Program-made: the position numbers and the translations under genes | Notes under the pieces: generated by a model | Seen by the model: only the letters and a program-made list of their open reading frames with translations | Databases searched by the model: none | What the model was told of the DNA's origin: nothing | Shown: piece by piece, positions 1 through 64,000 of the stretch | How the letters are laid out: the number at the start of each line of letters is the position of its first letter | Position numbering within the stretch: the stretch's first letter is position 1 | NCBI RefSeq assembly: GCF_002078015.1 | Contig: NZ_LWBP01000208.1 | Location: forward strand, 1 to 64,000 | Direction: 5' to 3' | DNA: 64,000 nt | Source of the DNA: Niastella populi | GTDB taxonomy: Bacteria > Bacteroidota > Bacteroidia > Chitinophagales > Chitinophagaceae

Positions 1-524
1 ATAGGGCGCTCCTTATATTAGAGGTGGGTCATCCAACTGAAGGTTCTTTTATATTTACTTGTACAAATCAGCATATTCAAGAGCCGAATGATAGACTGCC
101 CATGATCACCCGCCTGAGTCCTGAACCTATTGAAATGCCTCAAATGCATGAGGAAATTAGTCTTAGACTTATGTGCAAACTATGCGGCCTTTACGGCAAC
201 ACTAATGTCGAACGCAATCATCCAGCCAACTTTCTGGGTAGAGCGATTGACATCGTAGTCAATGCTAAAGATGGTATTATTTTCTACGAGATTAAAACCT
301 ATAACACTTTAATTCAATCCATACGAGCCGCTATCGGGCAACTGATGGAATATGCACACTGGAGCCGCCAGAATCGGGCAAATAAATTAGTAATCGTCAC
401 CCAACGTCATCGGGTTGAAACCGAAGGAATAAATTACATCCGTTACATTCGGTCAAAATACCAATTGCCTCTCTTTTATCAATCCTTTGACCAGACGACT
501 GGAGATTTGTCTGAACAGTATTGA
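1..524 (+). CDS. PD-(D/E)XK nuclease-like protein, 3' part only
   Basis: The reading frame is open from the window edge (base 3) to a stop at 524, so the gene starts outside the window; the GTG at 24 is probably internal. The visible 170 or so residues contain AIDIVV, then FYEIKTY about 15 residues on, then AIGQLMEYA. This spacing of Asp, Glu-x-Lys and a helical Gln resembles the PD-(D/E)XK nuclease core found in restriction-like and defence proteins. No DNA-recognition domain is visible here. It is convergent with the DUF433 gene at 566-799. The nuclease assignment is by motif only; the family is not identified. Confidence 0.5.
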   Translation, partial: RALLILEVGHPTEGSFIFTCTNQHIQEPNDRLPMITRLSPEPIEMPQMHEEISLRLMCKLCGLYGNTNVERNHPANFLGRAIDIVVNAKDGIIFYEIKTYNTLIQSIRAAIGQLMEYAHWSRQNRANKLVIVTQRHRVETEGINYIRYIRSKYQLPLFYQSFDQTTGDLSEQY

Positions 525-565
525 AACGCCGGGGATTTCCGTGTTATATAGATCGATAAGATGCA

Positions 566-799
566 TTAGACTGCATAAATGACTACCGTATTTTTAATTT
601 TCAGTGAAGCATACAGAAGAGATGCAGCAATATCCTGTTTTTCAAGAATAGGATGTTGCTCAAGGATTTCAGCTTCAGAAAGACCACTGGACAGAAGCTC
701 CAGAATATCACTTACAGGAAAACGTAATCCACGTATCGTGGGCTTGCCTCCCATTGGCTCAGGCTGAATAGTAATTCTATCTAAAAGAGGCGAAGTCAT
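566..799 (-). CDS. DUF433 family protein (antitoxin-like), orphan
   Basis: 77 residues, the usual length for DUF433. It shows the family pattern: an N-terminal DRITIQPEPMGGKPTIRG strand region, then a compact helix-turn-helix-like part (VSDILELLSSGLSEAEILEQHP) and an alpha-helical end. Family members usually pair with a PIN-like DUF5615 toxin encoded just downstream. Here the downstream side is occupied by the opposite-strand nuclease-like gene, so no partner is present. The last residues (KIKNTVVIYAV) differ from the typical charged tail, which may mean the 3' end has been altered. The DNA-binding or antitoxin role is from the family, not shown here. Confidence 0.7.
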   Translation of the reverse strand: MTSPLLDRITIQPEPMGGKPTIRGLRFPVSDILELLSSGLSEAEILEQHPILEKQDIAASLLYASLKIKNTVVIYAV

Positions 800-965
800 T
801 ATTTAAAAATTTATCATCGTATAGCATACATATGCAGAAATTGCGAATTATCTATAATTTGCAAATATTAATACAATACTTGCTTTAGAATTTTTCAGGG
901 AACCTTGATCCGAGTTATTTTGCAAAAATATTCGTATGACATTTATTCTTTTGGGTAGACAGTAT

Positions 966-1760
966 TTATCCTTGTCCTTTCATAAACGCCAGCTTCTCTT
1001 CCAAACTCTCTGTCAATCTATCCGCCATATAATTCAACATTGGGTTCATGTCATTGTCAGATAGTTCAAAACGCCGCAGGTACTCATCTTTATTGATCTC
1101 TTTAATGAAAATAGGAGGGTATCCATGTTTTAGCAAAATAAGATTAACAAACATTCGCCCTATTCGCCCGTTGCCATCACTAAAAGGATGTATTTTATTC
1201 AAAAACTGCTGATGGAAATAAGTGGCAATAGTTAGCGGGTGTTTATCTATATTGTTTATGTCTGTGTTTTTTAAAAACTCATTTACTTCCCGGATTAGTT
1301 GCTCCATTGCTTCTGTCACCTGGTCAGGAGGTAGGTACATATGTATTTTACCGGTTGACCTTACAGTCATGTTTTCAAATGACTTGTATTCACCAGGACT
1401 ATAAAGACCATAGTCCGCCCATTGAGCAGTATCTTTCATTAGTTCTCTGTGAAGTCCTTTTATATTTTCTTCAGAGATACTTTGTGATTTGTAATTGATA
1501 AATACAGCATCAAGTATCCTTTGGTGATTGATCATATCTAACACCTCGCCTGAAGCCACATTTCTGGGAGCTACAAAATCCCGAAGTAATTTAATTGTTT
1601 GACCGTAGGTGAGTGTATTACCTTCTAATTTATTTGAAGTGTAAGTAAAATCAATCTTTACTTTTCTAAAAAAAGCGTCATCCCAATCCTTTCGTGGCTT
1701 TAACTGATCTATTTTGCCTTTAAGAATTTCGATAAACGTAAGCTTCTCAGCAATACTCAT
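966..1760 (-). CDS. Fic family protein (AMPylase-type)
   Basis: 264 residues. The Fic core motif is complete at residues 191-202 (HPFSDGNGRIGR), with the catalytic His and the nucleotide phosphate-binding Gly/Asn/Arg residues. An N-terminal segment around residues 42-47 (SNKLEG) fits the (S/T)xxxE(G/N) inhibitory helix, so this looks like a class II Fic protein that restrains itself. Fic enzymes transfer AMP or related groups from nucleotides to hydroxyl side chains of target proteins; the target cannot be told. Its start codon overlaps the stop of the upstream 79-residue gene (ATGA), so the two are probably cotranscribed. No extra C-terminal winged-helix domain is obvious. Confidence 0.9.
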   Translation of the reverse strand: MSIAEKLTFIEILKGKIDQLKPRKDWDDAFFRKVKIDFTYTSNKLEGNTLTYGQTIKLLRDFVAPRNVASGEVLDMINHQRILDAVFINYKSQSISEENIKGLHRELMKDTAQWADYGLYSPGEYKSFENMTVRSTGKIHMYLPPDQVTEAMEQLIREVNEFLKNTDINNIDKHPLTIATYFHQQFLNKIHPFSDGNGRIGRMFVNLILLKHGYPPIFIKEINKDEYLRRFELSDNDMNPMLNYMADRLTESLEEKLAFMKGQG

Positions 1761-1996
1761 TTTTTAAAATCTATTTCATAATCAAACCCCTTTGTACCAA
1801 TTTTCTCCAACCATTTGTTATATAAATTATTACCTATAACAATTTGTCCATTCTGCATAGTGAGTGTTTCTCCTATAATGAAACTTTGCAAGTCGGCCCT
1901 GAACTCCTTTTGCACATCATCTAACAATATGGGAGTTTTATTTGAAAGTTTATATAAGTACCCGATGCTTTCAGATATAACAGTTAATCCGTCCAT
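1757..1996 (-). CDS. small hypothetical protein overlapping the Fic gene
   Basis: 79 residues, unrecognised, soluble, mildly acidic in its first half. It ends in the ATGA overlap with the Fic start, the arrangement of translationally coupled partners. Visible features are a hydrophobic-amphipathic stretch (VISESIGYLYKLSNKTPILL) and a region rich in Gln/Gly/Asn (LTMQNGQIVIGNNLYNKWL). It does not carry the (S/T)xxxE(G/N) inhibitory motif of VbhA-type Fic antitoxins; that motif is already in the Fic protein. It could be a regulator, adaptor or substrate of Fic. The role is not known. Confidence 0.6.
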   Translation of the reverse strand: MDGLTVISESIGYLYKLSNKTPILLDDVQKEFRADLQSFIIGETLTMQNGQIVIGNNLYNKWLEKIGTKGFDYEIDFKK

Positions 1997-2108
1997 AGTT
2001 AAAAAGTAATATACTGAAACAAATGTAATAAATTTCGGACTTCTTTGGAAATCAACTGATTATTAAGCGTATAAATCGTCAAAAACAATCAAATCTGCTA
2101 ATAACCGG

Positions 2109-2480
2109 TTAGATATTTCGCCCGCACATGCCCGAACTGGTAGTCATTACATTCATAGACATTTGAAATAAAAGGTAATTACTTTCTTCTCGTAAACGTG
2201 TATTTCTGTCACTTGCCAAAAGTGTATTTATAAAATCCTGATAACGTTTATTTATAACACAATTAAGAAGTAATCTTCTTGTTGATGGCTCAGCTGAAAA
2301 ATCATTATCATACTGATATCTAAAAACAGAATAGACCTTAAAATCCTCGTATGGAATTTCAATTGTTTTTCCTTCGACAGCTTCTATAAGTTCAAAATCA
2401 TTTGGAAAGTTTTTTTCAATGTTTTCTTTTTCTTCGTTATTGTAGTAATCGACTTTAATCTTAAGGGTTGGAATTGGCAA
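2109..2480 (-). CDS. hypothetical protein, possibly truncated
   Basis: 123 codons with no recognised family. The only possible start is TTG, directly preceded in frame by a stop (TAA), and no ATG occurs until near the C-terminus, so the true 5' end may be lost. The protein is hydrophilic, with NNEEKENIEKNFPNDF near the N-terminus and a predicted helical C-terminal half. It sits between the Fic pair and an obvious pseudogene, which supports decay. It may be a remnant rather than a working gene. Confidence 0.35.
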   Translation of the reverse strand: MPIPTLKIKVDYYNNEEKENIEKNFPNDFELIEAVEGKTIEIPYEDFKVYSVFRYQYDNDFSAEPSTRRLLLNCVINKRYQDFINTLLASDRNTRLREESNYLLFQMSMNVMTTSSGMCGRNI

Positions 2481-2517
2481 GGTTTAAGGTAACGATATTA
2501 TTATTTTAGATGGAATT

Positions 2518-3113
2518 TTACTCAAACAACACATCCATCGTTAAATCATTCTGCACCAGTGACATCGAATACTGGTTTTTAGTCACCCCAAACGTTGTGA
2601 TCATTGTTAAATAGATAGATTTACGCTTTTTTATTTCTGACGTAAAAACGCCGATCTTATTTCCGAGTTCCTCTGCATACCTCTTATCTATTGTAAAACC
2701 ATTAAGAGAAAATTTCATTTCACAAACGTTGATTACATGATCACGCCTGTCAATAAGCAAATCTATCTGCGCTCTAGGTTCGCTGTTACTTATCCATGCA
2801 GATGTTGTGGTTTGAACACCGCTTATACCCAATGCCTGCTTTATTTGTTTGTGTGAGCCAAACAAATTTGTTCAAATGATAACCGCTCCATGCACGTTGT
2901 GCCGGACTATCAAGACTATTAATCCAATTATTATCGTCCAGAATACTACTCTTTAATAAAACGTAGATAAAAAAGTGAATAAAAATCGATCAATTGATAT
3001 AGGCTATTTATTTCCTTATTTCCATATGCGAGATACTTTCTTATGAATCCGCTCTCTTCCAATTCTGAAAGAATCCTCGTAAGACTTCCTCCTGAAGGAA
3101 GTTTTGCTTAGAA
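2518..3113 (-). pseudogene. AAA-ATPase (AAA_14/DUF234-like) C-terminal remnant with frameshifts
   Basis: Reading the minus strand from 3113, three consecutive pieces in two frames reconstruct one protein end. First comes KLPSGGSLTRILSELEESGF through LYQLIDFYSLFYLRFIKE, ending at a TAG near 2953. Next, one frame over, is SILDDNNWINSLDSPAQRAW to about 2866. Finally, back in the first frame, QIKQALGISGVQTTTSAWIS leads into AQIDLLIDRRDHVINVCEMK, ending at 2518. This is the wHTH plus PD-(D/E)XK end of the Bacteroidota ATP-binding protein family. The P-loop ATPase half is absent, so the gene is both truncated and frameshifted. The last piece alone is an open frame of 115 codons from a TTG. Confidence 0.8.
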
Positions 3114-3388
3114 TGAATGGGATTATCAGCTTTACGTTGAATAAAGACAAAACGTTTAGCTGGAAGGGAACTGTAAACGATCCCGATGAACAGTTTTCTG
3201 GAACGTATTCTTGCAACGGGGACACATTGATACTTAATAGTAAGAAGGAAAAGACCGATAAAGAAACACACCAAATCATCTTGCAATTATTATCTTATAA
3301 TAAAAACAGACTAACTATACTTTTACCTTCATATAGCAATCAAGATCTTGAGAACAATAGAATGTCTTTTAAGAGAGTGCCATACTGA
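3104..3388 (+). pseudogene. C-terminal fragment of a lipocalin-like lipoprotein (tentative)
   Basis: An open frame of 94 codons begins at a TTG (first ATG at 3113), exactly where the opposite-strand ATPase remnant runs out. There is no signal peptide. The pattern of short beta strands (IISFTLNKDKTFSWKG, FSGTYSCNGDTLIL, RLTILLPS) resembles the end of small lipocalin-like secreted proteins. The missing N-terminus and the abutting pseudogene suggest an illegitimate junction near 3105-3113. It is followed by about 60 bp and then the terminator of the SusC operon on the other strand. The family assignment is weak. Confidence 0.35.
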
Positions 3389-3451
3389 ATATTAAGGATC
3401 GCATTATAAACGACCCTTTTTGTTTGCCTCCTTAACAGAACAGCAGCCTTC

Positions 3452-3486
3452 AAAAAAATGCATCCCGCTTTTGGCAGGATGCATTT
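3452..3486 (-). terminator. intrinsic terminator of the SusC1 operon
   Basis: A perfect 10-bp stem (AAATGCATCC paired with GGATGCATTT at 3456-3465 and 3477-3486) is followed on the minus strand by a run of T. It lies 40 bp beyond the stop of the last operon gene. Confidence 0.8.
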
Positions 3487-3525
3487 CCTAAAGACGACAA
3501 AGAGTTCGGATAGCTGATCCTATGC

Positions 3526-4506
3526 TCATTGTGTACGGGTGACGTCTGTCAGCCTTAGCTCGATGATATACGTGCCTTCCATTTTCAGGGTAAAGGCAAA
3601 GCGGGGATTAACTGAATACAAGCCCGGTGTAAAACCATCTATAATAGCAAAATTGCTGGGTATGCGGTAATAGATCAGGTGTCCCCAGTCGGTAGTGGCA
3701 TCTATATATTTTGCCAACGGAAAAGGCGCTACTTCAAAGTCGCAGATCATAGCCGTATCGGTAAATTGCACGGGCGTGAACCGGGCATAGTTTTCGAAAG
3801 TGGGGCGGTCGCCACGCCGGATGATCTCGCCGGCCTGGGGATTGAAGGGGGCGCCGTTCTTGTCGGTGATCTTCAGAATAATCCGGGCGCCGTCGTTAGA
3901 CAGTTTGGTAAAGCTCAGCTTTGGGGTTTTGTGTGCCGTAAAAATACCGGTTGATTCGTTAAAGGCATTGGAAACATTGTCTTCCTGCAGGAAGATATCT
4001 TCGGGAAGCGGGTCTACAATATTGATAGTGCCGAATGAAGGAAACTGTTTGGTGCCATTTACATTGGTCGCCTGCAGGTCGAAGGTATATTTGCCCAAAG
4101 GAATGTTTACAGAGCCGCGGTTGAAACTGATCTGCCCGCTCACGGGATTGAACTCCATAGGCGCTACAATTCTCTTTTCCCTTTTCTTATTCAGTTCGGC
4201 CACGGTGGTGTCGGTTTTGATATCGAAAGTCATCCCCGACTTGAACACGAGCACTTCATATTCTTCGAAAAACTCCTTCGGCGCAGGATTTCCGTTCTCA
4301 TCGCGCAGATGCTGCATTTCAAAGGTGATGGGCGGCGTAGAGCCATCGATATCTATCCGCTGGGATTGCACCAGTGGCAAACCGCGCAGGCAATAGATAT
4401 TCTTATCGATATAACGCATGGTATCGCTCAAAAAACCTTCCTGTATTTTTTTACAGGCCATGCCGGTTATTATAAGAACCAGCAGGAAGTTAATTATTTT
4501 TCTCAT
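3526..4506 (-). CDS. DUF5007-like outer-surface lipoprotein
   Basis: 326 residues from the ATG at 4506; that start gives a clean lipoprotein signal with lipobox GMAC (Cys18), so the upstream 47 in-frame codons are not used. After a segment FLSDTMRYIDKNIYCLRGLP, the protein is beta-rich with Ig-like strands. I recall this opening from DUF5007 proteins that accompany SusC/SusD and fasciclin genes in Chitinophagaceae; the assignment is from memory. It is the last gene of a four-gene operon, 47 bp after the fasciclin gene. Its likely role is as an accessory surface protein, by analogy with SusE/SusF, binding the ligand or capping the transporter; that is inference. Confidence 0.65.
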   Translation of the reverse strand: MRKIINFLLVLIITGMACKKIQEGFLSDTMRYIDKNIYCLRGLPLVQSQRIDIDGSTPPITFEMQHLRDENGNPAPKEFFEEYEVLVFKSGMTFDIKTDTTVAELNKKREKRIVAPMEFNPVSGQISFNRGSVNIPLGKYTFDLQATNVNGTKQFPSFGTINIVDPLPEDIFLQEDNVSNAFNESTGIFTAHKTPKLSFTKLSNDGARIILKITDKNGAPFNPQAGEIIRRGDRPTFENYARFTPVQFTDTAMICDFEVAPFPLAKYIDATTDWGHLIYYRIPSNFAIIDGFTPGLYSVNPRFAFTLKMEGTYIIELRLTDVTRTQ

Positions 4507-4553
4507 GGTGTATTGTCTTGCTTGTAAAAGAATAATGATAATGTATATTCTCA

Positions 4554-5240
4554 TTAAGGCAGGGGTTCGGTATTGAAGAACAACCGGTGATAGTTGCTCA
4601 TCACATGGATGGTGCCGGTGTTGGTAATAATACCGGTGGTTTGACAATCATATCCCATGTCCCTGTCTTTTGCCGGGATGGTGGTTTGATCGCGCTCTGT
4701 TTCGTCGCGTGTGCCAATCACTTTGGTAAAACGGATGTAGTCTACATGGTCGATGTAACTGCCGTAATCCTGTGTTCGCCTGAGATTGATGTAAAACGAT
4801 GCATTGGGAATAGGACCCAGCAGGTTTTGATAGAAGTTGCCTTCTACCGTCAGGTGATCGCGGCCCAGGTCGCCATTGAACATATACATCTTCAGTGAGT
4901 CCTTCACTTCCTGCAATGGAAGACTGTCGAGCGTGTAAATGATATTTTCATCATTCAGCTCGATGGCCCTTCTGTTGTATCGTGCCCTTACAAACTCATC
5001 CACACTATAGTTGGTGCAGGCAAAGAAGGTGATGTCGCCATTGACGGTCTCTTTCAGTCCGGCCCTGTCTATCAAATGCACCAGGGAAGAGAACTGGGAT
5101 TTCGACTTCAGGTAATCGTAGGTGGTCATATCCACCTTGGGGTTATGTGTGCCGCCATCTACTTTATAGCTGTTTTTGTTGCAGGATCCAAGACTGCCGG
5201 CCACGACGAGTATAAGTAGTGATACTAAAATATTTTTCAT
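4554..5240 (-). CDS. fasciclin (FAS1) domain lipoprotein
   Basis: 228 residues. The lipobox is LGSC (Cys20). Residues from about 40 carry a FAS1 fold signature: DYLKSKSQFSSLVHLIDRAG followed by DITFFACTNYSVDEF, and later the YIDHVDYIRFTKVIGT strand. FAS1 domains mediate adhesion or ligand binding at the cell surface. The gene follows SusD by 31 bp and precedes the DUF5007-like gene, so it is a component of this SusCD operon, presumably an exposed lipoprotein. The second half is more divergent than the first. Confidence 0.85.
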   Translation of the reverse strand: MKNILVSLLILVVAGSLGSCNKNSYKVDGGTHNPKVDMTTYDYLKSKSQFSSLVHLIDRAGLKETVNGDITFFACTNYSVDEFVRARYNRRAIELNDENIIYTLDSLPLQEVKDSLKMYMFNGDLGRDHLTVEGNFYQNLLGPIPNASFYINLRRTQDYGSYIDHVDYIRFTKVIGTRDETERDQTTIPAKDRDMGYDCQTTGIITNTGTIHVMSNYHRLFFNTEPLP

Positions 5241-5271
5241 AATAAAAAGATAATTAAGTTAAGCACGATGA

Positions 5272-6849
5272 TCAGATCTTGCCCAGCCAGTAAGAAGTTT
5301 GTACCAGGAACCTGTTCTCCTTGAACAGCGAGGGGCTTACCGGCCAATAAAAACCACCTCTTGCAAAGCGGCCTTCAGAAAGCCAGTCAACAAAGTTGGG
5401 ATACATCCTCGTTCTAAGCAGGTCGAAGAAGATATGACCTTCGAGGTACATCTCCTTTCCGCGCTCCACGACGTATTCATACATCAGGTCGTCGCGGGTA
5501 TACGTATCATCGACCCGGTTAGCAGAATTTGAGCCATTGCGTTGCCGCGATTCATTGATCACCTGTATGGCCGTATTGAGGTCATTTTTATAAAGGGCGA
5601 TCTCTGCCTGCAGCAATTTCATATCTGAGTAGCGGAAGATGACCATATCATTGCTTAGATAGGCGTCGAGATTTTGCCCGGGATTCCGGTATACTACATT
5701 GCTGTATTTACGGCACATGGGTTCGGAACTGTTCACATAATCGAAGTTTTTGCGGTAACGGATATCAATGGTGTCGAGAGGGCGCGTCCATTGGCTGCCG
5801 TCCCAGTACCAGAACTGGTAATTGTTGTTGAAGTAGGAACTGGGCACCCAAAAGCGTGCGTTGTTGCCGAAGTAAGACACGTATTCGGCGCCGCGCAGGA
5901 ATTCGAGGCCGATGTGGGCATTGGAGCCTTCCTGCGTTCTATCGTCCATGTACAGCTGGAAAATGCCTTCCGGTGAAGTGGCGGTGTTGCTGCGGCCGAC
6001 AAAGGTCATATAATAATTAGCCGTATCGGTATAGGAATATCCGCCCTCGGCCAGTAGCCTGGTAAGGGTAGTATCGGCATTGTGCACATCGTCTTGTGCC
6101 GGTACTTTTGAGTTAAGATCGGTCATGGTGGCGCGCCACAGGTACAGGTGTGTCAGCAGTGCATAAACAGAACCTTTATTAGCCATGACCGCTCTTTCCG
6201 ATTTTACGGAATAACCCCAATTCAGCAGGGCTGCGGCTTCCCTACAATCCTTTTCGATCTGCTTTTGTACGTCGACGGCTGAAGTTCGCGGCAGTTGGGG
6301 CGCCGTTATCGGATCTTCGTATGCTTCGATAACGAGGGGTACGTCGCCCCAAACGCGCGTCATTTGAAAATAAGTGAATGCGCGGATAAACAGCGCCTGC
6401 CCTTTTATCTTCCTTCTAAATTCCGCGATGTTATCTATGTCAGAAAGTTCTTCGTCGGTTGCCTGATCTATTTTGCTGATGATAAGGTTGCTCATGGTAA
6501 TGGTCTTAAAGAACATCGACCAGTCGCCCAGGCTTTGTACATTGTACTTGAATGTAAAATCGCCATTTTGAATGCCGTCCAGCCCATCGCCGTTATAATC
6601 GATGGTGAAATAATTCTTGGCAACCGCATCGCCATACATGTAGTAGCGGTTGCTTTTATTGGTCAGCGCATTCCGCAGCAGGGAATAATTGCCGGCCATG
6701 GCCGATTGATAATCGCGGCCCGACTTCCAGAACACCTCATCGTAGGTAGAGTTCTTCGGTGTTTGTTCCAGGATCTTTTTGCACGCACTGCCCGTAACAA
6801 TGCATACTGACAGTAGTAGAATGGTATATATTGATAATTTGCGTTCCAT
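5272..6849 (-). CDS. RagB/SusD family lipoprotein (SusD1)
   Basis: 525 residues. The lipobox is GSAC near residue 23, followed by KKILEQTPKNSTYDEVFWKS, typical of SusD. TPR-like helical blocks (IKGQALFIRAFTYFQMTRVW) and the C-terminal end LFKENRFLVQTSYWLGKI are also characteristic. SusD proteins are surface lipoproteins that hinge over the SusC barrel and capture the nutrient. It is separated by 24 bp from the SusC gene, forming a transporter pair. No glycoside hydrolase is encoded in the operon, so the substrate cannot be inferred. Confidence 0.95.
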   Translation of the reverse strand: MERKLSIYTILLLSVCIVTGSACKKILEQTPKNSTYDEVFWKSGRDYQSAMAGNYSLLRNALTNKSNRYYMYGDAVAKNYFTIDYNGDGLDGIQNGDFTFKYNVQSLGDWSMFFKTITMSNLIISKIDQATDEELSDIDNIAEFRRKIKGQALFIRAFTYFQMTRVWGDVPLVIEAYEDPITAPQLPRTSAVDVQKQIEKDCREAAALLNWGYSVKSERAVMANKGSVYALLTHLYLWRATMTDLNSKVPAQDDVHNADTTLTRLLAEGGYSYTDTANYYMTFVGRSNTATSPEGIFQLYMDDRTQEGSNAHIGLEFLRGAEYVSYFGNNARFWVPSSYFNNNYQFWYWDGSQWTRPLDTIDIRYRKNFDYVNSSEPMCRKYSNVVYRNPGQNLDAYLSNDMVIFRYSDMKLLQAEIALYKNDLNTAIQVINESRQRNGSNSANRVDDTYTRDDLMYEYVVERGKEMYLEGHIFFDLLRTRMYPNFVDWLSEGRFARGGFYWPVSPSLFKENRFLVQTSYWLGKI

Positions 6850-6873
6850 ACTTTTTCTATTTATGCGGTCACA

Positions 6874-9800
6874 TTAGAATTGAACTTCCAGGCCCAGGGT
6901 GAATTTTTTCGGAATAGGATATCCTGCACCGTTGTATTCACCGTATGAATTAACAGCTTCGGCATCGGGCAGGTCATTCGACCGCTGGAAGATCGCCAGA
7001 TTGTCGACAACGCCAAATACCTTGAACCGGTCGATCTTGAACCTGCTAAGGAAGTTGTGGGGAAGTTGATAGCCCAGCGTAACGCTTTTGATCCTGAAGT
7101 AATCGCCTTTTTCAAGAAAGAAGGTCTGGGCTGAGGTATAATAGTAGCGATAAGTGCCAAGGTCGTATTTGGCATATTGCGCATTATCACCTGGTTCGCG
7201 CCATATATTGATCTTATTGAGATCGGGAATGGAGTATCGTACAAAGTTATTATACGGATCGCCATCGGTGGAGTTGGAGAAGCGGTCGGCTTTGAACAGG
7301 TTCAGCACATCGCGGTCGAAGGTAAAAGTGCAGAAAACGCCAAGGGAAAAGTTCTTCCAGGTGAAATTGTTCGTAAAGCCGCCGGTGATCTTTGGATTGG
7401 GATCGCCAATAGGAATTTTATCGGGGTTGAGGCCATCGTTGAATACGTCGATGAGATAATCGCCATCGAGATCGGCAAACTGGAAGTCGCCCGCGCGGTA
7501 CTCGCCATTGGGATTCCTGAAGCGGGTGCCTGTATAAGGATTGATGGGAACATCCTTATCAGTACGATATACGCCAAGCGTTTTGTACAGGTAGAATGCA
7601 TTTACAGGGCTCCCAACGGAAAGGATGTGCGATTTATCGAAACGGTCGCCACTCAATACCAGGTCGCGGCCGCCATTGGGCAGGTTCATGATGGTATTCT
7701 TGTTATAGGAGATATTGAGCCGGCTGAACCATTTGAGCTGGCTCTTTTGGGGAAGGATGTTGGCTGCCAGGGTTAATTCCGCTCCGGCATTCCGCACCCC
7801 TATCGAATTGGTTTTGGCCACATCGTAGCCCGATGTCACAGGCAGTATAACGGAGAACAGGCCAAAAGAATTTTCTTTATTGTAGAAGTCGAGCGAGGCG
7901 GAATATTTGCCATTCAACACTTCTATGTCGGCGCCTATATTCCATTGCTTTGATTTCTCCCAGCTCAATCCTTTCTGGGCGGCGCCATTGTAGAAGTTGG
8001 GTGTAATTGCGGTGATAGCATTGTAGGTGCCTGCGCCGCCATTACCATTAAATCCGCCGGCATTTACATTATACAGGTTGTATTGCAGGTAGTTTTCAGT
8101 AGGCAGGGCGCCGGAAGTTCCAAGGCTTGCGCGAAGCTTGATCATGGAGAACGTATTCGCCACATCTTTCATCCATGACTCTTCGGTCAGGATCCATGCC
8201 GCCGATACAGACGGAAAGAAGCCCCATTTGTTGTTTTCACCAAAACGGGACGAACCATCGGTACGTATACTGCCCGAAAGCAGGTATTTGCCATCGAAAT
8301 CATACGCCATACGCCCATAGTACGACAATAAGCCATAAGCCTGGTAATCGGAATACGCGCCTATTTTCAATTGCTGGAAGCCCTGCACTACCTGGATCTG
8401 ATCGGAGGCGCCGCCAAATCCCGATGCGTGGGTGTTTTGATATTGATCGTAGGTGAATTCCTGGCCGGCTACTACGCTAAGGTTATGTTTGCCAAAAGTA
8501 TTTACATAGCTCATGTAATTGGACGACAGGATGTTGATCTCATTGTCGGAGAAGGCAAAAGAATAATTACCATTACCATTCTGCAATTCATTGGTTCGGT
8601 TAAAATCGCGGCGCGAATTCTTATAGATATAAGAAGTGAGCGACGTAATTCTCAGGTGGTTATTGATGGCGTAGCTTAGGTTCAACGTAAAGCTTAACTG
8701 GTTGGAAATGTTATTGTCGAGGTTGTCATCGTATTGCCCCAGCAGGAACGCCTTTTTATTTGAGTCGAGGTTAAAAAGGGATGATGGCATATTACTGGCA
8801 CCAAGGCTGATGGGACTGTTGCCATCGCCATTGCCACGGGCTTTGTCGGTACGCGAGTAGTTGATGATGGGATTAATGTCTAGTTTACCACCCAGTGCAC
8901 GGGCGCCCAAGTTCAGTCGCATAGTATATCTTTTAAAGCCGGTAGCTTTGACGATACCTTTTTCATCGTAGTAGCTCGTGCTGAAGCGGTAGGTGGCCCC
9001 CCCTTCACTGGCGCCGCTAAGGCTCAGATCGGCACTCTTTACATTACCGGGTTGATAGAACATGTCCTGCCAGTCGGTATTGCCATTGAAAGCAGGATTC
9101 AGGCTGTCTGTAATGAGTGCTGGTAATCCCCTCTCCTGGTTATAATCCAGTTGTTGCTGCAGGATGGCCAGTTTGGCTCTTCTTTCTTCTGCACCGAGCG
9201 TAACGTCACGGAGTTTGGGGCGTTGCACAATACCGGCATAGCCCGATAAGATCACTTTGGGAGCGCCCGTCCTGCCTTTCTTAGTGGTAACGAGAATAAC
9301 GCCATTGGCGGCGCGGGAACCATAAATAGCAGCTGCCGAAGCGTCTTTCAATACGTCGATAGATTCGATATCATTGGGATTTACCCCACCGAGATAGTTA
9401 AGACCGGTGCCTGTGCCAGGCCCTACATAGGTTTCGGTAGGCTGGGGCACGCCGTCTACCACATATAAAGGACTATTGAGCACGTTATTTTCATCGTAAG
9501 CCGAACTGAGCAATGAGCTTCCCCGTACACTCACTGTAGGCGAGGCGCCTGGCGCACCACTGAAGTTTTGTACGTTTACACCGGAAAGCCGGCCCTGCAA
9601 TAGCTGGTCAAAACTGGAGGCCGGCAGGTTCGCCAGTTCCCTCCCCGAAATACTGGAAACCGCAGCGGTATTCTTCTTACGGGTCACTTTTTGATAACCA
9701 ATGATCACCGTTTCCGCCAGGTTGCTGTTCGATTCAGCCAGCTTAAGGGAAAGCGGCTTATCGTTGGTGACCCTGAAGGTTTGGGAAGCATAACCCACCG

Positions 9801-10014
9801 AAGATATTTCCAGCACTGCATTGATGGACGTTGGAAGAGAAAAGAAACCCTTGTCGTTGGTAGTAGTTCCCTTGTCGGTACCTCTGATTTTTACGCTGGC
9901 ATTTGGAATTGGTATATTTCCCGGATCAGTAACGACCCCTGTGATTATAACCTGCTGAGCCTGCACGTAGAACACCAGGCATAGCATTACACATGATAAA
10001 AAGAGCTTTTTCAT
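6874..10014 (-). CDS. SusC/RagA TonB-linked outer-membrane transporter (SusC1)
   Basis: 1046 residues from the ATG at 10014, chosen because it starts a standard signal peptide (MKKLFLSCVMLCLVFYVQAQ); 15 further codons upstream are open but unlikely. Order: signal peptide, carboxypeptidase-regulatory-like beta sandwich (about 22-105), TonB plug (GRLSGVNVQN, SIDVLKDASAAAIYGSRAAN), then a 22-strand barrel ending in FTLGLEVQF. There is no N-terminal STN domain, so it should not signal to an anti-sigma factor, consistent with no sigma/FecR genes nearby. It imports the ligand captured by SusD1. A pair of 11-bp direct repeats lies upstream at 10080-10101. Confidence 0.96.
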   Translation of the reverse strand: MKKLFLSCVMLCLVFYVQAQQVIITGVVTDPGNIPIPNASVKIRGTDKGTTTNDKGFFSLPTSINAVLEISSVGYASQTFRVTNDKPLSLKLAESNSNLAETVIIGYQKVTRKKNTAAVSSISGRELANLPASSFDQLLQGRLSGVNVQNFSGAPGASPTVSVRGSSLLSSAYDENNVLNSPLYVVDGVPQPTETYVGPGTGTGLNYLGGVNPNDIESIDVLKDASAAAIYGSRAANGVILVTTKKGRTGAPKVILSGYAGIVQRPKLRDVTLGAEERRAKLAILQQQLDYNQERGLPALITDSLNPAFNGNTDWQDMFYQPGNVKSADLSLSGASEGGATYRFSTSYYDEKGIVKATGFKRYTMRLNLGARALGGKLDINPIINYSRTDKARGNGDGNSPISLGASNMPSSLFNLDSNKKAFLLGQYDDNLDNNISNQLSFTLNLSYAINNHLRITSLTSYIYKNSRRDFNRTNELQNGNGNYSFAFSDNEINILSSNYMSYVNTFGKHNLSVVAGQEFTYDQYQNTHASGFGGASDQIQVVQGFQQLKIGAYSDYQAYGLLSYYGRMAYDFDGKYLLSGSIRTDGSSRFGENNKWGFFPSVSAAWILTEESWMKDVANTFSMIKLRASLGTSGALPTENYLQYNLYNVNAGGFNGNGGAGTYNAITAITPNFYNGAAQKGLSWEKSKQWNIGADIEVLNGKYSASLDFYNKENSFGLFSVILPVTSGYDVAKTNSIGVRNAGAELTLAANILPQKSQLKWFSRLNISYNKNTIMNLPNGGRDLVLSGDRFDKSHILSVGSPVNAFYLYKTLGVYRTDKDVPINPYTGTRFRNPNGEYRAGDFQFADLDGDYLIDVFNDGLNPDKIPIGDPNPKITGGFTNNFTWKNFSLGVFCTFTFDRDVLNLFKADRFSNSTDGDPYNNFVRYSIPDLNKINIWREPGDNAQYAKYDLGTYRYYYTSAQTFFLEKGDYFRIKSVTLGYQLPHNFLSRFKIDRFKVFGVVDNLAIFQRSNDLPDAEAVNSYGEYNGAGYPIPKKFTLGLEVQF

Positions 10015-10038
10015 CAGAGCAGTTATTTTGGTTAAGCC

Positions 10039-10046
10039 TAAAGTTA
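10039..10046 (-). promoter_or_regulatory. possible -7 element for SusC1
   Basis: On the minus strand the sequence reads TAACTTTA, one base off the Bacteroidota TAnnTTTG element, 25 nt before the SusC1 ATG. No clear -33 TTTG box is present, so this is tentative. Confidence 0.3.
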
Positions 10047-10079
10047 ACCCTAACGTCACGATAGCATTAAGCAGAATTT

Positions 10080-10101
10080 AACCAATTTTTAACCAATTTT
10101 T
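10080..10101. repeat. tandem 11-bp direct repeat upstream of SusC1
   Basis: Two exact head-to-tail copies of AACCAATTTTT (10080-10090 and 10091-10101). The period is close to one helical turn, and the repeat sits 66-87 bp before the SusC1 start codon. It could be a regulator binding site or simple slippage. Confidence 0.6.
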
Positions 10102-10401
10102 ACTAACTAATTCCATTTAGCGTTAAAAAGTGTGAGGCAAAAAATACCCGGTACGGGCCGAACAAGACAAGGAGCTCCGTATTAATGTAGCAGAAAATGC
10201 GGTGACATATTGCAGAAATATCACATTCCTTTAAAAGGTAATTTGACGGTAATGGCCAAATTGAGGGAACTGGGTGTGCCTAAGATACCTTAGATTCAAA
10301 GTAATTTAATCAGGTAACATGTAATCGAACAAACGGTCAAAAGCGATCAGCTCTTGTATTAATCGGTTTAGTGGCAGAAAAAAATGATCCTGATCCTATA
10401 A

Positions 10402-11553
10402 TTACAAACGTAGCTTATTCATGTCCAACGCTATTGCTGATGGCGTGTAGCCGCGTACTTTAAACACCTGCCTGTTGGGGGGTAGGTAATTGACTTCGCC
10501 ACCCCGACGGGTATAAACAGCAATCGCGGCGCCGCCACCAAAGGCACCGATGAAAGGTGGGGGATACGCTTTTACAATTGCAATGTCTGTCATGGGTATA
10601 TTGGCGATCTGTTGGGCAGACACCCTTACTTCATCCTGAAAGAACATTACCCCGCCACCACGCCACCTGGCAGCGCCTGTTGGAGTTATTTGCAACCCGG
10701 CAACCCTGCCTTGCAAGTAGCTGAAAACATTGGGAAAACCAATCGCACCGGGGTCATCCATAATACTAATCAACCGCTCGTCTCCTGACCTGAATAAACC
10801 GCTGACATACTCATCATTAAATTGCTGCGCCCGGGTTTTGGCGGTACTCCTCACAATGACCGCCGGCAGCGTAGTACCGCGGTCTGCAAAAAGCGCTTCC
10901 GGGGTTTCAACAGGCTTGTTCAGGGTTGGCCGCACCGCTGCTGGCGGATTACCTATGTAAAAGGGCCGGCCTGCAACGGCCAGGGATTCATAGCTGGAAT
11001 CAAGTTGACTACTGATACTGATATTCAGCGGCTGGTCATTGTCGTTTGTTCGCTGGAAAGCTAACAATGCATTGTCTTCAAACAGCCAGTTACGGATAGC
11101 GAAGGTGCCGTCCGGCGCCACAGTAACTTTCTGCTCGTCCCAGTCGCCAGTTTTGGTGAGCAGCATCGCTTGTATACTGCCGATGTTCCTGGCGTCTTTT
11201 ATCTGTCCAATTACTTCGAAAAATCGTTGCTGTAAGCCCGCCAGCAACGTGTATTTGCCGAGGGGCAACGAATCGGGTAAGAATATTTTACCGGAAGCCC
11301 GCCCTTCGATCACCGGCCAGCGGAGGCGGGTGCGCCGGCCCTCTTCGTCTTCAATGACCAGCTCCAGTGTTGCCAGGGATTGGTTCAGTAATTGGCCACC
11401 GCCATCTTTATAATCCACTGTCACAAGTAATGAATCGCCGGGTTGAAAGATATTTTTGATAAATTTTATATCTAAACTGCCTGTCGGCTGCTGAGCCTGT
11501 ACAGAACCCGCCAACAGCAAGGCGATAAGTGATAATAATGAGATGCTTTTCAT
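10402..11553 (-). CDS. exported TonB plug-like protein without a barrel
   Basis: 383 residues with a signal peptide (cleavage near VQAQQPT). Residues from about 25 to 115 look like an MG2/Ig-like domain (FKPGDSLLVTV-type strand, LPLGKYTLLAGL). The C-terminal 100 residues align by eye with the plug of SusC proteins: SYLQGRVAGLQITPTG, then WRGGGVMFFQDEVRV, DIAIVKAYPP, and FGGGAAIAVYTRRGGE. The 22-strand barrel is missing. The protein ends about 35 residues after the plug, so the gene is not obviously truncated by a frameshift. Such proteins occur in Bacteroidota with unknown role. It is monocistronic by spacing. Confidence 0.7.
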   Translation of the reverse strand: MKSISLLSLIALLLAGSVQAQQPTGSLDIKFIKNIFQPGDSLLVTVDYKDGGGQLLNQSLATLELVIEDEEGRRTRLRWPVIEGRASGKIFLPDSLPLGKYTLLAGLQQRFFEVIGQIKDARNIGSIQAMLLTKTGDWDEQKVTVAPDGTFAIRNWLFEDNALLAFQRTNDNDQPLNISISSQLDSSYESLAVAGRPFYIGNPPAAVRPTLNKPVETPEALFADRGTTLPAVIVRSTAKTRAQQFNDEYVSGLFRSGDERLISIMDDPGAIGFPNVFSYLQGRVAGLQITPTGAARWRGGGVMFFQDEVRVSAQQIANIPMTDIAIVKAYPPPFIGAFGGGAAIAVYTRRGGEVNYLPPNRQVFKVRGYTPSAIALDMNKLRL

Positions 11554-11803
11554 ACATATACCTAATCAATATTGAAGCCAGCTGCCCTGATTAAAATAAA
11601 AAATAAAGATAAAATTGACTGTAAGCCTTCCTTAAAATCCGGCCTCTATCTGCCCACCGGCTGAATCCTCCAATCCAGCCTATTTGCCGATCAGCCTTAC
11701 CGAAAACAGGTGTATAGAGCTTATCGTGAAAGATCTGCGCAAAAGGCAGGTACCGGACAAAAAAGCTAATGTAAAGATGAAGCCTGTGGATTACCCGGAA
11801 GGT

Positions 11804-11849
11804 GATCATCAGTCATTGACAAGAGAGATCATCAGTCATTGACAAGAGA
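11804..11849. repeat. 23-bp exact tandem duplication
   Basis: The 23-bp unit beginning GATCATCAGTCATTGACAAG occurs twice without a gap (11804-11826 and 11827-11849), and a partial third start follows. It looks like a recent slippage duplication. Confidence 0.85.
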
Positions 11850-11860
11850 GAGCATCATTT

Positions 11861-11899
11861 AAAAGGCCTGAGTCTGGTACTGTACCGAACTCAGGCTTT
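11861..11899 (-). terminator. terminator of the M1 aminopeptidase gene
   Basis: Stem GCCTGAGT (11866-11873) pairs with ACTCAGGC (11889-11896), with an inner GGTAC/GTACC hairpin. It lies just after the stop at 11906 on the minus strand, and an AAATGATGC-type tail follows. Confidence 0.65.
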
Positions 11900-11905
11900 A
11901 TAATT

Positions 11906-14446
11906 TTATTTTTCCGCCAGCTTCTGCGCGCGATAGAGGTTATCGGTAGCCTGCAGAATTTTTGCTTTCAGCCTGGGGTTAAAATCCGGATGTTTTTGCA
12001 GGAATTGTTGTACTACCTGCCAGGCATCTTTGGTTTGATAGGCGCCGAAAACCGCGCTCAGCCAGTTTTGCGGGAAAAAAATATCTCCGGTGCGCTGGAT
12101 CTCTTCTACCAGCTCGAGACTTTGCGGCAGATATTTGTAAGATGTAGACTGGCGCAGGGGATGATGAAGGTACGCCAATGCAGTGACCACCCAGGCTTCC
12201 TTTGCCCTGTTCCTGCGATCGGCCAGGCCGGCAAAAAAACTGTCCCGTTCAGCAACGCTGGCCGACAAAGCCGGCATCAGAAAATCAAGCCGCGCCTTTT
12301 TATCTGCATCTTTCAACCGGTCGCGCTGACGGGCTATTACAGCATGCGCCGTATCGTTTTTCAATGCAATGGTTAGCGCCAGCGAAATATAATCTTCTTC
12401 CGCCAGCTTCATACCTGCCGGCGGCTGTTGTTCCTTCCATACATCATACATTCGTTTCGCAGCATTACTGCTTTCATATACGCTCTGGTATGTCTTGAAC
12501 AATAACTTTTTATTATTGGGTTGCGTTTGTATTTCCATCGCCTTCCACAAAGCATCTTCTATTTGAGCTGCAAATGCCTGGCGCTCCTGAGGGGTAATGA
12601 ACGACCAGTAAATACCAGCCATGTAACCGGTAAGCAATTTGAGGTTGGTTTCCTCTGTTTCAAGGATCAAACCTTTGGTAAGCAGTGTAAGCAATCCGGC
12701 CGGTGACATATACCGGCCCGAGAGTACATTCTCATATATATTCACATATGCGGCAGCGCGGCTCACTGCGCTTTTCAAATTGAAAATTTGTTCATGCACG
12801 GTTTTATCAGCCGGGAACAGCCCGTAGCCCATGCCATCTGCATTGAACAAAATAAACAGCGGCTTCAATAAACCTGTGGCAGCTTTCAGTTGCAAGCTGG
12901 CGGTGTTCATGTTCACGGTAATGGTGCGAACACTATCTGCATACACCAGTGCTATGTTAAAAACCTGCGGCCAAATACGCGCATCTCCTGATTCGGGTCG
13001 TTGCGTTATATTGAGTTTATCAATTTTGTCACCTTTGTAGCGGATTGTATAATCGAATACAGGGCGGCCCGGTTGATTCACCCATACCCTGTTCCAGCTC
13101 ACCAGATCATTCTTACTATATTTTGCGAGGATCTTCACAAGATCATTCCAGGTTGCATTGCCATATGAATATTTATGAAGGTATTCCTGTACGCCTTTCC
13201 GGAAGTTTTCTTTCCCCATCAGCAATTCCATCTGCCGCATCATGATGGGCGCTTTGTGATAAATGATATTACCGTACATAGAACCGGCATCCTGCAGATT
13301 TTCGAGTTGCTGGCGAATGGGATTCGCACCGGGCGTGCGATCTACACCATAAGCGGCCGGATAGTGGTCTTGCAGAAACTTCAGATTGAAGGTTTCGCTT
13401 CCCATCAGTTTTTCCACCACTTTATCTGCCATGAAATTGGCAAACACCTCTTTCATCCATACATCATTGAACCATTGCATGGTTACCAGATCGCCAAACC
13501 ACATGTGCGCCGTTTCGTGCGAGATAAGGCTGGTACGGGCAATAAGCTGATCTTTTGTTGGTTCTTTCAAAAACAGCGCTACTGCTTTGTATTGTACTTC
13601 GCCGGGATGCTCCATACCACCGAACTGAAAATCAGGAATAGCAGCAAATCCTACTTTTTGAAAGGGATAACGGATCCCCGTCCACTCTTCGAGATACTGA
13701 AGTGCCTCTTCATGGCCCTTGAAAACGGAATCTACATTGCTGCCCGGGTCAGCTTCACGGTAGATAAATTCCGCATTGTATTGCCCAATTTGTTTTTGCG
13801 CATGAGCATACACGCCCGCGGTAAAAGAGAACAGGTAAGTTGGCAACAGGTCCGATTCGGCAAAGTTATAAACGGTTTGCGAACCGTTTGTGACACTGTC
13901 TTTCAGCCTGCCGTTCGCCAGTGCTTTCCAACCGGATGGCACCCGTAATGTCAACGTAAAACGTGCTTTAAGATCGGGCTGGTCGAAGCAGGGAAATAAG
14001 GTGCGGGCCCTATCCGGTACAAACAGTGCATACAGGTAATCCGCATTGCGGTTCAGGGCTGCGTCACCGGCCGTGAATTGCAGGTTGATAGTGTTTTTAC
14101 CTTTACGCAAATGTGATGGCGAAATCACAACATGTTCGCTTTCGAGCTTTGGTGTGATCGTTTTGCCGTTAACGGTCAATGTATGTATATGCCCCACATC
14201 CTGTTTGAAATCGAGTTGTAACGGCTGGACGTTGGCTTTCAGACTGAGGTAAATGGTTTCCGTGGCACTGATGCTTTCGCTTTTCAATGCAGGTATCTTA
14301 AAATCGAGGTGGTAGCGAAGATCAGCAATCTCTGCCCGGCGATGTACTGCCAATTCGCTGGAAACGCCCGGCGATACGGTTTGCTGTGTAAAGGCCGGCA
14401 TACTCAGGCTCATAAGCAGGATCAAATTTCTCAAGTTCTGCATCAT
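11906..14446 (-). CDS. M1 family metallo-aminopeptidase, exported
   Basis: 846 residues with an N-terminal signal peptide (LILLMSLSMPAFTQQ). The M1 signatures are GGMEH at 276-280 (the GxMEN exopeptidase loop with His for Asn), the zinc motif HETAH at 310-314, and the third zinc ligand Glu333, 18-19 residues on. An N-terminal saddle-like beta domain (40-220), thermolysin-like domain and C-terminal helical domain (ERAP1-C-like) complete the usual architecture. It removes N-terminal amino acids from peptides, probably in the periplasm or at the surface. It is a single gene flanked by a terminator. Confidence 0.95.
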   Translation of the reverse strand: MMQNLRNLILLMSLSMPAFTQQTVSPGVSSELAVHRRAEIADLRYHLDFKIPALKSESISATETIYLSLKANVQPLQLDFKQDVGHIHTLTVNGKTITPKLESEHVVISPSHLRKGKNTINLQFTAGDAALNRNADYLYALFVPDRARTLFPCFDQPDLKARFTLTLRVPSGWKALANGRLKDSVTNGSQTVYNFAESDLLPTYLFSFTAGVYAHAQKQIGQYNAEFIYREADPGSNVDSVFKGHEEALQYLEEWTGIRYPFQKVGFAAIPDFQFGGMEHPGEVQYKAVALFLKEPTKDQLIARTSLISHETAHMWFGDLVTMQWFNDVWMKEVFANFMADKVVEKLMGSETFNLKFLQDHYPAAYGVDRTPGANPIRQQLENLQDAGSMYGNIIYHKAPIMMRQMELLMGKENFRKGVQEYLHKYSYGNATWNDLVKILAKYSKNDLVSWNRVWVNQPGRPVFDYTIRYKGDKIDKLNITQRPESGDARIWPQVFNIALVYADSVRTITVNMNTASLQLKAATGLLKPLFILFNADGMGYGLFPADKTVHEQIFNLKSAVSRAAAYVNIYENVLSGRYMSPAGLLTLLTKGLILETEETNLKLLTGYMAGIYWSFITPQERQAFAAQIEDALWKAMEIQTQPNNKKLLFKTYQSVYESSNAAKRMYDVWKEQQPPAGMKLAEEDYISLALTIALKNDTAHAVIARQRDRLKDADKKARLDFLMPALSASVAERDSFFAGLADRRNRAKEAWVVTALAYLHHPLRQSTSYKYLPQSLELVEEIQRTGDIFFPQNWLSAVFGAYQTKDAWQVVQQFLQKHPDFNPRLKAKILQATDNLYRAQKLAEK

Positions 14447-14532
14447 GCATTTATAAAGTTGGGAACAGCAATATTAACCGGTTTGATCATTTTTTCAAAA
14501 TGCAGCCGCGAATTCTGAATACGTTTAAGATG

Positions 14533-15117
14533 TCAGGTCAACCCCTTTTTTGTTATCCATTTGCCTACTTCAGGGGCTTTGTAAACTGCCATTTGATGTA
14601 ACAGGTTTTCGATGTTATCGCTCACCAGCAGCATATCCCTGTTCACGTTTTTCAAAAAACCACTGTCAACCATGGTTTTCGTCAATACGTTGATACAGTC
14701 ATAATAACCGTTTATATTTAAAAGTGCCACCGGTTTTTCGTGCAGCCCCAGTTGCGCCCACGTCAACATCTCAAATAATTCTTCCATTGTTCCAAACCCA
14801 CCCGGCAATGCAATTACGCCTTCACATAAATCGTTCATTTTAAGTTTGCGTTCGTGCATACTGCCTACCAGAATGAGTTCCGTCAAACCTTCATGGGCCA
14901 GTTCTTTTTCCTGCAGGAATTTGGGCAATACGCCTATTACTTCTCCGCCTTCACTTAAGGCCCCATCTGCCACCGCACCCATCAATCCAACTTTTGCGCC
15001 GCCATACACCAACCTGATCCCTTTCTTCGCCAATACCTGTCCCAATAAATTTGCCTGATCTTTATAAATTTCATCAAATCCAAAACTTGAGCCGCAGAAA
15101 ATGGTTACACTTTTCAT
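14533..15117 (-). CDS. LOG family protein (TIGR00730 Rossmann-fold phosphoribohydrolase)
   Basis: 194 residues, the normal length. It contains SMHERK (86-91) and the family signature PGGFGTMEE (105-113), the catalytic and nucleotide-binding motifs of LOG enzymes. These hydrolyse cytokinin riboside 5'-monophosphates, or more generally purine nucleoside monophosphates, to base and ribose 5-phosphate in the cytoplasm. The C-terminal region is complete. The gene is 93 bp from the sugar dehydrogenase gene on the same strand; an operon is possible but not evident. Confidence 0.93.
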   Translation of the reverse strand: MKSVTIFCGSSFGFDEIYKDQANLLGQVLAKKGIRLVYGGAKVGLMGAVADGALSEGGEVIGVLPKFLQEKELAHEGLTELILVGSMHERKLKMNDLCEGVIALPGGFGTMEELFEMLTWAQLGLHEKPVALLNINGYYDCINVLTKTMVDSGFLKNVNRDMLLVSDNIENLLHQMAVYKAPEVGKWITKKGLT

Positions 15118-15210
15118 CTGAAATATTTATGGAGTTTTGGCCAGATGCCCGTTCGGATGCCCCGTTAGGACGGAGTTCCTGTGTGTGATTTATAAATATT
15201 TGAGCAAAGT

Positions 15211-16461
15211 TTATTTCTTCTTCCCGATCCTGTACATACGCCCTGCATCTGTTACGGCATACAACGCTCCATCTATGCCCATAGTGATATCCCTGAACCG
15301 CTGGCTTTCCTTTTCCAGTAACCGCTCTTCCCCTGTTACTTTGTTATCCTTTATAACCAGGCGCACAATATGTGGTTTGTTCAATGCGGCAATGAACAGG
15401 TTATTCTTCCACTCCGTCATGCTGTCGCCACTGTAAAATGTCATACCGCTTGGCGATACTACGGGGTCCCAGTAATAAACGGGCTGCTCGAGGCCATCCT
15501 GTTGGGTTATACCTTCACCCACTTTGCCGCCGGCGTATTCGATACCGTAGGTAATTGTGGGCCAGCCATAGTTCTTTCCGGCACGTATAAGGTTCACTTC
15601 ATCGCCGCCTCTTGGCCCGAATTCATTTTCCCAAAGATCGCCGGTTTCGGGATGCCAAGCCAGGCCCTGCACGTTGCGATGGCCATATGAATAGATCTCC
15701 GGTCTTGCATTATTCTGACCGGCAAAAGGATTTCCGCTTGCCGGCTGGCCGTTCGTGGTTATGCGAATGATCTTGCCCAGTCCTGAATTGAGCGACTGTG
15801 CCTGCGGTCTTGTTTCAATATCGGAGCGCTCGCCGGTACTTACCACCAGGTTACCGGTTTTATCGAACAGGATCCTGCCGCCATAATGCAGGTTGCTGTT
15901 ATGGGCTGGTGTAGCGCGGTATATAACCGTTGCATTTTCGATGCGCTGTTCATCTGTTGAAAGCTTACCTTTTGCTACGCTGGTAAGGTTGCCACCCTTT
16001 GTATTTTCTGAAAACACCCAATACACCATTCTATTACTACTGAAAGAAGGATCGAGTGTCAATCCCAGCAATCCGCCCTGCCCCTTGCTGTTTACTTCCG
16101 GGATGCCGGAAATTGGATTACCAGCTTTGCCATCAGCAGTTACAATGCGCATGGTGCCTCCTTTTTGTGTTATCAGGAACCGGCCATCGGGCATAACGGT
16201 AATACCCCATGGATTTTTAAGATCAGACGTCAAAACAACCGCTTCATACGGAGCTTTCGTGGTTACCCCGCCAATGCGGGTCTGGCCTGCAAAGGCAGGC
16301 TTATAGTCGGCATTAGGCTTTTCAGTTTCCACCGGCGATCCCAATGTATCACCTGTGTTCGCTGACCCTGCATTTGAACTGTCGGTTGCAGCAGGATCGC
16401 TGTCATTACAAGCAATGGCCGTTACTGCAAAACAAATAGCTAAACAAATTAACTTGTACAT
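15211..16461 (-). CDS. PQQ-dependent sugar dehydrogenase-like lipoprotein
   Basis: 416 residues. The N-terminus MYKLICLAICFAVTAIACND gives a lipobox (AIAC). The rest is a six-bladed beta-propeller of the soluble glucose dehydrogenase/YliI type: LKNPWGITVMPDGRFLITQK, GGLLGLTLDPSF, HNSNLHYGGRILFD, SYGHRNVQGLAWHP, ENEFGPRGGDEVNLI, NYGWPTITYG. The catalytic-type His and PQQ-contacting Arg positions appear present (HRN, FGPRGGDE). It would oxidise aldose sugars in the periplasm with PQQ; no PQQ synthesis genes are in the window. It is divergent from the PepSY-like gene. Confidence 0.92.
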   Translation of the reverse strand: MYKLICLAICFAVTAIACNDSDPAATDSSNAGSANTGDTLGSPVETEKPNADYKPAFAGQTRIGGVTTKAPYEAVVLTSDLKNPWGITVMPDGRFLITQKGGTMRIVTADGKAGNPISGIPEVNSKGQGGLLGLTLDPSFSSNRMVYWVFSENTKGGNLTSVAKGKLSTDEQRIENATVIYRATPAHNSNLHYGGRILFDKTGNLVVSTGERSDIETRPQAQSLNSGLGKIIRITTNGQPASGNPFAGQNNARPEIYSYGHRNVQGLAWHPETGDLWENEFGPRGGDEVNLIRAGKNYGWPTITYGIEYAGGKVGEGITQQDGLEQPVYYWDPVVSPSGMTFYSGDSMTEWKNNLFIAALNKPHIVRLVIKDNKVTGEERLLEKESQRFRDITMGIDGALYAVTDAGRMYRIGKKK

Positions 16462-16662
16462 ATTGAGTAATTTTTTTATGGGCGGAAATAATTCATCAAT
16501 GTTTATACCGGCTGGTGGTGCTTTGAACTAAACCTCCATTATAACCGGATCATTTCTTCTGTAAACTTATCAAAAACAATTGATTCGCAATATGTCCAAA
16601 ATTATCATCACTTTATTAAGTTTACTGGCTTACTATTTGTGACCTGATTGAAAAATATGCGT

Positions 16663-17100
16663 ATGAAAAAGATGATTTTTGTTTGCCTGCTAACCGCGGG
16701 TTGTATGCTGGGCTCATACGCTCAGGATAATTTAAAAGAAAAAGACCTGCCGCCTGCCATTCAAACAAGCTTTAAAACTGAATTTCCCAATGCTAAGGAT
16801 ATTGAATGGAAAATGAAGGACGGCAAATACAAAGTAGAATTTGAAGTAAACGGTTTAGACCATTTTGCCAAATACGGCACCGATGGTAAATTGATGGCAA
16901 AAGGAATGAAGATCAGAACATCTGAGCTTCCCAATGCAGTAGCAACAGCTGTAAAGACTACCTATGCCGACAGAACTATTGATGATGTATACAGGGTTGA
17001 CAAAGATGGTTCTGCCTACTACCTGGTAAAACTGGACGGTAATCCGGAAACGAAAGTTTTATACTCCGCAGACGGACAGGTGGCAAAGGATAAACACTAA
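16663..17100 (+). CDS. PepSY-like exported protein (DUF2874 type)
   Basis: 145 residues from the ATG at 16663, which gives a compact signal peptide (MKKMIFVCLLTAGCMLGSYA). An ATG at 16657 and a TTG at 16648 are also in frame. Two repeats of the PepSY-like pattern are visible: LPPAIQTSFKTEFPNAKDIE followed by KYKVEFEVNG, and LPNAVATAVKTTYADRTIDD followed by AYYLVKLDG. This is the periplasmic beta-lactamase-inhibitor-like fold common in Bacteroidota. The function is unknown in the family; roles in envelope protein control are proposed. It is followed by a strong terminator. Confidence 0.85.
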   Translation: MKKMIFVCLLTAGCMLGSYAQDNLKEKDLPPAIQTSFKTEFPNAKDIEWKMKDGKYKVEFEVNGLDHFAKYGTDGKLMAKGMKIRTSELPNAVATAVKTTYADRTIDDVYRVDKDGSAYYLVKLDGNPETKVLYSADGQVAKDKH

Positions 17101-17122
17101 AAGGTCATTGATCGTACAAAAG

Positions 17123-17159
17123 AAAACTCCGTACCGGCACGATGCCGGTACGGAGTTTT
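17123..17159. terminator. strong bidirectional terminator
   Basis: A perfect 17-bp stem (17123-17139 with 17143-17159, loop CGA) opens with AAAA and closes with TTTT, so it can end both the PepSY-like gene and the convergent acetolactate decarboxylase gene. Confidence 0.95.
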
Positions 17160-17176
17160 GTTATTTATAAACATCC

Positions 17177-17995
17177 TTATCGCTCTTTCTGGCCCCGCTC
17201 TACGCTTTTGATATCTTCTGCGCGGTTCTTTTTAAAATCGAACTGTTCAAAATCGGCGTTATGCGGCACATGTACCGTATAACTATCGAGCTGGTCAATT
17301 TCAATGGTGATCTCATCTGCTTTCAGATCGATGATATGGCCGCCGGCATCTTTTTGGGCCGACAAATAATGAAAATGATACCCCGAGATATTGGTATTAT
17401 CCATGTATGCAGGCAACCGGTAACCAATGAGATCGCCATTAGCATTATTGAACTCAAAAAAACGTTGCAGGTGCAGCATCGCCGCCAGCGGCGTATGATC
17501 ATGCGCTTTTACCGGCGGAAAAGCTCTGGTTTTTATATAACTGAATTTTCCATTGATATGAATGGAATAAAGTCCGTTCACATTGGTAAGAACGCTGTCG
17601 AGCAAATGAAACAACGACTCCTTGTTTACGTTGTGAATAGTGAGCTTTTTCTCCGGATGAAAAAAACTGACCATCGCAAACGGCGTCAGTTGCTTATCAT
17701 CTACCTGAAATGTTTTCCCCGTGTATTGGGTTTGATAAACCTTTCCCTGGAATACTACCAATTCACCATCGAGTTTGTCAGGAGCGCCCAGCCCGAAATT
17801 CCCGTGTTGCTTTAACAGCCTGTAAGAATAATTGCCATCGTATAAACCGCCTATCAGCCCGGCGCCTACGCCTACCGTGTACAGGTTGTTCCTGAGAGTA
17901 TCTGCCTTATCGCTTTGGGTTGATGGAATAAACGAGGTACCCGAAAACACTGTTACGGCAAAAACGGCAGCCACTGTAGTTATTATGGTTCGCAT
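17177..17995 (-). CDS. budA: alpha-acetolactate decarboxylase, with signal peptide
   Basis: 272 residues from the ATG at 17995 (the 18022 start adds 9 codons and breaks the signal peptide). After MRTIITTVAAVFAVTVFSGT, the enzyme shows the family landmarks FGLGAPDKLDGELVVFQGKV and the zinc site GYHFHYLS ... GGHIID, with the two His of HxH and a third His 11 residues on. The enzyme converts (S)-2-acetolactate to (R)-acetoin. Export is unusual for an intracellular pathway but known for secreted forms in some Bacilli. No acetolactate synthase gene is nearby. Confidence 0.92.
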   Translation of the reverse strand: MRTIITTVAAVFAVTVFSGTSFIPSTQSDKADTLRNNLYTVGVGAGLIGGLYDGNYSYRLLKQHGNFGLGAPDKLDGELVVFQGKVYQTQYTGKTFQVDDKQLTPFAMVSFFHPEKKLTIHNVNKESLFHLLDSVLTNVNGLYSIHINGKFSYIKTRAFPPVKAHDHTPLAAMLHLQRFFEFNNANGDLIGYRLPAYMDNTNISGYHFHYLSAQKDAGGHIIDLKADEITIEIDQLDSYTVHVPHNADFEQFDFKKNRAEDIKSVERGQKER

Positions 17996-18250
17996 GGTCA
18001 GGTATTGATAATTTGATCGCAAATATATTGATGCAAAGCAATTTTAAAGAATATGATTGTCTTGCATTCTTTTCCTGTAATGCCGTTGGTTAGACATCGC
18101 TGGCGCTGCGTCATTAAGCGTGGCATGAGGTAAAACTTGCGCACCATACCGGTTACGTGGTATTTTATTCCATATACGAAACACATCACTATTGCTAAAC
18201 TACTACTTATTCACAGGTACGATTTTTATGCATTGGTTAACTAAAACGTT

Positions 18251-18826
18251 ATGAAAAAATTATTTACGCTAATGATTGTTTTGCAGTCAGTCATTATTGA
18301 GGCAAAATCGCAGATCCAGGCAGGAAATGTAATGGTGGGCGCCGATATTGCCGATTTCAATCTTGGATTAAATGAAGGAAGCAACTTTTCCATTTTCCTC
18401 GATCCGAAACTGGCCTACTTCTTTACCGATAACCTTGCTGTAGGCGGATATTTGAAGTTCGGATTGGTTACTTCGAAGGGAGCCGGCGAAAGCATCGACT
18501 ATGGGCTGGGATTACTGGGCCGCTATTATCTTAGCAAGGATATAAATGTAGTTCGCAATTCCCGTTTCTTCGTTGAAGCAAACGCAGGCATCGAAGGCAC
18601 CAATCCTGCTTCCGGTGAGAACACCAATGGACTGGGCCTTGGTTTTGGACCAGGCTGGACCTACTTCCTCACACCTAACGTGGGTTTGGAAGCGCTTATA
18701 AAATACAATGGGATTGTCGGATTTGGCGAAAGAGCAACTTCCAGCAACCTGTTATTGTCCGTTGGTTTCCAGATCTACATTCCTTCTGCCAAACTGGAAA
18801 GACGGCTTAGAGAAGCTACCAACTAA
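18251..18826 (+). CDS. small outer-membrane beta-barrel protein
   Basis: 191 residues with a signal peptide (MKKLFTLMIVLQSVIIEAKS). Alternating hydrophobic strands follow: AGNVMVGADIADFNLGL, LAYFFTDNLAVGGYLKFG, GLGLLGRYYL, RFFVEANAGIEG, LGLGFGPGWTYFLTPNVGLE and NLLLSVGFQIYI. This is the pattern of eight-stranded porin-family/OmpX-like barrels. It ends in charged residues (KLERRLREATN) rather than an aromatic, so the last strand is internal. The role is unknown; it is a single gene. Confidence 0.8.
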   Translation: MKKLFTLMIVLQSVIIEAKSQIQAGNVMVGADIADFNLGLNEGSNFSIFLDPKLAYFFTDNLAVGGYLKFGLVTSKGAGESIDYGLGLLGRYYLSKDINVVRNSRFFVEANAGIEGTNPASGENTNGLGLGFGPGWTYFLTPNVGLEALIKYNGIVGFGERATSSNLLLSVGFQIYIPSAKLERRLREATN

Positions 18827-18856
18827 AAGCAGGCATATGACCGCATGATAGACCGT

Positions 18857-18890
18857 AAAGGCTTCAGGCCGCTGAAGTCTTTATGCTTTT
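18857..18890 (+). terminator. terminator of the beta-barrel gene
   Basis: Stem AAAGGCTTCAG (18857-18867) pairs with CTGAAGTCTTT (18872-18882) with one G-T pair, and is followed by ATGCTTTTTT. Confidence 0.85.
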
Positions 18891-19063
18891 TTCCAACTCC
18901 ATTAAAGTAACTGCATTAAAAGCAGCGTTCCGATAAATATGCTCGCTTTTGGGATGCGGTAAAAAACAAAAAAAGCATACCATTGCCTGCTGCCGGCAGA
19001 TACCGGTCGATCACAATGATTTCCCCGACAGTTCAGTCAAGGAGATGGTCATTACAGTATAAA

Positions 19064-19954
19064 TTAGTTTGATCTTTGCGCTTCAAGTTTCTTTTGTACC
19101 AGCAAGGCATGCAATACTTCGGTTGACAAGCCATGCAACGTAAGCCTGAATGCAGCCGAAGTGGTAGGCAGCGGGATCATCGGATGTTTATTGTTCAGGG
19201 CTACCAGCTTTTCCGGACAATTCAAAATAGTGGCTGCGTACAGGCCAATTACTTCATCGAGCTGTAATGAATTCGAGGCACGCCAGAAATCATTATCGGT
19301 TAAAAAGAACTGGTACACCGGGGTGAATATTTCAATGGCGTTTGAAAGATCGAGGCAATTGGTCCAGCGATCACGGAAAGGCGCAAAGGGAAAGCTGTCG
19401 TCTGTGGTAATAGCGCTGAAATCGGGATTTTCCACCATCTGAATGGCTATCCCGCTTTTTTTCATCGCATTATTGAGGTTGATGATGAAATTATACAAAT
19501 TGAGATCATGCTGCAGGAAGAGGTTGTCTTTTACCGCGTTCAGGTCCATGGGTTTTAACGGATGCATGGGAATATCCTCAATATTCTTCACATTATCTTT
19601 TATAAACCGCAACACTTCCGAGCCAAGCACAAAATGGCGTAGGATGAGATAATTGGCTTCGGGGGTTATAAAATATTTCATCCCCACATACAGGCTTCTA
19701 TGCAGCATTTTCGGCGCATTGATCGCATTCGGTAACAGGGCTTTGAAGATCTGTAACAGCATAATTCCCAACCGTGCGAACACCCTTACAAAAGGGTACA
19801 GGAATTGTTTTGTTTTCCGGCTCGAGTCATATAGGAAAGCCGCTTTGGCATCCGGGCTGAACGGAATGCTTTTATCGAGGAACAGGGCGTGCCAGTGACT
19901 GGGGTCTCTGGGATTGTTTTCCAGGTTCTCAAAGTATTCGCGTTTATGTAGCAT
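19064..19954 (-). CDS. hypothetical protein next to the ketoacyl synthase fusion
   Basis: 296 residues, not recognised. It has no signal peptide. It contains a hydrophobic stretch around residues 53-77 (VRVFARLGIMLLQIFKALLP) that could be a membrane-associated helix, and is otherwise predicted helical. Recurring features are HWHALFLDKSIPFSPDAK near the start and DRWTNCLDLSNAIEIFTPVY in the middle. It begins 33 bp after the stop of the KAS III fusion gene on the same strand, so the two are probably cotranscribed and may work in one lipid-type pathway. No function is proposed. Confidence 0.75.
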   Translation of the reverse strand: MLHKREYFENLENNPRDPSHWHALFLDKSIPFSPDAKAAFLYDSSRKTKQFLYPFVRVFARLGIMLLQIFKALLPNAINAPKMLHRSLYVGMKYFITPEANYLILRHFVLGSEVLRFIKDNVKNIEDIPMHPLKPMDLNAVKDNLFLQHDLNLYNFIINLNNAMKKSGIAIQMVENPDFSAITTDDSFPFAPFRDRWTNCLDLSNAIEIFTPVYQFFLTDNDFWRASNSLQLDEVIGLYAATILNCPEKLVALNNKHPMIPLPTTSAAFRLTLHGLSTEVLHALLVQKKLEAQRSN

Positions 19955-19987
19955 AAAAATTTGTTTTGGAATAACGGTTGTTCACTA

Positions 19988-21871
19988 TCAATAATTGCCT
20001 AACTCATGCAATTGCATTTTATACAACCGGGCGGTTATTTTAGCTGTCTTTACAATGCGCGCAGCTATTGCTTCCTGTAACAGGTCACTCTGTATCGCTT
20101 TTTCAAAACGCTCAAAATGGTTATCGTTGGCGTCGCTGGTTTCGTGATAGATAAAAAACGACACCTGATCGTCGTGCAGCCGCAGTTGCTCCTGTATGGC
20201 GCGGCCCCATTTACCGGCCAGCCTGTTACCCAAACCTTCTATGATAAACATGCCGCCCAACAGATCGAAAGGATTGGGCTGACTGGCCTTATGGAACATA
20301 AACGCGCTTAGCGCTTCGCTGCCAATATTCTTTTCGCCTCTTTGTAATTCTTCATATGTACCGCCACAGGCAAGATAATTTTTTTCGAGGATCTGGTAAT
20401 CGCGGTGCTCATCGCGTGAGTGGGTAATAAATGCGGAACGGATATCGAAATATTCGATAGTAATATTCGAAGCGGCCCGCGCTATCCATTGTGAGCCGTC
20501 AATTACCTGCTGCCGCAGATTGACGAGTAATAATTTATAATCTTCGAGGGTAAGCGAACCATTGTATATCTTTTTTACAATGGGAACCTGGCGCAATTCC
20601 GATTCAAAATCTACCCATACCGATGTAAGCTGCCGCACCAGCCATTCCTGTACAGGCTGCCCCGCCGTGCGAATTACCGGCGCTTCTATTGCATCGGTTG
20701 TACTTATTGAAACTGCAGGCGCAGCATCTTCAGGCGCAACAACCGTCAACTGCATAAAGGAAGTGATAAACCGGCCGCTCTCGGGCACCATACATAGAAG
20801 TTTTTGTCCGGCCCGGAGTTTACCCGAATACAGCATCTCTTCCAGCATCAGAAATATGGAAGCAGCGCCCACATTCCCCTTGGTATGCAAATTCGTGAAC
20901 CATTTTTCGGGTGGTATGGTGCAGCCGCCTTTTTGCATCAGGTCTACGATCTGCGGTTTGAAATATTCGGATGAATAGTGACACAGCAACCAATCAAGCT
21001 GGTTAGGGTCAATACGTCCTTCATCGATCAGGTTAAAGAAATGTTGCACGCCCAGCGGAACGATATGCTGAACCAGTTTAAGGTCCTGTTTCAGGTTGAT
21101 GGCAGAATCATTATCAGCCTCGCTGAATGAATTGTAATTCATCCAGCTTCCGGTTGAATGGCCATTGTTCTTGTTGGTGCCGGCATACATGCACACATCG
21201 TACAAATGGGCATTCGAGCGAAGGTCTATCCAGTCAATTTGTAAACTCAACTGTTTACGCGAGGGTTTGTTCTCGAGTAACAGGGCGCCGGCTCCGTCTG
21301 ACAACATCCAGCGCAGAAAATCGGTTTCAAGGTCAAGGGTATTTTTTTCCTTTACCAGCGCCTGTTGTTCAAACCGCTTTGCTTTAAACATACGGCTTGG
21401 CAACTCACCGGCACAGGCAATGGCGTTAACGGCCTCGCCTGCTTTTATATGCAGCCATGCATTCTTTATAGCCATCATACCGGCAGCGCATACACTCTGG
21501 TGACTGGCCACTTCACATTGGGCCAATTGTGCATCGCCATGCACCATACTGGCAAAACCGGGCACCGGCAGATCGCCCTGCGTAGTAGCCGCGGATAAGA
21601 ACCGGATCTCATTTTTCGCTTTATCTGCTTTTTGTAAACAGCTATGAATGGCAGCGGCCGTCATGCCGCTTACGGTATGCGTGGTTTGCTGGTTTTTATC
21701 GATGGCGTAATAGCGGGAGGTAATTCCGTTTTGTTTGAGCATTTTCTGCCTGGTGCGGGAAGGTTTTCCAAACAGGAAACCGAGATATTCTTCTACTTCT
21801 TCATTTGAAACGGGCGCCCCGGGCAAATAAGCGCCGGCGGCTGTAATATAAACAGGGGTTTGGGAACTCAT
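19988..21871 (-). CDS. ketoacyl-ACP synthase III fused to a haem-oxygenase-like (iron redox) domain
   Basis: 627 residues. Residues 1-380 are a FabH-like thiolase fold with an intact Cys-His-Asn triad: Cys128 (SHQSVCAAGM), His298 (LLCHYSSEYF), Asn333 (HTKGNVGAAS). Residues of about 405-627 form an all-helical domain resembling TenA/haem-oxygenase-like diiron oxidases ('iron-containing redox enzyme family'). Candidate metal ligands are His484, Glu488, His489, Glu545, His576, Asp580 and His585. The linker (about 380-405) is Ala/Thr/Pro-rich. The likely activity is condensing an acyl chain and then oxidatively modifying or cleaving it; that is inference. The family length for KAS III alone is about 330-350, so the fusion is real and in frame. 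Confidence 0.85.
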   Translation of the reverse strand: MSSQTPVYITAAGAYLPGAPVSNEEVEEYLGFLFGKPSRTRQKMLKQNGITSRYYAIDKNQQTTHTVSGMTAAAIHSCLQKADKAKNEIRFLSAATTQGDLPVPGFASMVHGDAQLAQCEVASHQSVCAAGMMAIKNAWLHIKAGEAVNAIACAGELPSRMFKAKRFEQQALVKEKNTLDLETDFLRWMLSDGAGALLLENKPSRKQLSLQIDWIDLRSNAHLYDVCMYAGTNKNNGHSTGSWMNYNSFSEADNDSAINLKQDLKLVQHIVPLGVQHFFNLIDEGRIDPNQLDWLLCHYSSEYFKPQIVDLMQKGGCTIPPEKWFTNLHTKGNVGAASIFLMLEEMLYSGKLRAGQKLLCMVPESGRFITSFMQLTVVAPEDAAPAVSISTTDAIEAPVIRTAGQPVQEWLVRQLTSVWVDFESELRQVPIVKKIYNGSLTLEDYKLLLVNLRQQVIDGSQWIARAASNITIEYFDIRSAFITHSRDEHRDYQILEKNYLACGGTYEELQRGEKNIGSEALSAFMFHKASQPNPFDLLGGMFIIEGLGNRLAGKWGRAIQEQLRLHDDQVSFFIYHETSDANDNHFERFEKAIQSDLLQEAIAARIVKTAKITARLYKMQLHELGNY

Positions 21872-22017
21872 AATTAAATGGTGTTTAATGCTGCTGCAAT
21901 AACAGCTTTATGCAGAAGATATTGCGGCAATATCCTGAATTAGTCGAAAAAAAACCGTTGTATTACTTAAATAAATGTTAACCGTAATACAGGCATGATT
22001 TTTACGGCTGAAAATGC

Positions 22018-22584
22018 ATGAGAACAGAAAAAGAAAAAATGCTTGCCGGTGAGTTGTATGACGCCCTTGACCCGCAACTTTCCGAAGAAAGGCTCAAGGC
22101 CCGGCTGCTCATCAAAGAATTGAACGATTCAGGGGAAGATCAGCCAGCGGAGCGCGCGCGCATACTGCAGGAGCTTATTCCCAATGCAGGAAAAGGGCTT
22201 TGGCTGCAGCCGCCATTTTATTGCGACTACGGGTATAATATACAACTGGGCGATAAAGTATTTTTCAATTTCAATTGTGTGGTACTCGATGTAACGTTTG
22301 TTACCATTGGCAGCCGCACTTTGTTCGGCCCCAATGTACAGATCTATACGGCCACACATCCTGTCGATCACAGGGAGAGGGCTTCTGGTCTCGAGTTTGC
22401 CAAACCAATTACCATTGGTGAAGATGTTTGGGTGGGCGGAAGTGCGGTGATTTGCCCGGGTGTAACTATTGGCGACCGCAGTGTGATCGGCGCCGGCAGT
22501 GTGGTTACCCGCGATATTCCGGCCGATGTATTTGCTGCCGGCAATCCGTGCCGGGTTATAAGGCATTTAGGGGAGGGAGAATAA
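22018..22584 (+). CDS. maltose/sugar O-acetyltransferase (hexapeptide repeat)
   Basis: 188 residues, typical for the Maa/NodL/LacA group. The N-terminal Mac domain (MRTEKEKMLAGELYDALDPQ) is followed by a left-handed beta helix with hexapeptide repeats: PPFYCDYGYNIQLGDKVFFN, VTIGSRTLFGPNVQIYTATH with the catalytic His (TATHP), and ITIGEDVWVGGSAVICPGVT to IGAGSVVTRDIP. It transfers acetyl from acetyl-CoA to the hydroxyl of a sugar in the cytoplasm. It is a single gene followed by a strong terminator. Confidence 0.93.
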   Translation: MRTEKEKMLAGELYDALDPQLSEERLKARLLIKELNDSGEDQPAERARILQELIPNAGKGLWLQPPFYCDYGYNIQLGDKVFFNFNCVVLDVTFVTIGSRTLFGPNVQIYTATHPVDHRERASGLEFAKPITIGEDVWVGGSAVICPGVTIGDRSVIGAGSVVTRDIPADVFAAGNPCRVIRHLGEGE

Positions 22585-22594
22585 TCACATAAAA

Positions 22595-22616
22595 AAAGCC
22601 CCAACTATGGGGCTTT
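22595..22616. terminator. bidirectional terminator
   Basis: Stem AAAGCCCCA (22595-22603) pairs with TGGGGCTTT (22608-22616) with loop ACTA. It lies between the convergent acetyltransferase and serine hydrolase genes. Confidence 0.92.
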
Positions 22617-22641
22617 GTATGTATGCGGTTTCAGCGAATTG

Positions 22642-23991
22642 CTATTTGATCTTCGGGCATTTTACTTCGGCACCGTTCTGAAACAGAATAAACCCATCTA
22701 TCTCCTGTTTATCGTTCCTGGTAAACTTGAGCTGAATATCCGGTTCTTTTACAAAGAAATTGTCCTCTTTTTCAGGATGCAATACTGCCGGGCGTTGATT
22801 GGTTGGCGTTGCGATCAGCTCACTGCCTTTCAATTCGATTACCAGGTTCAATCGTTCGTTGATCGTATACTCGCCAATGTATTGCTTTAGCTTGTCCTCA
22901 GCCAGTACAATCGCTTTTCTGGCCCTCGGCACTTCATACGGTTTGTTGTACAGGATGGCATATATGTCGTTCGTGATCTTACTTAAACCGCCTGAAGAGG
23001 CATTCGACAACAATACAATGCATACATCATCAGCAGGCAAACGGGAAAAATTGGAGGTAAACCCGTGAATACCGCCGCCATGTGAAAGCACTCTTTTTCC
23101 ATAAACGCTGTCGATACTCCAGCCATACCCGTAATGGTTTTTTACAGGTGTATATGCTTTTTCCTGCTGCGCGTTAGTAAGTACAATGTTCTTAAGCAGT
23201 CCCTGGTGCCAGCGCAACAGGTCTTCTGTAGTTGAATAGATAGCGCCGGCTGAAAAAGAAACCGAAGAATCGACGATCGTCGAAGGAATAGTATCTTTTT
23301 CGGTTACCGCAAAATAACCGGTTGATTTATATTTATCCTGAAGATGCGTGAAATCGAAACCACTATGTGTCATTTTCAACGGCTTAAAGATGTAATCATG
23401 CACAATCTGCTCATAAGGTTTTTTTGTTACCGACTCAATAATATAACCCAGCAATAAATAAGCGCTGTTTGAATATGACCAGCCTTTACCGGGTGTAAAA
23501 CCAAGCGGATTATCTTTGAACATAGCCATCATTTTTTCCATATTGGCAGGTTTCGTTACCTCATTCTGCATAAACGTTCTGTCGTTCGTATAATTATAAA
23601 TGCCCGAGGTATGCAACATCAGGTTCTCAATAGTGATGCTGTCACCCTTTGGGTATTGTGGAAAATATTTACTGATGGGGTCCTGAACGCTTAGTTTTTT
23701 TTCTGCCTGTAATTTTAGAATAATAGTGGTAGTAAATTGTTTGGTAACCGAACCTATCTGAAAGACCGAGTTCTTATCATGTAATACACGGTTGGCCAAA
23801 TTGCGATAACCATAGCCTTTATTGAGCAGCACTTTTCCATTCTTTGTTACCAGTAAGGTACCGTTGAATTTATTCAGTGAAGTATAAGCCTGCATCAATG
23901 TATCCAGTTGCGCTGCCTGGTTCTGCCCAAAACCTGCACAGGAAACGCACAAAAAAGCCAGCGACATAAAAGCAATAAATATTTTCTTCAT
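22642..23991 (-). CDS. serine hydrolase, class C beta-lactamase/DD-peptidase-like
   Basis: 449 residues with a signal peptide (MKKIFIAFMSLAFLCVSCAG; the Cys may be lipidated). The catalytic SxxK is S81-V-T-K84, the YSN motif is Y173-S-N175, and the KTG-equivalent is HGG at 304-306. A C-terminal beta domain (about 340-449, EYTINERLNLVIELKGSELI) is of the DUF3471 kind. Members include esterases, DD-carboxypeptidases and AmpC-like enzymes, so the substrate is open. It acts in the periplasm. Nothing nearby points to a pathway. Confidence 0.92.
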   Translation of the reverse strand: MKKIFIAFMSLAFLCVSCAGFGQNQAAQLDTLMQAYTSLNKFNGTLLVTKNGKVLLNKGYGYRNLANRVLHDKNSVFQIGSVTKQFTTTIILKLQAEKKLSVQDPISKYFPQYPKGDSITIENLMLHTSGIYNYTNDRTFMQNEVTKPANMEKMMAMFKDNPLGFTPGKGWSYSNSAYLLLGYIIESVTKKPYEQIVHDYIFKPLKMTHSGFDFTHLQDKYKSTGYFAVTEKDTIPSTIVDSSVSFSAGAIYSTTEDLLRWHQGLLKNIVLTNAQQEKAYTPVKNHYGYGWSIDSVYGKRVLSHGGGIHGFTSNFSRLPADDVCIVLLSNASSGGLSKITNDIYAILYNKPYEVPRARKAIVLAEDKLKQYIGEYTINERLNLVIELKGSELIATPTNQRPAVLHPEKEDNFFVKEPDIQLKFTRNDKQEIDGFILFQNGAEVKCPKIK

Positions 23992-24130
23992 ATGCTAAGT
24001 TTTACTAATTCTTTCAGGCGGTGTTGCCCGTTTTAGTTTTCAGCTCAACCCATTTGACGCAGGATCCCCGTTCTTGTTACAGCCTGGCACGCTTTTTTAA
24101 TTGTCAGCAAAACAAACCACATTCTTTTTT

Positions 24131-24511
24131 ATGAAAACTAAAACTGCAAAAGCTGTCCCCAAAAAGGCCCTGATCATTGAAGATGAAGGCGATCTTTGCC
24201 TGTTAATAAACATTTTGCTCGATGGAAAAGGAATGGAAGTGGAGCATGTTCAAAGCCTGGCCAAAGCGGAAGAATTCCTGCAACAGGAAAAACCATCCCT
24301 GGTATTGCTCGATAATCGTTTACCCGACGGATTTGGTATCGACTTCATCGGCCATATTAAAAGTCAACATCCTGCTGCAAAAGTTATTATGATCTCCGGT
24401 GTAGACGCTGCCGCAAGTGACGTTGCTATTGAAAATGGCGCCGATGTATTCCTCAAAAAACCGTTCACAAAAGCGGAACTATATAAATCAGTAAATGAAC
24501 TACTGGCATAA
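24131..24511 (+). CDS. single-domain response regulator receiver protein
   Basis: 126 residues from the ATG at 24131; a TTG at 24101 is in frame but less likely. One receiver domain is present with the acidic pair (IIEDEGD), phosphoacceptor Asp in LVLLDNRLPDG, conserved Ser/Thr position (VIMISGV) and the Lys of FLKKPF. There is no output domain, so it acts by protein contact, as CheY does. No histidine kinase gene is adjacent. A hairpin at 24534-24559 follows. Confidence 0.92.
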   Translation: MKTKTAKAVPKKALIIEDEGDLCLLINILLDGKGMEVEHVQSLAKAEEFLQQEKPSLVLLDNRLPDGFGIDFIGHIKSQHPAAKVIMISGVDAAASDVAIENGADVFLKKPFTKAELYKSVNELLA

Positions 24512-24533
24512 TCTACAACCTGTTGACAAGAAA

Positions 24534-24559
24534 AGGCCGCCATCGGTTTGAGACGGCCT
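24534..24559. terminator. hairpin between receiver and orphan SusD genes
   Basis: AGGCCG (24534-24539) pairs with CGGCCT (24554-24559). It lies between the convergent genes, with an A-rich left flank that becomes T on the minus strand. Confidence 0.6.
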
Positions 24560-24569
24560 CTGCAACGAT

Positions 24570-25871
24570 TTACCTTGCGGCAGGTATCGGCATTTTTTCC
24601 CATACATCATCACCCGGCCGGTCAACAGGCAATGAATTTAGCCTTGAATACCGGCGCATATCAACCCAGTAATGCCCTTCGAACGCCAGCGAGTAACGGC
24701 GCTGGTACAGCAGATCGTTTATCAACGCAGCCTGGCTGATGCCCCCGGCATAGGTGGTCAGGTTGTGGCTTGTCCTGATCTTGTTAAGGGCAACAATACC
24801 GTCAACCAAACTGTTGTTCCGGATCTTAGCTTCTGCATAGATCAATATCAACTCTTCATTGCGGATAACAGGTATGCTGGTTACATTCACCGGATATATC
24901 CATACGTCGCGATCGGAAATCAATCCATCCTGGGTTTTTGAACTGGTTCGTAGCGGTGCTTTGGCAAGCCTGTTATCACCGGCAGAAATATTCGATGCAA
25001 AAGACGGATGGGCTAACCGTACATTGCCGGTTTCATTTCTCTTAATAAAGAGCGGGTTCAGGATATCGCCCTGAAAGGTGGCAAACGCATGTTTGGGACC
25101 AGCATTAAAATTGCCATTCAAATCAAAAAACGATTCGTTCAATGCGCTCAATGCGGCCGTCCATTGTTCCCGGTAAACAGCCACCCGTGCAGCAAGCGCA
25201 CGGTTGAATTTTATAAATCCCGGCGCATCGCTGTACTCATCGAACCCCGAAGGCAATGGCGGTAAGGCAGCACCTGTAAGCGCGGCTTTTCCTTCATCGA
25301 GCAAACGGGCGATGGAATCGAGTGCAGCCGCCTGTGGTACTACCGATCCCGAAGAAGGGTTGTCACCAGCCAGGTTGATGTATATTCCATTGGCGCCCGT
25401 CAGGTTCAGGTTCATCAGCAATTCATGAGCGATAATAGTTTTTGCAACACCGGCAAAACCCCTGCGTTCTGCATCCGTGATGGTGGTAGATCTGCCGGCT
25501 CCTCTTATCAATTGCAGGCATTCCTTTATCACTTTATACCGGGCCTGCCAGGGGCCGGTAATATAAAACCGGCTATTGCTTAACTCAACACTACCACTGC
25601 CCAGCAGATCGGTTGTATAACGTTGTTCCGTGGGTGAAAACCGGTAGATCTCGCGCCCTGTTACACCGGTAACATCGAAGTAATTATCCAGCGCCAGGCG
25701 CATATTGAGCACCGTATTGGTAGTAAATTCTTCCAGCTTTTGTTTTGTTGGGTCATTACCCAATGGATCGCCGGCGCCGTTATCTTTATCTTTTTTACAA
25801 GCCTGCAAAACAAATATGAACAGCAATGCGGCTGACATTACCGTTTTGAGTACAGGATAACTTTTTTTCAT
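24570..25871 (-). CDS. RagB/SusD family lipoprotein, orphan (no SusC partner)
   Basis: 433 residues, shorter than usual (480-550). The lipobox is LQAC (VLQACKKDKD). TPR-like helices (GFAGVAKTIIAHELLMNLNL), the SusD domain landmarks RNEELILIYAEAKIRNNSLV and RRYSLAFEGHYWVDMRRYSR, and a short C-terminus (MPIPAAR) identify it. It has no SusC gene on either side: the upstream neighbour is the frameshifted ywbE-like gene and the downstream neighbour is convergent. It may work with a distant SusC, or be what is left of a lost pair. Confidence 0.88.
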   Translation of the reverse strand: MKKSYPVLKTVMSAALLFIFVLQACKKDKDNGAGDPLGNDPTKQKLEEFTTNTVLNMRLALDNYFDVTGVTGREIYRFSPTEQRYTTDLLGSGSVELSNSRFYITGPWQARYKVIKECLQLIRGAGRSTTITDAERRGFAGVAKTIIAHELLMNLNLTGANGIYINLAGDNPSSGSVVPQAAALDSIARLLDEGKAALTGAALPPLPSGFDEYSDAPGFIKFNRALAARVAVYREQWTAALSALNESFFDLNGNFNAGPKHAFATFQGDILNPLFIKRNETGNVRLAHPSFASNISAGDNRLAKAPLRTSSKTQDGLISDRDVWIYPVNVTSIPVIRNEELILIYAEAKIRNNSLVDGIVALNKIRTSHNLTTYAGGISQAALINDLLYQRRYSLAFEGHYWVDMRRYSRLNSLPVDRPGDDVWEKMPIPAAR

Positions 25872-25993
25872 AATAGAGGGTTTGACAATAATGGGCGAAA
25901 AATAGGGTATTTATTACAGTCTGTTTAGTGCTTTTTGAGTGATATAAGATCACATTCAGAAAAGACGGTTCAAGCTGCAAATACCCCCGGCCG

Positions 25994-26210
25994 TTAATCT
26001 TCGCCATCAGGATCAACCACATCTATTTCTGCCACGCGGCCAACCTGCCCGTCTTCCAGCCGCACTTTTATCCCTCTTGAGTGATAGGCAGCAGAGGTGA
26101 GCAGGTCTTTTACTACCCCATAAAGTGAGTTTACCGTTCCGCTGATCTTTTTTTAGGATGATCGCCACCTCCAGACCAGGATAAATATCTTTTCTATATT
26201 GACCGTTCAT
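25994..26210 (-). pseudogene. YwbE-family (DUF2196) gene with a frameshift
   Basis: From the ATG at 26210 the minus strand encodes MNGQYRKDIYPGLEVAIILK and DQRNGKLT. The reading then has to shift by one base near 26119-26123 to continue as GVVKDLLTSAAYHSRGIKVR, LEDGQVGRVAEIDVVDPDGE and D, ending at the TAA at 25994. Together they match the about 65-residue YwbE protein; uninterrupted copies carry one residue where four bases now stand. This is either an inactivating mutation or a sequencing error. The function of YwbE is unknown. Confidence 0.8.
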
Positions 26211-26336
26211 ATTCTTTCTTTTACCAGCCTGCAAAAATACAATTTGTCGCAATATCACCCTGCGATTGTCGGGATCTGCCCTGCCGGTTAGCCGGTTATA
26301 TTGTAGGTTTACAACAATCAGTCAAAACCTACCACC

Positions 26337-27164
26337 ATGCTTCAACAAAAAAACGCCGTCATCTATGGCGCGGGCGGTTCCTTAGGCGGCGCCGTTGCCA
26401 AAGCGCTTGCCAACGCCGGCGCTACTCTTTTCCTTACGGGCCGCAATGCCGGGCCGCTGGAGAAAATCGCCGGTGAGATCCGTGCTGCAGGGGGCAAAGC
26501 TGAAGTAACGCTAGTAGACGCAATGGATGAAGATGCCGTACAGCGTCACCTGGAAGATATGGTGCAGCGCGCAGGCCTGGTAGATATATCGTTCAATGCC
26601 ACCGGTATTGATGTGGTTCAGAATATTCCATTGACTACTATGTCAACCAAAGACTTTCTGGATCCCATTACCCATATGATGCAAACCCGGTTTATAACAG
26701 CAATTGCCGCCGGCAGAGTGATGATGAACCAGGGCTCCGGCGTTATATTGTCGTTAACGGCTACACCGGGTGGTATTGGCTACCCCTATACAGGTGGGTT
26801 TGCACCGGCATGTGTTGCCATTGAAACGCTGGCGCAAAACCTGGCTTCAGAACTAGGCGCTTATGGCGTTCGTGTCGTAAATATGCGCTCCGGCGGTTCA
26901 CCCGACTCCCGGGTATTTAAAGAGGCGATGGCGCAGGCCCCCGAAGAAATGGAGGTGATACTTACAAAAATGAAAGCCGATACCATGTTGAAAAGAATGC
27001 CCCCAATGGCCGATATAGCCAATGTAGCGGTGTTCCTTTCGTCTGATATGGCGGCGGGCATCACCGGCGTTACCGTTGATGTTACCTGTGGCACCACAGC
27101 TGCGCTGAATTACCGGGTAGCCGTTTCAACCGATTCACGGGCCGGGCAAAAGCTTGCGTCATAA
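26337..27164 (+). CDS. SDR-family protein with altered catalytic residues
   Basis: 275 residues. The Rossmann nucleotide-binding start (AVIYGAGGSLGGAVAKALAN) and LFLTGRN, VDISFNATGI and VRVVNMRSGG show a short-chain dehydrogenase fold. Aligned with the usual YxxxK site, this protein reads FAPAC: Tyr is Phe and Lys is Cys, and the preceding Ser region is SLTAT. It may therefore be inactive in classical hydride transfer, or use another mechanism. The C-terminus is standard (FLSSDMAAGITGVTVDVTCG). It is followed after about 40 bp by the GNAT gene, which has its own promoter-like element. Confidence 0.85.
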   Translation: MLQQKNAVIYGAGGSLGGAVAKALANAGATLFLTGRNAGPLEKIAGEIRAAGGKAEVTLVDAMDEDAVQRHLEDMVQRAGLVDISFNATGIDVVQNIPLTTMSTKDFLDPITHMMQTRFITAIAAGRVMMNQGSGVILSLTATPGGIGYPYTGGFAPACVAIETLAQNLASELGAYGVRVVNMRSGGSPDSRVFKEAMAQAPEEMEVILTKMKADTMLKRMPPMADIANVAVFLSSDMAAGITGVTVDVTCGTTAALNYRVAVSTDSRAGQKLAS

Positions 27165-27190
27165 AAACCGGCAGATCAAATGAATTCTGG

Positions 27191-27198
27191 TAACTTTG
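27191..27198 (+). promoter_or_regulatory. TAnnTTTG -7 element for the GNAT gene
   Basis: TAACTTTG matches the Bacteroidota -7 consensus exactly and stands 5 nt before the ATG at 27204. If used, it would make the ATG at 27180 untranslated and the mRNA leader extremely short. No good -33 box is seen. Confidence 0.35.
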
Positions 27199-27203
27199 CC
27201 GCC

Positions 27204-27749
27204 ATGAAAGTGTATGCCGAAACAGAAAGATTAAGGCTGCGGGAACTGGTGCCTGCTGATGTTGACGGTTTTTTTGAAATGGACTCCGATCCGGATGTTC
27301 ATATTTATTTAGGCAGCCAACCACTGCAGCAAAAAGAACAGGCGGCAAATGCCATTCAGTTCATCCGGCAGCAATATATCGACAATGGTATCGGCCGCTG
27401 GGCGGTCATTGAAAAAAATACAAATACATTCGTTGGCTGGGCCGGACTAAAACTAATTACTGAACCAACCAATAACCACATCAACTACCTCGATCTCGGT
27501 TACCGGCTTTCCAAAAAATATTGGGGTAAAGGTTATGCATCGGAAGCAGCAGCGGCTTCACTCACTTACGCATTTAACGAGCTATATGCTAATCAAGTAT
27601 ACGCTATTGCCGATTGTAACAACACTGCATCTAACAGGATCCTCCTAAAAACCGGGTTAATACTTGTTGAGACATTTGTTCACCACCATGTCCCATGCAA
27701 CTGGTACAAAACCGACAGGCTTACATTTGAAAGCAAACAACTCAAATAA
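27204..27749 (+). CDS. GNAT-family N-acetyltransferase (RimJ/RimL-like)
   Basis: 181 residues from the ATG at 27204 (an ATG at 27180 adds 8 residues; the family normally begins near VYAETERLRLREL). It carries the Acetyltransf_3 layout: ETERLRLRELVPADVDGFFE, WAVIEKNTNTFVGWAGLKLI, LDLGYRLSKKYWGKGYASEA with the acetyl-CoA loop (KKYWGKGYASE), and NTASNRILLKTGL. The substrate is unknown; related enzymes acetylate ribosomal protein N-termini, antibiotics or metabolites. Confidence 0.88.
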   Translation: MKVYAETERLRLRELVPADVDGFFEMDSDPDVHIYLGSQPLQQKEQAANAIQFIRQQYIDNGIGRWAVIEKNTNTFVGWAGLKLITEPTNNHINYLDLGYRLSKKYWGKGYASEAAAASLTYAFNELYANQVYAIADCNNTASNRILLKTGLILVETFVHHHVPCNWYKTDRLTFESKQLK

Positions 27750-27756
27750 TAAAAGC

Positions 27757-27791
27757 AGGCAGTCATCTGGATTTATACCGGACAACTGCCT
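27757..27791. terminator. hairpin between GNAT and the small hydrophilic gene
   Basis: AGGCAGT (27757-27763) pairs with ACTGCCT (27785-27791), with an inner TCTGG/CCGGA pairing. It is shared by convergent genes. Confidence 0.6.
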
Positions 27792-27862
27792 TAACAAATA
27801 AACTTTTTATTAATTGCTACGATTACTCAATACGGGGCGAATTTTCCGCCGTCCTATACGGC

Positions 27863-28048
27863 TCAATGCTTTTTATGCTGACCGGGCTTTTCATTCCTGT
27901 GATCCTTTTTATTATGCGTAACATCATCCCCCTTTACGTCCTGTTCTTCGTTCTTTCTACTATCGAGATTGTCTTTATTTTCCGGTCTCATATGCCTGTC
28001 TTTTTGCACTTTAGGACTTGTTGATGGCATGCTTTCATTCTTTTTCAT
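27863..28048 (-). CDS. small, highly charged hypothetical protein
   Basis: 61 residues with no hydrophobic segment. It is rich in Lys, Asp, Asn, Glu and His (DRHMRPENKDNLDSRKNEEQ) and ends in GQHKKH. It looks intrinsically disordered. Proteins of this kind are common in Bacteroidota genomes, often stress-induced, but nothing here proves expression. It is convergent with the GNAT gene and divergent from the DUF4142 gene. Confidence 0.55.
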   Translation of the reverse strand: MKKNESMPSTSPKVQKDRHMRPENKDNLDSRKNEEQDVKGDDVTHNKKDHRNEKPGQHKKH

Positions 28049-28184
28049 ACAATGCTATTTTTATAATAGCTGCATCAATTAACCTGCCAGCGGAACATCG
28101 TTCCGCCATTCATATGGCCTGTCATTTGAGGTATATGTAAGGAAGATCGTAATGCTATTTTGATAATTTTTAAATAGTAAAACT

Positions 28185-28817
28185 ATGAGACACTTATTTT
28201 TTTTACTGCTTATTGCCGGCGCAATGGCATGTAAAAACAATCAGAACGACGAGGACAGCGTTAGCATTGCCAAAGAAGCAAACAGAGATAATTTGCCCCG
28301 CGACAGTAATACCGCAATGAGTGATGATGAAGCCGGGCCCACTATGGCTGTAGACAGAGTTGATGCCGACTTTGCCGTTGAAGCCGCCAATGGCAGTATG
28401 ATGGAAGTTCAGCTGGGCGGTTTGGCAAAAACACATGCAGTCAATGCACGGGTTAAAAATTTTGCAACGATGATGATCGCTGATCATATGAAGCTGAATG
28501 AAGAACTGAAAAGAATTGCAACGGCCAAGAATATTACATTACCGCAGGCATTGAGCGACGAGGCCGCGAATAACATAGAAAGACTGAACAAAAAGGAAAA
28601 GGGGGAATTTGACAGAACGTATATGCGAATGATGGTTAACGATCACAAAAAAGATCTGAACGAGTTTGAAAAGGCAGCCAAAGATTGTAAAGACCCTGCA
28701 TTGAGAAGCTTTATTCAAGAATCTATACCGGTGCTGAAAAAACACCTTGATTCAGCCCGGGCCATTGAAGAAATGTTCGATGTGGGCAACCAGCAACCTT
28801 CTCCTGCATATCCTTAA
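28185..28817 (+). CDS. DUF4142 lipoprotein
   Basis: 210 residues. The lipobox AMAC (Cys16) is followed by a disordered Asp/Asn-rich linker (17-65), then the ferritin-like helical DUF4142 domain: DADFAVEAANGSMMEVQLGG, LAKTHAVNARVKNFATMMIA DHMKLNEELK as two neighbouring helices, and YMRMMVNDHKKDLNEFEKAA with PVLKKHLDSARAIEE at the end. The His residues in the DHMK, NDHKKD and KKHLD positions are typical of the family. The function is unknown (envelope stress is often suggested). A strong terminator follows. Confidence 0.92.
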   Translation: MRHLFFLLLIAGAMACKNNQNDEDSVSIAKEANRDNLPRDSNTAMSDDEAGPTMAVDRVDADFAVEAANGSMMEVQLGGLAKTHAVNARVKNFATMMIADHMKLNEELKRIATAKNITLPQALSDEAANNIERLNKKEKGEFDRTYMRMMVNDHKKDLNEFEKAAKDCKDPALRSFIQESIPVLKKHLDSARAIEEMFDVGNQQPSPAYP

Positions 28818-29169
28818 TACAAATAACATGTAATTGATATAAGATCGAAAGAAAGGTCCCCGGGGCCAGGCAAGAAAGGGTGTGCTATTCGCCTTCCCGT
28901 AACCGGAACGGTAAATAGCACACCCCTTTTTACACGGTAAGCTTTTTTCCTTATTTTTACTTTACCAATTTACACGTATGGACCTGAAATGTTATTCAAT
29001 TCTTCCCCCGCCCGTAATTTAACAGGCAAAAAAACTGTCGGTTAAATTATTCCATTTGCAATTATTGCAATAAAGTTTCCCATTTACAGCTTGTAACAGG
29101 GCCTCAGTTGTTTTGTCTGTTCTCACCTGCATTTATTTCTCTTACAACATTCAAAACAACGAATAGACA
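28818..29169. other. intergenic region between DUF4142 and EamA genes
   Basis: 352 bp. Apart from the terminator, the remaining 240 bp are AT-rich, presumably the promoter region of the transporter gene; no clear TAnnTTTG element or open frame was found. Confidence 0.5.
28878..28932 (+). terminator. terminator of the DUF4142 gene
   Basis: A perfect 12-bp stem, GGGTGTGCTATT (28878-28889) with AATAGCACACCC (28914-28925), is followed by CTTTTT. Confidence 0.93.
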
Positions 29170-30057
29170 ATGTCTAAATATATTCTCATGGTGTTTACCG
29201 GGGCATGCAGCTACGGTATACTCTCCACATTAGCCAAACTCTCATACAAGGAAGGATTTAATGCAGCGCAGGTTTCATTTGTTCAGGCGCTTATGGGCGC
29301 ACTGGTGCTTTGGGCAATGGTGATAATACACGAAAAAAGAAGTTGCGGCCACGAACAGCCATCGCCCCTTTCCGGAAAAAGCATTCTTTTGTTATTACTT
29401 ACAGGTGCAACGATAGGTTTAACAACATTTCTTTATTATTTATCGGTTCAATACATACCGGCATCCGTTGCCATCATTGCACTTATGCAATTTACGTGGA
29501 TGACCGTGCTGCTCGACTGGTACCTGCTGAAAAATGCGCCGGGCGCCATGCTGCTGATCGCGATCGTCTGTATATTGGGCGCTACCGTTATGGCTTCAGG
29601 CGGACCGGGTTCTATCAAATCCCTATCACTTACCGGTATTTCGGTAGCCCTTGCATCTGCGCTATTTTATGCATTTTACATAGTTGCCAATAGCAAGGCC
29701 GGTAAAGAAATACCAACCATAAAAAGAAGCGCCATTATGGTCACGGGTGCAGCAATCGCGATCTTTCTTGTAAACTGCTGCCAGTTAAGCCACGGTATTC
29801 CGCTCAGCTTTTCCTTTTTTAAATGGACGGGCCTGCTGGCTTTGTTCGGCACCATTATTCCCCCGCTTTTATTTGCCAAAGGCATACCCAACGTAGGCGC
29901 TTCCATCAGCTCGGTACTGATGGTAGCCGAAATGCCGGTGGCCATTATATGCGCCTCGCTGTTACTGAACGAACCCATTCACGGCATTCAATGGGTGGGT
30001 ATGGCCATCATGCTCGGCGCTATTGTTTATTTAAATATAAAAAGCAGGGTGAAATAA
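29170..30057 (+). CDS. EamA/DMT-superfamily transporter
   Basis: 295 residues, about ten hydrophobic segments in two EamA halves (SKYILMVFTGACSYGILSTL to ATVMASGG, and LTGISVALASALFYAFYIV to LGAIVYLNIKS). The second half has the usual GTIIPPLLFAKGIPNVGAS and EMPVAIICASLLLNEPI motifs. It is an inner-membrane exporter or importer of small metabolites; the substrate cannot be predicted. It is followed after 124 bp by the AhpD-like gene. Confidence 0.92.
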   Translation: MSKYILMVFTGACSYGILSTLAKLSYKEGFNAAQVSFVQALMGALVLWAMVIIHEKRSCGHEQPSPLSGKSILLLLLTGATIGLTTFLYYLSVQYIPASVAIIALMQFTWMTVLLDWYLLKNAPGAMLLIAIVCILGATVMASGGPGSIKSLSLTGISVALASALFYAFYIVANSKAGKEIPTIKRSAIMVTGAAIAIFLVNCCQLSHGIPLSFSFFKWTGLLALFGTIIPPLLFAKGIPNVGASISSVLMVAEMPVAIICASLLLNEPIHGIQWVGMAIMLGAIVYLNIKSRVK

Positions 30058-30181
30058 GGAAAAAACCGGGTTTAGGGAAAAAATCACAAGTTTTCGGGAA
30101 ATGTGTCTATTCTCAGGCAGCCATTTGATTTGCAATTTTACATCGTCAATAACGACAAGCAAATCAAAAAAAATAAATAAA

Positions 30182-30730
30182 ATGAAAACGTTCACAGTTC
30201 CAACCAGAGAAGAAGTATCAGCAAATAACCAGGCCATTTTCGATACCCTGAAAAAGAAACTGGGTAAAGTACCCAACCTGTTTGCAACCATGGCTTATTC
30301 ACAAAACGGATTGGGTGCTTACCTCGCCCTGTCAGGCGCTCCCTCTTCACTTACTTCAAAAGAAAAAGAAGTGGTGAACCTGGTAACAAGTCAGGTAAAC
30401 GAATGTGATTACTGTTTGGCAGCCCATACCGCTATTGCTAAATTAAATGGATTTACAGATCAGCAAATACTGGAAATAAGATCAGGCGCCGTTTCATTCG
30501 ATCATAAATACAATGCACTGGCTGCCCTTGCAAAAAGTTTTGTTGAGAATTTCGGCAAAGCCGATACGCAGTTATTGAATAACTTTTTTGAAGCCGGTTA
30601 TACGAACGAGCACCTCGTTGACGCCATCTTATTGATCGGTGACAAAACCATTACCAATTACCTGTATGCCGCTACTAAGATCCCTGTTGATTTTCCTGCG
30701 GCTCCGGCTTTGAATGCGGAGGCAGCGTAA
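30182..30730 (+). CDS. AhpD-like carboxymuconolactone decarboxylase family protein
   Basis: 182 residues from the ATG at 30182 (27 upstream in-frame codons are not coding-like). It shows the alkylhydroperoxidase AhpD core: VNLVTSQVNECDYCLAAHTA with the redox CxxC pair and the nearby His, in an all-helical CMD fold. The family removes peroxides using thiols or acts on lactones. The upstream 27 codons overlap a typical 5' leader. A repeat-rich region follows immediately. Confidence 0.9.
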   Translation: MKTFTVPTREEVSANNQAIFDTLKKKLGKVPNLFATMAYSQNGLGAYLALSGAPSSLTSKEKEVVNLVTSQVNECDYCLAAHTAIAKLNGFTDQQILEIRSGAVSFDHKYNALAALAKSFVENFGKADTQLLNNFFEAGYTNEHLVDAILLIGDKTITNYLYAATKIPVDFPAAPALNAEAA

Positions 30731-30857
30731 ATGAACGCCAAACGCTGAACGCAAAACGCTAAATGCAAAATGCAGAATGCAGAACGCAAAAAAAACGCTG
30801 AATGCAAAATAGACCTGTTTAGGGTATTTGCGTTCGGCGTTTTGCGTTTTGCCGCTG
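30731..30857. repeat. self-complementary short-word array (AACGC/AATGC)
   Basis: The space between two convergent genes is filled by degenerate copies of words such as AACGCAAAACGC, AATGCAAAATGC and AACGCTGAACGC on the left. The inverse words TTTGCGTTCGGCG and TTTTGCGTTTTGC stand on the right, so the strand can fold into one long imperfect hairpin. It may act as a bidirectional terminator. Confidence 0.75.
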
Positions 30858-32108
30858 CTACACCCCAAACGGAAATGTATCAGGCATGGTATTACCAGTT
30901 GGTAAATGCAAGGGGTGCAAGGCCTTTGTTGTATCGAGATAAATGAATGCATCGTACCGCTGGCTCATTATCGTTGACACATAGTTACCATATTTTTCCC
31001 TGCCGGGGTCATACACCACGCCAATAGCTCGATGATCAATTTCTTCATCATACAGCGCCTCGATCTCTTCTTCGAAAAGCATATAGCGGTTATTTTTGCC
31101 CCGCCGGTGCAGTTCCTCCTCTATGCTTCCTTTTCTGGCCGGCGGCACATCCATTTCTTCCATTGGCGCGCCCCATGCTTCGCCTGCTATCACGGTTCCT
31201 TCATAACTGCCAAAACCAACCAGGTATACATCATCATCGCCATATTGTTTTCTGCCCAGTTCCCCTATATTGATCATACCTGCATGCAACATATCCGTTG
31301 CCCTGGCGTCGCCGATATGCGTGTTATGTTCCCACACAATACCTTTTGAATCCAACCCGTGAAAATACCTTAACCGCTCCAGCGTTTCCATCATATGGGT
31401 ATCCCTGATGTTCCAGCTTTCATTATCGAACCCGATCAGGCTGCTGTAATACTTTTCGGCATTCACCGCTATCAATGCGTTCTGTTCGGTATTGAACGCC
31501 GCTTCACGGTCGCCATTGAGGTATTGCGCTTTCATGCGCACTTCTTTCAACAGCGACAATACCGTATCGCGGCAATTATGCTCTCTTAATGAATAAGCAT
31601 AGGATTGCTCGCGTTCCCTGAACGGTTCAAAACAATGGATGGCTTTTTTAACGGCGGCGGATGCGGCAGGATCTTCTTTATCGAGGTATTTCAACATGGT
31701 GTCCATTGAATCCCACAGGCTGTAAACGTCGAGGCCATAAAAGCCGATCTTTTTTTCGATACTTTTATGACTGTTGTGCTCGCGTAACCATTCGGCCAGT
31801 GCAGCTACTTCCCAGTTAGCCCACATCCAGGTTGGCCAGCGATCAAACACCTGCAATACGTCGCGGATATTATCACCGGCATCTTTATATCCCTTTATGT
31901 AACGGTTTATTTTATAGCAATCGGGCCAGTCGCCTTCCACTGCAATAAAATCAAAGTCATATTCCTCAATCAATCTTTTTGTAATGGCTGAACGCCAGGT
32001 GTAGTATTCGTGCGTTCCATGCGAAGCTTCTCCAAGCATTACCACCAGGCGGTCACCTGCAGCATCGATCAACGCACTGAGATCGTTAGCGTTGGATAAA
32101 TTATACAT
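30858..32108 (-). CDS. erythromycin esterase family protein
   Basis: 416 residues from the ATG at 32108; a TTG at 32132 begins directly after the upstream stop. Family landmarks: VVMLGEASHGTHEYYTWRSA with the catalytic-type Glu and His, FIAVEGDWPDCYKINRYIKG, IVWEHNTHIGDARATDM, and the C-terminal EGTVIAGEAWGAPME. EreA/EreB enzymes open macrolide rings, but most relatives are of unknown specificity. It is the last gene of the pectin-type operon, 24 bp after GH28, so a carbohydrate ester or lactone is a plausible substrate here; that is inference. No signal peptide is visible. Confidence 0.85.
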   Translation of the reverse strand: MYNLSNANDLSALIDAAGDRLVVMLGEASHGTHEYYTWRSAITKRLIEEYDFDFIAVEGDWPDCYKINRYIKGYKDAGDNIRDVLQVFDRWPTWMWANWEVAALAEWLREHNSHKSIEKKIGFYGLDVYSLWDSMDTMLKYLDKEDPAASAAVKKAIHCFEPFREREQSYAYSLREHNCRDTVLSLLKEVRMKAQYLNGDREAAFNTEQNALIAVNAEKYYSSLIGFDNESWNIRDTHMMETLERLRYFHGLDSKGIVWEHNTHIGDARATDMLHAGMINIGELGRKQYGDDDVYLVGFGSYEGTVIAGEAWGAPMEEMDVPPARKGSIEEELHRRGKNNRYMLFEEEIEALYDEEIDHRAIGVVYDPGREKYGNYVSTIMSQRYDAFIYLDTTKALHPLHLPTGNTMPDTFPFGV

Positions 32109-32132
32109 CTGTTCTTTACCATATCGCCGCAA

Positions 32133-33608
32133 TTATTGCGCCACGACATTAACCTTGTCAGCTTCCAGCTTTTTAACGCTTTTTACCAGCAACACGGGCA
32201 GGTTGCTGCTACCTTCAACCTTCACCCGCGTCATTACCAGGTGATCGATATCAATAGCAGCAAAAGCCGGCCGTGGGTCTGACTGCATATTAACCAACGA
32301 AAGATCTGTGACTGAAATATTTTTTACATGGCGTATAAACAGGCCATACACGGGCAAGTTCTTCCAAACGGTTGGTTCGGGATATCCTTTTTCATCTTCC
32401 GCTACACTGTCGATCTTTGCAATAAAATCGCCTGGCTTCAGGCCACCCCTGTTCACCAGGCGAAGGTGGCTCAACGAAATATTTTCGATCTTTGCGCCGG
32501 GCACTCCTGTTACCGACGCCGTATAATTGCCCGTATTATATGCCGTTATGTTCGAAATGCTTACATTCCGCATAATTCCCAATGGCGGGGCAGGCGCGTC
32601 GGGAATATGTTTACGCGCCCGGTTGCCCAACCGAACATACACCGGGCATTCCGTTTCTTCTATCACAATATCATGTACCTGCACGCCTTCCATTATGCCG
32701 CCATCGACAATCTCCAGTGAAATACCGCTGATTCCAATATTTGTTCTGCCAAAAACGGGCGGCACTTTACTTATCGATCGCTTTACGACACAGTTACCGA
32801 TATTGATATTCCTGAACCCGCCTGTCGATTCCGTACCGCATTTGATGGCATTGGTAAAACTGCTTGCAATGCAATTGGTGATCACCACATTTTCACAACC
32901 CGCTTTTCCCGTACTTTTCAACACAATGGCGTCATCGTCTGAATCGATGATACAATTCGCTACCACTACCCGGCGGCAACCGTCTATATCCAACCCGTCG
33001 TTATTACGGTTGCAGTGGTTATACACCCTGATATTACTTATCTGTACATCTTCACAATTCAGGTAATGCTGATTCCAGATACCCGAATTCAGCATGCTAA
33101 TACCATCTACCAGCACGTTACTGCACGAGATCAGCAAAAGATTTCTAGGCCTGCCATCGAGGTCGCCACCCGAAGGTGACCGTGGCACCTGCCTGGCCCC
33201 CTGCCCATCTATCGTTCCGTAACCGGTTATGCGAATATTTGTTTCTCCCTCTGCGTATAACAATGCATACCACCCACCCGGGTCTTTCTGCGACCGGTAC
33301 GCCGGTTGTGCCTGCCGGGTGATATCATTCGTATCGATGCTGGCATACAAAACCGCTCCGCTCTCAAAATGCAGCTCTACATTACTTTTCAGCACAATGG
33401 TGCCGCTTTTGTAATTACCTGCGGGGATCACTACTTTTCCGCCGCCTTTACTGCTACACGCTGCGATGGCATTATTAATGGCTTCGGTACTTAATTTGCC
33501 CGTGTCGCTTTTGGCGCCATAGTCAACTATGTTATACTGTTGTGCCATGGCTGATTTTACACCTGCTGTCATTGCCATGCAGAGCAGGTATTTTATGATC
33601 GATCTCAT
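32133..33608 (-). CDS. GH28 polygalacturonase-like glycoside hydrolase
   Basis: 491 residues from the ATG at 33608, which gives a signal peptide (SIIKYLLCMAMTAGVKSAMA). The longer frame to 33701 overlaps the end of SusD. After a pectate-lyase-like N-terminus (YNIVDYGAKSDTGKLSTEAI), the right-handed beta helix carries the GH28 catalytic pattern: NNDGLDIDGC, SDDDAIVLKS and, further on, conserved NCI/KCG strands. GH28 enzymes hydrolyse alpha-galacturonide links of pectin (homogalacturonan or rhamnogalacturonan). The C-terminus adds a longer beta-helix extension. It follows SusD by 13 bp. Confidence 0.88.
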   Translation of the reverse strand: MRSIIKYLLCMAMTAGVKSAMAQQYNIVDYGAKSDTGKLSTEAINNAIAACSSKGGGKVVIPAGNYKSGTIVLKSNVELHFESGAVLYASIDTNDITRQAQPAYRSQKDPGGWYALLYAEGETNIRITGYGTIDGQGARQVPRSPSGGDLDGRPRNLLLISCSNVLVDGISMLNSGIWNQHYLNCEDVQISNIRVYNHCNRNNDGLDIDGCRRVVVANCIIDSDDDAIVLKSTGKAGCENVVITNCIASSFTNAIKCGTESTGGFRNINIGNCVVKRSISKVPPVFGRTNIGISGISLEIVDGGIMEGVQVHDIVIEETECPVYVRLGNRARKHIPDAPAPPLGIMRNVSISNITAYNTGNYTASVTGVPGAKIENISLSHLRLVNRGGLKPGDFIAKIDSVAEDEKGYPEPTVWKNLPVYGLFIRHVKNISVTDLSLVNMQSDPRPAFAAIDIDHLVMTRVKVEGSSNLPVLLVKSVKKLEADKVNVVAQ

Positions 33609-33621
33609 AGTTTGGCCGTGC

Positions 33622-35064
33622 TTAATATCCTTTGTTTTGTCCGAGGTCGGGGTTCTGGTCTCTTGCAAACTGCGGAACAGGCAATAACAATTTGTCTTCA
33701 TTTACCGGTTTGCCCTTAGCGGTCAATACGGCCACCGCCCGGCCGGTACGCTTCAGATCGAACCAGCGATGGAACTCCATTGCAAACTCCATCCGCCGCT
33801 CATGTTCTATAGCCAGTTCGAGCGTGGGATATTTGGCAGAAGGGTAAGAAGGCGTTCCATATGCGGGCAACCCGGCCCGGGTGCGTACCCGGTTCAGGTA
33901 TTGCGGATCGCCGGTAACTTCCGTTAGCATCAACAATACATCGGCATATCGCAATACCATGAAGTTGTTGTTGCACGATTCCGCTGCATTCACGATGGGT
34001 GCATCGATGTCTTTCCATTTTTTCTGGAACTTGATAGAGATCCAGTTACCGCCTTTGAAATAACCCAGCTCAAATGACGTATCCCTTCTTTTATCGCCCG
34101 CTTCATATTCATTGTACAGGTCATCGGTTACCTGGTTCATACCACCGCCAAAACGGGTTATGGCAAAATTCTCGAATGGCGAAAAGGCCGGCCAGTAGAT
34201 GCTGGCAGGATTATTGGCGCCGCCCTTATACTGTATTTCGAAGATCGATTCTTTTGTATTTTTCTGCGCCGGCGTAGCGCCCCATAATGAACCGAATTCG
34301 GGCAACAGGTTATACTGGTTGCCATTATACGAATTGTATACCTGTTGTAATACCTGCATGGCTGCGCCTTTATTACCCATGGTTAAATATACTTTTCCCA
34401 GCAGGGTCCATGCTGCACCATTCGATGCGCGGCCTGCTGCCGGCACTTTGTCGGGTGCGGTTAAATGGTCACCGGCATACTTCAGGTCATCTACAACCTG
34501 ATTATATACCTCCGCTTTAGGTGTGCGGTTCGTGATAAAAGCTTCGGCCGATGTAATAGGTTTTGTCACCAGCGGCACATCGCCCCAGGCCTGTACCATA
34601 TAGAAATAATACAGGCCACGCAGGAACCGCATTTCTGCCATTACCTGTGTTTTGTATGCATCGTCGAGGGTGGCAGCCTGTATTTTTTCCAGTACAATAT
34701 TCAGGTTATACATGGAAGTATACGAGTCGTTCCAAAGCTGGTTCACTACATTGTTGGCCGGGTTGAGGGTATAGTCCCTGAATGCCCACCTGTCGCCCAC
34801 CGTTATACTGCCCGAACCTGCTACCTGGAAGATGGTGGCATTGTCACTCATCAGTTCGCCGCAATACGAAATCAACCCGGTTGGCCCATACATGGTATAT
34901 AAGGTGGAATAGGCATTATTGACCGCCAGATCGAAATCGCTTTTTGTTTTAAAGAAATTGCTGGCATTGCTGTTCGATACCGGCGCCAGCTCAAGGAAAG
35001 ATCTCTTACAACCGGCTGCTATCGCTGCTATGAAGAATATAAATAGAATGAATTTCGTTTTCAT
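33622..35064 (-). CDS. RagB/SusD family lipoprotein (SusD2, pectin locus)
   Basis: 480 residues. The lipobox is AAGC (IAAIAAGCKR), followed by SFLELAPVSNSNASNFFKTK, a standard SusD start. SusD landmarks include MAEMRFLRGLYYFYMVQAWG, YADVLLMLTEVTG, and ELAIEHERRMEFAMEFHRWF near the end, with a typical tail (VPQFARDQNPDLGQNKGY). It would capture pectin-derived oligosaccharides for SusC2. It is separated by 38 bp from SusC2 and 13 bp from the GH28 gene, making one operon. Confidence 0.95.
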   Translation of the reverse strand: MKTKFILFIFFIAAIAAGCKRSFLELAPVSNSNASNFFKTKSDFDLAVNNAYSTLYTMYGPTGLISYCGELMSDNATIFQVAGSGSITVGDRWAFRDYTLNPANNVVNQLWNDSYTSMYNLNIVLEKIQAATLDDAYKTQVMAEMRFLRGLYYFYMVQAWGDVPLVTKPITSAEAFITNRTPKAEVYNQVVDDLKYAGDHLTAPDKVPAAGRASNGAAWTLLGKVYLTMGNKGAAMQVLQQVYNSYNGNQYNLLPEFGSLWGATPAQKNTKESIFEIQYKGGANNPASIYWPAFSPFENFAITRFGGGMNQVTDDLYNEYEAGDKRRDTSFELGYFKGGNWISIKFQKKWKDIDAPIVNAAESCNNNFMVLRYADVLLMLTEVTGDPQYLNRVRTRAGLPAYGTPSYPSAKYPTLELAIEHERRMEFAMEFHRWFDLKRTGRAVAVLTAKGKPVNEDKLLLPVPQFARDQNPDLGQNKGY

Positions 35065-35102
35065 AATTAAGCATTTTTTAAAACCGTGCCATGGTTAAAT
35101 TT

Positions 35103-38100
35103 TTAAAGATCTACCTTTATCCCGAAGGTAACCGTAATGGGAATGGGATAACTGCCGTAATCGGCGCCCACCATCAATCCGGGCGGGAAGGTCGTATTGG
35201 CGGTTGCGGCATCGGTTCCGGTTGAATAGATGCTGTTCTCCGGATCGTACCCAACGTATTTACTGAACACATGCACGTTCTCGGCATTTACGTATACGCG
35301 CATGGTTCGGAACGATAATTTGTTGGTGACCGCCTTTGGTAAAGTATATGATAAACGAACATTTTTTATTCTTACAAACGTGCCATCCTCTACCCAGAAA
35401 CTGGAGAACTGGGTTTGCATACCTTTGTACTCGGCATTGGGTTTGAATGTTTTTCCATCACCGGGCTCCTGTTCAGACTTCCAGTAGTTGCCGATGGAAG
35501 CATAGGCATTGCGGCTGTCGTTCCAGTATTTGTTATAGCGGGTTTGCTGGTTCACGATCTCGTTACCAAACACCCCGTGCAACATAAAGGAGAACTCGAA
35601 GTTTTTGTAATTAAGTGTGTTCACAAGGCCGGCCGTAAAATCGGGTTGGGCATTACCCAATACCGTTCTGTCGCCGGCATCTATCTTTCCATCACCGGTT
35701 ACATCGCGCACTATGGGATCGCCGGGTGTTACTATTACACCGGATGGATATTTAGGGCCTTTATCAATTTCATTCTGGTTATTATATACCCCGTCGAAAA
35801 TATAACCCACAAAATTACTGATGGGCTGGCCTACCTCTGTTACAAAACGGCTGCCCCACTCTTCCACGATCACGGGTGCATTGTTAGGCCCTAATTGCAG
35901 CACTTTATTCCTGTTGGCAGCAATATTGAAATCGGTGCTCCATTTAAGATCGCTGTTCACACTGTTCTTTGAAGAAATGGCCAGTTCCACGCCGCGGTTA
36001 CGCACCTTGCCAATATTGGTCAACTGGGTTGCGAAGCCGGTGAGAATCGGAACCGGTACATTCAGCAGCAGGTCCTTTGTGGTGGAATTATAAAATTCTG
36101 CGGTTATGTTCAGGCGGTTGTTCAACGCGGCTACATCGAGCCCTACATTGAACTGGTTTGTTTTTTCCCATTTCAGGTCAGGATTGGGAATAGTGGTTAC
36201 TCTAATGCCATTCACCACATTATCGCTGTACACGTATTTTGAACCATCGAGCAAACTGATGGGACCATAATTCGGGATCTGGTTATTACCGGTTGAACCA
36301 TAGCTTACGCGCAATTTCAAACTATTGATGGCCGATACGTTCTGCATGAACGACTCATCGGAGAGGAGCCAGCCCAGCGATAAGGAAGGAAAATAACCCC
36401 AGCGTGAATCCTGGCCGAACCGCGAGCTGCCGTCGCGCCTGATGGTTCCGTTCAAAAAATACCGGTTCCTGTAGCTGTAGCTTACACGCGACAACCACGA
36501 CAATAACGCCCATTCACCGGCTGTGGTCGTACTTAAGCTATAGGTACCGGCCGCATTGAGGGTTTGCACCAGGTCGTTGGGATAATTGGTTGAGCGCTGT
36601 TGCGAAGTATCGCCCCGTTGCTTTTGCGCGGTATAAGCCACTATGGCGCCAATGGTATGATCGCCGAATGCTTTATCATACGAAAGCGAGTTCTCACTCA
36701 GCCAGTTCAGGTTACTATAGGTGTTGTACCGGCCTTCTGCAGGTAATAAGGTACTGTATCCATAACCGGCATTGGTTTGCCAGAACCAGTTGTAGTTGCG
36801 TTGCGTGAGTATGGCATTGGCGCTGCTTTTGAAGGTAAGGTCTTTTACAGGTTTATATTCTATATAAGCACCGGCAATGGTATTATAGGCCTTGTTCAGT
36901 TTATCGGCATACTTTATCATGGAATACGGATGCCATAACTGTACGCCATAAGCGGTGAACCGGTTCCAGGTACTGTTGGGATCGAGGAAACCGAGATTAC
37001 CATTTTCGTTATACACGGGAAAGATAGGATCGCTTTGCAAGGCAAGGCTTACCACATCCGATTTACCTTCCACGCCATCTATGCGGCTGTGCATACCGGT
37101 AAACGAAAAGTTTAAACCGGCGGTCACTTTCCCGGTGATCTTTTGCCTGATGTTCATACGCAGCGAAAGCCTTTTGTAGAAATTATCGATCACTACGGCG
37201 TCCTGGTCGAGAAAGCCCGCAGAGAAAAGGTATTGCGCCCTGTCGGTTCCGCCGCTTACTGATGCCTGTATGTTTTGCGACTGTGCGGTTCTGAAAATCA
37301 CATCCTGCCAGTCGGTACCTTTGCCGAACTGTTGCGGGTTGGTTAAAAAGTCGGGCGGTATCAGGTAGGTCTTACTGCCGCCGCGGGCGCTGTTGGGGTC
37401 GGCTGCCGACCGGCCGGGGCCCGATGCTACCCAGGCATTGTTGCGCGCATCGATATAATATTTGATCCATTGCTGGGCATCCATAAGATCGACCTTGCGG
37501 TTCACTTTCTGCAAACCCAGTTCATACGCCAGGTTTACCTGTGGTTTACCGGCCTTGCCCAGTTTGGTGGTAACGATAATTACGCCATTTGCGCCACGCG
37601 ATCCATAAATAGCCGCAGAGGCCGCGTCTTTTAGTATTTCAATAGATTGAATGTCCTGAGCATTGATGATATTCAGGTCGAAATTTTCCATGGCCATACC
37701 ATCAACCACATATAAGGGGTTTGTACCGGCTGTAATAGAATTGATGCCTCTTACCCGAATGGTGGGGCCAAATCCCGGCGCGCCCTGCGTGGTAGAGATA
37801 TTTACACCGGGCACCGTTCCTTCAATGGATTGCGCCACGTTGCTCGATGAGCGGTCTTTGAACTGTTCTGCCGATACCGATACTACCGAACCGGTAACCG
37901 CCCGTTTGCGTTGCGAACCATAACCTATTACGATCACCTGGTCGAGCGAACCGGCCACGTCTTTCATTTTAACCACGAGCGAAAGCGTGATATCGTTCTT
38001 TATATTATAGCCTGAGAGGGTTTGGCTTTCATACCCTACAATGGAAAAGGTGAACTTATACGGGCCACCGGCCGGGATGCGGGTGAATGTAAATATACCG

Positions 38101-38309
38101 GCGCTATCGGTACTGGTGCCCGAAGTGAAATTATTTGCGGTGTTGCGGATGATGACCGAAACACCCGGCAGGGCATCACCATTGGCGTTTTGAACAATTC
38201 CTTTTACAATACTTGAATTTTCCTGTGCATACAGCAGTTGGGAGAGCAGGAGATGAAGTAGCAGGATAAGGGCATAGCATGGCCCCGACTTAAATACATT
38301 AAATCTCAT
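35103..38309 (-). CDS. SusC/RagA TonB-linked transporter (SusC2, pectin locus)
   Basis: 1068 residues from the ATG at 38309; the 17 codons before it are open but carry no signal peptide feature. Order: signal region (GPCYALILLLHLLLSQLLYA), carboxypeptidase-like domain (SSIVKGIVQNANGDALPGVS), plug (IEGTVPGVNISTT, SIEILKDAASAAIYGSRGAN), then a large barrel ending FGIKVDL. It lacks an STN domain despite lying downstream of a sigma/FecR pair; signalling would then run through another receptor or the plug itself. It imports the pectic glycan fragments held by SusD2. Confidence 0.95.
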   Translation of the reverse strand: MRFNVFKSGPCYALILLLHLLLSQLLYAQENSSIVKGIVQNANGDALPGVSVIIRNTANNFTSGTSTDSAGIFTFTRIPAGGPYKFTFSIVGYESQTLSGYNIKNDITLSLVVKMKDVAGSLDQVIVIGYGSQRKRAVTGSVVSVSAEQFKDRSSSNVAQSIEGTVPGVNISTTQGAPGFGPTIRVRGINSITAGTNPLYVVDGMAMENFDLNIINAQDIQSIEILKDAASAAIYGSRGANGVIIVTTKLGKAGKPQVNLAYELGLQKVNRKVDLMDAQQWIKYYIDARNNAWVASGPGRSAADPNSARGGSKTYLIPPDFLTNPQQFGKGTDWQDVIFRTAQSQNIQASVSGGTDRAQYLFSAGFLDQDAVVIDNFYKRLSLRMNIRQKITGKVTAGLNFSFTGMHSRIDGVEGKSDVVSLALQSDPIFPVYNENGNLGFLDPNSTWNRFTAYGVQLWHPYSMIKYADKLNKAYNTIAGAYIEYKPVKDLTFKSSANAILTQRNYNWFWQTNAGYGYSTLLPAEGRYNTYSNLNWLSENSLSYDKAFGDHTIGAIVAYTAQKQRGDTSQQRSTNYPNDLVQTLNAAGTYSLSTTTAGEWALLSWLSRVSYSYRNRYFLNGTIRRDGSSRFGQDSRWGYFPSLSLGWLLSDESFMQNVSAINSLKLRVSYGSTGNNQIPNYGPISLLDGSKYVYSDNVVNGIRVTTIPNPDLKWEKTNQFNVGLDVAALNNRLNITAEFYNSTTKDLLLNVPVPILTGFATQLTNIGKVRNRGVELAISSKNSVNSDLKWSTDFNIAANRNKVLQLGPNNAPVIVEEWGSRFVTEVGQPISNFVGYIFDGVYNNQNEIDKGPKYPSGVIVTPGDPIVRDVTGDGKIDAGDRTVLGNAQPDFTAGLVNTLNYKNFEFSFMLHGVFGNEIVNQQTRYNKYWNDSRNAYASIGNYWKSEQEPGDGKTFKPNAEYKGMQTQFSSFWVEDGTFVRIKNVRLSYTLPKAVTNKLSFRTMRVYVNAENVHVFSKYVGYDPENSIYSTGTDAATANTTFPPGLMVGADYGSYPIPITVTFGIKVDL

Positions 38310-38340
38310 ATGGCGTATCGTTTTGTGTAAAAAGAATACA

Positions 38341-38442
38341 GGCCGAAAGCTGAAGGCCAAAAGCCTAAAGCAATTCCATTTTTTGCCTTTACTTTATGCC
38401 TTAAGCTTTGGGCTTTAGGCCGGTAACGCTTCAGGCAATTCA
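38341..38442. repeat. self-complementary short-word array (GCCxAAAGC)
   Basis: Between FecR and SusC2 the words GGCCGAAAGC, GGCCAAAAGC and GCCTAAAGC stand on the left and their inverses (GCCTTAAGC, GGGCTTTAGGCC, GCTTCAGGC) on the right, giving one long imperfect hairpin around an AT-rich middle. It could be an operon-internal attenuator or RNA stabiliser. Confidence 0.7.
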
Positions 38443-38462
38443 AAGGCGCATGACCGATTAAA

Positions 38463-39602
38463 CTATTTGCTTATAATATAAGTACTGTTCTGCCTTGTTA
38501 CCGTTAGGTTATTAAGCGTTGCGATTTGCTTTAATATATTATCAACTGAATCCGTTTTACTGAATTTCCCAATGAAATACATTTTTTCAAGATCGGTTTT
38601 CGAATACCTTATTTCAACACCGTACATTTCTTCGAGTTGCTTAAACACCTGCGCCAGCGGCTGGTTATTGAACATGTACCAGGAACCTTTATCGGCAGGC
38701 ACAGAAGGTTCCGGCGCCTCGTGTTCTTCCTGAACTTCTTTTTTGGCAACTTCATTATTTAAGGTGAACCGTCGCACACTGGCCGTATACTGTTTATTGC
38801 TATACAGCAACTCTTCGCCCGGCGCCAGGAAGAAATCCCTTTTCATTTTTGCATCGATGCCGTCCGTTTCTTTCACCACTACCCTGCCTTCATATAATTG
38901 TACGGTAATGAATTCGTGGCGTTCAAATGCCGTTACCGAAAATTCCGTTCCCAGCGCGGTGGTTGCCAGCCGGCCACTGATAACGGTAAAGGGCCTTGTT
39001 TTATCTTTTGCCACGATAAACCGCGCCCTTCCTTTCAGCACAATATCCCGTTTGTTACCGGGGAAAGGTTCGCTCCATTTTATTTCGCTCAGGGGGTCGA
39101 GCATTACTACCGAGCTATCTGGCAAAACAAATCGTTTTGCTTTGTTGGTGGTATTGATCTCATACCGGGTTACAACGTTTGCTGTTTTATTTTTTTCAAC
39201 GGTCGCCACTGCAACATGACCATTCCTTTTCTCTGTATCGCGCCACTTAAAGCCAATGGCAATGATCAATAATACGGAAGCGGCTGCAGCCGTAGCTATC
39301 AATATACGGCGAACAGTACCTTTTTTTCGTGATTCACCGGTATAATCTCTTTCACTCCCGCTCCAGCGCGGGGCATCCTGTTCCACAATTTTTTGAAAGT
39401 AAGCCCACTCTGCTGCTGCATTTATTTCATCGGGAGCCTGTTTGTCGTTCATCAACTGCCAGGTGTTTTTCAATGCTTCATAATATTGCCTGTTTTCCTC
39501 ACTGGCACTTAACCATTGCAACAGTGCGGCCTGCTCATCGCTGTTCAGTTCGTTGCAAAAATGTCGCGTAATTAAATCGTCTAATTGCTCGCTGTTGCTC
39601 AT
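38463..39602 (-). CDS. FecR-family anti-sigma factor
   Basis: 379 residues. Order: cytoplasmic N-terminal sigma-binding segment (about 1-80, LDDLITRHFCNELNSDEQAA LLQW), one transmembrane helix (about 98-118, RRILIATAAAASVLLIIAIG), periplasmic FecR domain (about 170-280, with VLKGRARFIVAKD and TALGTEFSVTAF), and C-terminal DUF4974 (about 310-379, QPLAQVFKQLEEMYGVEIRY). It would hold the adjacent ECF sigma inactive until the outer-membrane transporter signals a ligand. It is upstream of SusC2 in the same direction. Confidence 0.95.
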   Translation of the reverse strand: MSNSEQLDDLITRHFCNELNSDEQAALLQWLSASEENRQYYEALKNTWQLMNDKQAPDEINAAAEWAYFQKIVEQDAPRWSGSERDYTGESRKKGTVRRILIATAAAASVLLIIAIGFKWRDTEKRNGHVAVATVEKNKTANVVTRYEINTTNKAKRFVLPDSSVVMLDPLSEIKWSEPFPGNKRDIVLKGRARFIVAKDKTRPFTVISGRLATTALGTEFSVTAFERHEFITVQLYEGRVVVKETDGIDAKMKRDFFLAPGEELLYSNKQYTASVRRFTLNNEVAKKEVQEEHEAPEPSVPADKGSWYMFNNQPLAQVFKQLEEMYGVEIRYSKTDLEKMYFIGKFSKTDSVDNILKQIATLNNLTVTRQNSTYIISK

Positions 39603-39659
39603 GTTCTGATAATATTACGGTTGAACAAACACTTACCGTGACAAGCGCACAAAATATTT

Positions 39660-40271
39660 TTACGGTATTATTTTATTGATAATCATTATTATGAAAAAAA
39701 GTGTGAGGTAGCCGGCGAGTTTTATGCGTAATTTTTTCAAAGCGCGGCTCATTTGCGTTTCCACGGTGTTTACCGAAACATTCAGCTGCCGTGCTATTTC
39801 GGCATACTTCAATCCCCCGTACCGGCTCAGTTCAAAAATGGTGCGCATCTGATCGGGCAGTTCCGACACGGCGCTGTCGATATCGGCCTTTAATTTTTTG
39901 GCTTCGAAGTTCTGCTGTGGGGTTGAGGTCTCGCTTTCATGCCGCTGCTGCACGAACCGTTCGAACCGCTCCCGCACTTTGGCATGCCGGAGAATATCAT
40001 GACTGGTATTCATGATCACCTTGTGCAGAAAGGCCTTTATGGGCATATCGGGGGATAACGCACCGCGGTTCTTCCATAATTTTATAAAAGCGGTATGCAC
40101 CACTTCTTTGGCGATGTCGGTATCGAAGCCGTATTTATGCCGGCACCAGGCACATAAGGATGCGAAGTGTTGTTTGAAGAATTGTTCAAAGGCAGCTCCA
40201 TCGTCTTTTATGACAAGCATCAGTGCATCATTGCTATCAGGATTTAATGTGTGGTCAGTGCGCATGAACAC
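39660..40271 (-). CDS. ECF RNA polymerase sigma-70 factor (FecI-like)
   Basis: 203 residues, either from the ATG at 40271 or at 40265. Region 2 (FEQFFKQHFASLCAWCRHKY to DTDIAKEVVHTAFIKLWKNR) and region 4 (LPDQMRTIFELSRYGGLKYA to LNVSVNTVETQMSRALKKLR) are clear. The end is unusually hydrophobic (AGYLTLFFIIMIINKIIP), as seen in some Bacteroidota FecI-like sigmas. The gene precedes FecR by 57 bp; together they should activate the SusC2-SusD2-GH28 operon. Confidence 0.95.
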   Translation of the reverse strand: MFMRTDHTLNPDSNDALMLVIKDDGAAFEQFFKQHFASLCAWCRHKYGFDTDIAKEVVHTAFIKLWKNRGALSPDMPIKAFLHKVIMNTSHDILRHAKVRERFERFVQQRHESETSTPQQNFEAKKLKADIDSAVSELPDQMRTIFELSRYGGLKYAEIARQLNVSVNTVETQMSRALKKLRIKLAGYLTLFFIIMIINKIIP

Positions 40272-40661
40272 CCGTACTTTTAGCAGTTAGTTAGCAAGCT
40301 ATTGATTTTTAACAATCGTCGCGGATAAAGATAATGATCATTAATTATACCGGTAACCCGCACCATCCCGGGTTCAGCAACCATGCTTCTAATTATATGC
40401 TTTGCACAGTTTATTGAACAGACTCTTACGTGATTTTAATTGACCCATTTGTAATTACAAAACGGTCGCAGCATCAGCATCCTCCGAATGATAATCAATG
40501 ATTTGCATTTTTCACTTATCGTAAATATGGCGGGTATATTCTTTCCCGCACAGCAGGCGGGGCTCCACATTACATAAGAAAAGGTGAGGCATCCGCCTGT
40601 TGGCGAACAACCCACCTTCATCAGCCAGTTAGCCAATTGGCTAACTGGCACATTGGTTATA
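40272..40661. other. intergenic region upstream of the sigma gene
   Basis: 390 bp. It holds the probable sigma promoter (no clear consensus seen) and, next to the OmpA gene, the 26-bp palindrome and related words. No other gene is visible. Confidence 0.5.
40624..40649. repeat. 26-bp perfect palindrome beside the OmpA gene
   Basis: A gap-free palindrome with half-site GCCAGTTAGCCAA, centred at 40636/40637, 12 bp beyond the stop of the OmpA gene. As RNA it would form an extended hairpin; as DNA it could be a dimer binding site. Confidence 0.9.
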
Positions 40662-42272
40662 CTAGTTCTTCAAGATCTTAAACTCCACGCGGCGGTTCAG
40701 CTGCCTGCCCTCATCGGTTTCGTTCTCAGATACCGGCATGCTTTCACCATAACCTTTCGAAGTAATTCTGCCTGCGTCTATGCCTTTAGACAGGATGTAC
40801 TCCATAACCGATCTGGCACGGTTGTCAGAGAGCCTGAAGTTATACTCGTCTGAACCTTTGCTGTCGGTGTGCGCGCTCATTTCAATTTCTATCTTCGGAT
40901 TCTCTTTCAACAATTTCACTACGCGGTCGAGTTCAACAAACGATTCAGGGCGCAGGTCCCATTTATCGAAGTCGAAGAATACGTTGTTAAGGCGAACCAC
41001 CTGTCCGATCTCGATGGGCACCAGGTACAGGTCTTTATGTATCTCTTTATAACCTGCCTTAATCATGGAGTCGAGGTTCAGGTTTTCGGAAATGGCGAAG
41101 AATTTATCGGCGCTGGCGCGAATACTGTAGTTCTTATCGTAAGGCAGCACAATTTTGAAAGCGCCATCAGTTGGGTTGGAAATTCCATTACCCGCTTCTA
41201 CCCCATCGGGCAGCGTTTCATAGATAAGCGAAGCGCTGAGCGGTTCTTTTGTTTTGGCGTTATACACGTTGCCGCTCACCAGGATCACCGGGTCTGGCTT
41301 TTCACGCTCTAACAGTTTTACGCGAACGATATCGCTTTCGCCATAGGTATCTTTATTGCTGGTGAGATACGCATATTCACCACCGGCATCGAGGGTAAAA
41401 AAGGCATCCCAGCCTTCGGTATTGATAGGCTCACCGAGGTTTACCGGCGTGCTCCATTTGGTCCAGGTTTTATCGAGCCGCTTGGTCATATAAATGTCGT
41501 TATCACCTATACCACCAGGTTTGTCGCTGCTAAAATACATGGTAACGCCATCAGACGCTATATAGGGCGTCATTTCATTACCGGGGAAATTAATCTGTTT
41601 ACCGAGGCTCTTGGGCTCCGTCCAACTGCCATCCGGTTCGCGGAAACAAACAAAGAGGTCGTTGTTAGGGCTGCCGGGATCGGGCGACATATACAATACC
41701 AACGCTTTCATATCTGGTGAAAGGGTAGCTCCTGAAACCTGTCCGCGGTCGTATTTGTTGTATTTTTTTATATACAGCATTTCGGGTTCGCCCCAACGGC
41801 CATCGGCCTGGCGCGTACAAAGACTTACGCCTTTTCCGAAGTAGGCGCCGCCGTTACCAAAAGCACCGCGGATCAAAATGCGGTTCTTATCGGGCGAGAT
41901 CCAATACACGGCATTATACTGAGATGTATTGAGGGGATATTTTAAATGGCGGGCTTCCTGCCATACACCATTTGAATCGCGTTCGGAATACCAGATGTCC
42001 TGTGAATTGGGCACAGAATTATACTTGGTATTGGCCGGATGGTTCTCACAAATAAAAAATAACAGATTGCCATCTGCCGACACGGTCGGTCGCAACTCTC
42101 CCAGATCGGAGTTGATGTTAACGCCCAGGTTCTCGATCTTGATGATCGTACTGGCCGTAATGATATTATCCTTTTGCGCTACTAACTTTCCAGTATCGCT
42201 TACATGGCTCGTCTGGGCTGTTGCCTGCTTAAGGCCAAAGGCCAGGGCTAAAAAGGGTACTAGTCTTCTCAC
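40662..42272 (-). CDS. OmpA-family protein with PD40 propeller
   Basis: 536 residues with a signal peptide (LVPFLALAFGLKQATAQ). Order: a WD40/PD40-like beta-propeller with repeated SPDM/ASDG...YFSSD blocks (about 50-310, for example MTPYIASDGVTMYFSSDKPG), a carboxypeptidase regulatory-like domain (about 325-405), and a C-terminal OmpA-like peptidoglycan-binding domain (about 425-536: VNLNNVFFDFDKWDLRPES-type start, SAHTDSKGSDEYNFRLSDNR, ending FKILKN). These envelope proteins tie outer-membrane parts to peptidoglycan; many sit with type IX secretion or gliding genes, none of which is nearby. Confidence 0.92.
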   Translation of the reverse strand: MRRLVPFLALAFGLKQATAQTSHVSDTGKLVAQKDNIITASTIIKIENLGVNINSDLGELRPTVSADGNLLFFICENHPANTKYNSVPNSQDIWYSERDSNGVWQEARHLKYPLNTSQYNAVYWISPDKNRILIRGAFGNGGAYFGKGVSLCTRQADGRWGEPEMLYIKKYNKYDRGQVSGATLSPDMKALVLYMSPDPGSPNNDLFVCFREPDGSWTEPKSLGKQINFPGNEMTPYIASDGVTMYFSSDKPGGIGDNDIYMTKRLDKTWTKWSTPVNLGEPINTEGWDAFFTLDAGGEYAYLTSNKDTYGESDIVRVKLLEREKPDPVILVSGNVYNAKTKEPLSASLIYETLPDGVEAGNGISNPTDGAFKIVLPYDKNYSIRASADKFFAISENLNLDSMIKAGYKEIHKDLYLVPIEIGQVVRLNNVFFDFDKWDLRPESFVELDRVVKLLKENPKIEIEMSAHTDSKGSDEYNFRLSDNRARSVMEYILSKGIDAGRITSKGYGESMPVSENETDEGRQLNRRVEFKILKN

Positions 42273-42689
42273 AAGGTTGGATTTTTAATTCAATAGACAA
42301 ATCAATTGGCAATAGACAACAGGCAATAGACAAAGATTGCCGTTATGCAGAGCGCCCGACTATCGGCGGCACCTGCCAATTGTCAATTGCCAATTGGTTT
42401 TAATGACTTAGTAACGTACAATTTAGCGCTGGATTGCGCAGGTAAGCAATAATTCGACAATCGTGATTTGGCAATGGGCTGGTTATCAGTTCGCGGGCAT
42501 TCCGTATTAGGCCCGGGATCAGGGTAACCGGTAACCGGTAATCATTCCCTATCGACCATTCACAACGAACAATATTCTAAAGTGTATAATTTTTTCTGAA
42601 TTTTATTCTAACTAAAACTATCTTTACAGAACACTATCCCGAAGAGATTCCCGGTTCCACCCTCTTCGCAATCATACATATTAACCATT
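42273..42689. other. divergent intergenic region with hairpin array
   Basis: 417 bp between the OmpA gene (minus) and the DUF1624 gene (plus). It contains the CAATAGACAA word array, a short GGTAACC tandem (42522-42541) and a TATCTTTA at 42619-42626, one base off the TAnnTTTG element, about 65 nt before the DUF1624 start. Confidence 0.55.
42291..42397. repeat. self-complementary short-word array (CAATAGACAA)
   Basis: CAATAGACAA occurs at 42291-42300, 42310-42319 and 42324-42333. The segment CAATTGGCAATAGACAA (42303-42319) pairs, with one mismatch, with TTGTCAATTGCCAATTG at 42380-42396. This follows the same design as the other arrays in the window but with different words. Confidence 0.8.
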
Positions 42690-43898
42690 ATGAACATACA
42701 ACCAACAGCTTTGCCGGCCACCCCGGTGAAAAGCAAACGTATTCATTCCATAGATATGCTGCGGGGCATCGTTATGATCATTATGGCGCTCGATCATGTG
42801 CGTGATTATTTTCATGCCGGCGCTTTCCAGTTCGATCCTACCGATCTTTCGCGAACCGATGTTCCTTTATTTTTTACCCGGTGGATCACCCATTTTTGCG
42901 CCCCGGTATTTACATTCCTCGCCGGAACATCCGCATTTTTGAACGGAACAAAAAAGACTAAAAAGGAATTATCCATTTTTCTCTTTACAAGAGGGCTTTG
43001 GCTGGTGATTGCCGAGGTACTGATCATTACCCTCGGCTGGACCTTCAACCCGCAGTACCCCGTACTGATCTTACAGGTTATCTGGGCGTTGGGCGTTAGT
43101 ATGATGGTACTGTCTGCCCTTATTTACCTGCCGCTGACAATAATATTAGTTACAGGGCTTGCGCTCATCTTCGGTCATAACCTGCTCGACCTGGCGCAAA
43201 CACCAGGCGAACAGCCTACTTCGTTCCTGATGGCCGTTCTGCACAAACAACATATCTTTTTTATGAAGCCGTTCTCGGTTATGCTTGGCTACCCGGTAAC
43301 CCCATGGATAGGCATTATGCTTACCGGTTATGCGTTTGGCCAGCTGTACCTGCCAACATATGATAACGTAAAAAGAAAAAAGGCACTGCTTTGGCTGGGG
43401 CTGAGCGCAGTTGCCCTGTTCGTTATCATTCGATTTATAAATGCATACGGCGATCCGCGGCCCTGGTCGTCACAAAAAACACCAGTGTTTACATTTTTAT
43501 CGTTTCTGAATACGACGAAGTACCCGCCTTCCTTATTATATACGTTGATGACGTTAGGACCGGCCCTGTTGTTCCTCGCATTTGCAGAAAAACCGCTGAA
43601 CCGGCTTACCGAAAAGTTTGTTGTCTTTGGCCGGGTGCCTATGTTCTTTTATATATTGCACATTTATCTGATTCACTTTCTGGCGGTCATCGCGGCGGCT
43701 GTTTCGGGTTACCAATGGAGCGATATGGTGCTCACGGGCTGGGTTAGCATGAACACGCAACTGCAGGGCTATGGTTACAGCCTGGTGTTTGTTTTTTTAT
43801 TATGGATCATCATGATCATTGGCGTGTACCCGTTGTGCAAACGGTATGATGCATACAAACGAATGAACAGAACGAAGTGGTGGTTGAGTTATATATAA
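42690..43898 (+). CDS. DUF1624/heparan-alpha-glucosaminide N-acetyltransferase-like membrane protein
   Basis: 402 residues. The N-terminus RIHSIDMLRGIVMIIMALDH is the family signature: a first membrane helix with an Arg and an Asp-His that in the human relative HGSNAT takes part in acetyl transfer across the membrane. About ten membrane segments follow, with a cytosolic-side FAEKPLNRLTEKFVVFGRVP loop. Bacterial members are thought to acetylate envelope sugars, but the substrate here is unknown. It is a single gene. Confidence 0.85.
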   Translation: MNIQPTALPATPVKSKRIHSIDMLRGIVMIIMALDHVRDYFHAGAFQFDPTDLSRTDVPLFFTRWITHFCAPVFTFLAGTSAFLNGTKKTKKELSIFLFTRGLWLVIAEVLIITLGWTFNPQYPVLILQVIWALGVSMMVLSALIYLPLTIILVTGLALIFGHNLLDLAQTPGEQPTSFLMAVLHKQHIFFMKPFSVMLGYPVTPWIGIMLTGYAFGQLYLPTYDNVKRKKALLWLGLSAVALFVIIRFINAYGDPRPWSSQKTPVFTFLSFLNTTKYPPSLLYTLMTLGPALLFLAFAEKPLNRLTEKFVVFGRVPMFFYILHIYLIHFLAVIAAAVSGYQWSDMVLTGWVSMNTQLQGYGYSLVFVFLLWIIMIIGVYPLCKRYDAYKRMNRTKWWLSYI

Positions 43899-44038
43899 AG
43901 GCGAGTGGTTACCGGCAAGTGGCTGGTGGGGAATACAGGCAGCATAATATAAACTCGGGTTTCGAAGAAAGTGACACCAGCCCCGTCCGAACGGTTCATC
44001 CGGGCGGGCATTTACCACCAGCCAATAGCCGTTATTCC

Positions 44039-44046
44039 TATTTTTG
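44039..44046 (+). promoter_or_regulatory. TAnnTTTG -7 element before the DUF1801 gene
   Basis: TATTTTTG matches the -7 consensus, 25 nt before the GTG at 44071. No -33 box was found. Confidence 0.35.
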
Positions 44047-44070
44047 ATTTATCTTCAACAAAAATCAAAA

Positions 44071-44496
44071 GTGGCTAAATCAACCAACAAAACAACCGAA
44101 ACACAAAACAGCGTTGATGATTTTCTGAATGCCGTTGCCGATGAAACCAAACGCAACGATTGCTTTCAGTTGAAAGCATTGATGCAAAAACACAGTGGTT
44201 TTGAAGCCAGGATGTGGGGCCCTTCTATAGTAGGTTTTGGAACATACCATTATAAATATGCCAGCGGGCGGGAAGGCGATGCGCCATTGGTCGGCTTCTC
44301 GCCCCGCGCTAAAGAGATCTCCCTTTACCTGTACCAGGATTTTACTGAAAGAGAAAAATTACTGCAACAACTGGGCAAACACCGCAGCGGTGTGGGCTGC
44401 GTATACATAAAGAAGCTGCAGGACATTAATATTGAAGTACTTGCCAAACTTATTACCACCTCGGTAAAGTACCTGCAGCAATTATATCCCGCCTGA
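44071..44496 (+). CDS. DUF1801-domain protein
   Basis: 141 residues from the GTG at 44071, chosen because relatives begin with a (M/V)AKSTNKTTE-like stretch; an upstream TTG at 44044 overlaps the promoter-like element. It contains the YdhG/DUF1801 fold: VDDFLNAVADETKRNDCFQL, MWGPSIVGFGTYHYKYASGR, VGFSPRAKEISLYLYQ and KHRSGVGCVYIKKLQDINIE. Function is not known; some relatives bind heat-shock or metal targets. Confidence 0.85.
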   Translation: MAKSTNKTTETQNSVDDFLNAVADETKRNDCFQLKALMQKHSGFEARMWGPSIVGFGTYHYKYASGREGDAPLVGFSPRAKEISLYLYQDFTEREKLLQQLGKHRSGVGCVYIKKLQDINIEVLAKLITTSVKYLQQLYPA

Positions 44497-44791
44497 GTTC
44501 TCATTTATTTTCCTGATCACGCTCAACACGACTGCCATAAATGCAGCAGTTGCGAACAACTGTTTGTCATATTAACGAAGACCTTCGCTAACACGAGCAG
44601 AAAATCTATTAGTCTAAAAGTATTCCAACTTCACTAATCAGGTATTAGGGCCTAATACAAACAACTTCCATTTCAATCCTGCCCATCGCAATCATACCCG
44701 GAAAATAACAGGGCTTAAGTAATGGGAAAGCTATTCTCACCGCTTTTTCATTGCAGGGGATACTTGTTTTTTAAACCTATAACATGAGACT

Positions 44792-47700
44792 ATGAAGAAA
44801 CTGTTAGCACTTCTTATAACAACCAGTATACTGCTTACGGCCTTTGCGCAAACAAAATCAGTTACCGGAAAAATTACCGACGCCAGCGGCGCACCCTTAC
44901 AGGGCATATCTGTAACCATCAAGGGCACCCTATCGGGCACCACCACGGCTGCCGACGGATCGTTTAAATTAAACGCTCCCGAAAATGCCATCCTTGTATT
45001 TTCGGGTGTAGGCTATGAAGCCACAGAAATGAGCATTCGAAACCGCACAGTACTCGATGTACAGTTAATAACAGAAATAAAAGCGCTTAGCGAGATCGTA
45101 GTGACCGGTACGGGTGTTGCTACGGAAAAGAAAAAGCTGTCGATAGACGTTGCCAGTGTTGGCAATAAAGACCTTGCCAAATCGGCTATTATTTCTATTG
45201 ATCAGGCATTGATAGGTAAAGTGGCCGGTGCACAAATACAAACCACTTCGGGTGAACCGGGGCAAAAGGCCAATATCATTTTACGCGGTATCAATTCCCT
45301 CGGTTCATCGAACCCCATTATATTGGTCGATGGTGTACAGGTAACCGATATAAACGGGCTCGATGTAGCGAATGTAGAAAAGGTAGAGATCGCCAAAGGG
45401 CCGGCAGCCGGTATGCTGTATGGCGCACAGGGCGCCAATGGCGTTATACAGATATTCACGAAAAAGGGCAGCCGCAATAAGGCAATAAGTATAAGCCTGC
45501 TGTCGAAAGTAAGTATCGACAAGGTTATACTTGGTAAAGACAAAACCTTAAGCGCCAAATACCATCACTTCACCCAGGATGCCAACGGGAATATCCTCGA
45601 TCGTAACGGTGATATTTTAAGGCCCGACAGTTTAGGCATGTGGCCCGAACCGGCGGAAGACGATTTCAATACCGATTTCGATTTGAAGAATGACAAAACC
45701 TATCCGTCGAACCTCGCCATGTACAACCACCTCGAGCAGGCGTATCAAACGGCTGTTTCAACCACCAATTCACTAGGTATATCAGGCGGCGGAAACAAAA
45801 CAGATTATTCATTTACGCTTACGCATCTTAACCAGGAGAATGTACTGGCCAACCGGTTCAGGCGTACGAATATGTCGGCCAACCTTGGCTTTGAAATATT
45901 CAAAGGTTTTACCGCCCGCAACAGTACACAGGTAATACTGCAGGATGAAGACCTGATTTCGGGCACTTACAACGTAACCTCGCGTATAAAGTATAATGTA
46001 GACGCCTTGTTTGAAGGCACGAATAACAACCGGTTTGAAATGATCAACTCGTATCCGTGGATAGATTTTACATCGACCTACCCCGGCACCAGTTTAACCG
46101 TTGTGCGGCCAAGGGATGAAAACCAGGTGAACGTATTGTCGGAAAAAGACTGGCATTCGCGCTACAGCAAGGATACCCGCATTATCAATAACAGCAACCT
46201 GAACTACAAGTTCCCGCGCTTTTTGGAACTTGATTTCAAGTATGGAATAGAATTATGGAATTCGGAGTTCCAGGACCTGTACAAAAACCAGGAAGCGGCG
46301 CCACAGGTGGCGTTGGGTTTCTGGGGAAATACCGCACAGGGCAGCATACGGAACGATTATGCGAAATCAACTTATCAGAATGCACTGTCGACCGTATATT
46401 TCAGAACGGATTTCAGGAAAGACTTTAAAATAGATGTGCCCATTACCACCACTACCCAACTTTCATACGACTGGCGCAAACTCGAATACAATTCCTTCTT
46501 TTCACAGGGGTTGAACCTGCCGCAATATCCGCCCACGAATATTTCCGCAGCAGCACTAAAAACCAGCGGCGACGGCCGGTTTGAATACATTACGTTCGGC
46601 TACCTGGTAAATCAAACCATCGACTTCGGCAACTTATTCGGCGTTACCGGCGGTTTCCGCTCAGACTATAACTCCCAATTCGGCGACCAGAGTGAACCAT
46701 TCACCTTCGGCCGCGGAACGGTTTATTTCCGGCCGGTAGAACTGCTGGATGTAACCCGGCTAACCGAATGGAAAATAAGGGCAGCTTATGGCGCCGCCGG
46801 TATTCCACCCAATGAATTTGACGGCGAATATTATTCGCGCCAGACAACACTGGGCTCGATACAATTAGGCGAAGGTGTAGGGTTGTATCTGCCGAACATT
46901 TTGGGTAACCGGAACCTGAGAGTGCAGGAAGTGCGCGAACTGGAAGTTGGAACCGATATCATCATTACCCCATCGGCAAAAGAGTGGTTAAACAGGATAA
47001 GCCTGTCGTTCACTTACTGGAACAAGAACAACAGGAACAATATTCAATACGTAGACCTGCCGCCTTCAAGCGGCGCCCAGCAGATAAGGGACAACCTGAT
47101 TGAATTGACCGTAAAAGGTGCAGATGTTAGTTTAGACGCTTCTATGTATACCAACAAAAACGTCGACTGGCAGTTGGGTGTCCGGTTCGGTACGTTCAAA
47201 ACAAAAGTTGATAAAGTAGCCAATGGCCGCGATTTTGTAAACGGATTGTTCATTGTAAAAGAAGGCGAATCGCTGGGTAATTTTTACACGCAAAATCCAC
47301 TGACAAGCATCGATCAAACCCGCACTGCCGATAAAACAAGGTACATCCCGGAAAACGAAGCCGGAGATTACGAAGTGGTAAACGGTGTTGTCGTGAACAA
47401 AACCACCAAGCGGGTACGGCTTACCGATGCAACCGACCAGGCTATCTCGGGCAATGCTTATCCTGATTTTACCATGTCGTTCATCAACAATGTTACGCTT
47501 TGGAACAAATTGAATATTTCCATGCAGTGGGACTGGTACCGTGGCAATGAGATCTACAACCTGACCAAACAATGGATGTACCGCGACAGACTGCAAAAGG
47601 ATTTCGACAAGTCGATCACCGTCAACGGACAAACAGGCGCTTTTGTAAATTTCTATAACAGTTTATACAATAGCGTTCAGCGTACAGGATGGTTTGTAGA

Positions 47701-47971
47701 AGATGGTTCGTTCTGGAGAATGCGCGACCTCACATTTACCTACCAGTTAGGCAGCGCATTGAACGTACCATGGGTAAAGGGCATTGCCATTACCGCTTCA
47801 GGCAGGAACCTGTTAACCATCACAGATTACGAAGGACTTGATCCCGAAGCCACATCGGCCCAGGACAGCCAGGGTAACCGTTCTGTAGGCGCAGGATCGA
47901 ATATTGGAGCTGATTATTTTTCCATTCCCAACCTGCGTTCATTTCAGCTTGGCGTAAACCTTCAATTCTAA
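44792..47971 (+). CDS. SusC/RagA TonB-linked transporter (SusC3)
   Basis: 1059 residues. Signal peptide MKKLLALLITTSILLTAFAQ, carboxypeptidase-like domain (VTGKITDASGAPLQGISVTI), plug (QALIGKVAGAQIQTTSGEPG, VEIAKGPAAGMLYGAQGANG), barrel ending RSFQLGVNLQF. The plug KGPAAGMLYGAQGANG departs from the common KDAASAAIYGSRGANG, marking another subfamily. It has no STN domain, no sigma/FecR and no enzyme beside it. SusD3 follows after 16 bp. Confidence 0.95.
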   Translation: MKKLLALLITTSILLTAFAQTKSVTGKITDASGAPLQGISVTIKGTLSGTTTAADGSFKLNAPENAILVFSGVGYEATEMSIRNRTVLDVQLITEIKALSEIVVTGTGVATEKKKLSIDVASVGNKDLAKSAIISIDQALIGKVAGAQIQTTSGEPGQKANIILRGINSLGSSNPIILVDGVQVTDINGLDVANVEKVEIAKGPAAGMLYGAQGANGVIQIFTKKGSRNKAISISLLSKVSIDKVILGKDKTLSAKYHHFTQDANGNILDRNGDILRPDSLGMWPEPAEDDFNTDFDLKNDKTYPSNLAMYNHLEQAYQTAVSTTNSLGISGGGNKTDYSFTLTHLNQENVLANRFRRTNMSANLGFEIFKGFTARNSTQVILQDEDLISGTYNVTSRIKYNVDALFEGTNNNRFEMINSYPWIDFTSTYPGTSLTVVRPRDENQVNVLSEKDWHSRYSKDTRIINNSNLNYKFPRFLELDFKYGIELWNSEFQDLYKNQEAAPQVALGFWGNTAQGSIRNDYAKSTYQNALSTVYFRTDFRKDFKIDVPITTTTQLSYDWRKLEYNSFFSQGLNLPQYPPTNISAAALKTSGDGRFEYITFGYLVNQTIDFGNLFGVTGGFRSDYNSQFGDQSEPFTFGRGTVYFRPVELLDVTRLTEWKIRAAYGAAGIPPNEFDGEYYSRQTTLGSIQLGEGVGLYLPNILGNRNLRVQEVRELEVGTDIIITPSAKEWLNRISLSFTYWNKNNRNNIQYVDLPPSSGAQQIRDNLIELTVKGADVSLDASMYTNKNVDWQLGVRFGTFKTKVDKVANGRDFVNGLFIVKEGESLGNFYTQNPLTSIDQTRTADKTRYIPENEAGDYEVVNGVVVNKTTKRVRLTDATDQAISGNAYPDFTMSFINNVTLWNKLNISMQWDWYRGNEIYNLTKQWMYRDRLQKDFDKSITVNGQTGAFVNFYNSLYNSVQRTGWFVEDGSFWRMRDLTFTYQLGSALNVPWVKGIAITASGRNLLTITDYEGLDPEATSAQDSQGNRSVGAGSNIGADYFSIPNLRSFQLGVNLQF

Positions 47972-47987
47972 CGTAAATCTGATTTTT

Positions 47988-49616
47988 ATGAAACGACATC
48001 TTATATATATTCTGATTATAATTATAGCCGGGGGAGCCTGCAGGAAATCATCCCTCGAACTGAATGATCCCAATAAACCAACACCCGAACTATCACTGAT
48101 AACCGAAGCGGGGTTGAAGAATTTTTCATTGGGCATTCTGCAAAAAATGATGGCCAATGTGCCCGATGAAGGCAATACCAATATTTTCCATATTGCCCTT
48201 ACCAACCACAGCATTATGGGCGATGAGGCGTATTGCCCTTATGGCAATTACGGCTTCCGCTGGGTTGACCAGGTATTCAGGATCACCCTGCCAAACGGCA
48301 CGGTAATAACCAACCCCAATGGCGTTGATCAAAAAACACAGCTGCAGGGTTTTGATTCACGCGGCGCCGGCGAACTGAATGCATTTCAGTATGAATGGGC
48401 GGTGAATTATTACATCATAGCACAGGCCAATCAATTACTGGAAGCATTGGACAACCCGGAATTGGTTTTATCCGGTGATGCGGAAAATAAAAAGAATACG
48501 TTCAAAGCATGGGCCTTATGGTGGAAGGGATATGCATTCTCACGCATAGGCTCTATGTACCTGGCAGGCGTAATACCCACAAAGGCCGGCGTCACCAATG
48601 GCGAATTTGTTGACCATACCGCCATTCTTGCAGAGGCCGACAAGGTGCTGAACGAATGCTTGACAACCCTGAACGCCGTTACTGAATCAGCAGAGTATAC
48701 CAATATTATGCAGGCCATTGTTGCATCTTTTAACGACAACAAGAAGATAGTAACGCCGGCTATGTGGAAGCGGCAGGTATATTCATTACAGGCACGCAAC
48801 CTGATGGCCAATACAAAGATCACTGAAATGACGGCCGCCCAGTGGCAGCAAATAATTACACTAGCCAACCAGGGCATACAGGCTACAGATGTGATCTTCC
48901 GGTTTGGTATGGACCCCAGCGGAGCCAATGACGTATCGCTGGGTTTCTTTCATCCTTATGCATTTATTGGCGAAGTAAATCAGTTCACGTTTGTGAGCGA
49001 GCGGTTTATACAGGAGTTCAAACCCAATGATACCCGCTTGCAAAAAGGGTTTGTTCCTTTTTCAGTACCAAAAGTAAATGAACGGGGCCGCGGCCTGCAG
49101 TTTGGTACCCGCTGGAACCCGGTATTCATTGAAGATGGCGGACTGTATGCAACCGGCGATAACAGGGGCCTGGTGCCGTTGGTGTGCAGCTATGAAGAAA
49201 ACCAGTTGATGAAGGCGGAAGCATTGATACGCACCGGAAGCATAGAAGCCGGTTTGCAACTGGTTGATGCCGTTAGGGATTTTCAAAACTCAGGGCTTGC
49301 GCATGTAGCGGGCACGGGTTTAAATGCTGACGCGGCGCTGGAAGAGTTCAGACGGGAAAGAAGGGTAGCGCTCTTTTTGTGGGGAACCGCTTTTTACGAT
49401 GCACGGCGCTGGGGTGTAACCAAACCGGCTTCACAAGGCGGAGGCAGGGCCAATGCCATTGTGATCATTCCCGGCAATTTATTAACGCCGCCACAAACCG
49501 GTTCAATACCTACTCCGTGTTTTATGGAGTATAACTATATGGATTATTGGGATGTTCCCCAGAATGAACTTGATTTCAATACACCGGGTAACGTTTCGAT
49601 ACCATTGAAAAACTAG
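47988..49616 (+). CDS. RagB/SusD family lipoprotein (SusD3)
   Basis: 542 residues. The lipobox is GGAC (IIAGGACRKS). Helical repeats (KAWALWWKGYAFSRIGSMYL), a substrate-binding region (about 250-420) and the SusD end block LEEFRRERRVALFLWGTAFY DARRWG are visible. It pairs with SusC3 and ends the operon (terminator at 49648). The import substrate is unknown because no enzyme is attached. The gene has the same codon use as the flanking chromosome. Confidence 0.94.
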   Translation: MKRHLIYILIIIIAGGACRKSSLELNDPNKPTPELSLITEAGLKNFSLGILQKMMANVPDEGNTNIFHIALTNHSIMGDEAYCPYGNYGFRWVDQVFRITLPNGTVITNPNGVDQKTQLQGFDSRGAGELNAFQYEWAVNYYIIAQANQLLEALDNPELVLSGDAENKKNTFKAWALWWKGYAFSRIGSMYLAGVIPTKAGVTNGEFVDHTAILAEADKVLNECLTTLNAVTESAEYTNIMQAIVASFNDNKKIVTPAMWKRQVYSLQARNLMANTKITEMTAAQWQQIITLANQGIQATDVIFRFGMDPSGANDVSLGFFHPYAFIGEVNQFTFVSERFIQEFKPNDTRLQKGFVPFSVPKVNERGRGLQFGTRWNPVFIEDGGLYATGDNRGLVPLVCSYEENQLMKAEALIRTGSIEAGLQLVDAVRDFQNSGLAHVAGTGLNADAALEEFRRERRVALFLWGTAFYDARRWGVTKPASQGGGRANAIVIIPGNLLTPPQTGSIPTPCFMEYNYMDYWDVPQNELDFNTPGNVSIPLKN

Positions 49617-49647
49617 TGTTACAATCAAAGGTTGTTTGCGAAGGCCG

Positions 49648-49698
49648 GCTCTCCTGCCCTCCCCTGTGTGGGAGTTAAAGGTGGGAGAGCTTTTTTTT
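49648..49698 (+). terminator. terminator of the SusC3 operon
   Basis: GCTCTCC (49648-49654) pairs with GGAGAGC (49684-49690), with a second CTCCC/GGGAG stem inside, followed by eight T. Confidence 0.85.
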
Positions 49699-49702
49699 GC
49701 AA

Positions 49703-50065
49703 TTACCCGATCCATTGTTTAACGGTAGGGATCAATTGTTCGCCCATCATATCTTTCGACATCAATGCGTTAGCGCCCGTGCTTTTCAGGTAGTCGGCAT
49801 CGTTCAAATGATAGGAATCGAATAATACGATGGGAATGTGCTGGTAACCGGCATTCAGGCGAATGGAATTGATAAGGCCCAGTCCGTCGAGCTTTGGCAT
49901 ATTCAGATCGGTTATTACCATATCGATATGCTGGCCGTCGAAATGTTTTAAGGCATCTTCCCCATCGATGCCGGCCAGGGTGGTATATCCTTCCTGTTCG
50001 AGGGTGAACCGGAGCATTTGCACTACGAAATCGGAGTCGTCAACTACAAGAATAGTTTTATTCAT
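49703..50065 (-). CDS. single-domain response regulator receiver protein
   Basis: 120 residues from the ATG at 50065 (8 further codons upstream are not needed). Acidic pair VVDDSD, phosphoacceptor Asp in MVITDLNMPKLDG, and LFDSYHL in place of the usual Thr/Ser-Ala segment; the conserved Lys position reads MSKDMMGE. The degenerate last two sites suggest altered signalling. No kinase gene is adjacent. It is convergent with SusD3. Confidence 0.9.
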   Translation of the reverse strand: MNKTILVVDDSDFVVQMLRFTLEQEGYTTLAGIDGEDALKHFDGQHIDMVITDLNMPKLDGLGLINSIRLNAGYQHIPIVLFDSYHLNDADYLKSTGANALMSKDMMGEQLIPTVKQWIG

Positions 50066-50249
50066 ATAATAAGATTTGGATGGTAGCAATACAAAATAAC
50101 GTGCGGAATGGTGGTTATTCCTGTATATGACGATTCAATAAAATGTTGTTACAGGTTTACCTGTAGCGGAGCATTATGTAACTACTAAGGCAGACCGATA
50201 TGAGGAAAATGCAGCGCCAGATAGGGGTTGTACAAATGAGAAAAAGCAC

Positions 50250-50921
50250 TTATTTGAATATTACGGCTTCTATGCTGAAGATGGCCAGTATATCATCCAT
50301 TTTTCGGGTGGTTTCAGGATAATCATTTGCGTTTTCGGCAGAGAGAATGATGCTGTTATTTTCGCCGCCGGGCCTTACCCTTCTTATGATGCCTTTGAGG
50401 TTTTTGTCGACTATATAATAAAAGAAGCCGGCATTGAGGATCTTTGTGAAGCGTAGTTTTTTTATGGCGATCCAGTTGCCGCTTCGGAATTTTGGTTCCA
50501 TGCTATCGCCGGTAACCGGTATAACGCCATCAACATCACCGATAACGGGCGCCTCTATACGTGCTGTAATGAGAACAGGTTGTTCGCTTATGGTTACAAT
50601 GTTGCCGGGAGCAATATTGTTATCGAACAACAATAATGGTTCTTCATCCTGCGCAAGAAAAATACCGGTTAAAAAAGCGGCAGCAGATGATCTTGTTTTT
50701 CTGTTACCATTCAATTTTGGATCTTCAGAAACCTGGTCGGGCACATTCTCCATTTCATTGAGATACTCAACCAGCTTGTTATATAATCCAAAGTCGCTGG
50801 GCTTTGTACCTTTCTCCCACTTGTACAGGTTTTCTTTAGAAATACCGGTAGCTGCTGCAATGGCAGGCATCTTAATTTTCTTCTTTTTCCGGAACTCCTT
50901 TAACCTTTTGCCAATTTCCAT
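50250..50921 (-). CDS. XRE HTH / S24 (LexA-like) repressor, copy 1
   Basis: 223 residues from the ATG at 50921 (an in-frame TTG stands 3 codons upstream at 50930). An XRE helix-turn-helix occupies about 1-60 (KIKMPAIAAATGISKENLYK). An S24 peptidase-like domain follows with the nucleophile Ser in VTGDSMEPKF and the strand FYYIVDKNLKGIIRRVRPG. At the place of the catalytic Lys (VKRL in LexA) the sequence reads IRRV, so self-cleavage may not occur. A palindrome lies between this gene and the divergent 51036 gene. Copy 2 is at 51575-52234. Confidence 0.88.
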   Translation of the reverse strand: MEIGKRLKEFRKKKKIKMPAIAAATGISKENLYKWEKGTKPSDFGLYNKLVEYLNEMENVPDQVSEDPKLNGNRKTRSSAAAFLTGIFLAQDEEPLLLFDNNIAPGNIVTISEQPVLITARIEAPVIGDVDGVIPVTGDSMEPKFRSGNWIAIKKLRFTKILNAGFFYYIVDKNLKGIIRRVRPGGENNSIILSAENANDYPETTRKMDDILAIFSIEAVIFK

Positions 50922-50977
50922 TGATATCAATCAATTAAGTGAAAAGAAGTAAAGAATTACACTAATGTTTTATATAA

Positions 50978-50995
50978 AATGGAACATTTTCCATT
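50978..50995. promoter_or_regulatory. candidate operator between divergent regulators
   Basis: AATGGAA-CATT-TTCCATT is a perfect 18-bp inverted repeat, directly before TATCTTTA (50995-51002), a near match to the TAnnTTTG -7 element for the plus-strand gene at 51036. A repressor bound here would block that promoter. Confidence 0.5.
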
Positions 50996-51035
50996 ATCTT
51001 TATGTAGCAAAATTACTGTACCAAATTAAGAAATA

Positions 51036-51242
51036 ATGAAACTCAGCCAAAAAGCATTAAAGGCGATCAACAATCCAGTTACCCGCCGCCGCTTGATGGA
51101 TGTTCTTGGCTGTACAGAGTTTACCATAGCCAGATACATTCAGAAGAACAGCGATAACCTTACTAAAGCAGCTGCTTTACAGGTAATTAGAGAAGTAACC
51201 GGCTTGCCCGACGAAGAGATCCTGGAAGTAGAAAAACGTTAA
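51036..51242 (+). CDS. small DNA-binding protein (Cro-like position)
   Basis: 68 residues, all helical: TRRRLMDVLGCTEFTIARYI has the spacing of a helix-turn-helix, and the protein is basic at its start. It is divergent from the S24 repressor gene with 115 bp between starts, the arrangement of CI/Cro-type switches. No phage genes accompany it. A terminator follows at 51341. The role as a regulator is inference. Confidence 0.65.
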   Translation: MKLSQKALKAINNPVTRRRLMDVLGCTEFTIARYIQKNSDNLTKAAALQVIREVTGLPDEEILEVEKR

Positions 51243-51574
51243 GAAATTATACAAAAAGGGTTATTTCAGAATAAGCTATTTCACAATCCATACCCTACAG
51301 GTGATTTTATACTATTTTCCACTTTCCGGCTCTAATGAATAAAACAGGTTCAAAATTTTCATTGAACCTGTTTTATTAATCACATTACAATTGTAATAAA
51401 GGAAGAACGCACTTACACTTTACCAGAGCAATGGTAGCAGTTAACCATATGTTTGATTTTTCTATTACTTAAAACAATTAAGCAATCTTGCTGTACTAAA
51501 CTGAAGTAAAAAAAAATTATATAAAACGGCTAAAAAGGCAGGAATAACGCCGCTTTAAGAAAATATTATATATT
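51243..51574. other. intergenic region, AT-rich
   Basis: 332 bp with the terminator at 51341 and no gene. The part after 51400 is very AT-rich and convergent to the second repressor gene. Confidence 0.5.
51341..51374. terminator. terminator downstream of the small DNA-binding gene
   Basis: A perfect 13-bp stem (AAAACAGGTTCAA at 51341-51353 with its complement at 51362-51374) with an AATTTTCA loop and flanking A/T tracts. Confidence 0.9.
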
Positions 51575-52234
51575 TTAATATCTTAATATGCCGGCAATTA
51601 TTTTAAATACAGCTTCAATTTGCTCCCAGGTACGCTGAATTGGCGGAAAGAGGTGTTGATTGGGATTGTCTGAAACAAGCAGGAGACTGTTCTCTGTTTC
51701 GCCTTTGTATACCCGACGAATGATTCCCTGCCAGTTTTTATCAATTATGTAGTAATGCAGCCCCCAGTTAAGTATTCTTGAGTCGTTCAGCCTGATAATG
51801 CCTATACGGCAGCCATTGCCGAAGGTAGGCGCCATGCTTTCACCCGTTACTTCAATAACGCCATCTACAGGCCCCAGAAAAGGTGCATTGATGCGGTCGA
51901 CAATAAGTTCAGGTTCATCATTAAAAAAGGTAATGGTACCGGCAGCAGCTTTGCCATCAGTTTGAGGAACAGGCAACAGGTTCAGGTTCAGCGGCAACCT
52001 GAGCGTAGCGGGTTTTTGAGTATCCCTTTCAAGCTGCTCCTCATGGAATTTGTTCTCCATTTCATCGAGGTACGCTTTTAACCTGAAATAATCGTTTAGA
52101 TCACTGGGTTTGGTTCCCTTTTCCCATTTGTATAAGGTTTCCTTTGCTATGCCGGTAAGAAGGGCAATGGCAGGCATTTTAATTTTTGTTCTTTCCCGGA
52201 ACGCCTTAAGTCTTTGAGCCAGGTTATGATCCAT
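51575..52234 (-). CDS. XRE HTH / S24 (LexA-like) repressor, copy 2
   Basis: 219 residues, clearly paralogous to copy 1: KIKMPAIALLTGIAKETLYK and WEKGTKPSD in the HTH, VTGESMAPTFGNG with the nucleophile Ser, and HYYIIDKNWQGIIRRVYKG, where the Lys position is again IRRV. The linker between domains is shorter and Pro/Leu-rich (ATLRLPLNLNLLPVPQTDGK). A 20-bp palindrome 104 bp upstream (52338-52357) is a likely self-operator. Nothing in the sequence says which genes it controls. Confidence 0.87.
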   Translation of the reverse strand: MDHNLAQRLKAFRERTKIKMPAIALLTGIAKETLYKWEKGTKPSDLNDYFRLKAYLDEMENKFHEEQLERDTQKPATLRLPLNLNLLPVPQTDGKAAAGTITFFNDEPELIVDRINAPFLGPVDGVIEVTGESMAPTFGNGCRIGIIRLNDSRILNWGLHYYIIDKNWQGIIRRVYKGETENSLLLVSDNPNQHLFPPIQRTWEQIEAVFKIIAGILRY

Positions 52235-53045
52235 TAGATTTATAATTCAAAACGACAACACATTAAGTTTCGACCTTAGAGCTAAATTCACTTGATCCCG
52301 ATCAAAAAAAGCGGCCAACCGCATTGATCGGACAACAAATTGTAAACCTTTACAATTAGCTTACTCTAACCGGTAAAAATGTAAACTACTATACTATTTT
52401 CACTTTCTTTCCAACACAAAGGTATAAATTATACCAAATTCCAATATCGCTTCTCTTACCAGAATGTGTTTTATTGACCATGGTCATTTCAAAACACCCG
52501 GATACCTGTTTCTTTAATCAATTAAACTCATTATCGTGGGCACAGTAGAAGTTACAAGAAATGCGATTCGCATTACAAAGGCCAATAGTATGTGTACGGC
52601 ACAAATCAATAAGCTACTGTTTGGAATAAAGCAATGCTTTTCTTTTCCTGTTGATCTACACTGTTGCAACATTCACTCAGGCAATTACAAAACAAAACTG
52701 CGAAAAAGGACTAACGGTAATTGCAGAAAATGCAAAACGTGAAAATGTGCAATAATGTTTTACCGAAAACGGCCGTGGATTACTTTATTGAAAATGATAA
52801 ATTTAAATATACCGGTGAAGCATATCCATGTAGTACAGGACCAGATTTAATGTTTTGTTTAAAAATTGACCTTGAGCGTTCCGGAAAAAAAAATTACATT
52901 TGGTAATAGCGACTCCTCCCCTGCGAAATTTTTATCCGTCCCGGCAAACATAATGCAACTGGTATTTACAATGGTATACGTGTACGGATCTCATGCATCA
53001 GTGTACAATATGCATCAATATAAACCTTTATCTTAAAATTATCTT
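52235..53045. other. gene-poor AT-rich region
   Basis: 811 bp between repressor copy 2 and the AraC-type gene. It holds the palindromes noted separately. Two short overlapping plus-strand frames (52536-52742 and 52721-52906) have only GTG or TTG starts and no recognisable family. The second has an internal ATG at 52742 for a 53-residue product (MCNNVLPKTAVDYFIENDKF...). I do not consider either proven. Confidence 0.4.
52338..52357. promoter_or_regulatory. candidate operator upstream of repressor copy 2
   Basis: AATTGTAAA-CC-TTTACAATT is a perfect 20-bp palindrome. A half-site TGTAAAC recurs at about 52379, and a second palindrome (GGTATAA-A-TTATACC) lies at 52421-52435. Confidence 0.5.
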
Positions 53046-53423
53046 ATGAACCAGAAACGTTTGAGGAGACCTTATCTGGAAGCTATTCAATCCATTAAAG
53101 ACTACATCGATCAGCATCCGCTGGAAATTAAAACGATCTCAACGCTCATTCACCAGACACATTCACAAATTGGTATCAATTTGCTGCACCAGGGATTCAG
53201 GCAGTTATTCGGCACCCGTATCAAGGAATACGAGATAAGGAAACGCCTGGAGGCCGCGGCCAATCTGCTAATGCAGGATGACCTGACCATGCAGGAGATA
53301 ACCGCGAAATGCGGTTACAGTGCGCAAAGTTCGTTTGTACGGGCGTTTAAAGATGTACATGGCATTACTCCCGGACAATGGCGAAGCCGTTATGTGCCCC
53401 TGCCGTTGCAGGAAGCATGTTAG
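53046..53423 (+). CDS. AraC-type HTH protein (DNA-binding domain only)
   Basis: 125 residues, just the double helix-turn-helix of AraC/XylS: IKDYIDQHPLEIKTISTLIH, LFGTRIKEYEIRKRLEAAAN, and the second motif DLTMQEITAKCGYSAQSSFV RAFKDVHGITPGQWR. There is no N-terminal ligand domain, so it would bind DNA without a built-in sensor. Its target is unknown. A large hairpin array follows 38 bp after the stop. Confidence 0.9.
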   Translation: MNQKRLRRPYLEAIQSIKDYIDQHPLEIKTISTLIHQTHSQIGINLLHQGFRQLFGTRIKEYEIRKRLEAAANLLMQDDLTMQEITAKCGYSAQSSFVRAFKDVHGITPGQWRSRYVPLPLQEAC

Positions 53424-53460
53424 TTGAAGTTTTACTTCGTTATTTATTGATGTTAATGAA

Positions 53461-53557
53461 CTGTTGCAGGCAGGTTGATGGTAGTTGACGAGTTGACTTG
53501 TTGACGAGTTAACTCGTTGACCGGTTGCCAGTGAACAGTACGTTTGCCTGCAGCAGT
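53461..53557. repeat. self-complementary short-word array (GTTGACGAGTT)
   Basis: The outer stem CTGTTGCAGGCA (53461-53472) pairs with TGCCTGCAGCAG (53546-53557), one G-T pair. Inside are tandem words GTTGACGAGTTGACTTGTTGA and the palindrome ACGAGTTAACTCGT. It lies just after the AraC-type gene. Confidence 0.8.
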
Positions 53558-54070
53558 TATACAGTAAACATTGCTGATGCACGGTGATGCACAGTTATAC
53601 AAAACACATTGCGTGACTAACCTTTTTATAATAACGTTGAACGCGTCATCGCACGAAACCCAGTACGCACAGGCATTTCAACCAAGGCGTGCAAACAGAA
53701 GAAGTAAAAGTGTGATTTTGTATAAAAAAAATGCAAACAGCGAAAATAAGGGAGTGTAAATTGCATCAGATATTTGAAGAAGCGGTTGAAACCGAAGATA
53801 CGCTAAGATGAATGTTGAGTTATCGGTTACCAGTTACCGGGAAATTAATTCAGGCAACCTGACAACAGGGAAACATTCTGAACCCCAGGGCCCGGCAATG
53901 GGATTCTGGTACCAGGTAACAACTACAACGGCCTTTCCTGATCTATTATAGAAGGTTTTTAACAGTGGCTTGCTGTGCTGCCTTTTTTCTTTAATTAAGG
54001 CACCCTGCAGTAAGCAAAAGCAACATGCTATTTTATAACGGTGATACCTACACAAATAAAAAGTGAGAAA

Positions 54071-54223
54071 ATGGTAAAAAAAAGTGCAAATGCGATAAAG
54101 ATGGTGAGTTATCTTGCATACAGATTAAAAGGACTCACACCCCAAAAAGACAAGACCGACCATAAAAAATACGACAATATAATTTCTCCTATTCAGACTC
54201 TGCTGGTACTAGATAAACTTTAA
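54071..54223 (+). CDS. possible small basic protein
   Basis: 50 residues from the ATG at 54071 (a GTG at 54041 extends it by 10). Lys-rich (MVKKSANAIKMVSYLAYRLK), with no signal peptide and no family. It precedes the small secreted protein gene by 58 bp in the same direction. It might be a peptide gene of the same locus or chance. Confidence 0.3.
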   Translation: MVKKSANAIKMVSYLAYRLKGLTPQKDKTDHKKYDNIISPIQTLLVLDKL

Positions 54224-54281
54224 CTCGTTTGATTCTTGGTAGTGTACGTATAGGCATTCCAGCAACACATAAATATTGCAT

Positions 54282-54584
54282 ATGAAGAAATTTAAAATAT
54301 CAGAGATCTCAATTTTATCGGCATGCATGGCTATTCTGTTTATAATAATCACAAGCAGTTTCAATAAGAAATCGCATTTTATCTTTCACAAAGTAACAGG
54401 ACCGCCACGATCGACGAATCCAAATGATTATTATTATGCTCCGTATGGCTCTTGTACTGCCGCGGTAAATATAACCTGCGCGGCTTATTGGTCACAAAAT
54501 ACTATTCCCAACTTATACGCACATCCAGACATTACTGCCAAATTTCAATCGATTGCTACTGATGGCGAATACATTGACGAATAA
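54282..54584 (+). CDS. small secreted RSTNP/CX7C protein, copy A
   Basis: 100 residues from the ATG at 54282. A hydrophobic signal segment (about 6-30, ISILSACMAILFIIITSSF) is followed by a mature part of about 65 residues: VTGPPRSTNPNDYYYAP, then a cysteine pair spaced CX7C (C TAAVNIT C), AAYW, and a Pro-rich end with GEY. It is homologous to copy B at 55185-55469 (shared V(T/S)G, RSTNP, DY, P, CX7C, A-W-Q, P, G-Y). The paired cysteines and export point to a disulfide-bonded extracytoplasmic protein. The family is not identified; it resembles in style the small DUF6520-like proteins of Bacteroidota. Confidence 0.75.
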   Translation: MKKFKISEISILSACMAILFIIITSSFNKKSHFIFHKVTGPPRSTNPNDYYYAPYGSCTAAVNITCAAYWSQNTIPNLYAHPDITAKFQSIATDGEYIDE

Positions 54585-54615
54585 TCATAAGTTATAGATC
54601 ATTAAATACTAATTC

Positions 54616-55086
54616 ATGAAAAAAGAACAGCTCGTAAATATATTTTCATCAGCTCTTGTATTCTTATTTTTATATGCTAGCCTGAGCAAGTTTACGGATT
54701 TCAAAGGCTTCATATATGACATGAACAACCAACCATTCCCGAAATGGTTATCAGGTATATTGGTTTGGGCGGTACCAGCGGTTGAAATAGGTTTAGCTGT
54801 AATGCTGATTTTTAATAAAACCCGGCTCAAAGGCTTATATGGCTCACTAATTTTAATGTCATTATTCACGATCTATACAACATTGGTTTTATTTAAGGTT
54901 TTTGATAAAGTTCCATGCTCTTGTGGAGGAATAATTAAAAACTTAACTTGGACACAGCATTCGATCTTAAATTTATTTTTCGTCTGCATTGCGATCTTTG
55001 GAATTATTATAATGAGAAAAGACAAAGCCCACGATACCGATCGACTCCCCTATCAAAGAAATACACCGACACAAAATTTAGCTTAG
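54616..55086 (+). CDS. MauE/DoxX-type redox-associated membrane protein
   Basis: 156 residues with four membrane helices (about 5-25, 45-65, 73-97, 115-135). The motif VPCSCGGIIKNLTWTQH between helices 3 and 4 is characteristic of Bacteroidota MauE-like proteins; MauE relatives are distant to DsbB/VKOR-type redox partners and help form disulfides in secreted proteins. It lies 31 bp after copy A and 98 bp before copy B, in the same direction. Its natural clients are probably those cysteine-pair proteins; that is inference. Confidence 0.85.
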   Translation: MKKEQLVNIFSSALVFLFLYASLSKFTDFKGFIYDMNNQPFPKWLSGILVWAVPAVEIGLAVMLIFNKTRLKGLYGSLILMSLFTIYTTLVLFKVFDKVPCSCGGIIKNLTWTQHSILNLFFVCIAIFGIIIMRKDKAHDTDRLPYQRNTPTQNLA

Positions 55087-55184
55087 ATGAAAATATTTTA
55101 ATAGAAATATGCGCATATCAGGGGCAACTGAAAACCTGTATAAAAGAGTAAGTAATCATTAACTTTATTAACAAATTTTATTTT

Positions 55185-55469
55185 ATGAAAAAGATGCAAA
55201 TGACAGCAGCTATCCTTGCTGTAGTGATTGTAGCAGCTAGCGCTTTCAAAACTTCACCTAGCACTAACTATCAGTTCACAAGAGTATCTGGAGTTGATCG
55301 CAGCACAAATCCAGCCGATTATAAGTTTCAACCCAACGATGGTGGAGAGTGTCTTAGCAGTTCAACAAAAACTTGTTTGGCTTCTTGGAATCAAATAAGT
55401 GCTCCTGCAGTTAATAGCCAACCAACTGGCACTTTTGTTAGCCATGACACAAATGGCAGCTACCAATAG
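55185..55469 (+). CDS. small secreted RSTNP/CX7C protein, copy B
   Basis: 94 residues. A signal peptide (MTAAILAVVIVAASAFKTSP) is followed by VSGVDRSTNPADYKFQP and a CX7C pair (C LSSSTKT C), LASWNQ, and a Ser/Thr/Gly-rich end finishing GSYQ. About 25 positions match copy A despite different linkers, so both come from a duplication. It ends 19 bp before a strong shared terminator and is convergent with the TlpA-like gene. The function is unknown. Confidence 0.78.
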   Translation: MKKMQMTAAILAVVIVAASAFKTSPSTNYQFTRVSGVDRSTNPADYKFQPNDGGECLSSSTKTCLASWNQISAPAVNSQPTGTFVSHDTNGSYQ

Positions 55470-55487
55470 TAGTTTCTAATTATATGT

Positions 55488-55516
55488 AAAGCCATTGATC
55501 GATGATCAATGGCTTT
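55488..55516. terminator. bidirectional terminator between copy B and the TlpA-like gene
   Basis: A perfect 13-bp stem (AAAGCCATTGATC at 55488-55500 with its complement at 55504-55516, loop GAT) with A/T tails. It reaches the stop codon of the TlpA-like gene. Confidence 0.93.
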
Positions 55517-57060
55517 TATCGCTTGCTTATTGCCTCATTGATGGTAAGAATTAATTTCTCAACCCCACCTTTTCTAAGTTTTTCACTATCACTTATCAGT
55601 AATTTACCTTCTCTATCGAGAATTATTGAAAAAGGATATGCGATAATGTTTAACCGTTTAATGATAGGATGAGCCACTCCCTGCCCATTTGTATAAAGGT
55701 TAATTGCTTTGGCTGAAGTATATTCACCGCTACGCAATCCTTGCAACCATTTATCTTTATTCCCATCAATCGATATAGTTACAAATACCACGTCTTCGTT
55801 ATTTTCAAATTTATTTTCCGCCTTCGAAACATGTTGTTTATAGTATTGCATACAACCACCACAGCCTGTAAACCAAAAATCTATAAAAATTATCTTACCC
55901 TTTAAACAAGAGAGTTGAAAAACTTTCCCAGAAGTATCCAAAAGCGGATAATTGAAAAAACCACTGCCAATCTTCTGATTTTCCAGAGTAGAAGACAACA
56001 CCTCCTTATATCTCTTATCATTCACTAATAATACAGCTTCTCCCAACAAACTATCAATTTTCGGAAGATTAGTATTATTGAGTAAATAACTAGTAAGCAA
56101 CCGCTCCTGCAATATCCCGCTATATTTATCTTTTATCAAACTATAAATGTCATTTTCTTCAAAAAGGGTACTTTCCAAGGCTAACTTAAATAAAATAGTA
56201 GAGGGCAATATATTTGATTTCGCCTGTACCTCAGGCCTTTCAATAACTTTAAAATTATCTCTTATGCTGTTATATTCATCGCGAAAAAGGTACACCTCGT
56301 TGGCAGCGCCCATCCGTTTAGTGAACTTCAAATGATAATTCATTCCTCTAAAATAAAGCTCCTGTATTCGTCCCTGCAGATCAGCTGTCAATAATCCGAA
56401 AACGCTTGAAGAGACAGAGTGTCTTAATATTTCCAAATATTTTAATCCTCCTGTTAAAACATAATTCATATTACTATACAATCTCCTCGATTGTTCCACC
56501 AGGTCTCTGACACGGCTATTAGCAATAGAAGTAGTATCCCAAATTGCTTGCAACCTTTTTGTTTCCTCCCACAACTGGTATTGAACTGAATAAGTAGCGG
56601 CCGATTTACCAGAGAATCTAAACATATCACAATTAGTACAAAGCTTTTCCCCATTATCATCAGTAAGCCATTGTTTCTCCTGCTCATTTATCTCAGCTGC
56701 ACCTATTTCCACATGAACATTGTCGCCGGGCGAAACTATCATTAAGTCTAATAGAGGAATAGGTACACCCCTGAATTTATTTCTCCCAATTGTAATATAG
56801 GACAAATCATAAATGCTGTCAATTTCAAAACTAAATGAATGATTGACCACTTTACTACTATACTGCCGTTTAATGGTAAAATCTTTTTTTTGATTGGATA
56901 TAACGTTATCCCAATAACAAAGCGTAAGTGAGTCGGCTGAATTATTATTACCAATAAACTTTCCTGAAATAATTACCTTATTTTTCTGAGCTTTTACATT
57001 TAAAAAAGTACAGACAATCAAAACAATCAAAATCAAAACATTTTTCAAGAATCGATACAT
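55516..57060 (-). CDS. TlpA-like thioredoxin-fold protein with N-terminal beta domain
   Basis: 514 residues. Signal peptide (NVLILIVLIVCTFLNVKAQ), an N-terminal beta-sandwich (about 25-120, VIISGKFIGNNNSADSLTLC, with a CxxC at 141-144), a helical middle, and a C-terminal thioredoxin domain (about 370-514) with FIDFWFTGCGGCMQYYKQHV, active-site Cys400 and Cys403 as CGGC. It is probably a periplasmic or surface thiol-disulfide oxidoreductase. It is the last gene of the SusC4-SusD4 operon (64 bp gap), so it may act on a cysteine-containing ligand taken up by that transporter, or on small secreted proteins encoded next door. Confidence 0.88.
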   Translation of the reverse strand: MYRFLKNVLILIVLIVCTFLNVKAQKNKVIISGKFIGNNNSADSLTLCYWDNVISNQKKDFTIKRQYSSKVVNHSFSFEIDSIYDLSYITIGRNKFRGVPIPLLDLMIVSPGDNVHVEIGAAEINEQEKQWLTDDNGEKLCTNCDMFRFSGKSAATYSVQYQLWEETKRLQAIWDTTSIANSRVRDLVEQSRRLYSNMNYVLTGGLKYLEILRHSVSSSVFGLLTADLQGRIQELYFRGMNYHLKFTKRMGAANEVYLFRDEYNSIRDNFKVIERPEVQAKSNILPSTILFKLALESTLFEENDIYSLIKDKYSGILQERLLTSYLLNNTNLPKIDSLLGEAVLLVNDKRYKEVLSSTLENQKIGSGFFNYPLLDTSGKVFQLSCLKGKIIFIDFWFTGCGGCMQYYKQHVSKAENKFENNEDVVFVTISIDGNKDKWLQGLRSGEYTSAKAINLYTNGQGVAHPIIKRLNIIAYPFSIILDREGKLLISDSEKLRKGGVEKLILTINEAISKR

Positions 57061-57124
57061 GTCTGGTTAAATTTTATTTAGAAATAGGTCAGATAAAACA
57101 GGATGACGGCTCACAACTATAATG

Positions 57125-58492
57125 CTATCTGGGATTTTGTTCAATTCCGCTAATCCTGATTTCTGTTAATGGGATTGGCAATACATATCTCGGATCGTTC
57201 GGCGGTAAAGTATACACCTGGGTATCCACCACACGGGTTAGGGTTTTGGCAAATTTAGGCTCCCTGTTTAATCTTTTGAGGTCGGTCCATCTCAACCCTC
57301 TAAAACATAATTCTTTTCTTCGTTCACTTAATATCTTTACCAAAGCTTCATCTGTAGAATTAGCTACAACCGGAACAAATAATCCGGTTTTCCATCTTTT
57401 TACAAGTAGAGCATTAAGATCGGCCATTGCACCTGATACATCACCTAATCTTGCTTTACACTCCGATCTTATTAGGTACATCTCATCAGTGGCTAAACCA
57501 TTAAACGGACTGGAAGTTCCATCGTACGAACCTTTAAATCTTGAGTTAACGCTGTTTGCAAATAATGACATCCGGAGATCATTAACTTCATATGATTTTA
57601 AAAGCACTGTATCCATTCTACTAACAACCAGCCCTCCATATACCAGCATTAAATTGTGAAAGATTACCTCAGGATTATACCGCTTAAATGGACGAGCATC
57701 AGAAGGCTTAAGTGTGTTGTAGTCTATCAGGGAGTCAGTTATTCTAAGTGCAGAATCAGCATACTTACCCGCACTTTCAAAATCACTCATTGATAAGTAG
57801 ACCCTGGAAAGCATTGCAAATGCTGCTGGTTTTGATGGCCGGGTTTTATACTCCGGTCGAACGGGTAATAAAGTAATTGACTGCTGAAGATCACTTAATA
57901 TCTGATGGTAGGTATGCTGCAAGTTTGACCGAACAGGCTTTTCATTCACATTGCTGGACAAACGCAATGGAATTCCTAGTTCACTGTTAGCAGCTCCATT
58001 GGTATAAGTACCAGCAAAAACCTGTGAAAGGTTAAAAAAATCAAACGCTCGATAAAAAAGTGCACTGCCCTTGACATTATTCCAAGCATTTACTACTGAC
58101 GCGTCCTTTGATACTTTCTGAATGCCATCTAATATAATATTAGTATTCAAAATTCGCCGATAAGGCTCTTCCCAATCAAGTGTGGTCATACCTTCATAAA
58201 TATCTTTTGCCCATATATAGGAGTTTCTTTCTTCAATTTCTCTCGCCTGCAATACAGGTACAGTCATATAACAATTATCAGAGGAAATCTCGCCAAGACC
58301 AGGTGCTCCGATATTAAATAAACTATTTGAATTATCAAGCAAAGCCTGGTAGTCCCGGACGGTACTGGGGACTGCCAAAGCCTTGTTGGGTTTTGCGTCG
58401 AGCCAATCCTTCTTGCAGGAACAAAAGGCAATTAAAACCACCGACATTCCGATCAGCACAATTGATTTGTATGCGTTATATATAGATTTCAT
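57125..58492 (-). CDS. RagB/SusD family lipoprotein (SusD4)
   Basis: 455 residues. The lipobox is FCSC (VLIAFCSCKK), followed by DWLDAKPNKALAVPSTVRDY. Landmarks are KGSALFYRAFDFFNLSQVFA, YLIRSECKARLGDVSGAMAD, LSERRKELCFRGLRWTDLKR and a short terminal YVLPIPLTEIRISGIEQNPR. It partners SusC4 (23 bp gap). Its DXK start and short C-terminus place it among non-glycan-type SusD proteins, but that is uncertain. Confidence 0.94.
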   Translation of the reverse strand: MKSIYNAYKSIVLIGMSVVLIAFCSCKKDWLDAKPNKALAVPSTVRDYQALLDNSNSLFNIGAPGLGEISSDNCYMTVPVLQAREIEERNSYIWAKDIYEGMTTLDWEEPYRRILNTNIILDGIQKVSKDASVVNAWNNVKGSALFYRAFDFFNLSQVFAGTYTNGAANSELGIPLRLSSNVNEKPVRSNLQHTYHQILSDLQQSITLLPVRPEYKTRPSKPAAFAMLSRVYLSMSDFESAGKYADSALRITDSLIDYNTLKPSDARPFKRYNPEVIFHNLMLVYGGLVVSRMDTVLLKSYEVNDLRMSLFANSVNSRFKGSYDGTSSPFNGLATDEMYLIRSECKARLGDVSGAMADLNALLVKRWKTGLFVPVVANSTDEALVKILSERRKELCFRGLRWTDLKRLNREPKFAKTLTRVVDTQVYTLPPNDPRYVLPIPLTEIRISGIEQNPR

Positions 58493-58515
58493 ATTACTTT
58501 ATTAACGGTTACTAA

Positions 58516-61500
58516 TTAAAAGCCTGCTTTAATGCCAAAAGCAAAAGTCCGTGGCGCCGGAAATCCATTGAAAGGATAATCAGGATCTATTTTTTCATCA
58601 TTAGCTCTCCATAATATGCCAAGGTTATTTGCATAAAAATATACCTGAATATTGCTTAATGATAACATGCGGTTGAACAGCTTTCCCTGAAAATCATAGC
58701 TGAGGCTAACATCCTGCAAACGTATATGATCTCCCCTTTCGACAAGTATTTCCGAATATTGATAAAACCTGTCCCTGTTAGCATTGGCAGGATATGACAT
58801 TGAAGGCACATTGGTACTATTTTCATCTCCTGCTTTCTGCCATCTCCGAGTAAAATCTTTGTGCAGGCTCCATGAATTGAAGAGCATGCTATAGTTGACA
58901 CTATTACGATTGAAATAATAACCCAGCTTATAGGAAATATTAAAGGTCAATCCAAAGTTTTTATATGAAATGCGGTTATTGATGCCTCCAAAAATTACAG
59001 GCCGTGCGGGTCCATGAAAAACCAAACTATTGACAGAAGTCGGGCTTAAGAGATCTGTGTAATTTTTACTGACGCCTTTTGATGAATCGAAACCCTGGGG
59101 ATCGCCTGTAGCTGGATCAAGACCAGCCCATTTGAAGCTATAAATACCATATACCGGTTTACCCTCAACAGGAGAAACAATTTGTCCGGCACCTACTAAT
59201 CCACTCGGTTGAATATTTGTTCCTGTGTATTTATTTACAATATCCTTTGCCCAACTGAAAATAAATGTAGTAGTCCATTTAATTTGCTTGTCGATATTCT
59301 TCGACGTAATCTGGATATCCACTCCATTCCCTTTAATTTTAGCATAATTACCCTGTAAGTTGGTAATACCAGTGCTAGGCGCAAATGGAGAATAGCCGAT
59401 CATATCAACTCCGTTTTTATGGAAATATTCAATACTTCCTGAAAGGATATTCTTCGCCGTACCAAAATCTAATCCAACATTGAAAATGCCGATCTTTTCC
59501 CAACGAAGTTCCGGATTACCTACATTATTCAATCTGGCAAAGACTGCATTTGTCAGCGGGCCTGTGTACCCCGGGTAGAAAATTGTAGAAACAGCAGTTA
59601 TGTTTTTATCTAAGTTTCCATTATAGCCAAAAGTTGCCCTTAGGCGCAATAAAGGAAATACGCTTGAATGGTAAAACCGCTCATGATCGATATTCCATTT
59701 TCCTCCAACAGACCATAGGGGAACGTTCTTCTGGTTAGTCTCCACACCAAAATAATTTGAACCGTCGACTCTACCACTCAATGACAATGTGTAACGATCG
59801 TCAAACGTATAAGCGCCGTTAAAATAATAAGATCGAAACCTGTCCAACGAACCTCCAGTTGAATTGCCGTAAGGAATAAGCGCACTTCCTACTGGATTAG
59901 TTGGAAATACAGTGGTATTATTGACAGGCTGGGACGTACCTAGTTCATCATTATATCCATAAAGCGTGAAACTATTACTTTCTGTCTTTACCTCTCTTAC
60001 TTCTGAGCCGGCGATCATTGTAACAAAATGTTTGCCCCAAGTATTAAAGTAGCTTATCTGGCCGCGGAGGTTATTTGAGCTAAGTTCACTTGTTGAGTTA
60101 GCCAAGATACTTCCATATGGAATATTATACCCTGCAAAAGAACTATCAGGGTTGGCTGAAGCATACCGGTTTATAAAATATCTAGTATAATAGCTTTGAT
60201 CGGTATGTAAGTCTTTTGCTCTCGAAAGCGCTCTTTGATATTGGTAACGAATTTCAGCGCTCAAACCCTCAATTATTGTGTACTTTAATCGTGTACTCAA
60301 TCGAATATCACTGTTCCGCGTTTTACTTGTATTCCACCCTCCGCGTAATTCTTCTAAAGGATAAAACTTTCCATTGAGATAACCATTTGATTCCGCCCAG
60401 TCAACATAGGCAGTTGAATAGTCTTTTACAAAAGATAAAGGTGCACCATCCTCACCTGCCAATGAAGCATATGGATATACAGTATTGTATCCTCCTCCTG
60501 TAGAAATCTGACTTAAAGTATTATCCTTACCGGCAGATGATTGTATATAATTGAACCCACCTGTAATTTCCAGATTTTTTACCGGAACAAAAGTATTCAT
60601 CGAGTTTAACGTAAACCGGTTAAACCCTTCCTCTTTCTGCGTGGTTCTATTTCTATCAATACCAATGGAAACATAGTGGTTCAATCTGTTGTTTCCTCCA
60701 CTTAAGCTTAGCGCATACTGTTGATTAACCATCCTTCTGTAAAAATACCTCGACAAGTCGTTTCGAACATCAAGGGTCTTAAACTCGTCAATTTGCTTAC
60801 CAGCCTCACTTTGTGACAAAGTACCTCTTCTGACCTGATCCAAAATTTGCACAACTGGTGAAATGGGAGGACTAGATGCATCATTCAGATCCCCGTCATA
60901 AAACCCTTTCTCAAAAAGATAATTTTCTACACCAATAAACTCATTTGATGAAACAAAGCTGGGAGAGTAAAAAAGATCGGGCTTTTCACTAATGGAAATA
61001 TTACTGTTCAATTGTACTTTCAAAGCTTCATTCAATTTTCCTTTCTTTGTTGTAATAACGATTACCCCGTTGCCAGCTCTGACACCCCATATTGAAGCTG
61101 CTGCAGCATCTTTAAGAACATTTATATTTTCAATGTCGTTGGGGTTTATATTATTGATATCACCATCGTAGGGAAAGCCGTCTATTACAATTAAAGGATT
61201 GTCGTTAGCATAAATGGTGCTTCGTCCTCTGATACTCAATTTTGGTGTAGAGCTACCAGTTATACCAGGTGTGTTAAAAGCAAGTCCACTGGTAATACCT
61301 TCCAACCTGCTTAAGATGTCCGTTGAAACCCTGGAAGTATACATATGTTTGATTGGCTCCGAAAAAGAACCGGTTGCCCTTTCTTTTGGTATCTCCTGAT
61401 AACCAGTATTTACCGAAACAACAACTCCACTCAACTCACTAATTTTCGCTTTGAGCGAAATCGCCAACTCCGTCTTTCCACTTACCTTCAACTCAAAAGT

Positions 61501-62094
61501 CTCCATTCCAATATGCGTAAAAACCAATACCGCATCCTGCTCAACTGTCGTCAGTGAAAATTCGCCATTTTTATCTGTCAGCGTTTTCTTGTCTATTCCT
61601 TTCACTAAAACCGTAACCCCCTCAACCGGCTCGCCCTTCTCATTCACCACCCGTCCCCTAACATCGATAAACGGGGGTGCGGCGCCGCCAGGCATCGCCG
61701 GAGTTACTTTCTCCGCCTTTATCGCCACACTCTTCCCTACGATCTTATAAGATAACTCCTGCCCTTTTAAACATGCATCCAGTGTTTGTGCCAGTGTAGC
61801 ATTGGTAACCTGTATACTAACCTTCTTGTCCTTTACCGTTTCATCCTTGTAAATAAACACGAAACCGGTTTGGACCTCGATCTGTTCAAATACCTTCTCG
61901 AGCGACGCATTGTTCAGCGCCAGGGTTATTTTCTCCTGGGCGAGGCCTTTTGCAGTAACCTGCAGCGCGGCAGCCAATAAAAAAATAGCAGTTAACTTCA
62001 TGATCCGCAATGTTTTTGACAATCCCCTTTCCAGCAGTAATAGTTTTGGTTTTACCCCCAAAAGGGAGCCTTTGCCAGATACAAAATCTGTCAT
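58516..62094 (-). CDS. SusC/RagA transporter with STN signalling domain (SusC4)
   Basis: 1192 residues. An unusual N-terminal extension (about 1-31) precedes the signal core MKLTAIFLLAAALQVTAKGL; such extensions are common in this subfamily, so the start at 62094 is kept. Next comes an STN/secretin-like domain (about 55-125, NNASLEKVFEQIEVQTGFVF), a carboxypeptidase-like domain (about 147-220), a plug (RLEGITSGLAFNTPG, INVLKDAAAASIWGVRAGNG), and a barrel ending AFGIKAGF. The STN domain can pass ligand binding to an anti-sigma factor, matching the ECF/FecR genes upstream. It is the first gene of the operon with SusD4 and the TlpA-like gene. Confidence 0.96.
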   Translation of the reverse strand: MTDFVSGKGSLLGVKPKLLLLERGLSKTLRIMKLTAIFLLAAALQVTAKGLAQEKITLALNNASLEKVFEQIEVQTGFVFIYKDETVKDKKVSIQVTNATLAQTLDACLKGQELSYKIVGKSVAIKAEKVTPAMPGGAAPPFIDVRGRVVNEKGEPVEGVTVLVKGIDKKTLTDKNGEFSLTTVEQDAVLVFTHIGMETFELKVSGKTELAISLKAKISELSGVVVSVNTGYQEIPKERATGSFSEPIKHMYTSRVSTDILSRLEGITSGLAFNTPGITGSSTPKLSIRGRSTIYANDNPLIVIDGFPYDGDINNINPNDIENINVLKDAAAASIWGVRAGNGVIVITTKKGKLNEALKVQLNSNISISEKPDLFYSPSFVSSNEFIGVENYLFEKGFYDGDLNDASSPPISPVVQILDQVRRGTLSQSEAGKQIDEFKTLDVRNDLSRYFYRRMVNQQYALSLSGGNNRLNHYVSIGIDRNRTTQKEEGFNRFTLNSMNTFVPVKNLEITGGFNYIQSSAGKDNTLSQISTGGGYNTVYPYASLAGEDGAPLSFVKDYSTAYVDWAESNGYLNGKFYPLEELRGGWNTSKTRNSDIRLSTRLKYTIIEGLSAEIRYQYQRALSRAKDLHTDQSYYTRYFINRYASANPDSSFAGYNIPYGSILANSTSELSSNNLRGQISYFNTWGKHFVTMIAGSEVREVKTESNSFTLYGYNDELGTSQPVNNTTVFPTNPVGSALIPYGNSTGGSLDRFRSYYFNGAYTFDDRYTLSLSGRVDGSNYFGVETNQKNVPLWSVGGKWNIDHERFYHSSVFPLLRLRATFGYNGNLDKNITAVSTIFYPGYTGPLTNAVFARLNNVGNPELRWEKIGIFNVGLDFGTAKNILSGSIEYFHKNGVDMIGYSPFAPSTGITNLQGNYAKIKGNGVDIQITSKNIDKQIKWTTTFIFSWAKDIVNKYTGTNIQPSGLVGAGQIVSPVEGKPVYGIYSFKWAGLDPATGDPQGFDSSKGVSKNYTDLLSPTSVNSLVFHGPARPVIFGGINNRISYKNFGLTFNISYKLGYYFNRNSVNYSMLFNSWSLHKDFTRRWQKAGDENSTNVPSMSYPANANRDRFYQYSEILVERGDHIRLQDVSLSYDFQGKLFNRMLSLSNIQVYFYANNLGILWRANDEKIDPDYPFNGFPAPRTFAFGIKAGF

Positions 62095-62326
62095 AGTTTT
62101 GTGTGTTAGGTTAAATAATTATACGCTCCAACGTTAATTTTCGTTAACCTGAATCAGCCGGTTGTGCTTCCAACACAATCGGCATTTTTCTGCCTCTCCG
62201 TGGCGGTTAACTTTTTGCGGATTTGGTTATGGTTAGCAGTATGCTAATGGCAATTGTTCGCGAGGATGAAGGTATGGTCGTTTTGATCAAGGGTATTGGT
62301 ACAGAATGCAAAACAAAGCCAACAGC

Positions 62327-62572
62327 TCAGCTTAATTGTACATACTGGCTGTTGTACCTGTAAACATTCCCAATGCTTAGTGAAGTTGTCGTAATACAGT
62401 ATTTGGATAAGAATTTACTTCCGTAACCGGAAGCTGTTGTATTGTATATGCAGGTTTGAATACTTGTGAAAGTTGTGGAACCCTCTTTTACAGGAGGGAA
62501 AAATGTTACGTAGCTTGTTATGGTCATACCAATAACCAAACAGAGGCTGATTAATTGCCTGGTTGCTTTCAT
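62327..62572 (-). CDS. small secreted cysteine-containing protein
   Basis: 81 residues from the ATG at 62572 (an upstream ATG at 62605 adds 11 residues). Signal peptide (TRQLISLCLVIGMTITSYVT), then a short Ser/Thr/Tyr-rich mature part with two Cys (TCIYNTTASGYG and KYCITTTSLS). It has no RSTNP motif, so it is not a close homologue of copies A and B, but its size, export and cysteine pair are alike. It stands between the sigma gene and SusC4, same strand. It could be a further client or ligand of the system. Confidence 0.5.
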   Translation of the reverse strand: MKATRQLISLCLVIGMTITSYVTFFPPVKEGSTTFTSIQTCIYNTTASGYGSKFLSKYCITTTSLSIGNVYRYNSQYVQLS

Positions 62573-62950
62573 TTTCGTAGCGGTTTTTAACAGTTTAATG
62601 TTCATGGTTGCGCTCGCTCAGGCCATACAACCGTTATCGCTTTTCATGGTTTGGATACACTATATAATCTGCAGTTGCACTAACTCTGCCTTATCATACA
62701 GCTTTTTTTATCCGGAAAAAACAGTGCTGCCGTCATCATTACATAAAGCGTTATCCTTTTACTTCTACGCAATCATTTTCGGCAGCACAGATTTTAACTA
62801 TTTCTCTTAGGCCTTTCCCGGTTTCTCTCACTCAACAAAAGAAAGCCCTCTACTCAATCAGTAGTGGAGGGCTGTAAGTCCTAACGTATAAACTACCCGG
62901 GTTTCAATATCAATCAAATGGTAAAGAGCAATGGATAAGGTCGATCGTTC
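62573..62950. other. intergenic region between the sigma gene and the small secreted protein gene
   Basis: 378 bp. It contains the terminator-like hairpin after the sigma gene (62842-62874). Plus-strand open frames here look like shadows with no start context. Confidence 0.5.
62842..62874 (-). terminator. terminator of the second sigma gene
   Basis: AGCCCTC near 62845 pairs with GAGGGCT near 62866-62872, with TACT/AGTA inside. On the minus strand a T-rich tail (TTTCTTTTG) follows. Confidence 0.75.
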
Positions 62951-63517
62951 TTATGCAGCCAATGATAATTCAAGTTTCCGGCTTACATACTGTTGTACTT
63001 TCTTCATGGCTATATTTATAGAGGCATCTACCGTGTTTACCGATACCTTCATTATGGAGGCAATCTCTTTGCGGCCCAATCCCATATCGCGATAAATAAA
63101 TACCCGCTTTTGCTTTTCGGGCAGCTGTTGTACGGCTTTCATCGCTATACGGCCTATTTCTTTTACTACTACCGCATCATGCGTATATGAATCTTCACTG
63201 AGGCGGCAATAATCCTTATACAACGGCCTCTTGCGCAATTCTTTTTTATAATGATTATGGCAACTGTTCCTCGTCATGATAAACAAATATCCTTTCGCAT
63301 TTGTCATTACTGCGCTTAACCTGTCGAGTTGTTGCCACAACTTTAAAAACACTTCCTGCGCCATATCTTCCGCCTCCTGTTTCGACCCTGTATATTCATA
63401 CGAATGGCGAAATACTTTGTACCAGTATTCCCGGTAAAGTGCATTAAAAAACTGCTCCTTTTCGGGCGTTGTGCCTTCATTTTTCTTTATGGTATCGTAT
63501 GTGCAAACCTGTTTCAT
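62951..63517 (-). CDS. ECF RNA polymerase sigma-70 factor (second locus)
   Basis: 188 residues. Region 2 (FFNALYREYWYKVFRHSYEY to EAEDMAQEVFLKLWQQLDRL) and region 4 (LPEKQKRVFIYRDMGLGRKE to MKVSVNTVDASINIAMKKVQ) are complete. It lies directly after the FecR gene (51 bp) and before the small secreted gene and SusC4. In the other locus sigma precedes FecR; here FecR comes first. It likely controls the SusC4 operon. Confidence 0.94.
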   Translation of the reverse strand: MKQVCTYDTIKKNEGTTPEKEQFFNALYREYWYKVFRHSYEYTGSKQEAEDMAQEVFLKLWQQLDRLSAVMTNAKGYLFIMTRNSCHNHYKKELRKRPLYKDYCRLSEDSYTHDAVVVKEIGRIAMKAVQQLPEKQKRVFIYRDMGLGRKEIASIMKVSVNTVDASINIAMKKVQQYVSRKLELSLAA

Positions 63518-63568
63518 GGCTTTATGGGGTTTTCATGCATGTTCACACTATATTTTACTGCATGTATC

Positions 63569-64000
63569 TTAGCCTCTAATGATTAACTTTTTTCCTTCAA
63601 TTTTATAATTAACATCCAGCACATTCAACAATTTCAACACTTCGGACAGGTTTGCATTTCTATATATTTTACCGCTGATCTCTTCGTCGCTTATATTTCC
63701 TTCATACACTACATCCACATCATACCAGCGGGCTATTTGCCGCATAATGGTTTTCAGGTTCTCATTTTTAAAATAGAACAGTCCATTCTTCCACGCTACT
63801 TCCTTCGTAATATTTACACCTTTATTTACTTTGATATTATCTGCCACCACCTGCGCCTGCTCTCCCGGTTTTATCATCACCTGGCTTCCTCCCCTTTTTA
63901 CCTTCACCGCTCCTTTCAGCAACGTGGTTTTCACTGAACCCTCATCGCTATACGAATTAATATTGAACACGGTTCCCACTACCTGCACTTCAGTGCCATT
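63569..64000 (-). CDS. FecR-family anti-sigma factor, 3' part
   Basis: The frame is open to the window edge (reads NGTEVQVVGTVFNINSY), so the start is outside; the GTG at 63988 is internal. Visible are the end of the FecR domain (VVGTVFNINSYSDEGSVKTT, GAVKVKRGG, KPGEQAQVV) and the C-terminal DUF4974 domain (FKNENLKTIMRQIARWYDVD to VNYKIEGKKLIIRG). The membrane helix and N-terminal segment are beyond the window. It is expected to control the adjacent ECF sigma. Confidence 0.9.
   Translation of the reverse strand, partial: NGTEVQVVGTVFNINSYSDEGSVKTTLLKGAVKVKRGGSQVMIKPGEQAQVVADNIKVNKGVNITKEVAWKNGLFYFKNENLKTIMRQIARWYDVDVVYEGNISDEEISGKIYRNANLSEVLKLLNVLDVNYKIEGKKLIIRG

Follow-up and report, generated by a model that had tools for sequence, protein, structure and literature searches.

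An exported-peptide, MauE and SusCD gene set of Niastella populi and related bacteria: a candidate receptor system with a self-encoded ligand

Gene content of the locus

The window, i.e. the whole stretch of DNA that was analysed, comprises the first 64,000 nucleotides of contig NZ_LWBP01000208.1 of Niastella populi (assembly GCF_002078015.1). The Niastella group consists of soil bacteria. The following features were assigned:

53046..53423, + strand: AraC-type regulator consisting of the HTH only, 125 aa (HTH_18, 67.6 bits); constant left flank of the cassette
54282..54584, + strand: exported peptide copy A, 100 aa, CX7C, signal-like N-terminus
54616..55086, + strand: MauE (PF07291, 111 bits against a cut-off of 27)
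55185..55469, + strand: exported peptide copy B, 94 aa, CX7C, signal-like N-terminus; homologue of copy A
55488..55516, both strands: bidirectional terminator hairpin of 13 bp (folding, z -3.75 and -6.43)
55516..57060, - strand: TlpA-like exported thioredoxin protein (Thioredoxin_8, 40.8 bits), CGGC read from the sequence
57125..58492, - strand: SusD-like lipoprotein (SusD-like_3, 119.6 bits)
58516..62094, - strand: SusC/RagA receptor with STN, CarbopepD_reg_2 and Plug domains (TIGR04056, 530.8 bits against 368.25)
62330..62605, - strand: probable 5' tlpA stub, its start resembling the intact TlpA of locus L015
62951..63517, - strand: ECF-type sigma factor (Sigma70_r2 and r4_2 above cut-off; TIGR02937, 72.7 bits against 42.9)
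63569..64000, - strand: FecR anti-sigma factor (PF04773, 72.8 bits against a cut-off of 24), continuing past the window to C207:64792

Copies A and B were homologous (33% identity, BLASTP E 6e-15), shared RSTNP and the CX7C pair and lay on either side of a true MauE, as the preliminary description had proposed. Its convergent arrangement of TlpA (CGGC), SusD and SusC (STN) genes on the opposite strand was borne out by Pfam and TIGR matches, and the one terminator common to both convergent units was found in the 13-bp hairpin, which folds on both strands. The ORF at 62330..62605, in contrast, had been taken for another small exported two-cysteine protein and is probably a 5' remnant of tlpA and no third peptide. 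Its MKATRQ... start resembled the first 18 residues of the intact TlpA of Longitalea arenae (L015; 83%), the remainder being unmatched; the intact L015 gene occupies the same place, and ORFs with the same start were found there in L024, L041 and L097. The AraC-type HTH gene, FecR and a second sigma gene, located upstream of the ECF sigma gene beyond FecR (C207:64931-65536), were absent from the preliminary description.

The cell-surface signalling set of the FecIRA type was complete, with an STN domain (47.1 bits against 28.4), FecR and the ECF sigma factor, which scored below the cut-off of the narrower TIGR02985 (113.3 against 126.4 bits). RagA (6sli) was found as a sequence relative (E 1.3e-41).

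A peptide profile matched copy A with E 4.4e-14, though copy A is itself a row of that profile. The peptides resemble DUF6520 (PF20130) in leader and size, and members or near-members of this family follow MauE in other loci. DUF6520, of the named families the nearest one, was nevertheless rejected as the family name, since copy B scored 14.2 bits, under the cut-off of 25.4, and copy A gave no DUF6520 match in the Pfam scan. No paper on DUF6520 or NVEALA was found in the open-licence PMC literature. The peptide profile had no solved-structure relatives at E<=1, copy B had no match in the plasmid collection, and its predicted structure was poor (pLDDT 58), so the model was not used.

MauE was predicted to form four long helices with a PCSCGG loop before the last one (pLDDT 87). 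In structural comparison the best row was NACHO/TMEM35A (Z 12.1, rmsd 2.3 over 117 residues) and VKOR-like rows reached Z 6.7-6.9, scores of a height that helical bundles can reach by chance. Foldseek gave no match at E<=0.001, with GGCX chains near the top, and the MauE profile had no solved-structure relatives at E<=1.

Recurrence of the gene set

Ten related genomes yielded 84 MauE matches, from which nine fused ones (frames of 380-445 aa) were dropped, leaving 75; the number of matches per genome ranged from 2 to 13. A downstream exported ORF with at least two cysteines lay within 4.5 kb at 53 of the 75 loci, compared with 2 of 40 control position-strands, and a convergent SusC within 8 kb at 32/75 compared with 4/40. 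Peptide and convergent SusC occurred together with MauE at 30/75 loci and at none of the 40 controls. No convergent SusC was present within 8 kb at 43 of the 75 loci, and no peptide was visible at about ten. Directly after MauE, an exported ORF with at least two cysteines was found at 27/30 loci of the family and 27/29 of the phylum, the latter count missing a visible four-cysteine peptide of L187 that did not pass the signal filter. Convergent SusD and SusC genes were present in 22/22 loci of a set read gene by gene, which was picked partly after the nearest genes had been seen and did not include L136 and L140, which are arranged otherwise; 16 intact loci were taken mostly in list order, with their nearest genes already seen.

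Homologues of copies A and B were also searched for with the peptide profile (E<=0.01, ten genomes), as the refuting condition of the preliminary description required, and the outcome did not refute it. Of 18 profile matches, eight of them rows of the profile itself, 16 lay within about 1 kb of MauE, as did 8 of the 10 matches that are not profile rows; the two without a nearby MauE, G005:C1:2996524 and G003:C1:296875, stood weakest in the list. The gene set is a recurring unit, and in this respect the preliminary interpretation was supported.

Allele exchange at one chromosomal site

One site with conserved flanks carried, depending on the species, different peptide-MauE-SusCD alleles or none. 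Across seven alleles, the flanking HTH regulator kept 76-96% identity; weak HTH matches, those in Clostridium among them (L105-L111), were left out. Between alleles the peptides shared 15-31% and the receptors 26-54% identity. L015 and L041 were 96% identical in the HTH regulator, 37% in MauE, 19% in the peptide, 27% in SusD and 25% in the SusC barrel; for L015 and L096 the values were 83% for the HTH regulator, 61% for MauE, 68% for the peptide and 79% for SusD. The SusC identities of L103 were not used because the length of its stretch is not a multiple of three and the frame is probably wrong. Two species had an emptied site, and N. yeongjuensis (L102) had peptides with no MauE seen. Within SusC, residues ~1-240 (STN and CarbopepD_reg) were conserved between alleles, in contrast to a mostly variable plug and barrel. 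These comparisons suggest that peptides, MauE, TlpA, SusD and the SusC plug and barrel are swapped together, as a single cassette whose flanks stay constant. Different species would then carry different peptide-receptor types, with peptide and receptor matched like lock and key.

Joint loss of the MauE CxC and the peptide cysteines

Among the aligned peptides RSTNP was restricted to copies A and B, and the recurring feature was C-x(4-9)-C. At loci with an intact MauE CxC it was present in 40 of 47 ORFs, six of which looked on visual inspection like other or spurious ORFs; without these six, the motif occurred in 38/41 and at least two cysteines in 41/41. Cysteines numbered 2, 4 or 6 in all 39 genus peptides fitting one leader pattern, and the second peptide of type-I loci had an odd number, five, in 10/10. 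L096 and L168 each had three tandem peptide copies.

The CxC was kept in 76 of 78 MauE proteins of the genus-plus-site set. Among the loci read, six had a CxC-less MauE; this status covers the loci whose sequence was retrieved, a subset of all MauE matches. Six of the nine peptides downstream of it were cysteine-free and one had C-x(4-9)-C, in contrast to the intact loci. The remaining cysteines were scattered: one peptide of L154 still had four cysteines plus the motif, one of L153 had two off-motif cysteines, one of L097 a single cysteine, and L103 had a four-cysteine peptide upstream. The peptides and SusCD of L168 were nearest to the CxC-less group, yet this locus had an intact MauE, TlpA and the cysteine pair. 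In the alignments, the CxC of MauE and the cysteine pair of the peptides have largely disappeared together. The CxC-less MauE proteins formed a single clade (support 0.97; four of the six were in the tree, two rows having been removed by the score filter), and the association therefore represents one or few events. Since MauE is retained in these loci, it would also need a non-redox role.

TlpA, which had been counted as part of the gene set, is present here and is not obligatory: among loci visible in full, 23 of 35 intact ones had it, compared with none of four CxC-less operons (L103 and L155 were left out because both stretches end inside SusC). Fisher p for this absence was 0.022, or 0.003 with partly visible loci counted, both values ignoring the shared clade.

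Peptide-receptor co-segregation

A mirror-tree comparison of whole distance matrices was rejected, as it did not discriminate (MauE-FecR 0.666 against MauE-SusD 0.674, same 40 loci); agreement of nearest neighbours was therefore used. Across genera, the nearest neighbours of the peptides agreed with those of the SusC barrel in 11/28 cases and with those of SusD in 8/28, values reached in none of 20,000 permutations each. Agreement with MauE was found in 2/28 cases (5,709 of 20,000 permutations). The distance correlations were weak (peptide-SusD 0.158, peptide-MauE 0.154); with the CxC-less group removed they were 0.131 for peptide-SusD (53/2,000) and 0.082 for peptide-SusC barrel (200/2,000). 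On balance these comparisons favour peptides that follow the SusC barrel across genera, and not MauE. Allele exchange, joint loss of CxC and cysteines, and the tracking of the barrel by the peptides served as three tests that favour a working unit.

Discussion

Taken together, our observations suggest, with a probability of about 0.56, that the locus encodes a dedicated disulfide peptide which MauE matures, which a SusCD pair of its own recognises and which signals via STN, FecR and sigma factor. Copies A and B would be precursors with Sec-type signal peptides, and the CxC loop of the inner-membrane MauE would join the two cysteines of C-x(4-9)-C in each peptide by a disulfide. Once mature, the peptide would be released, although no outer-membrane exporter was seen in the locus, and the SusC barrel that matches it would recognise it together with the SusD lid. 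The STN domain of SusC would relay this binding to FecR and the ECF sigma factor, and expression would be adjusted. TlpA, exported with the receptor set, might reduce or otherwise handle the disulfide following uptake. As the biological purpose we prefer self-sensing or type recognition.

It is very improbable that the MauE-peptide units are real and the SusCD operons unrelated transport loci that lie nearby by chance where TonB receptors abound. The plug-domain matches of this genome, at least 150, and the many MauE loci without a convergent SusC would suit such chance neighbours, and yet convergent SusC, alone or with a peptide, clearly exceeded the control counts, SusD and SusC accompanied every locus of the set read gene by gene (partly preselected, with L136 and L140 outside the set), and peptide and receptor co-segregated. 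This co-segregation with barrel and SusD would also be in line with a peptide that is no released ligand and belongs to its own SusCD as a small subunit, in the periplasm or at the surface, with MauE and TlpA aiding its folding, and the lack of a visible exporter in the locus would fit as well. We consider a subunit improbable, given that peptide and receptor are encoded on separate convergent strands with a common terminator and that the peptides diverge more than the receptors between alleles.

A narrow-spectrum toxin, entering rivals through the SusCD of its type, would explain the variety at the site as an arms race, and the whole-cassette loss, the tandem peptide copies and the number of MauE matches per genome are in line with such a bacteriocin. 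This seems unlikely to us: no constant immunity-like gene was seen, and the producer has the receptor next door, wired to STN, FecR and sigma factor. PADLOC, which covers anti-phage systems only, gave no match for the seven proteins tested. Methanobactin clusters require MbnB/MbnC-type modification enzymes, and their signalling proteins are MbnR/MbnI. Methanobactin offers the same logic for a released peptide that binds a metal or scarce compound and is recovered via SusCD, with MauE setting the thiol state: according to the available part of PMC3621798, MbnA is genome-encoded and the receptor MbnT, with an N-terminal extension in some species, is linked to a FecR-like sensor and an ECF sigma factor. 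The mostly even cysteine numbers agree with this. Nevertheless, no MbnB/MbnC-type match was found in the eight locus proteins scanned with Pfam, the cysteines here are apparently paired and not heterocycles, the receptor is a SusCD pair, and MauE and TlpA are present. Alleles whose peptide is homologous and whose receptor is related, yet which are cysteine-free, should not occur if the ligand bound metal through thiols, and make a scavenger rather improbable.

Further known systems resemble the locus in part. In Staphylococcus, the peptide, maturation protein and receptor of agr vary jointly as alleles, and the agr receptor is a membrane histidine kinase. Our locus shares the joint allelic variation; its proteins are unrelated, with SusC, FecR and sigma factor in place of the kinase. 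Four agr groups are named in the available part of PMC3573103. RagAB of Porphyromonas gingivalis, likewise a SusCD-type pair, takes up peptides and occurs as four alleles with a conserved RagA N-terminus; these peptides derive from digested proteins, and the part of the source available mentions neither MauE nor a cognate exported peptide (PMC11817032). MauE homologues beside cysteine-rich small precursors, with a proposed role in precursor modification, have been listed among the decRiPPter candidates of Streptomyces; these belong to another phylum, and the text available reports no SusCD, allele or covariation evidence (PMC7794033). A published description of the present gene set was not found in the open-licence PMC literature, which is no proof of absence.

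More tentatively, the locus may represent a system of Bacteroidota for peptide pheromone signalling or kin-type recognition, in which polymorphic, self-made SusCD ligands oxidised by MauE would signal via STN, FecR and ECF sigma factor, and in which peptide, maturation protein and barrel would be exchangeable alleles around a constant sensor domain. Because alleles are matched, some sites are emptied and CxC has naturally been lost along with the cysteine pair, both chemistry and specificity are directly testable in harmless soil strains. Bacteroidota possess very many SusCD pairs with unknown ligands, for which nutrients are the usual assumption. If one class of SusCD had a self-encoded ligand, this would change the reading of such receptors and would give this phylum a peptide-signalling or type-recognition system.

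Organization and Recurrence of the MauE Locus

The genes that the preliminary description had placed at this locus of the source genome (8.6 Mb, 263 contigs) are present as described. Two exported peptides, homologous to each other, flank MauE, one on each side:

54282-54584, + strand: exported peptide, copy A, with CX7C
54616-55086, + strand: MauE
55185-55469, + strand: exported peptide, copy B, with CX7C

The peptide-MauE side ends at a hairpin, foldable on either strand; past it, TlpA, SusD and SusC lie in the opposite direction. The SusC receptor contains an STN domain, and a sigma, a FecR and a second sigma are located upstream of it. An AraC-type HTH gene at 53046, absent from the preliminary description, is the constant left neighbor of the cassette (peptides, MauE, TlpA, SusD, SusC plug and barrel). 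Two related HTH repressors at 50250-50921 and 51575-52234 (S24-type in the one tested) resemble duplicated regulators of the phage type; most relatives seen keep them next to the site.

The neighborhoods of all 75 single-domain MauE (84 MauE matches in ten genus genomes including the source genome) were compared with 20 roughly evenly spaced regions of one genome, scored on both strands (40 position-strands). Exported ORFs carrying two or more cysteines lay within 4.5 kb downstream at 53 of the 75 MauE loci vs 2/40 controls, and a convergent SusC within 8 kb at 32 vs 4/40. Both occurred together at 30 MauE loci and in none of the controls, and an HTH gene lay just upstream at 42/75 vs 0/40. 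At about ten of the 75 loci no peptide was seen. With one query, MauE was matched in 117 of 394 family genomes, and by profile (E ≤ 1e-12) in 42 of 395 phylum genomes; a small exported ORF directly followed MauE at 30/30 examined family loci and 27/29 examined phylum loci.

Several architectures recur within the genus sample, the window type being one. Type I (MauE and peptide facing SusD-SusC-FecR-sigma) occurs in all ten genomes, with the upstream peptide labelled in eight. Type II, also present in all ten, comprises HTH, MauE, peptide and an exported protein of about 350 aa (no Pfam match over cut-off) facing TlpA; SusD-SusC was visible in nine, and the remaining locus, L051, runs into the contig end. 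In a fourth architecture (e.g., L003, L004, L005, L031, and L033; L-numbers denote loci in related genomes), MauE accompanies a small thioredoxin and genes that by eye resemble glycosyltransferases (the one tested had no Pfam match), often near and sometimes facing an S9-kind peptidase (one checked). Its peptides have very similar leaders and 2-6 cysteines, and might be glycosylated. Another taxonomic family of the class (L175, L177, L180, L186, L194, L202) pairs a MauE protein of about 505 aa, whose Pfam match is restricted to the first 135 residues (one tested), with a DUF6520-like peptide. By eye, this pair lies near MobC/relaxase-looking genes and may therefore be carried by mobile elements.

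Cassette Exchange Between Constant Flanks

One scan of named genomes revealed nine copies of the HTH site, including L015, L024 and L041 from the genus set; seven further weak matches were left out. Large stretches of the flanks are alignable at about 70-83% DNA identity. Short pieces excepted, similarity ends near 54,020-54,140 and returns inside SusC at about 61,050-61,400. Compared with the window in 60-residue blocks, SusC shows 53-83% identity over aa 1-240 (STN and CarbopepD_reg) and mostly less after that (13-65%), apart from the plug block aa 301-360 (52-82%). Relatedness by flank and by cassette conflicts: L015 and L041 share 96% identity in HTH but 37% in MauE, 19% in the peptide, 27% in SusD and 25% in the barrel, whereas L015 and L096 share 83, 61, 68, and 79% in HTH, MauE, peptide and SusD, respectively. 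The cassette is missing from the site in N. soli (L101) and a Niastella MAG (L104), the latter retaining a broken sigma stub.

The ORF at 62330-62605, previously described as an extra small exported protein, begins with the same MKATRQ start as the intact TlpA at this place in L015, the only part common to both (18 residues, 83%). L024, L041 and L097 also have ORFs that share this start. The ORF at 62330-62605 is probably the remnant of a tlpA displaced via cassette exchange, but may alternatively be a conserved leader peptide.

Peptides Segregate With the Receptor

Nearest relatives were compared for mature peptides of 28 loci (chance agreement about 1; 20,000 permutations). The nearest relative by peptide was also nearest by SusC barrel in 11 loci (0/20,000 permutations) and by SusD in eight (0/20,000), vs two by MauE (5,709/20,000). 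Some agreeing pairs span different genera, e.g., L160-L165, L162-L164, L158-L172 (barrel only) and L015-L161. Matrix correlations gave weaker support for the link: 0.158 for peptide-SusD (3/2,000), 0.154 for peptide-MauE (23/2,000) and 0.067 for peptide-FecR (372/2,000; 19 loci). When the group of MauE lacking the CxC loop motif was left out, the values were 0.131 for peptide-SusD (53/2,000) and 0.082 for peptide-barrel (200/2,000).

MauE CxC and Peptide Cysteines

The CxC motif was kept in 76 of 78 MauE of the first comparison; with family searches included, six CxC-less loci were found. Their nine downstream peptides contain 0, 1, 0, 2, 0, 4, 0, 0, and 0 cysteines, and one retains C-x(4-9)-C, vs 40/47 ORFs of intact loci collected by the same rule (38/41 after removal of six by eye). 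A four-cysteine peptide lies upstream of MauE in the CxC-less L103. TlpA was found in 0/4 fully visible CxC-less operons vs 23/35 intact ones. In five of the six CxC-less loci, a related protein of about 158 aa (L097 12746-13222 and homologs in L153-L156; the one tested had no Pfam match) adjoins SusD, in the position occupied by TlpA in many other loci; in the sixth, L103, a metzincin (DUF4953/DUF5117/DUF5118) lies there. Larger-peptide alleles were observed in L102 (11227-12161; MauE not seen) and L103 (10702-15538; CxC-less MauE).

As the CxC-less MauE (four of six included in the tree) form one clade, they represent few events. L168 is the telling case for the redox link: its peptides and SusCD are nearest to the CxC-less group, yet its MauE is intact and TlpA and the cysteine pair are present. 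All 39 genus peptides fitting one leader pattern have an even cysteine number; the second peptide of ten type-I loci, outside this pattern, has five. Positive charges (from the 53 of 97 sequences whose loops could be located) favor a periplasmic CxC loop, and the MauE model predicts four long helices with CxC ahead of the last.

Proposed Function

The simplest account of the locus is a ligand-receptor pair, in which MauE would oxidize the peptide, SusCD would recognize it and STN-FecR-sigma would report the recognition; TlpA, in loci having one, may handle the peptide disulfide. In the portions available, methanobactin (PMC3621798) has the logic closest to the cassette and RagAB (PMC11817032) the closest receptor behavior to its SusCD, and the decRiPPter study had proposed a role for MauE in modifying small precursor peptides (PMC7794033); the peptide-MauE-SusCD set is not described in these portions. 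Among self-sensing, antagonism and scavenging, we prefer self-sensing or type recognition as the purpose, since this receptor is linked to a sigma of its own and adjoins the peptide.
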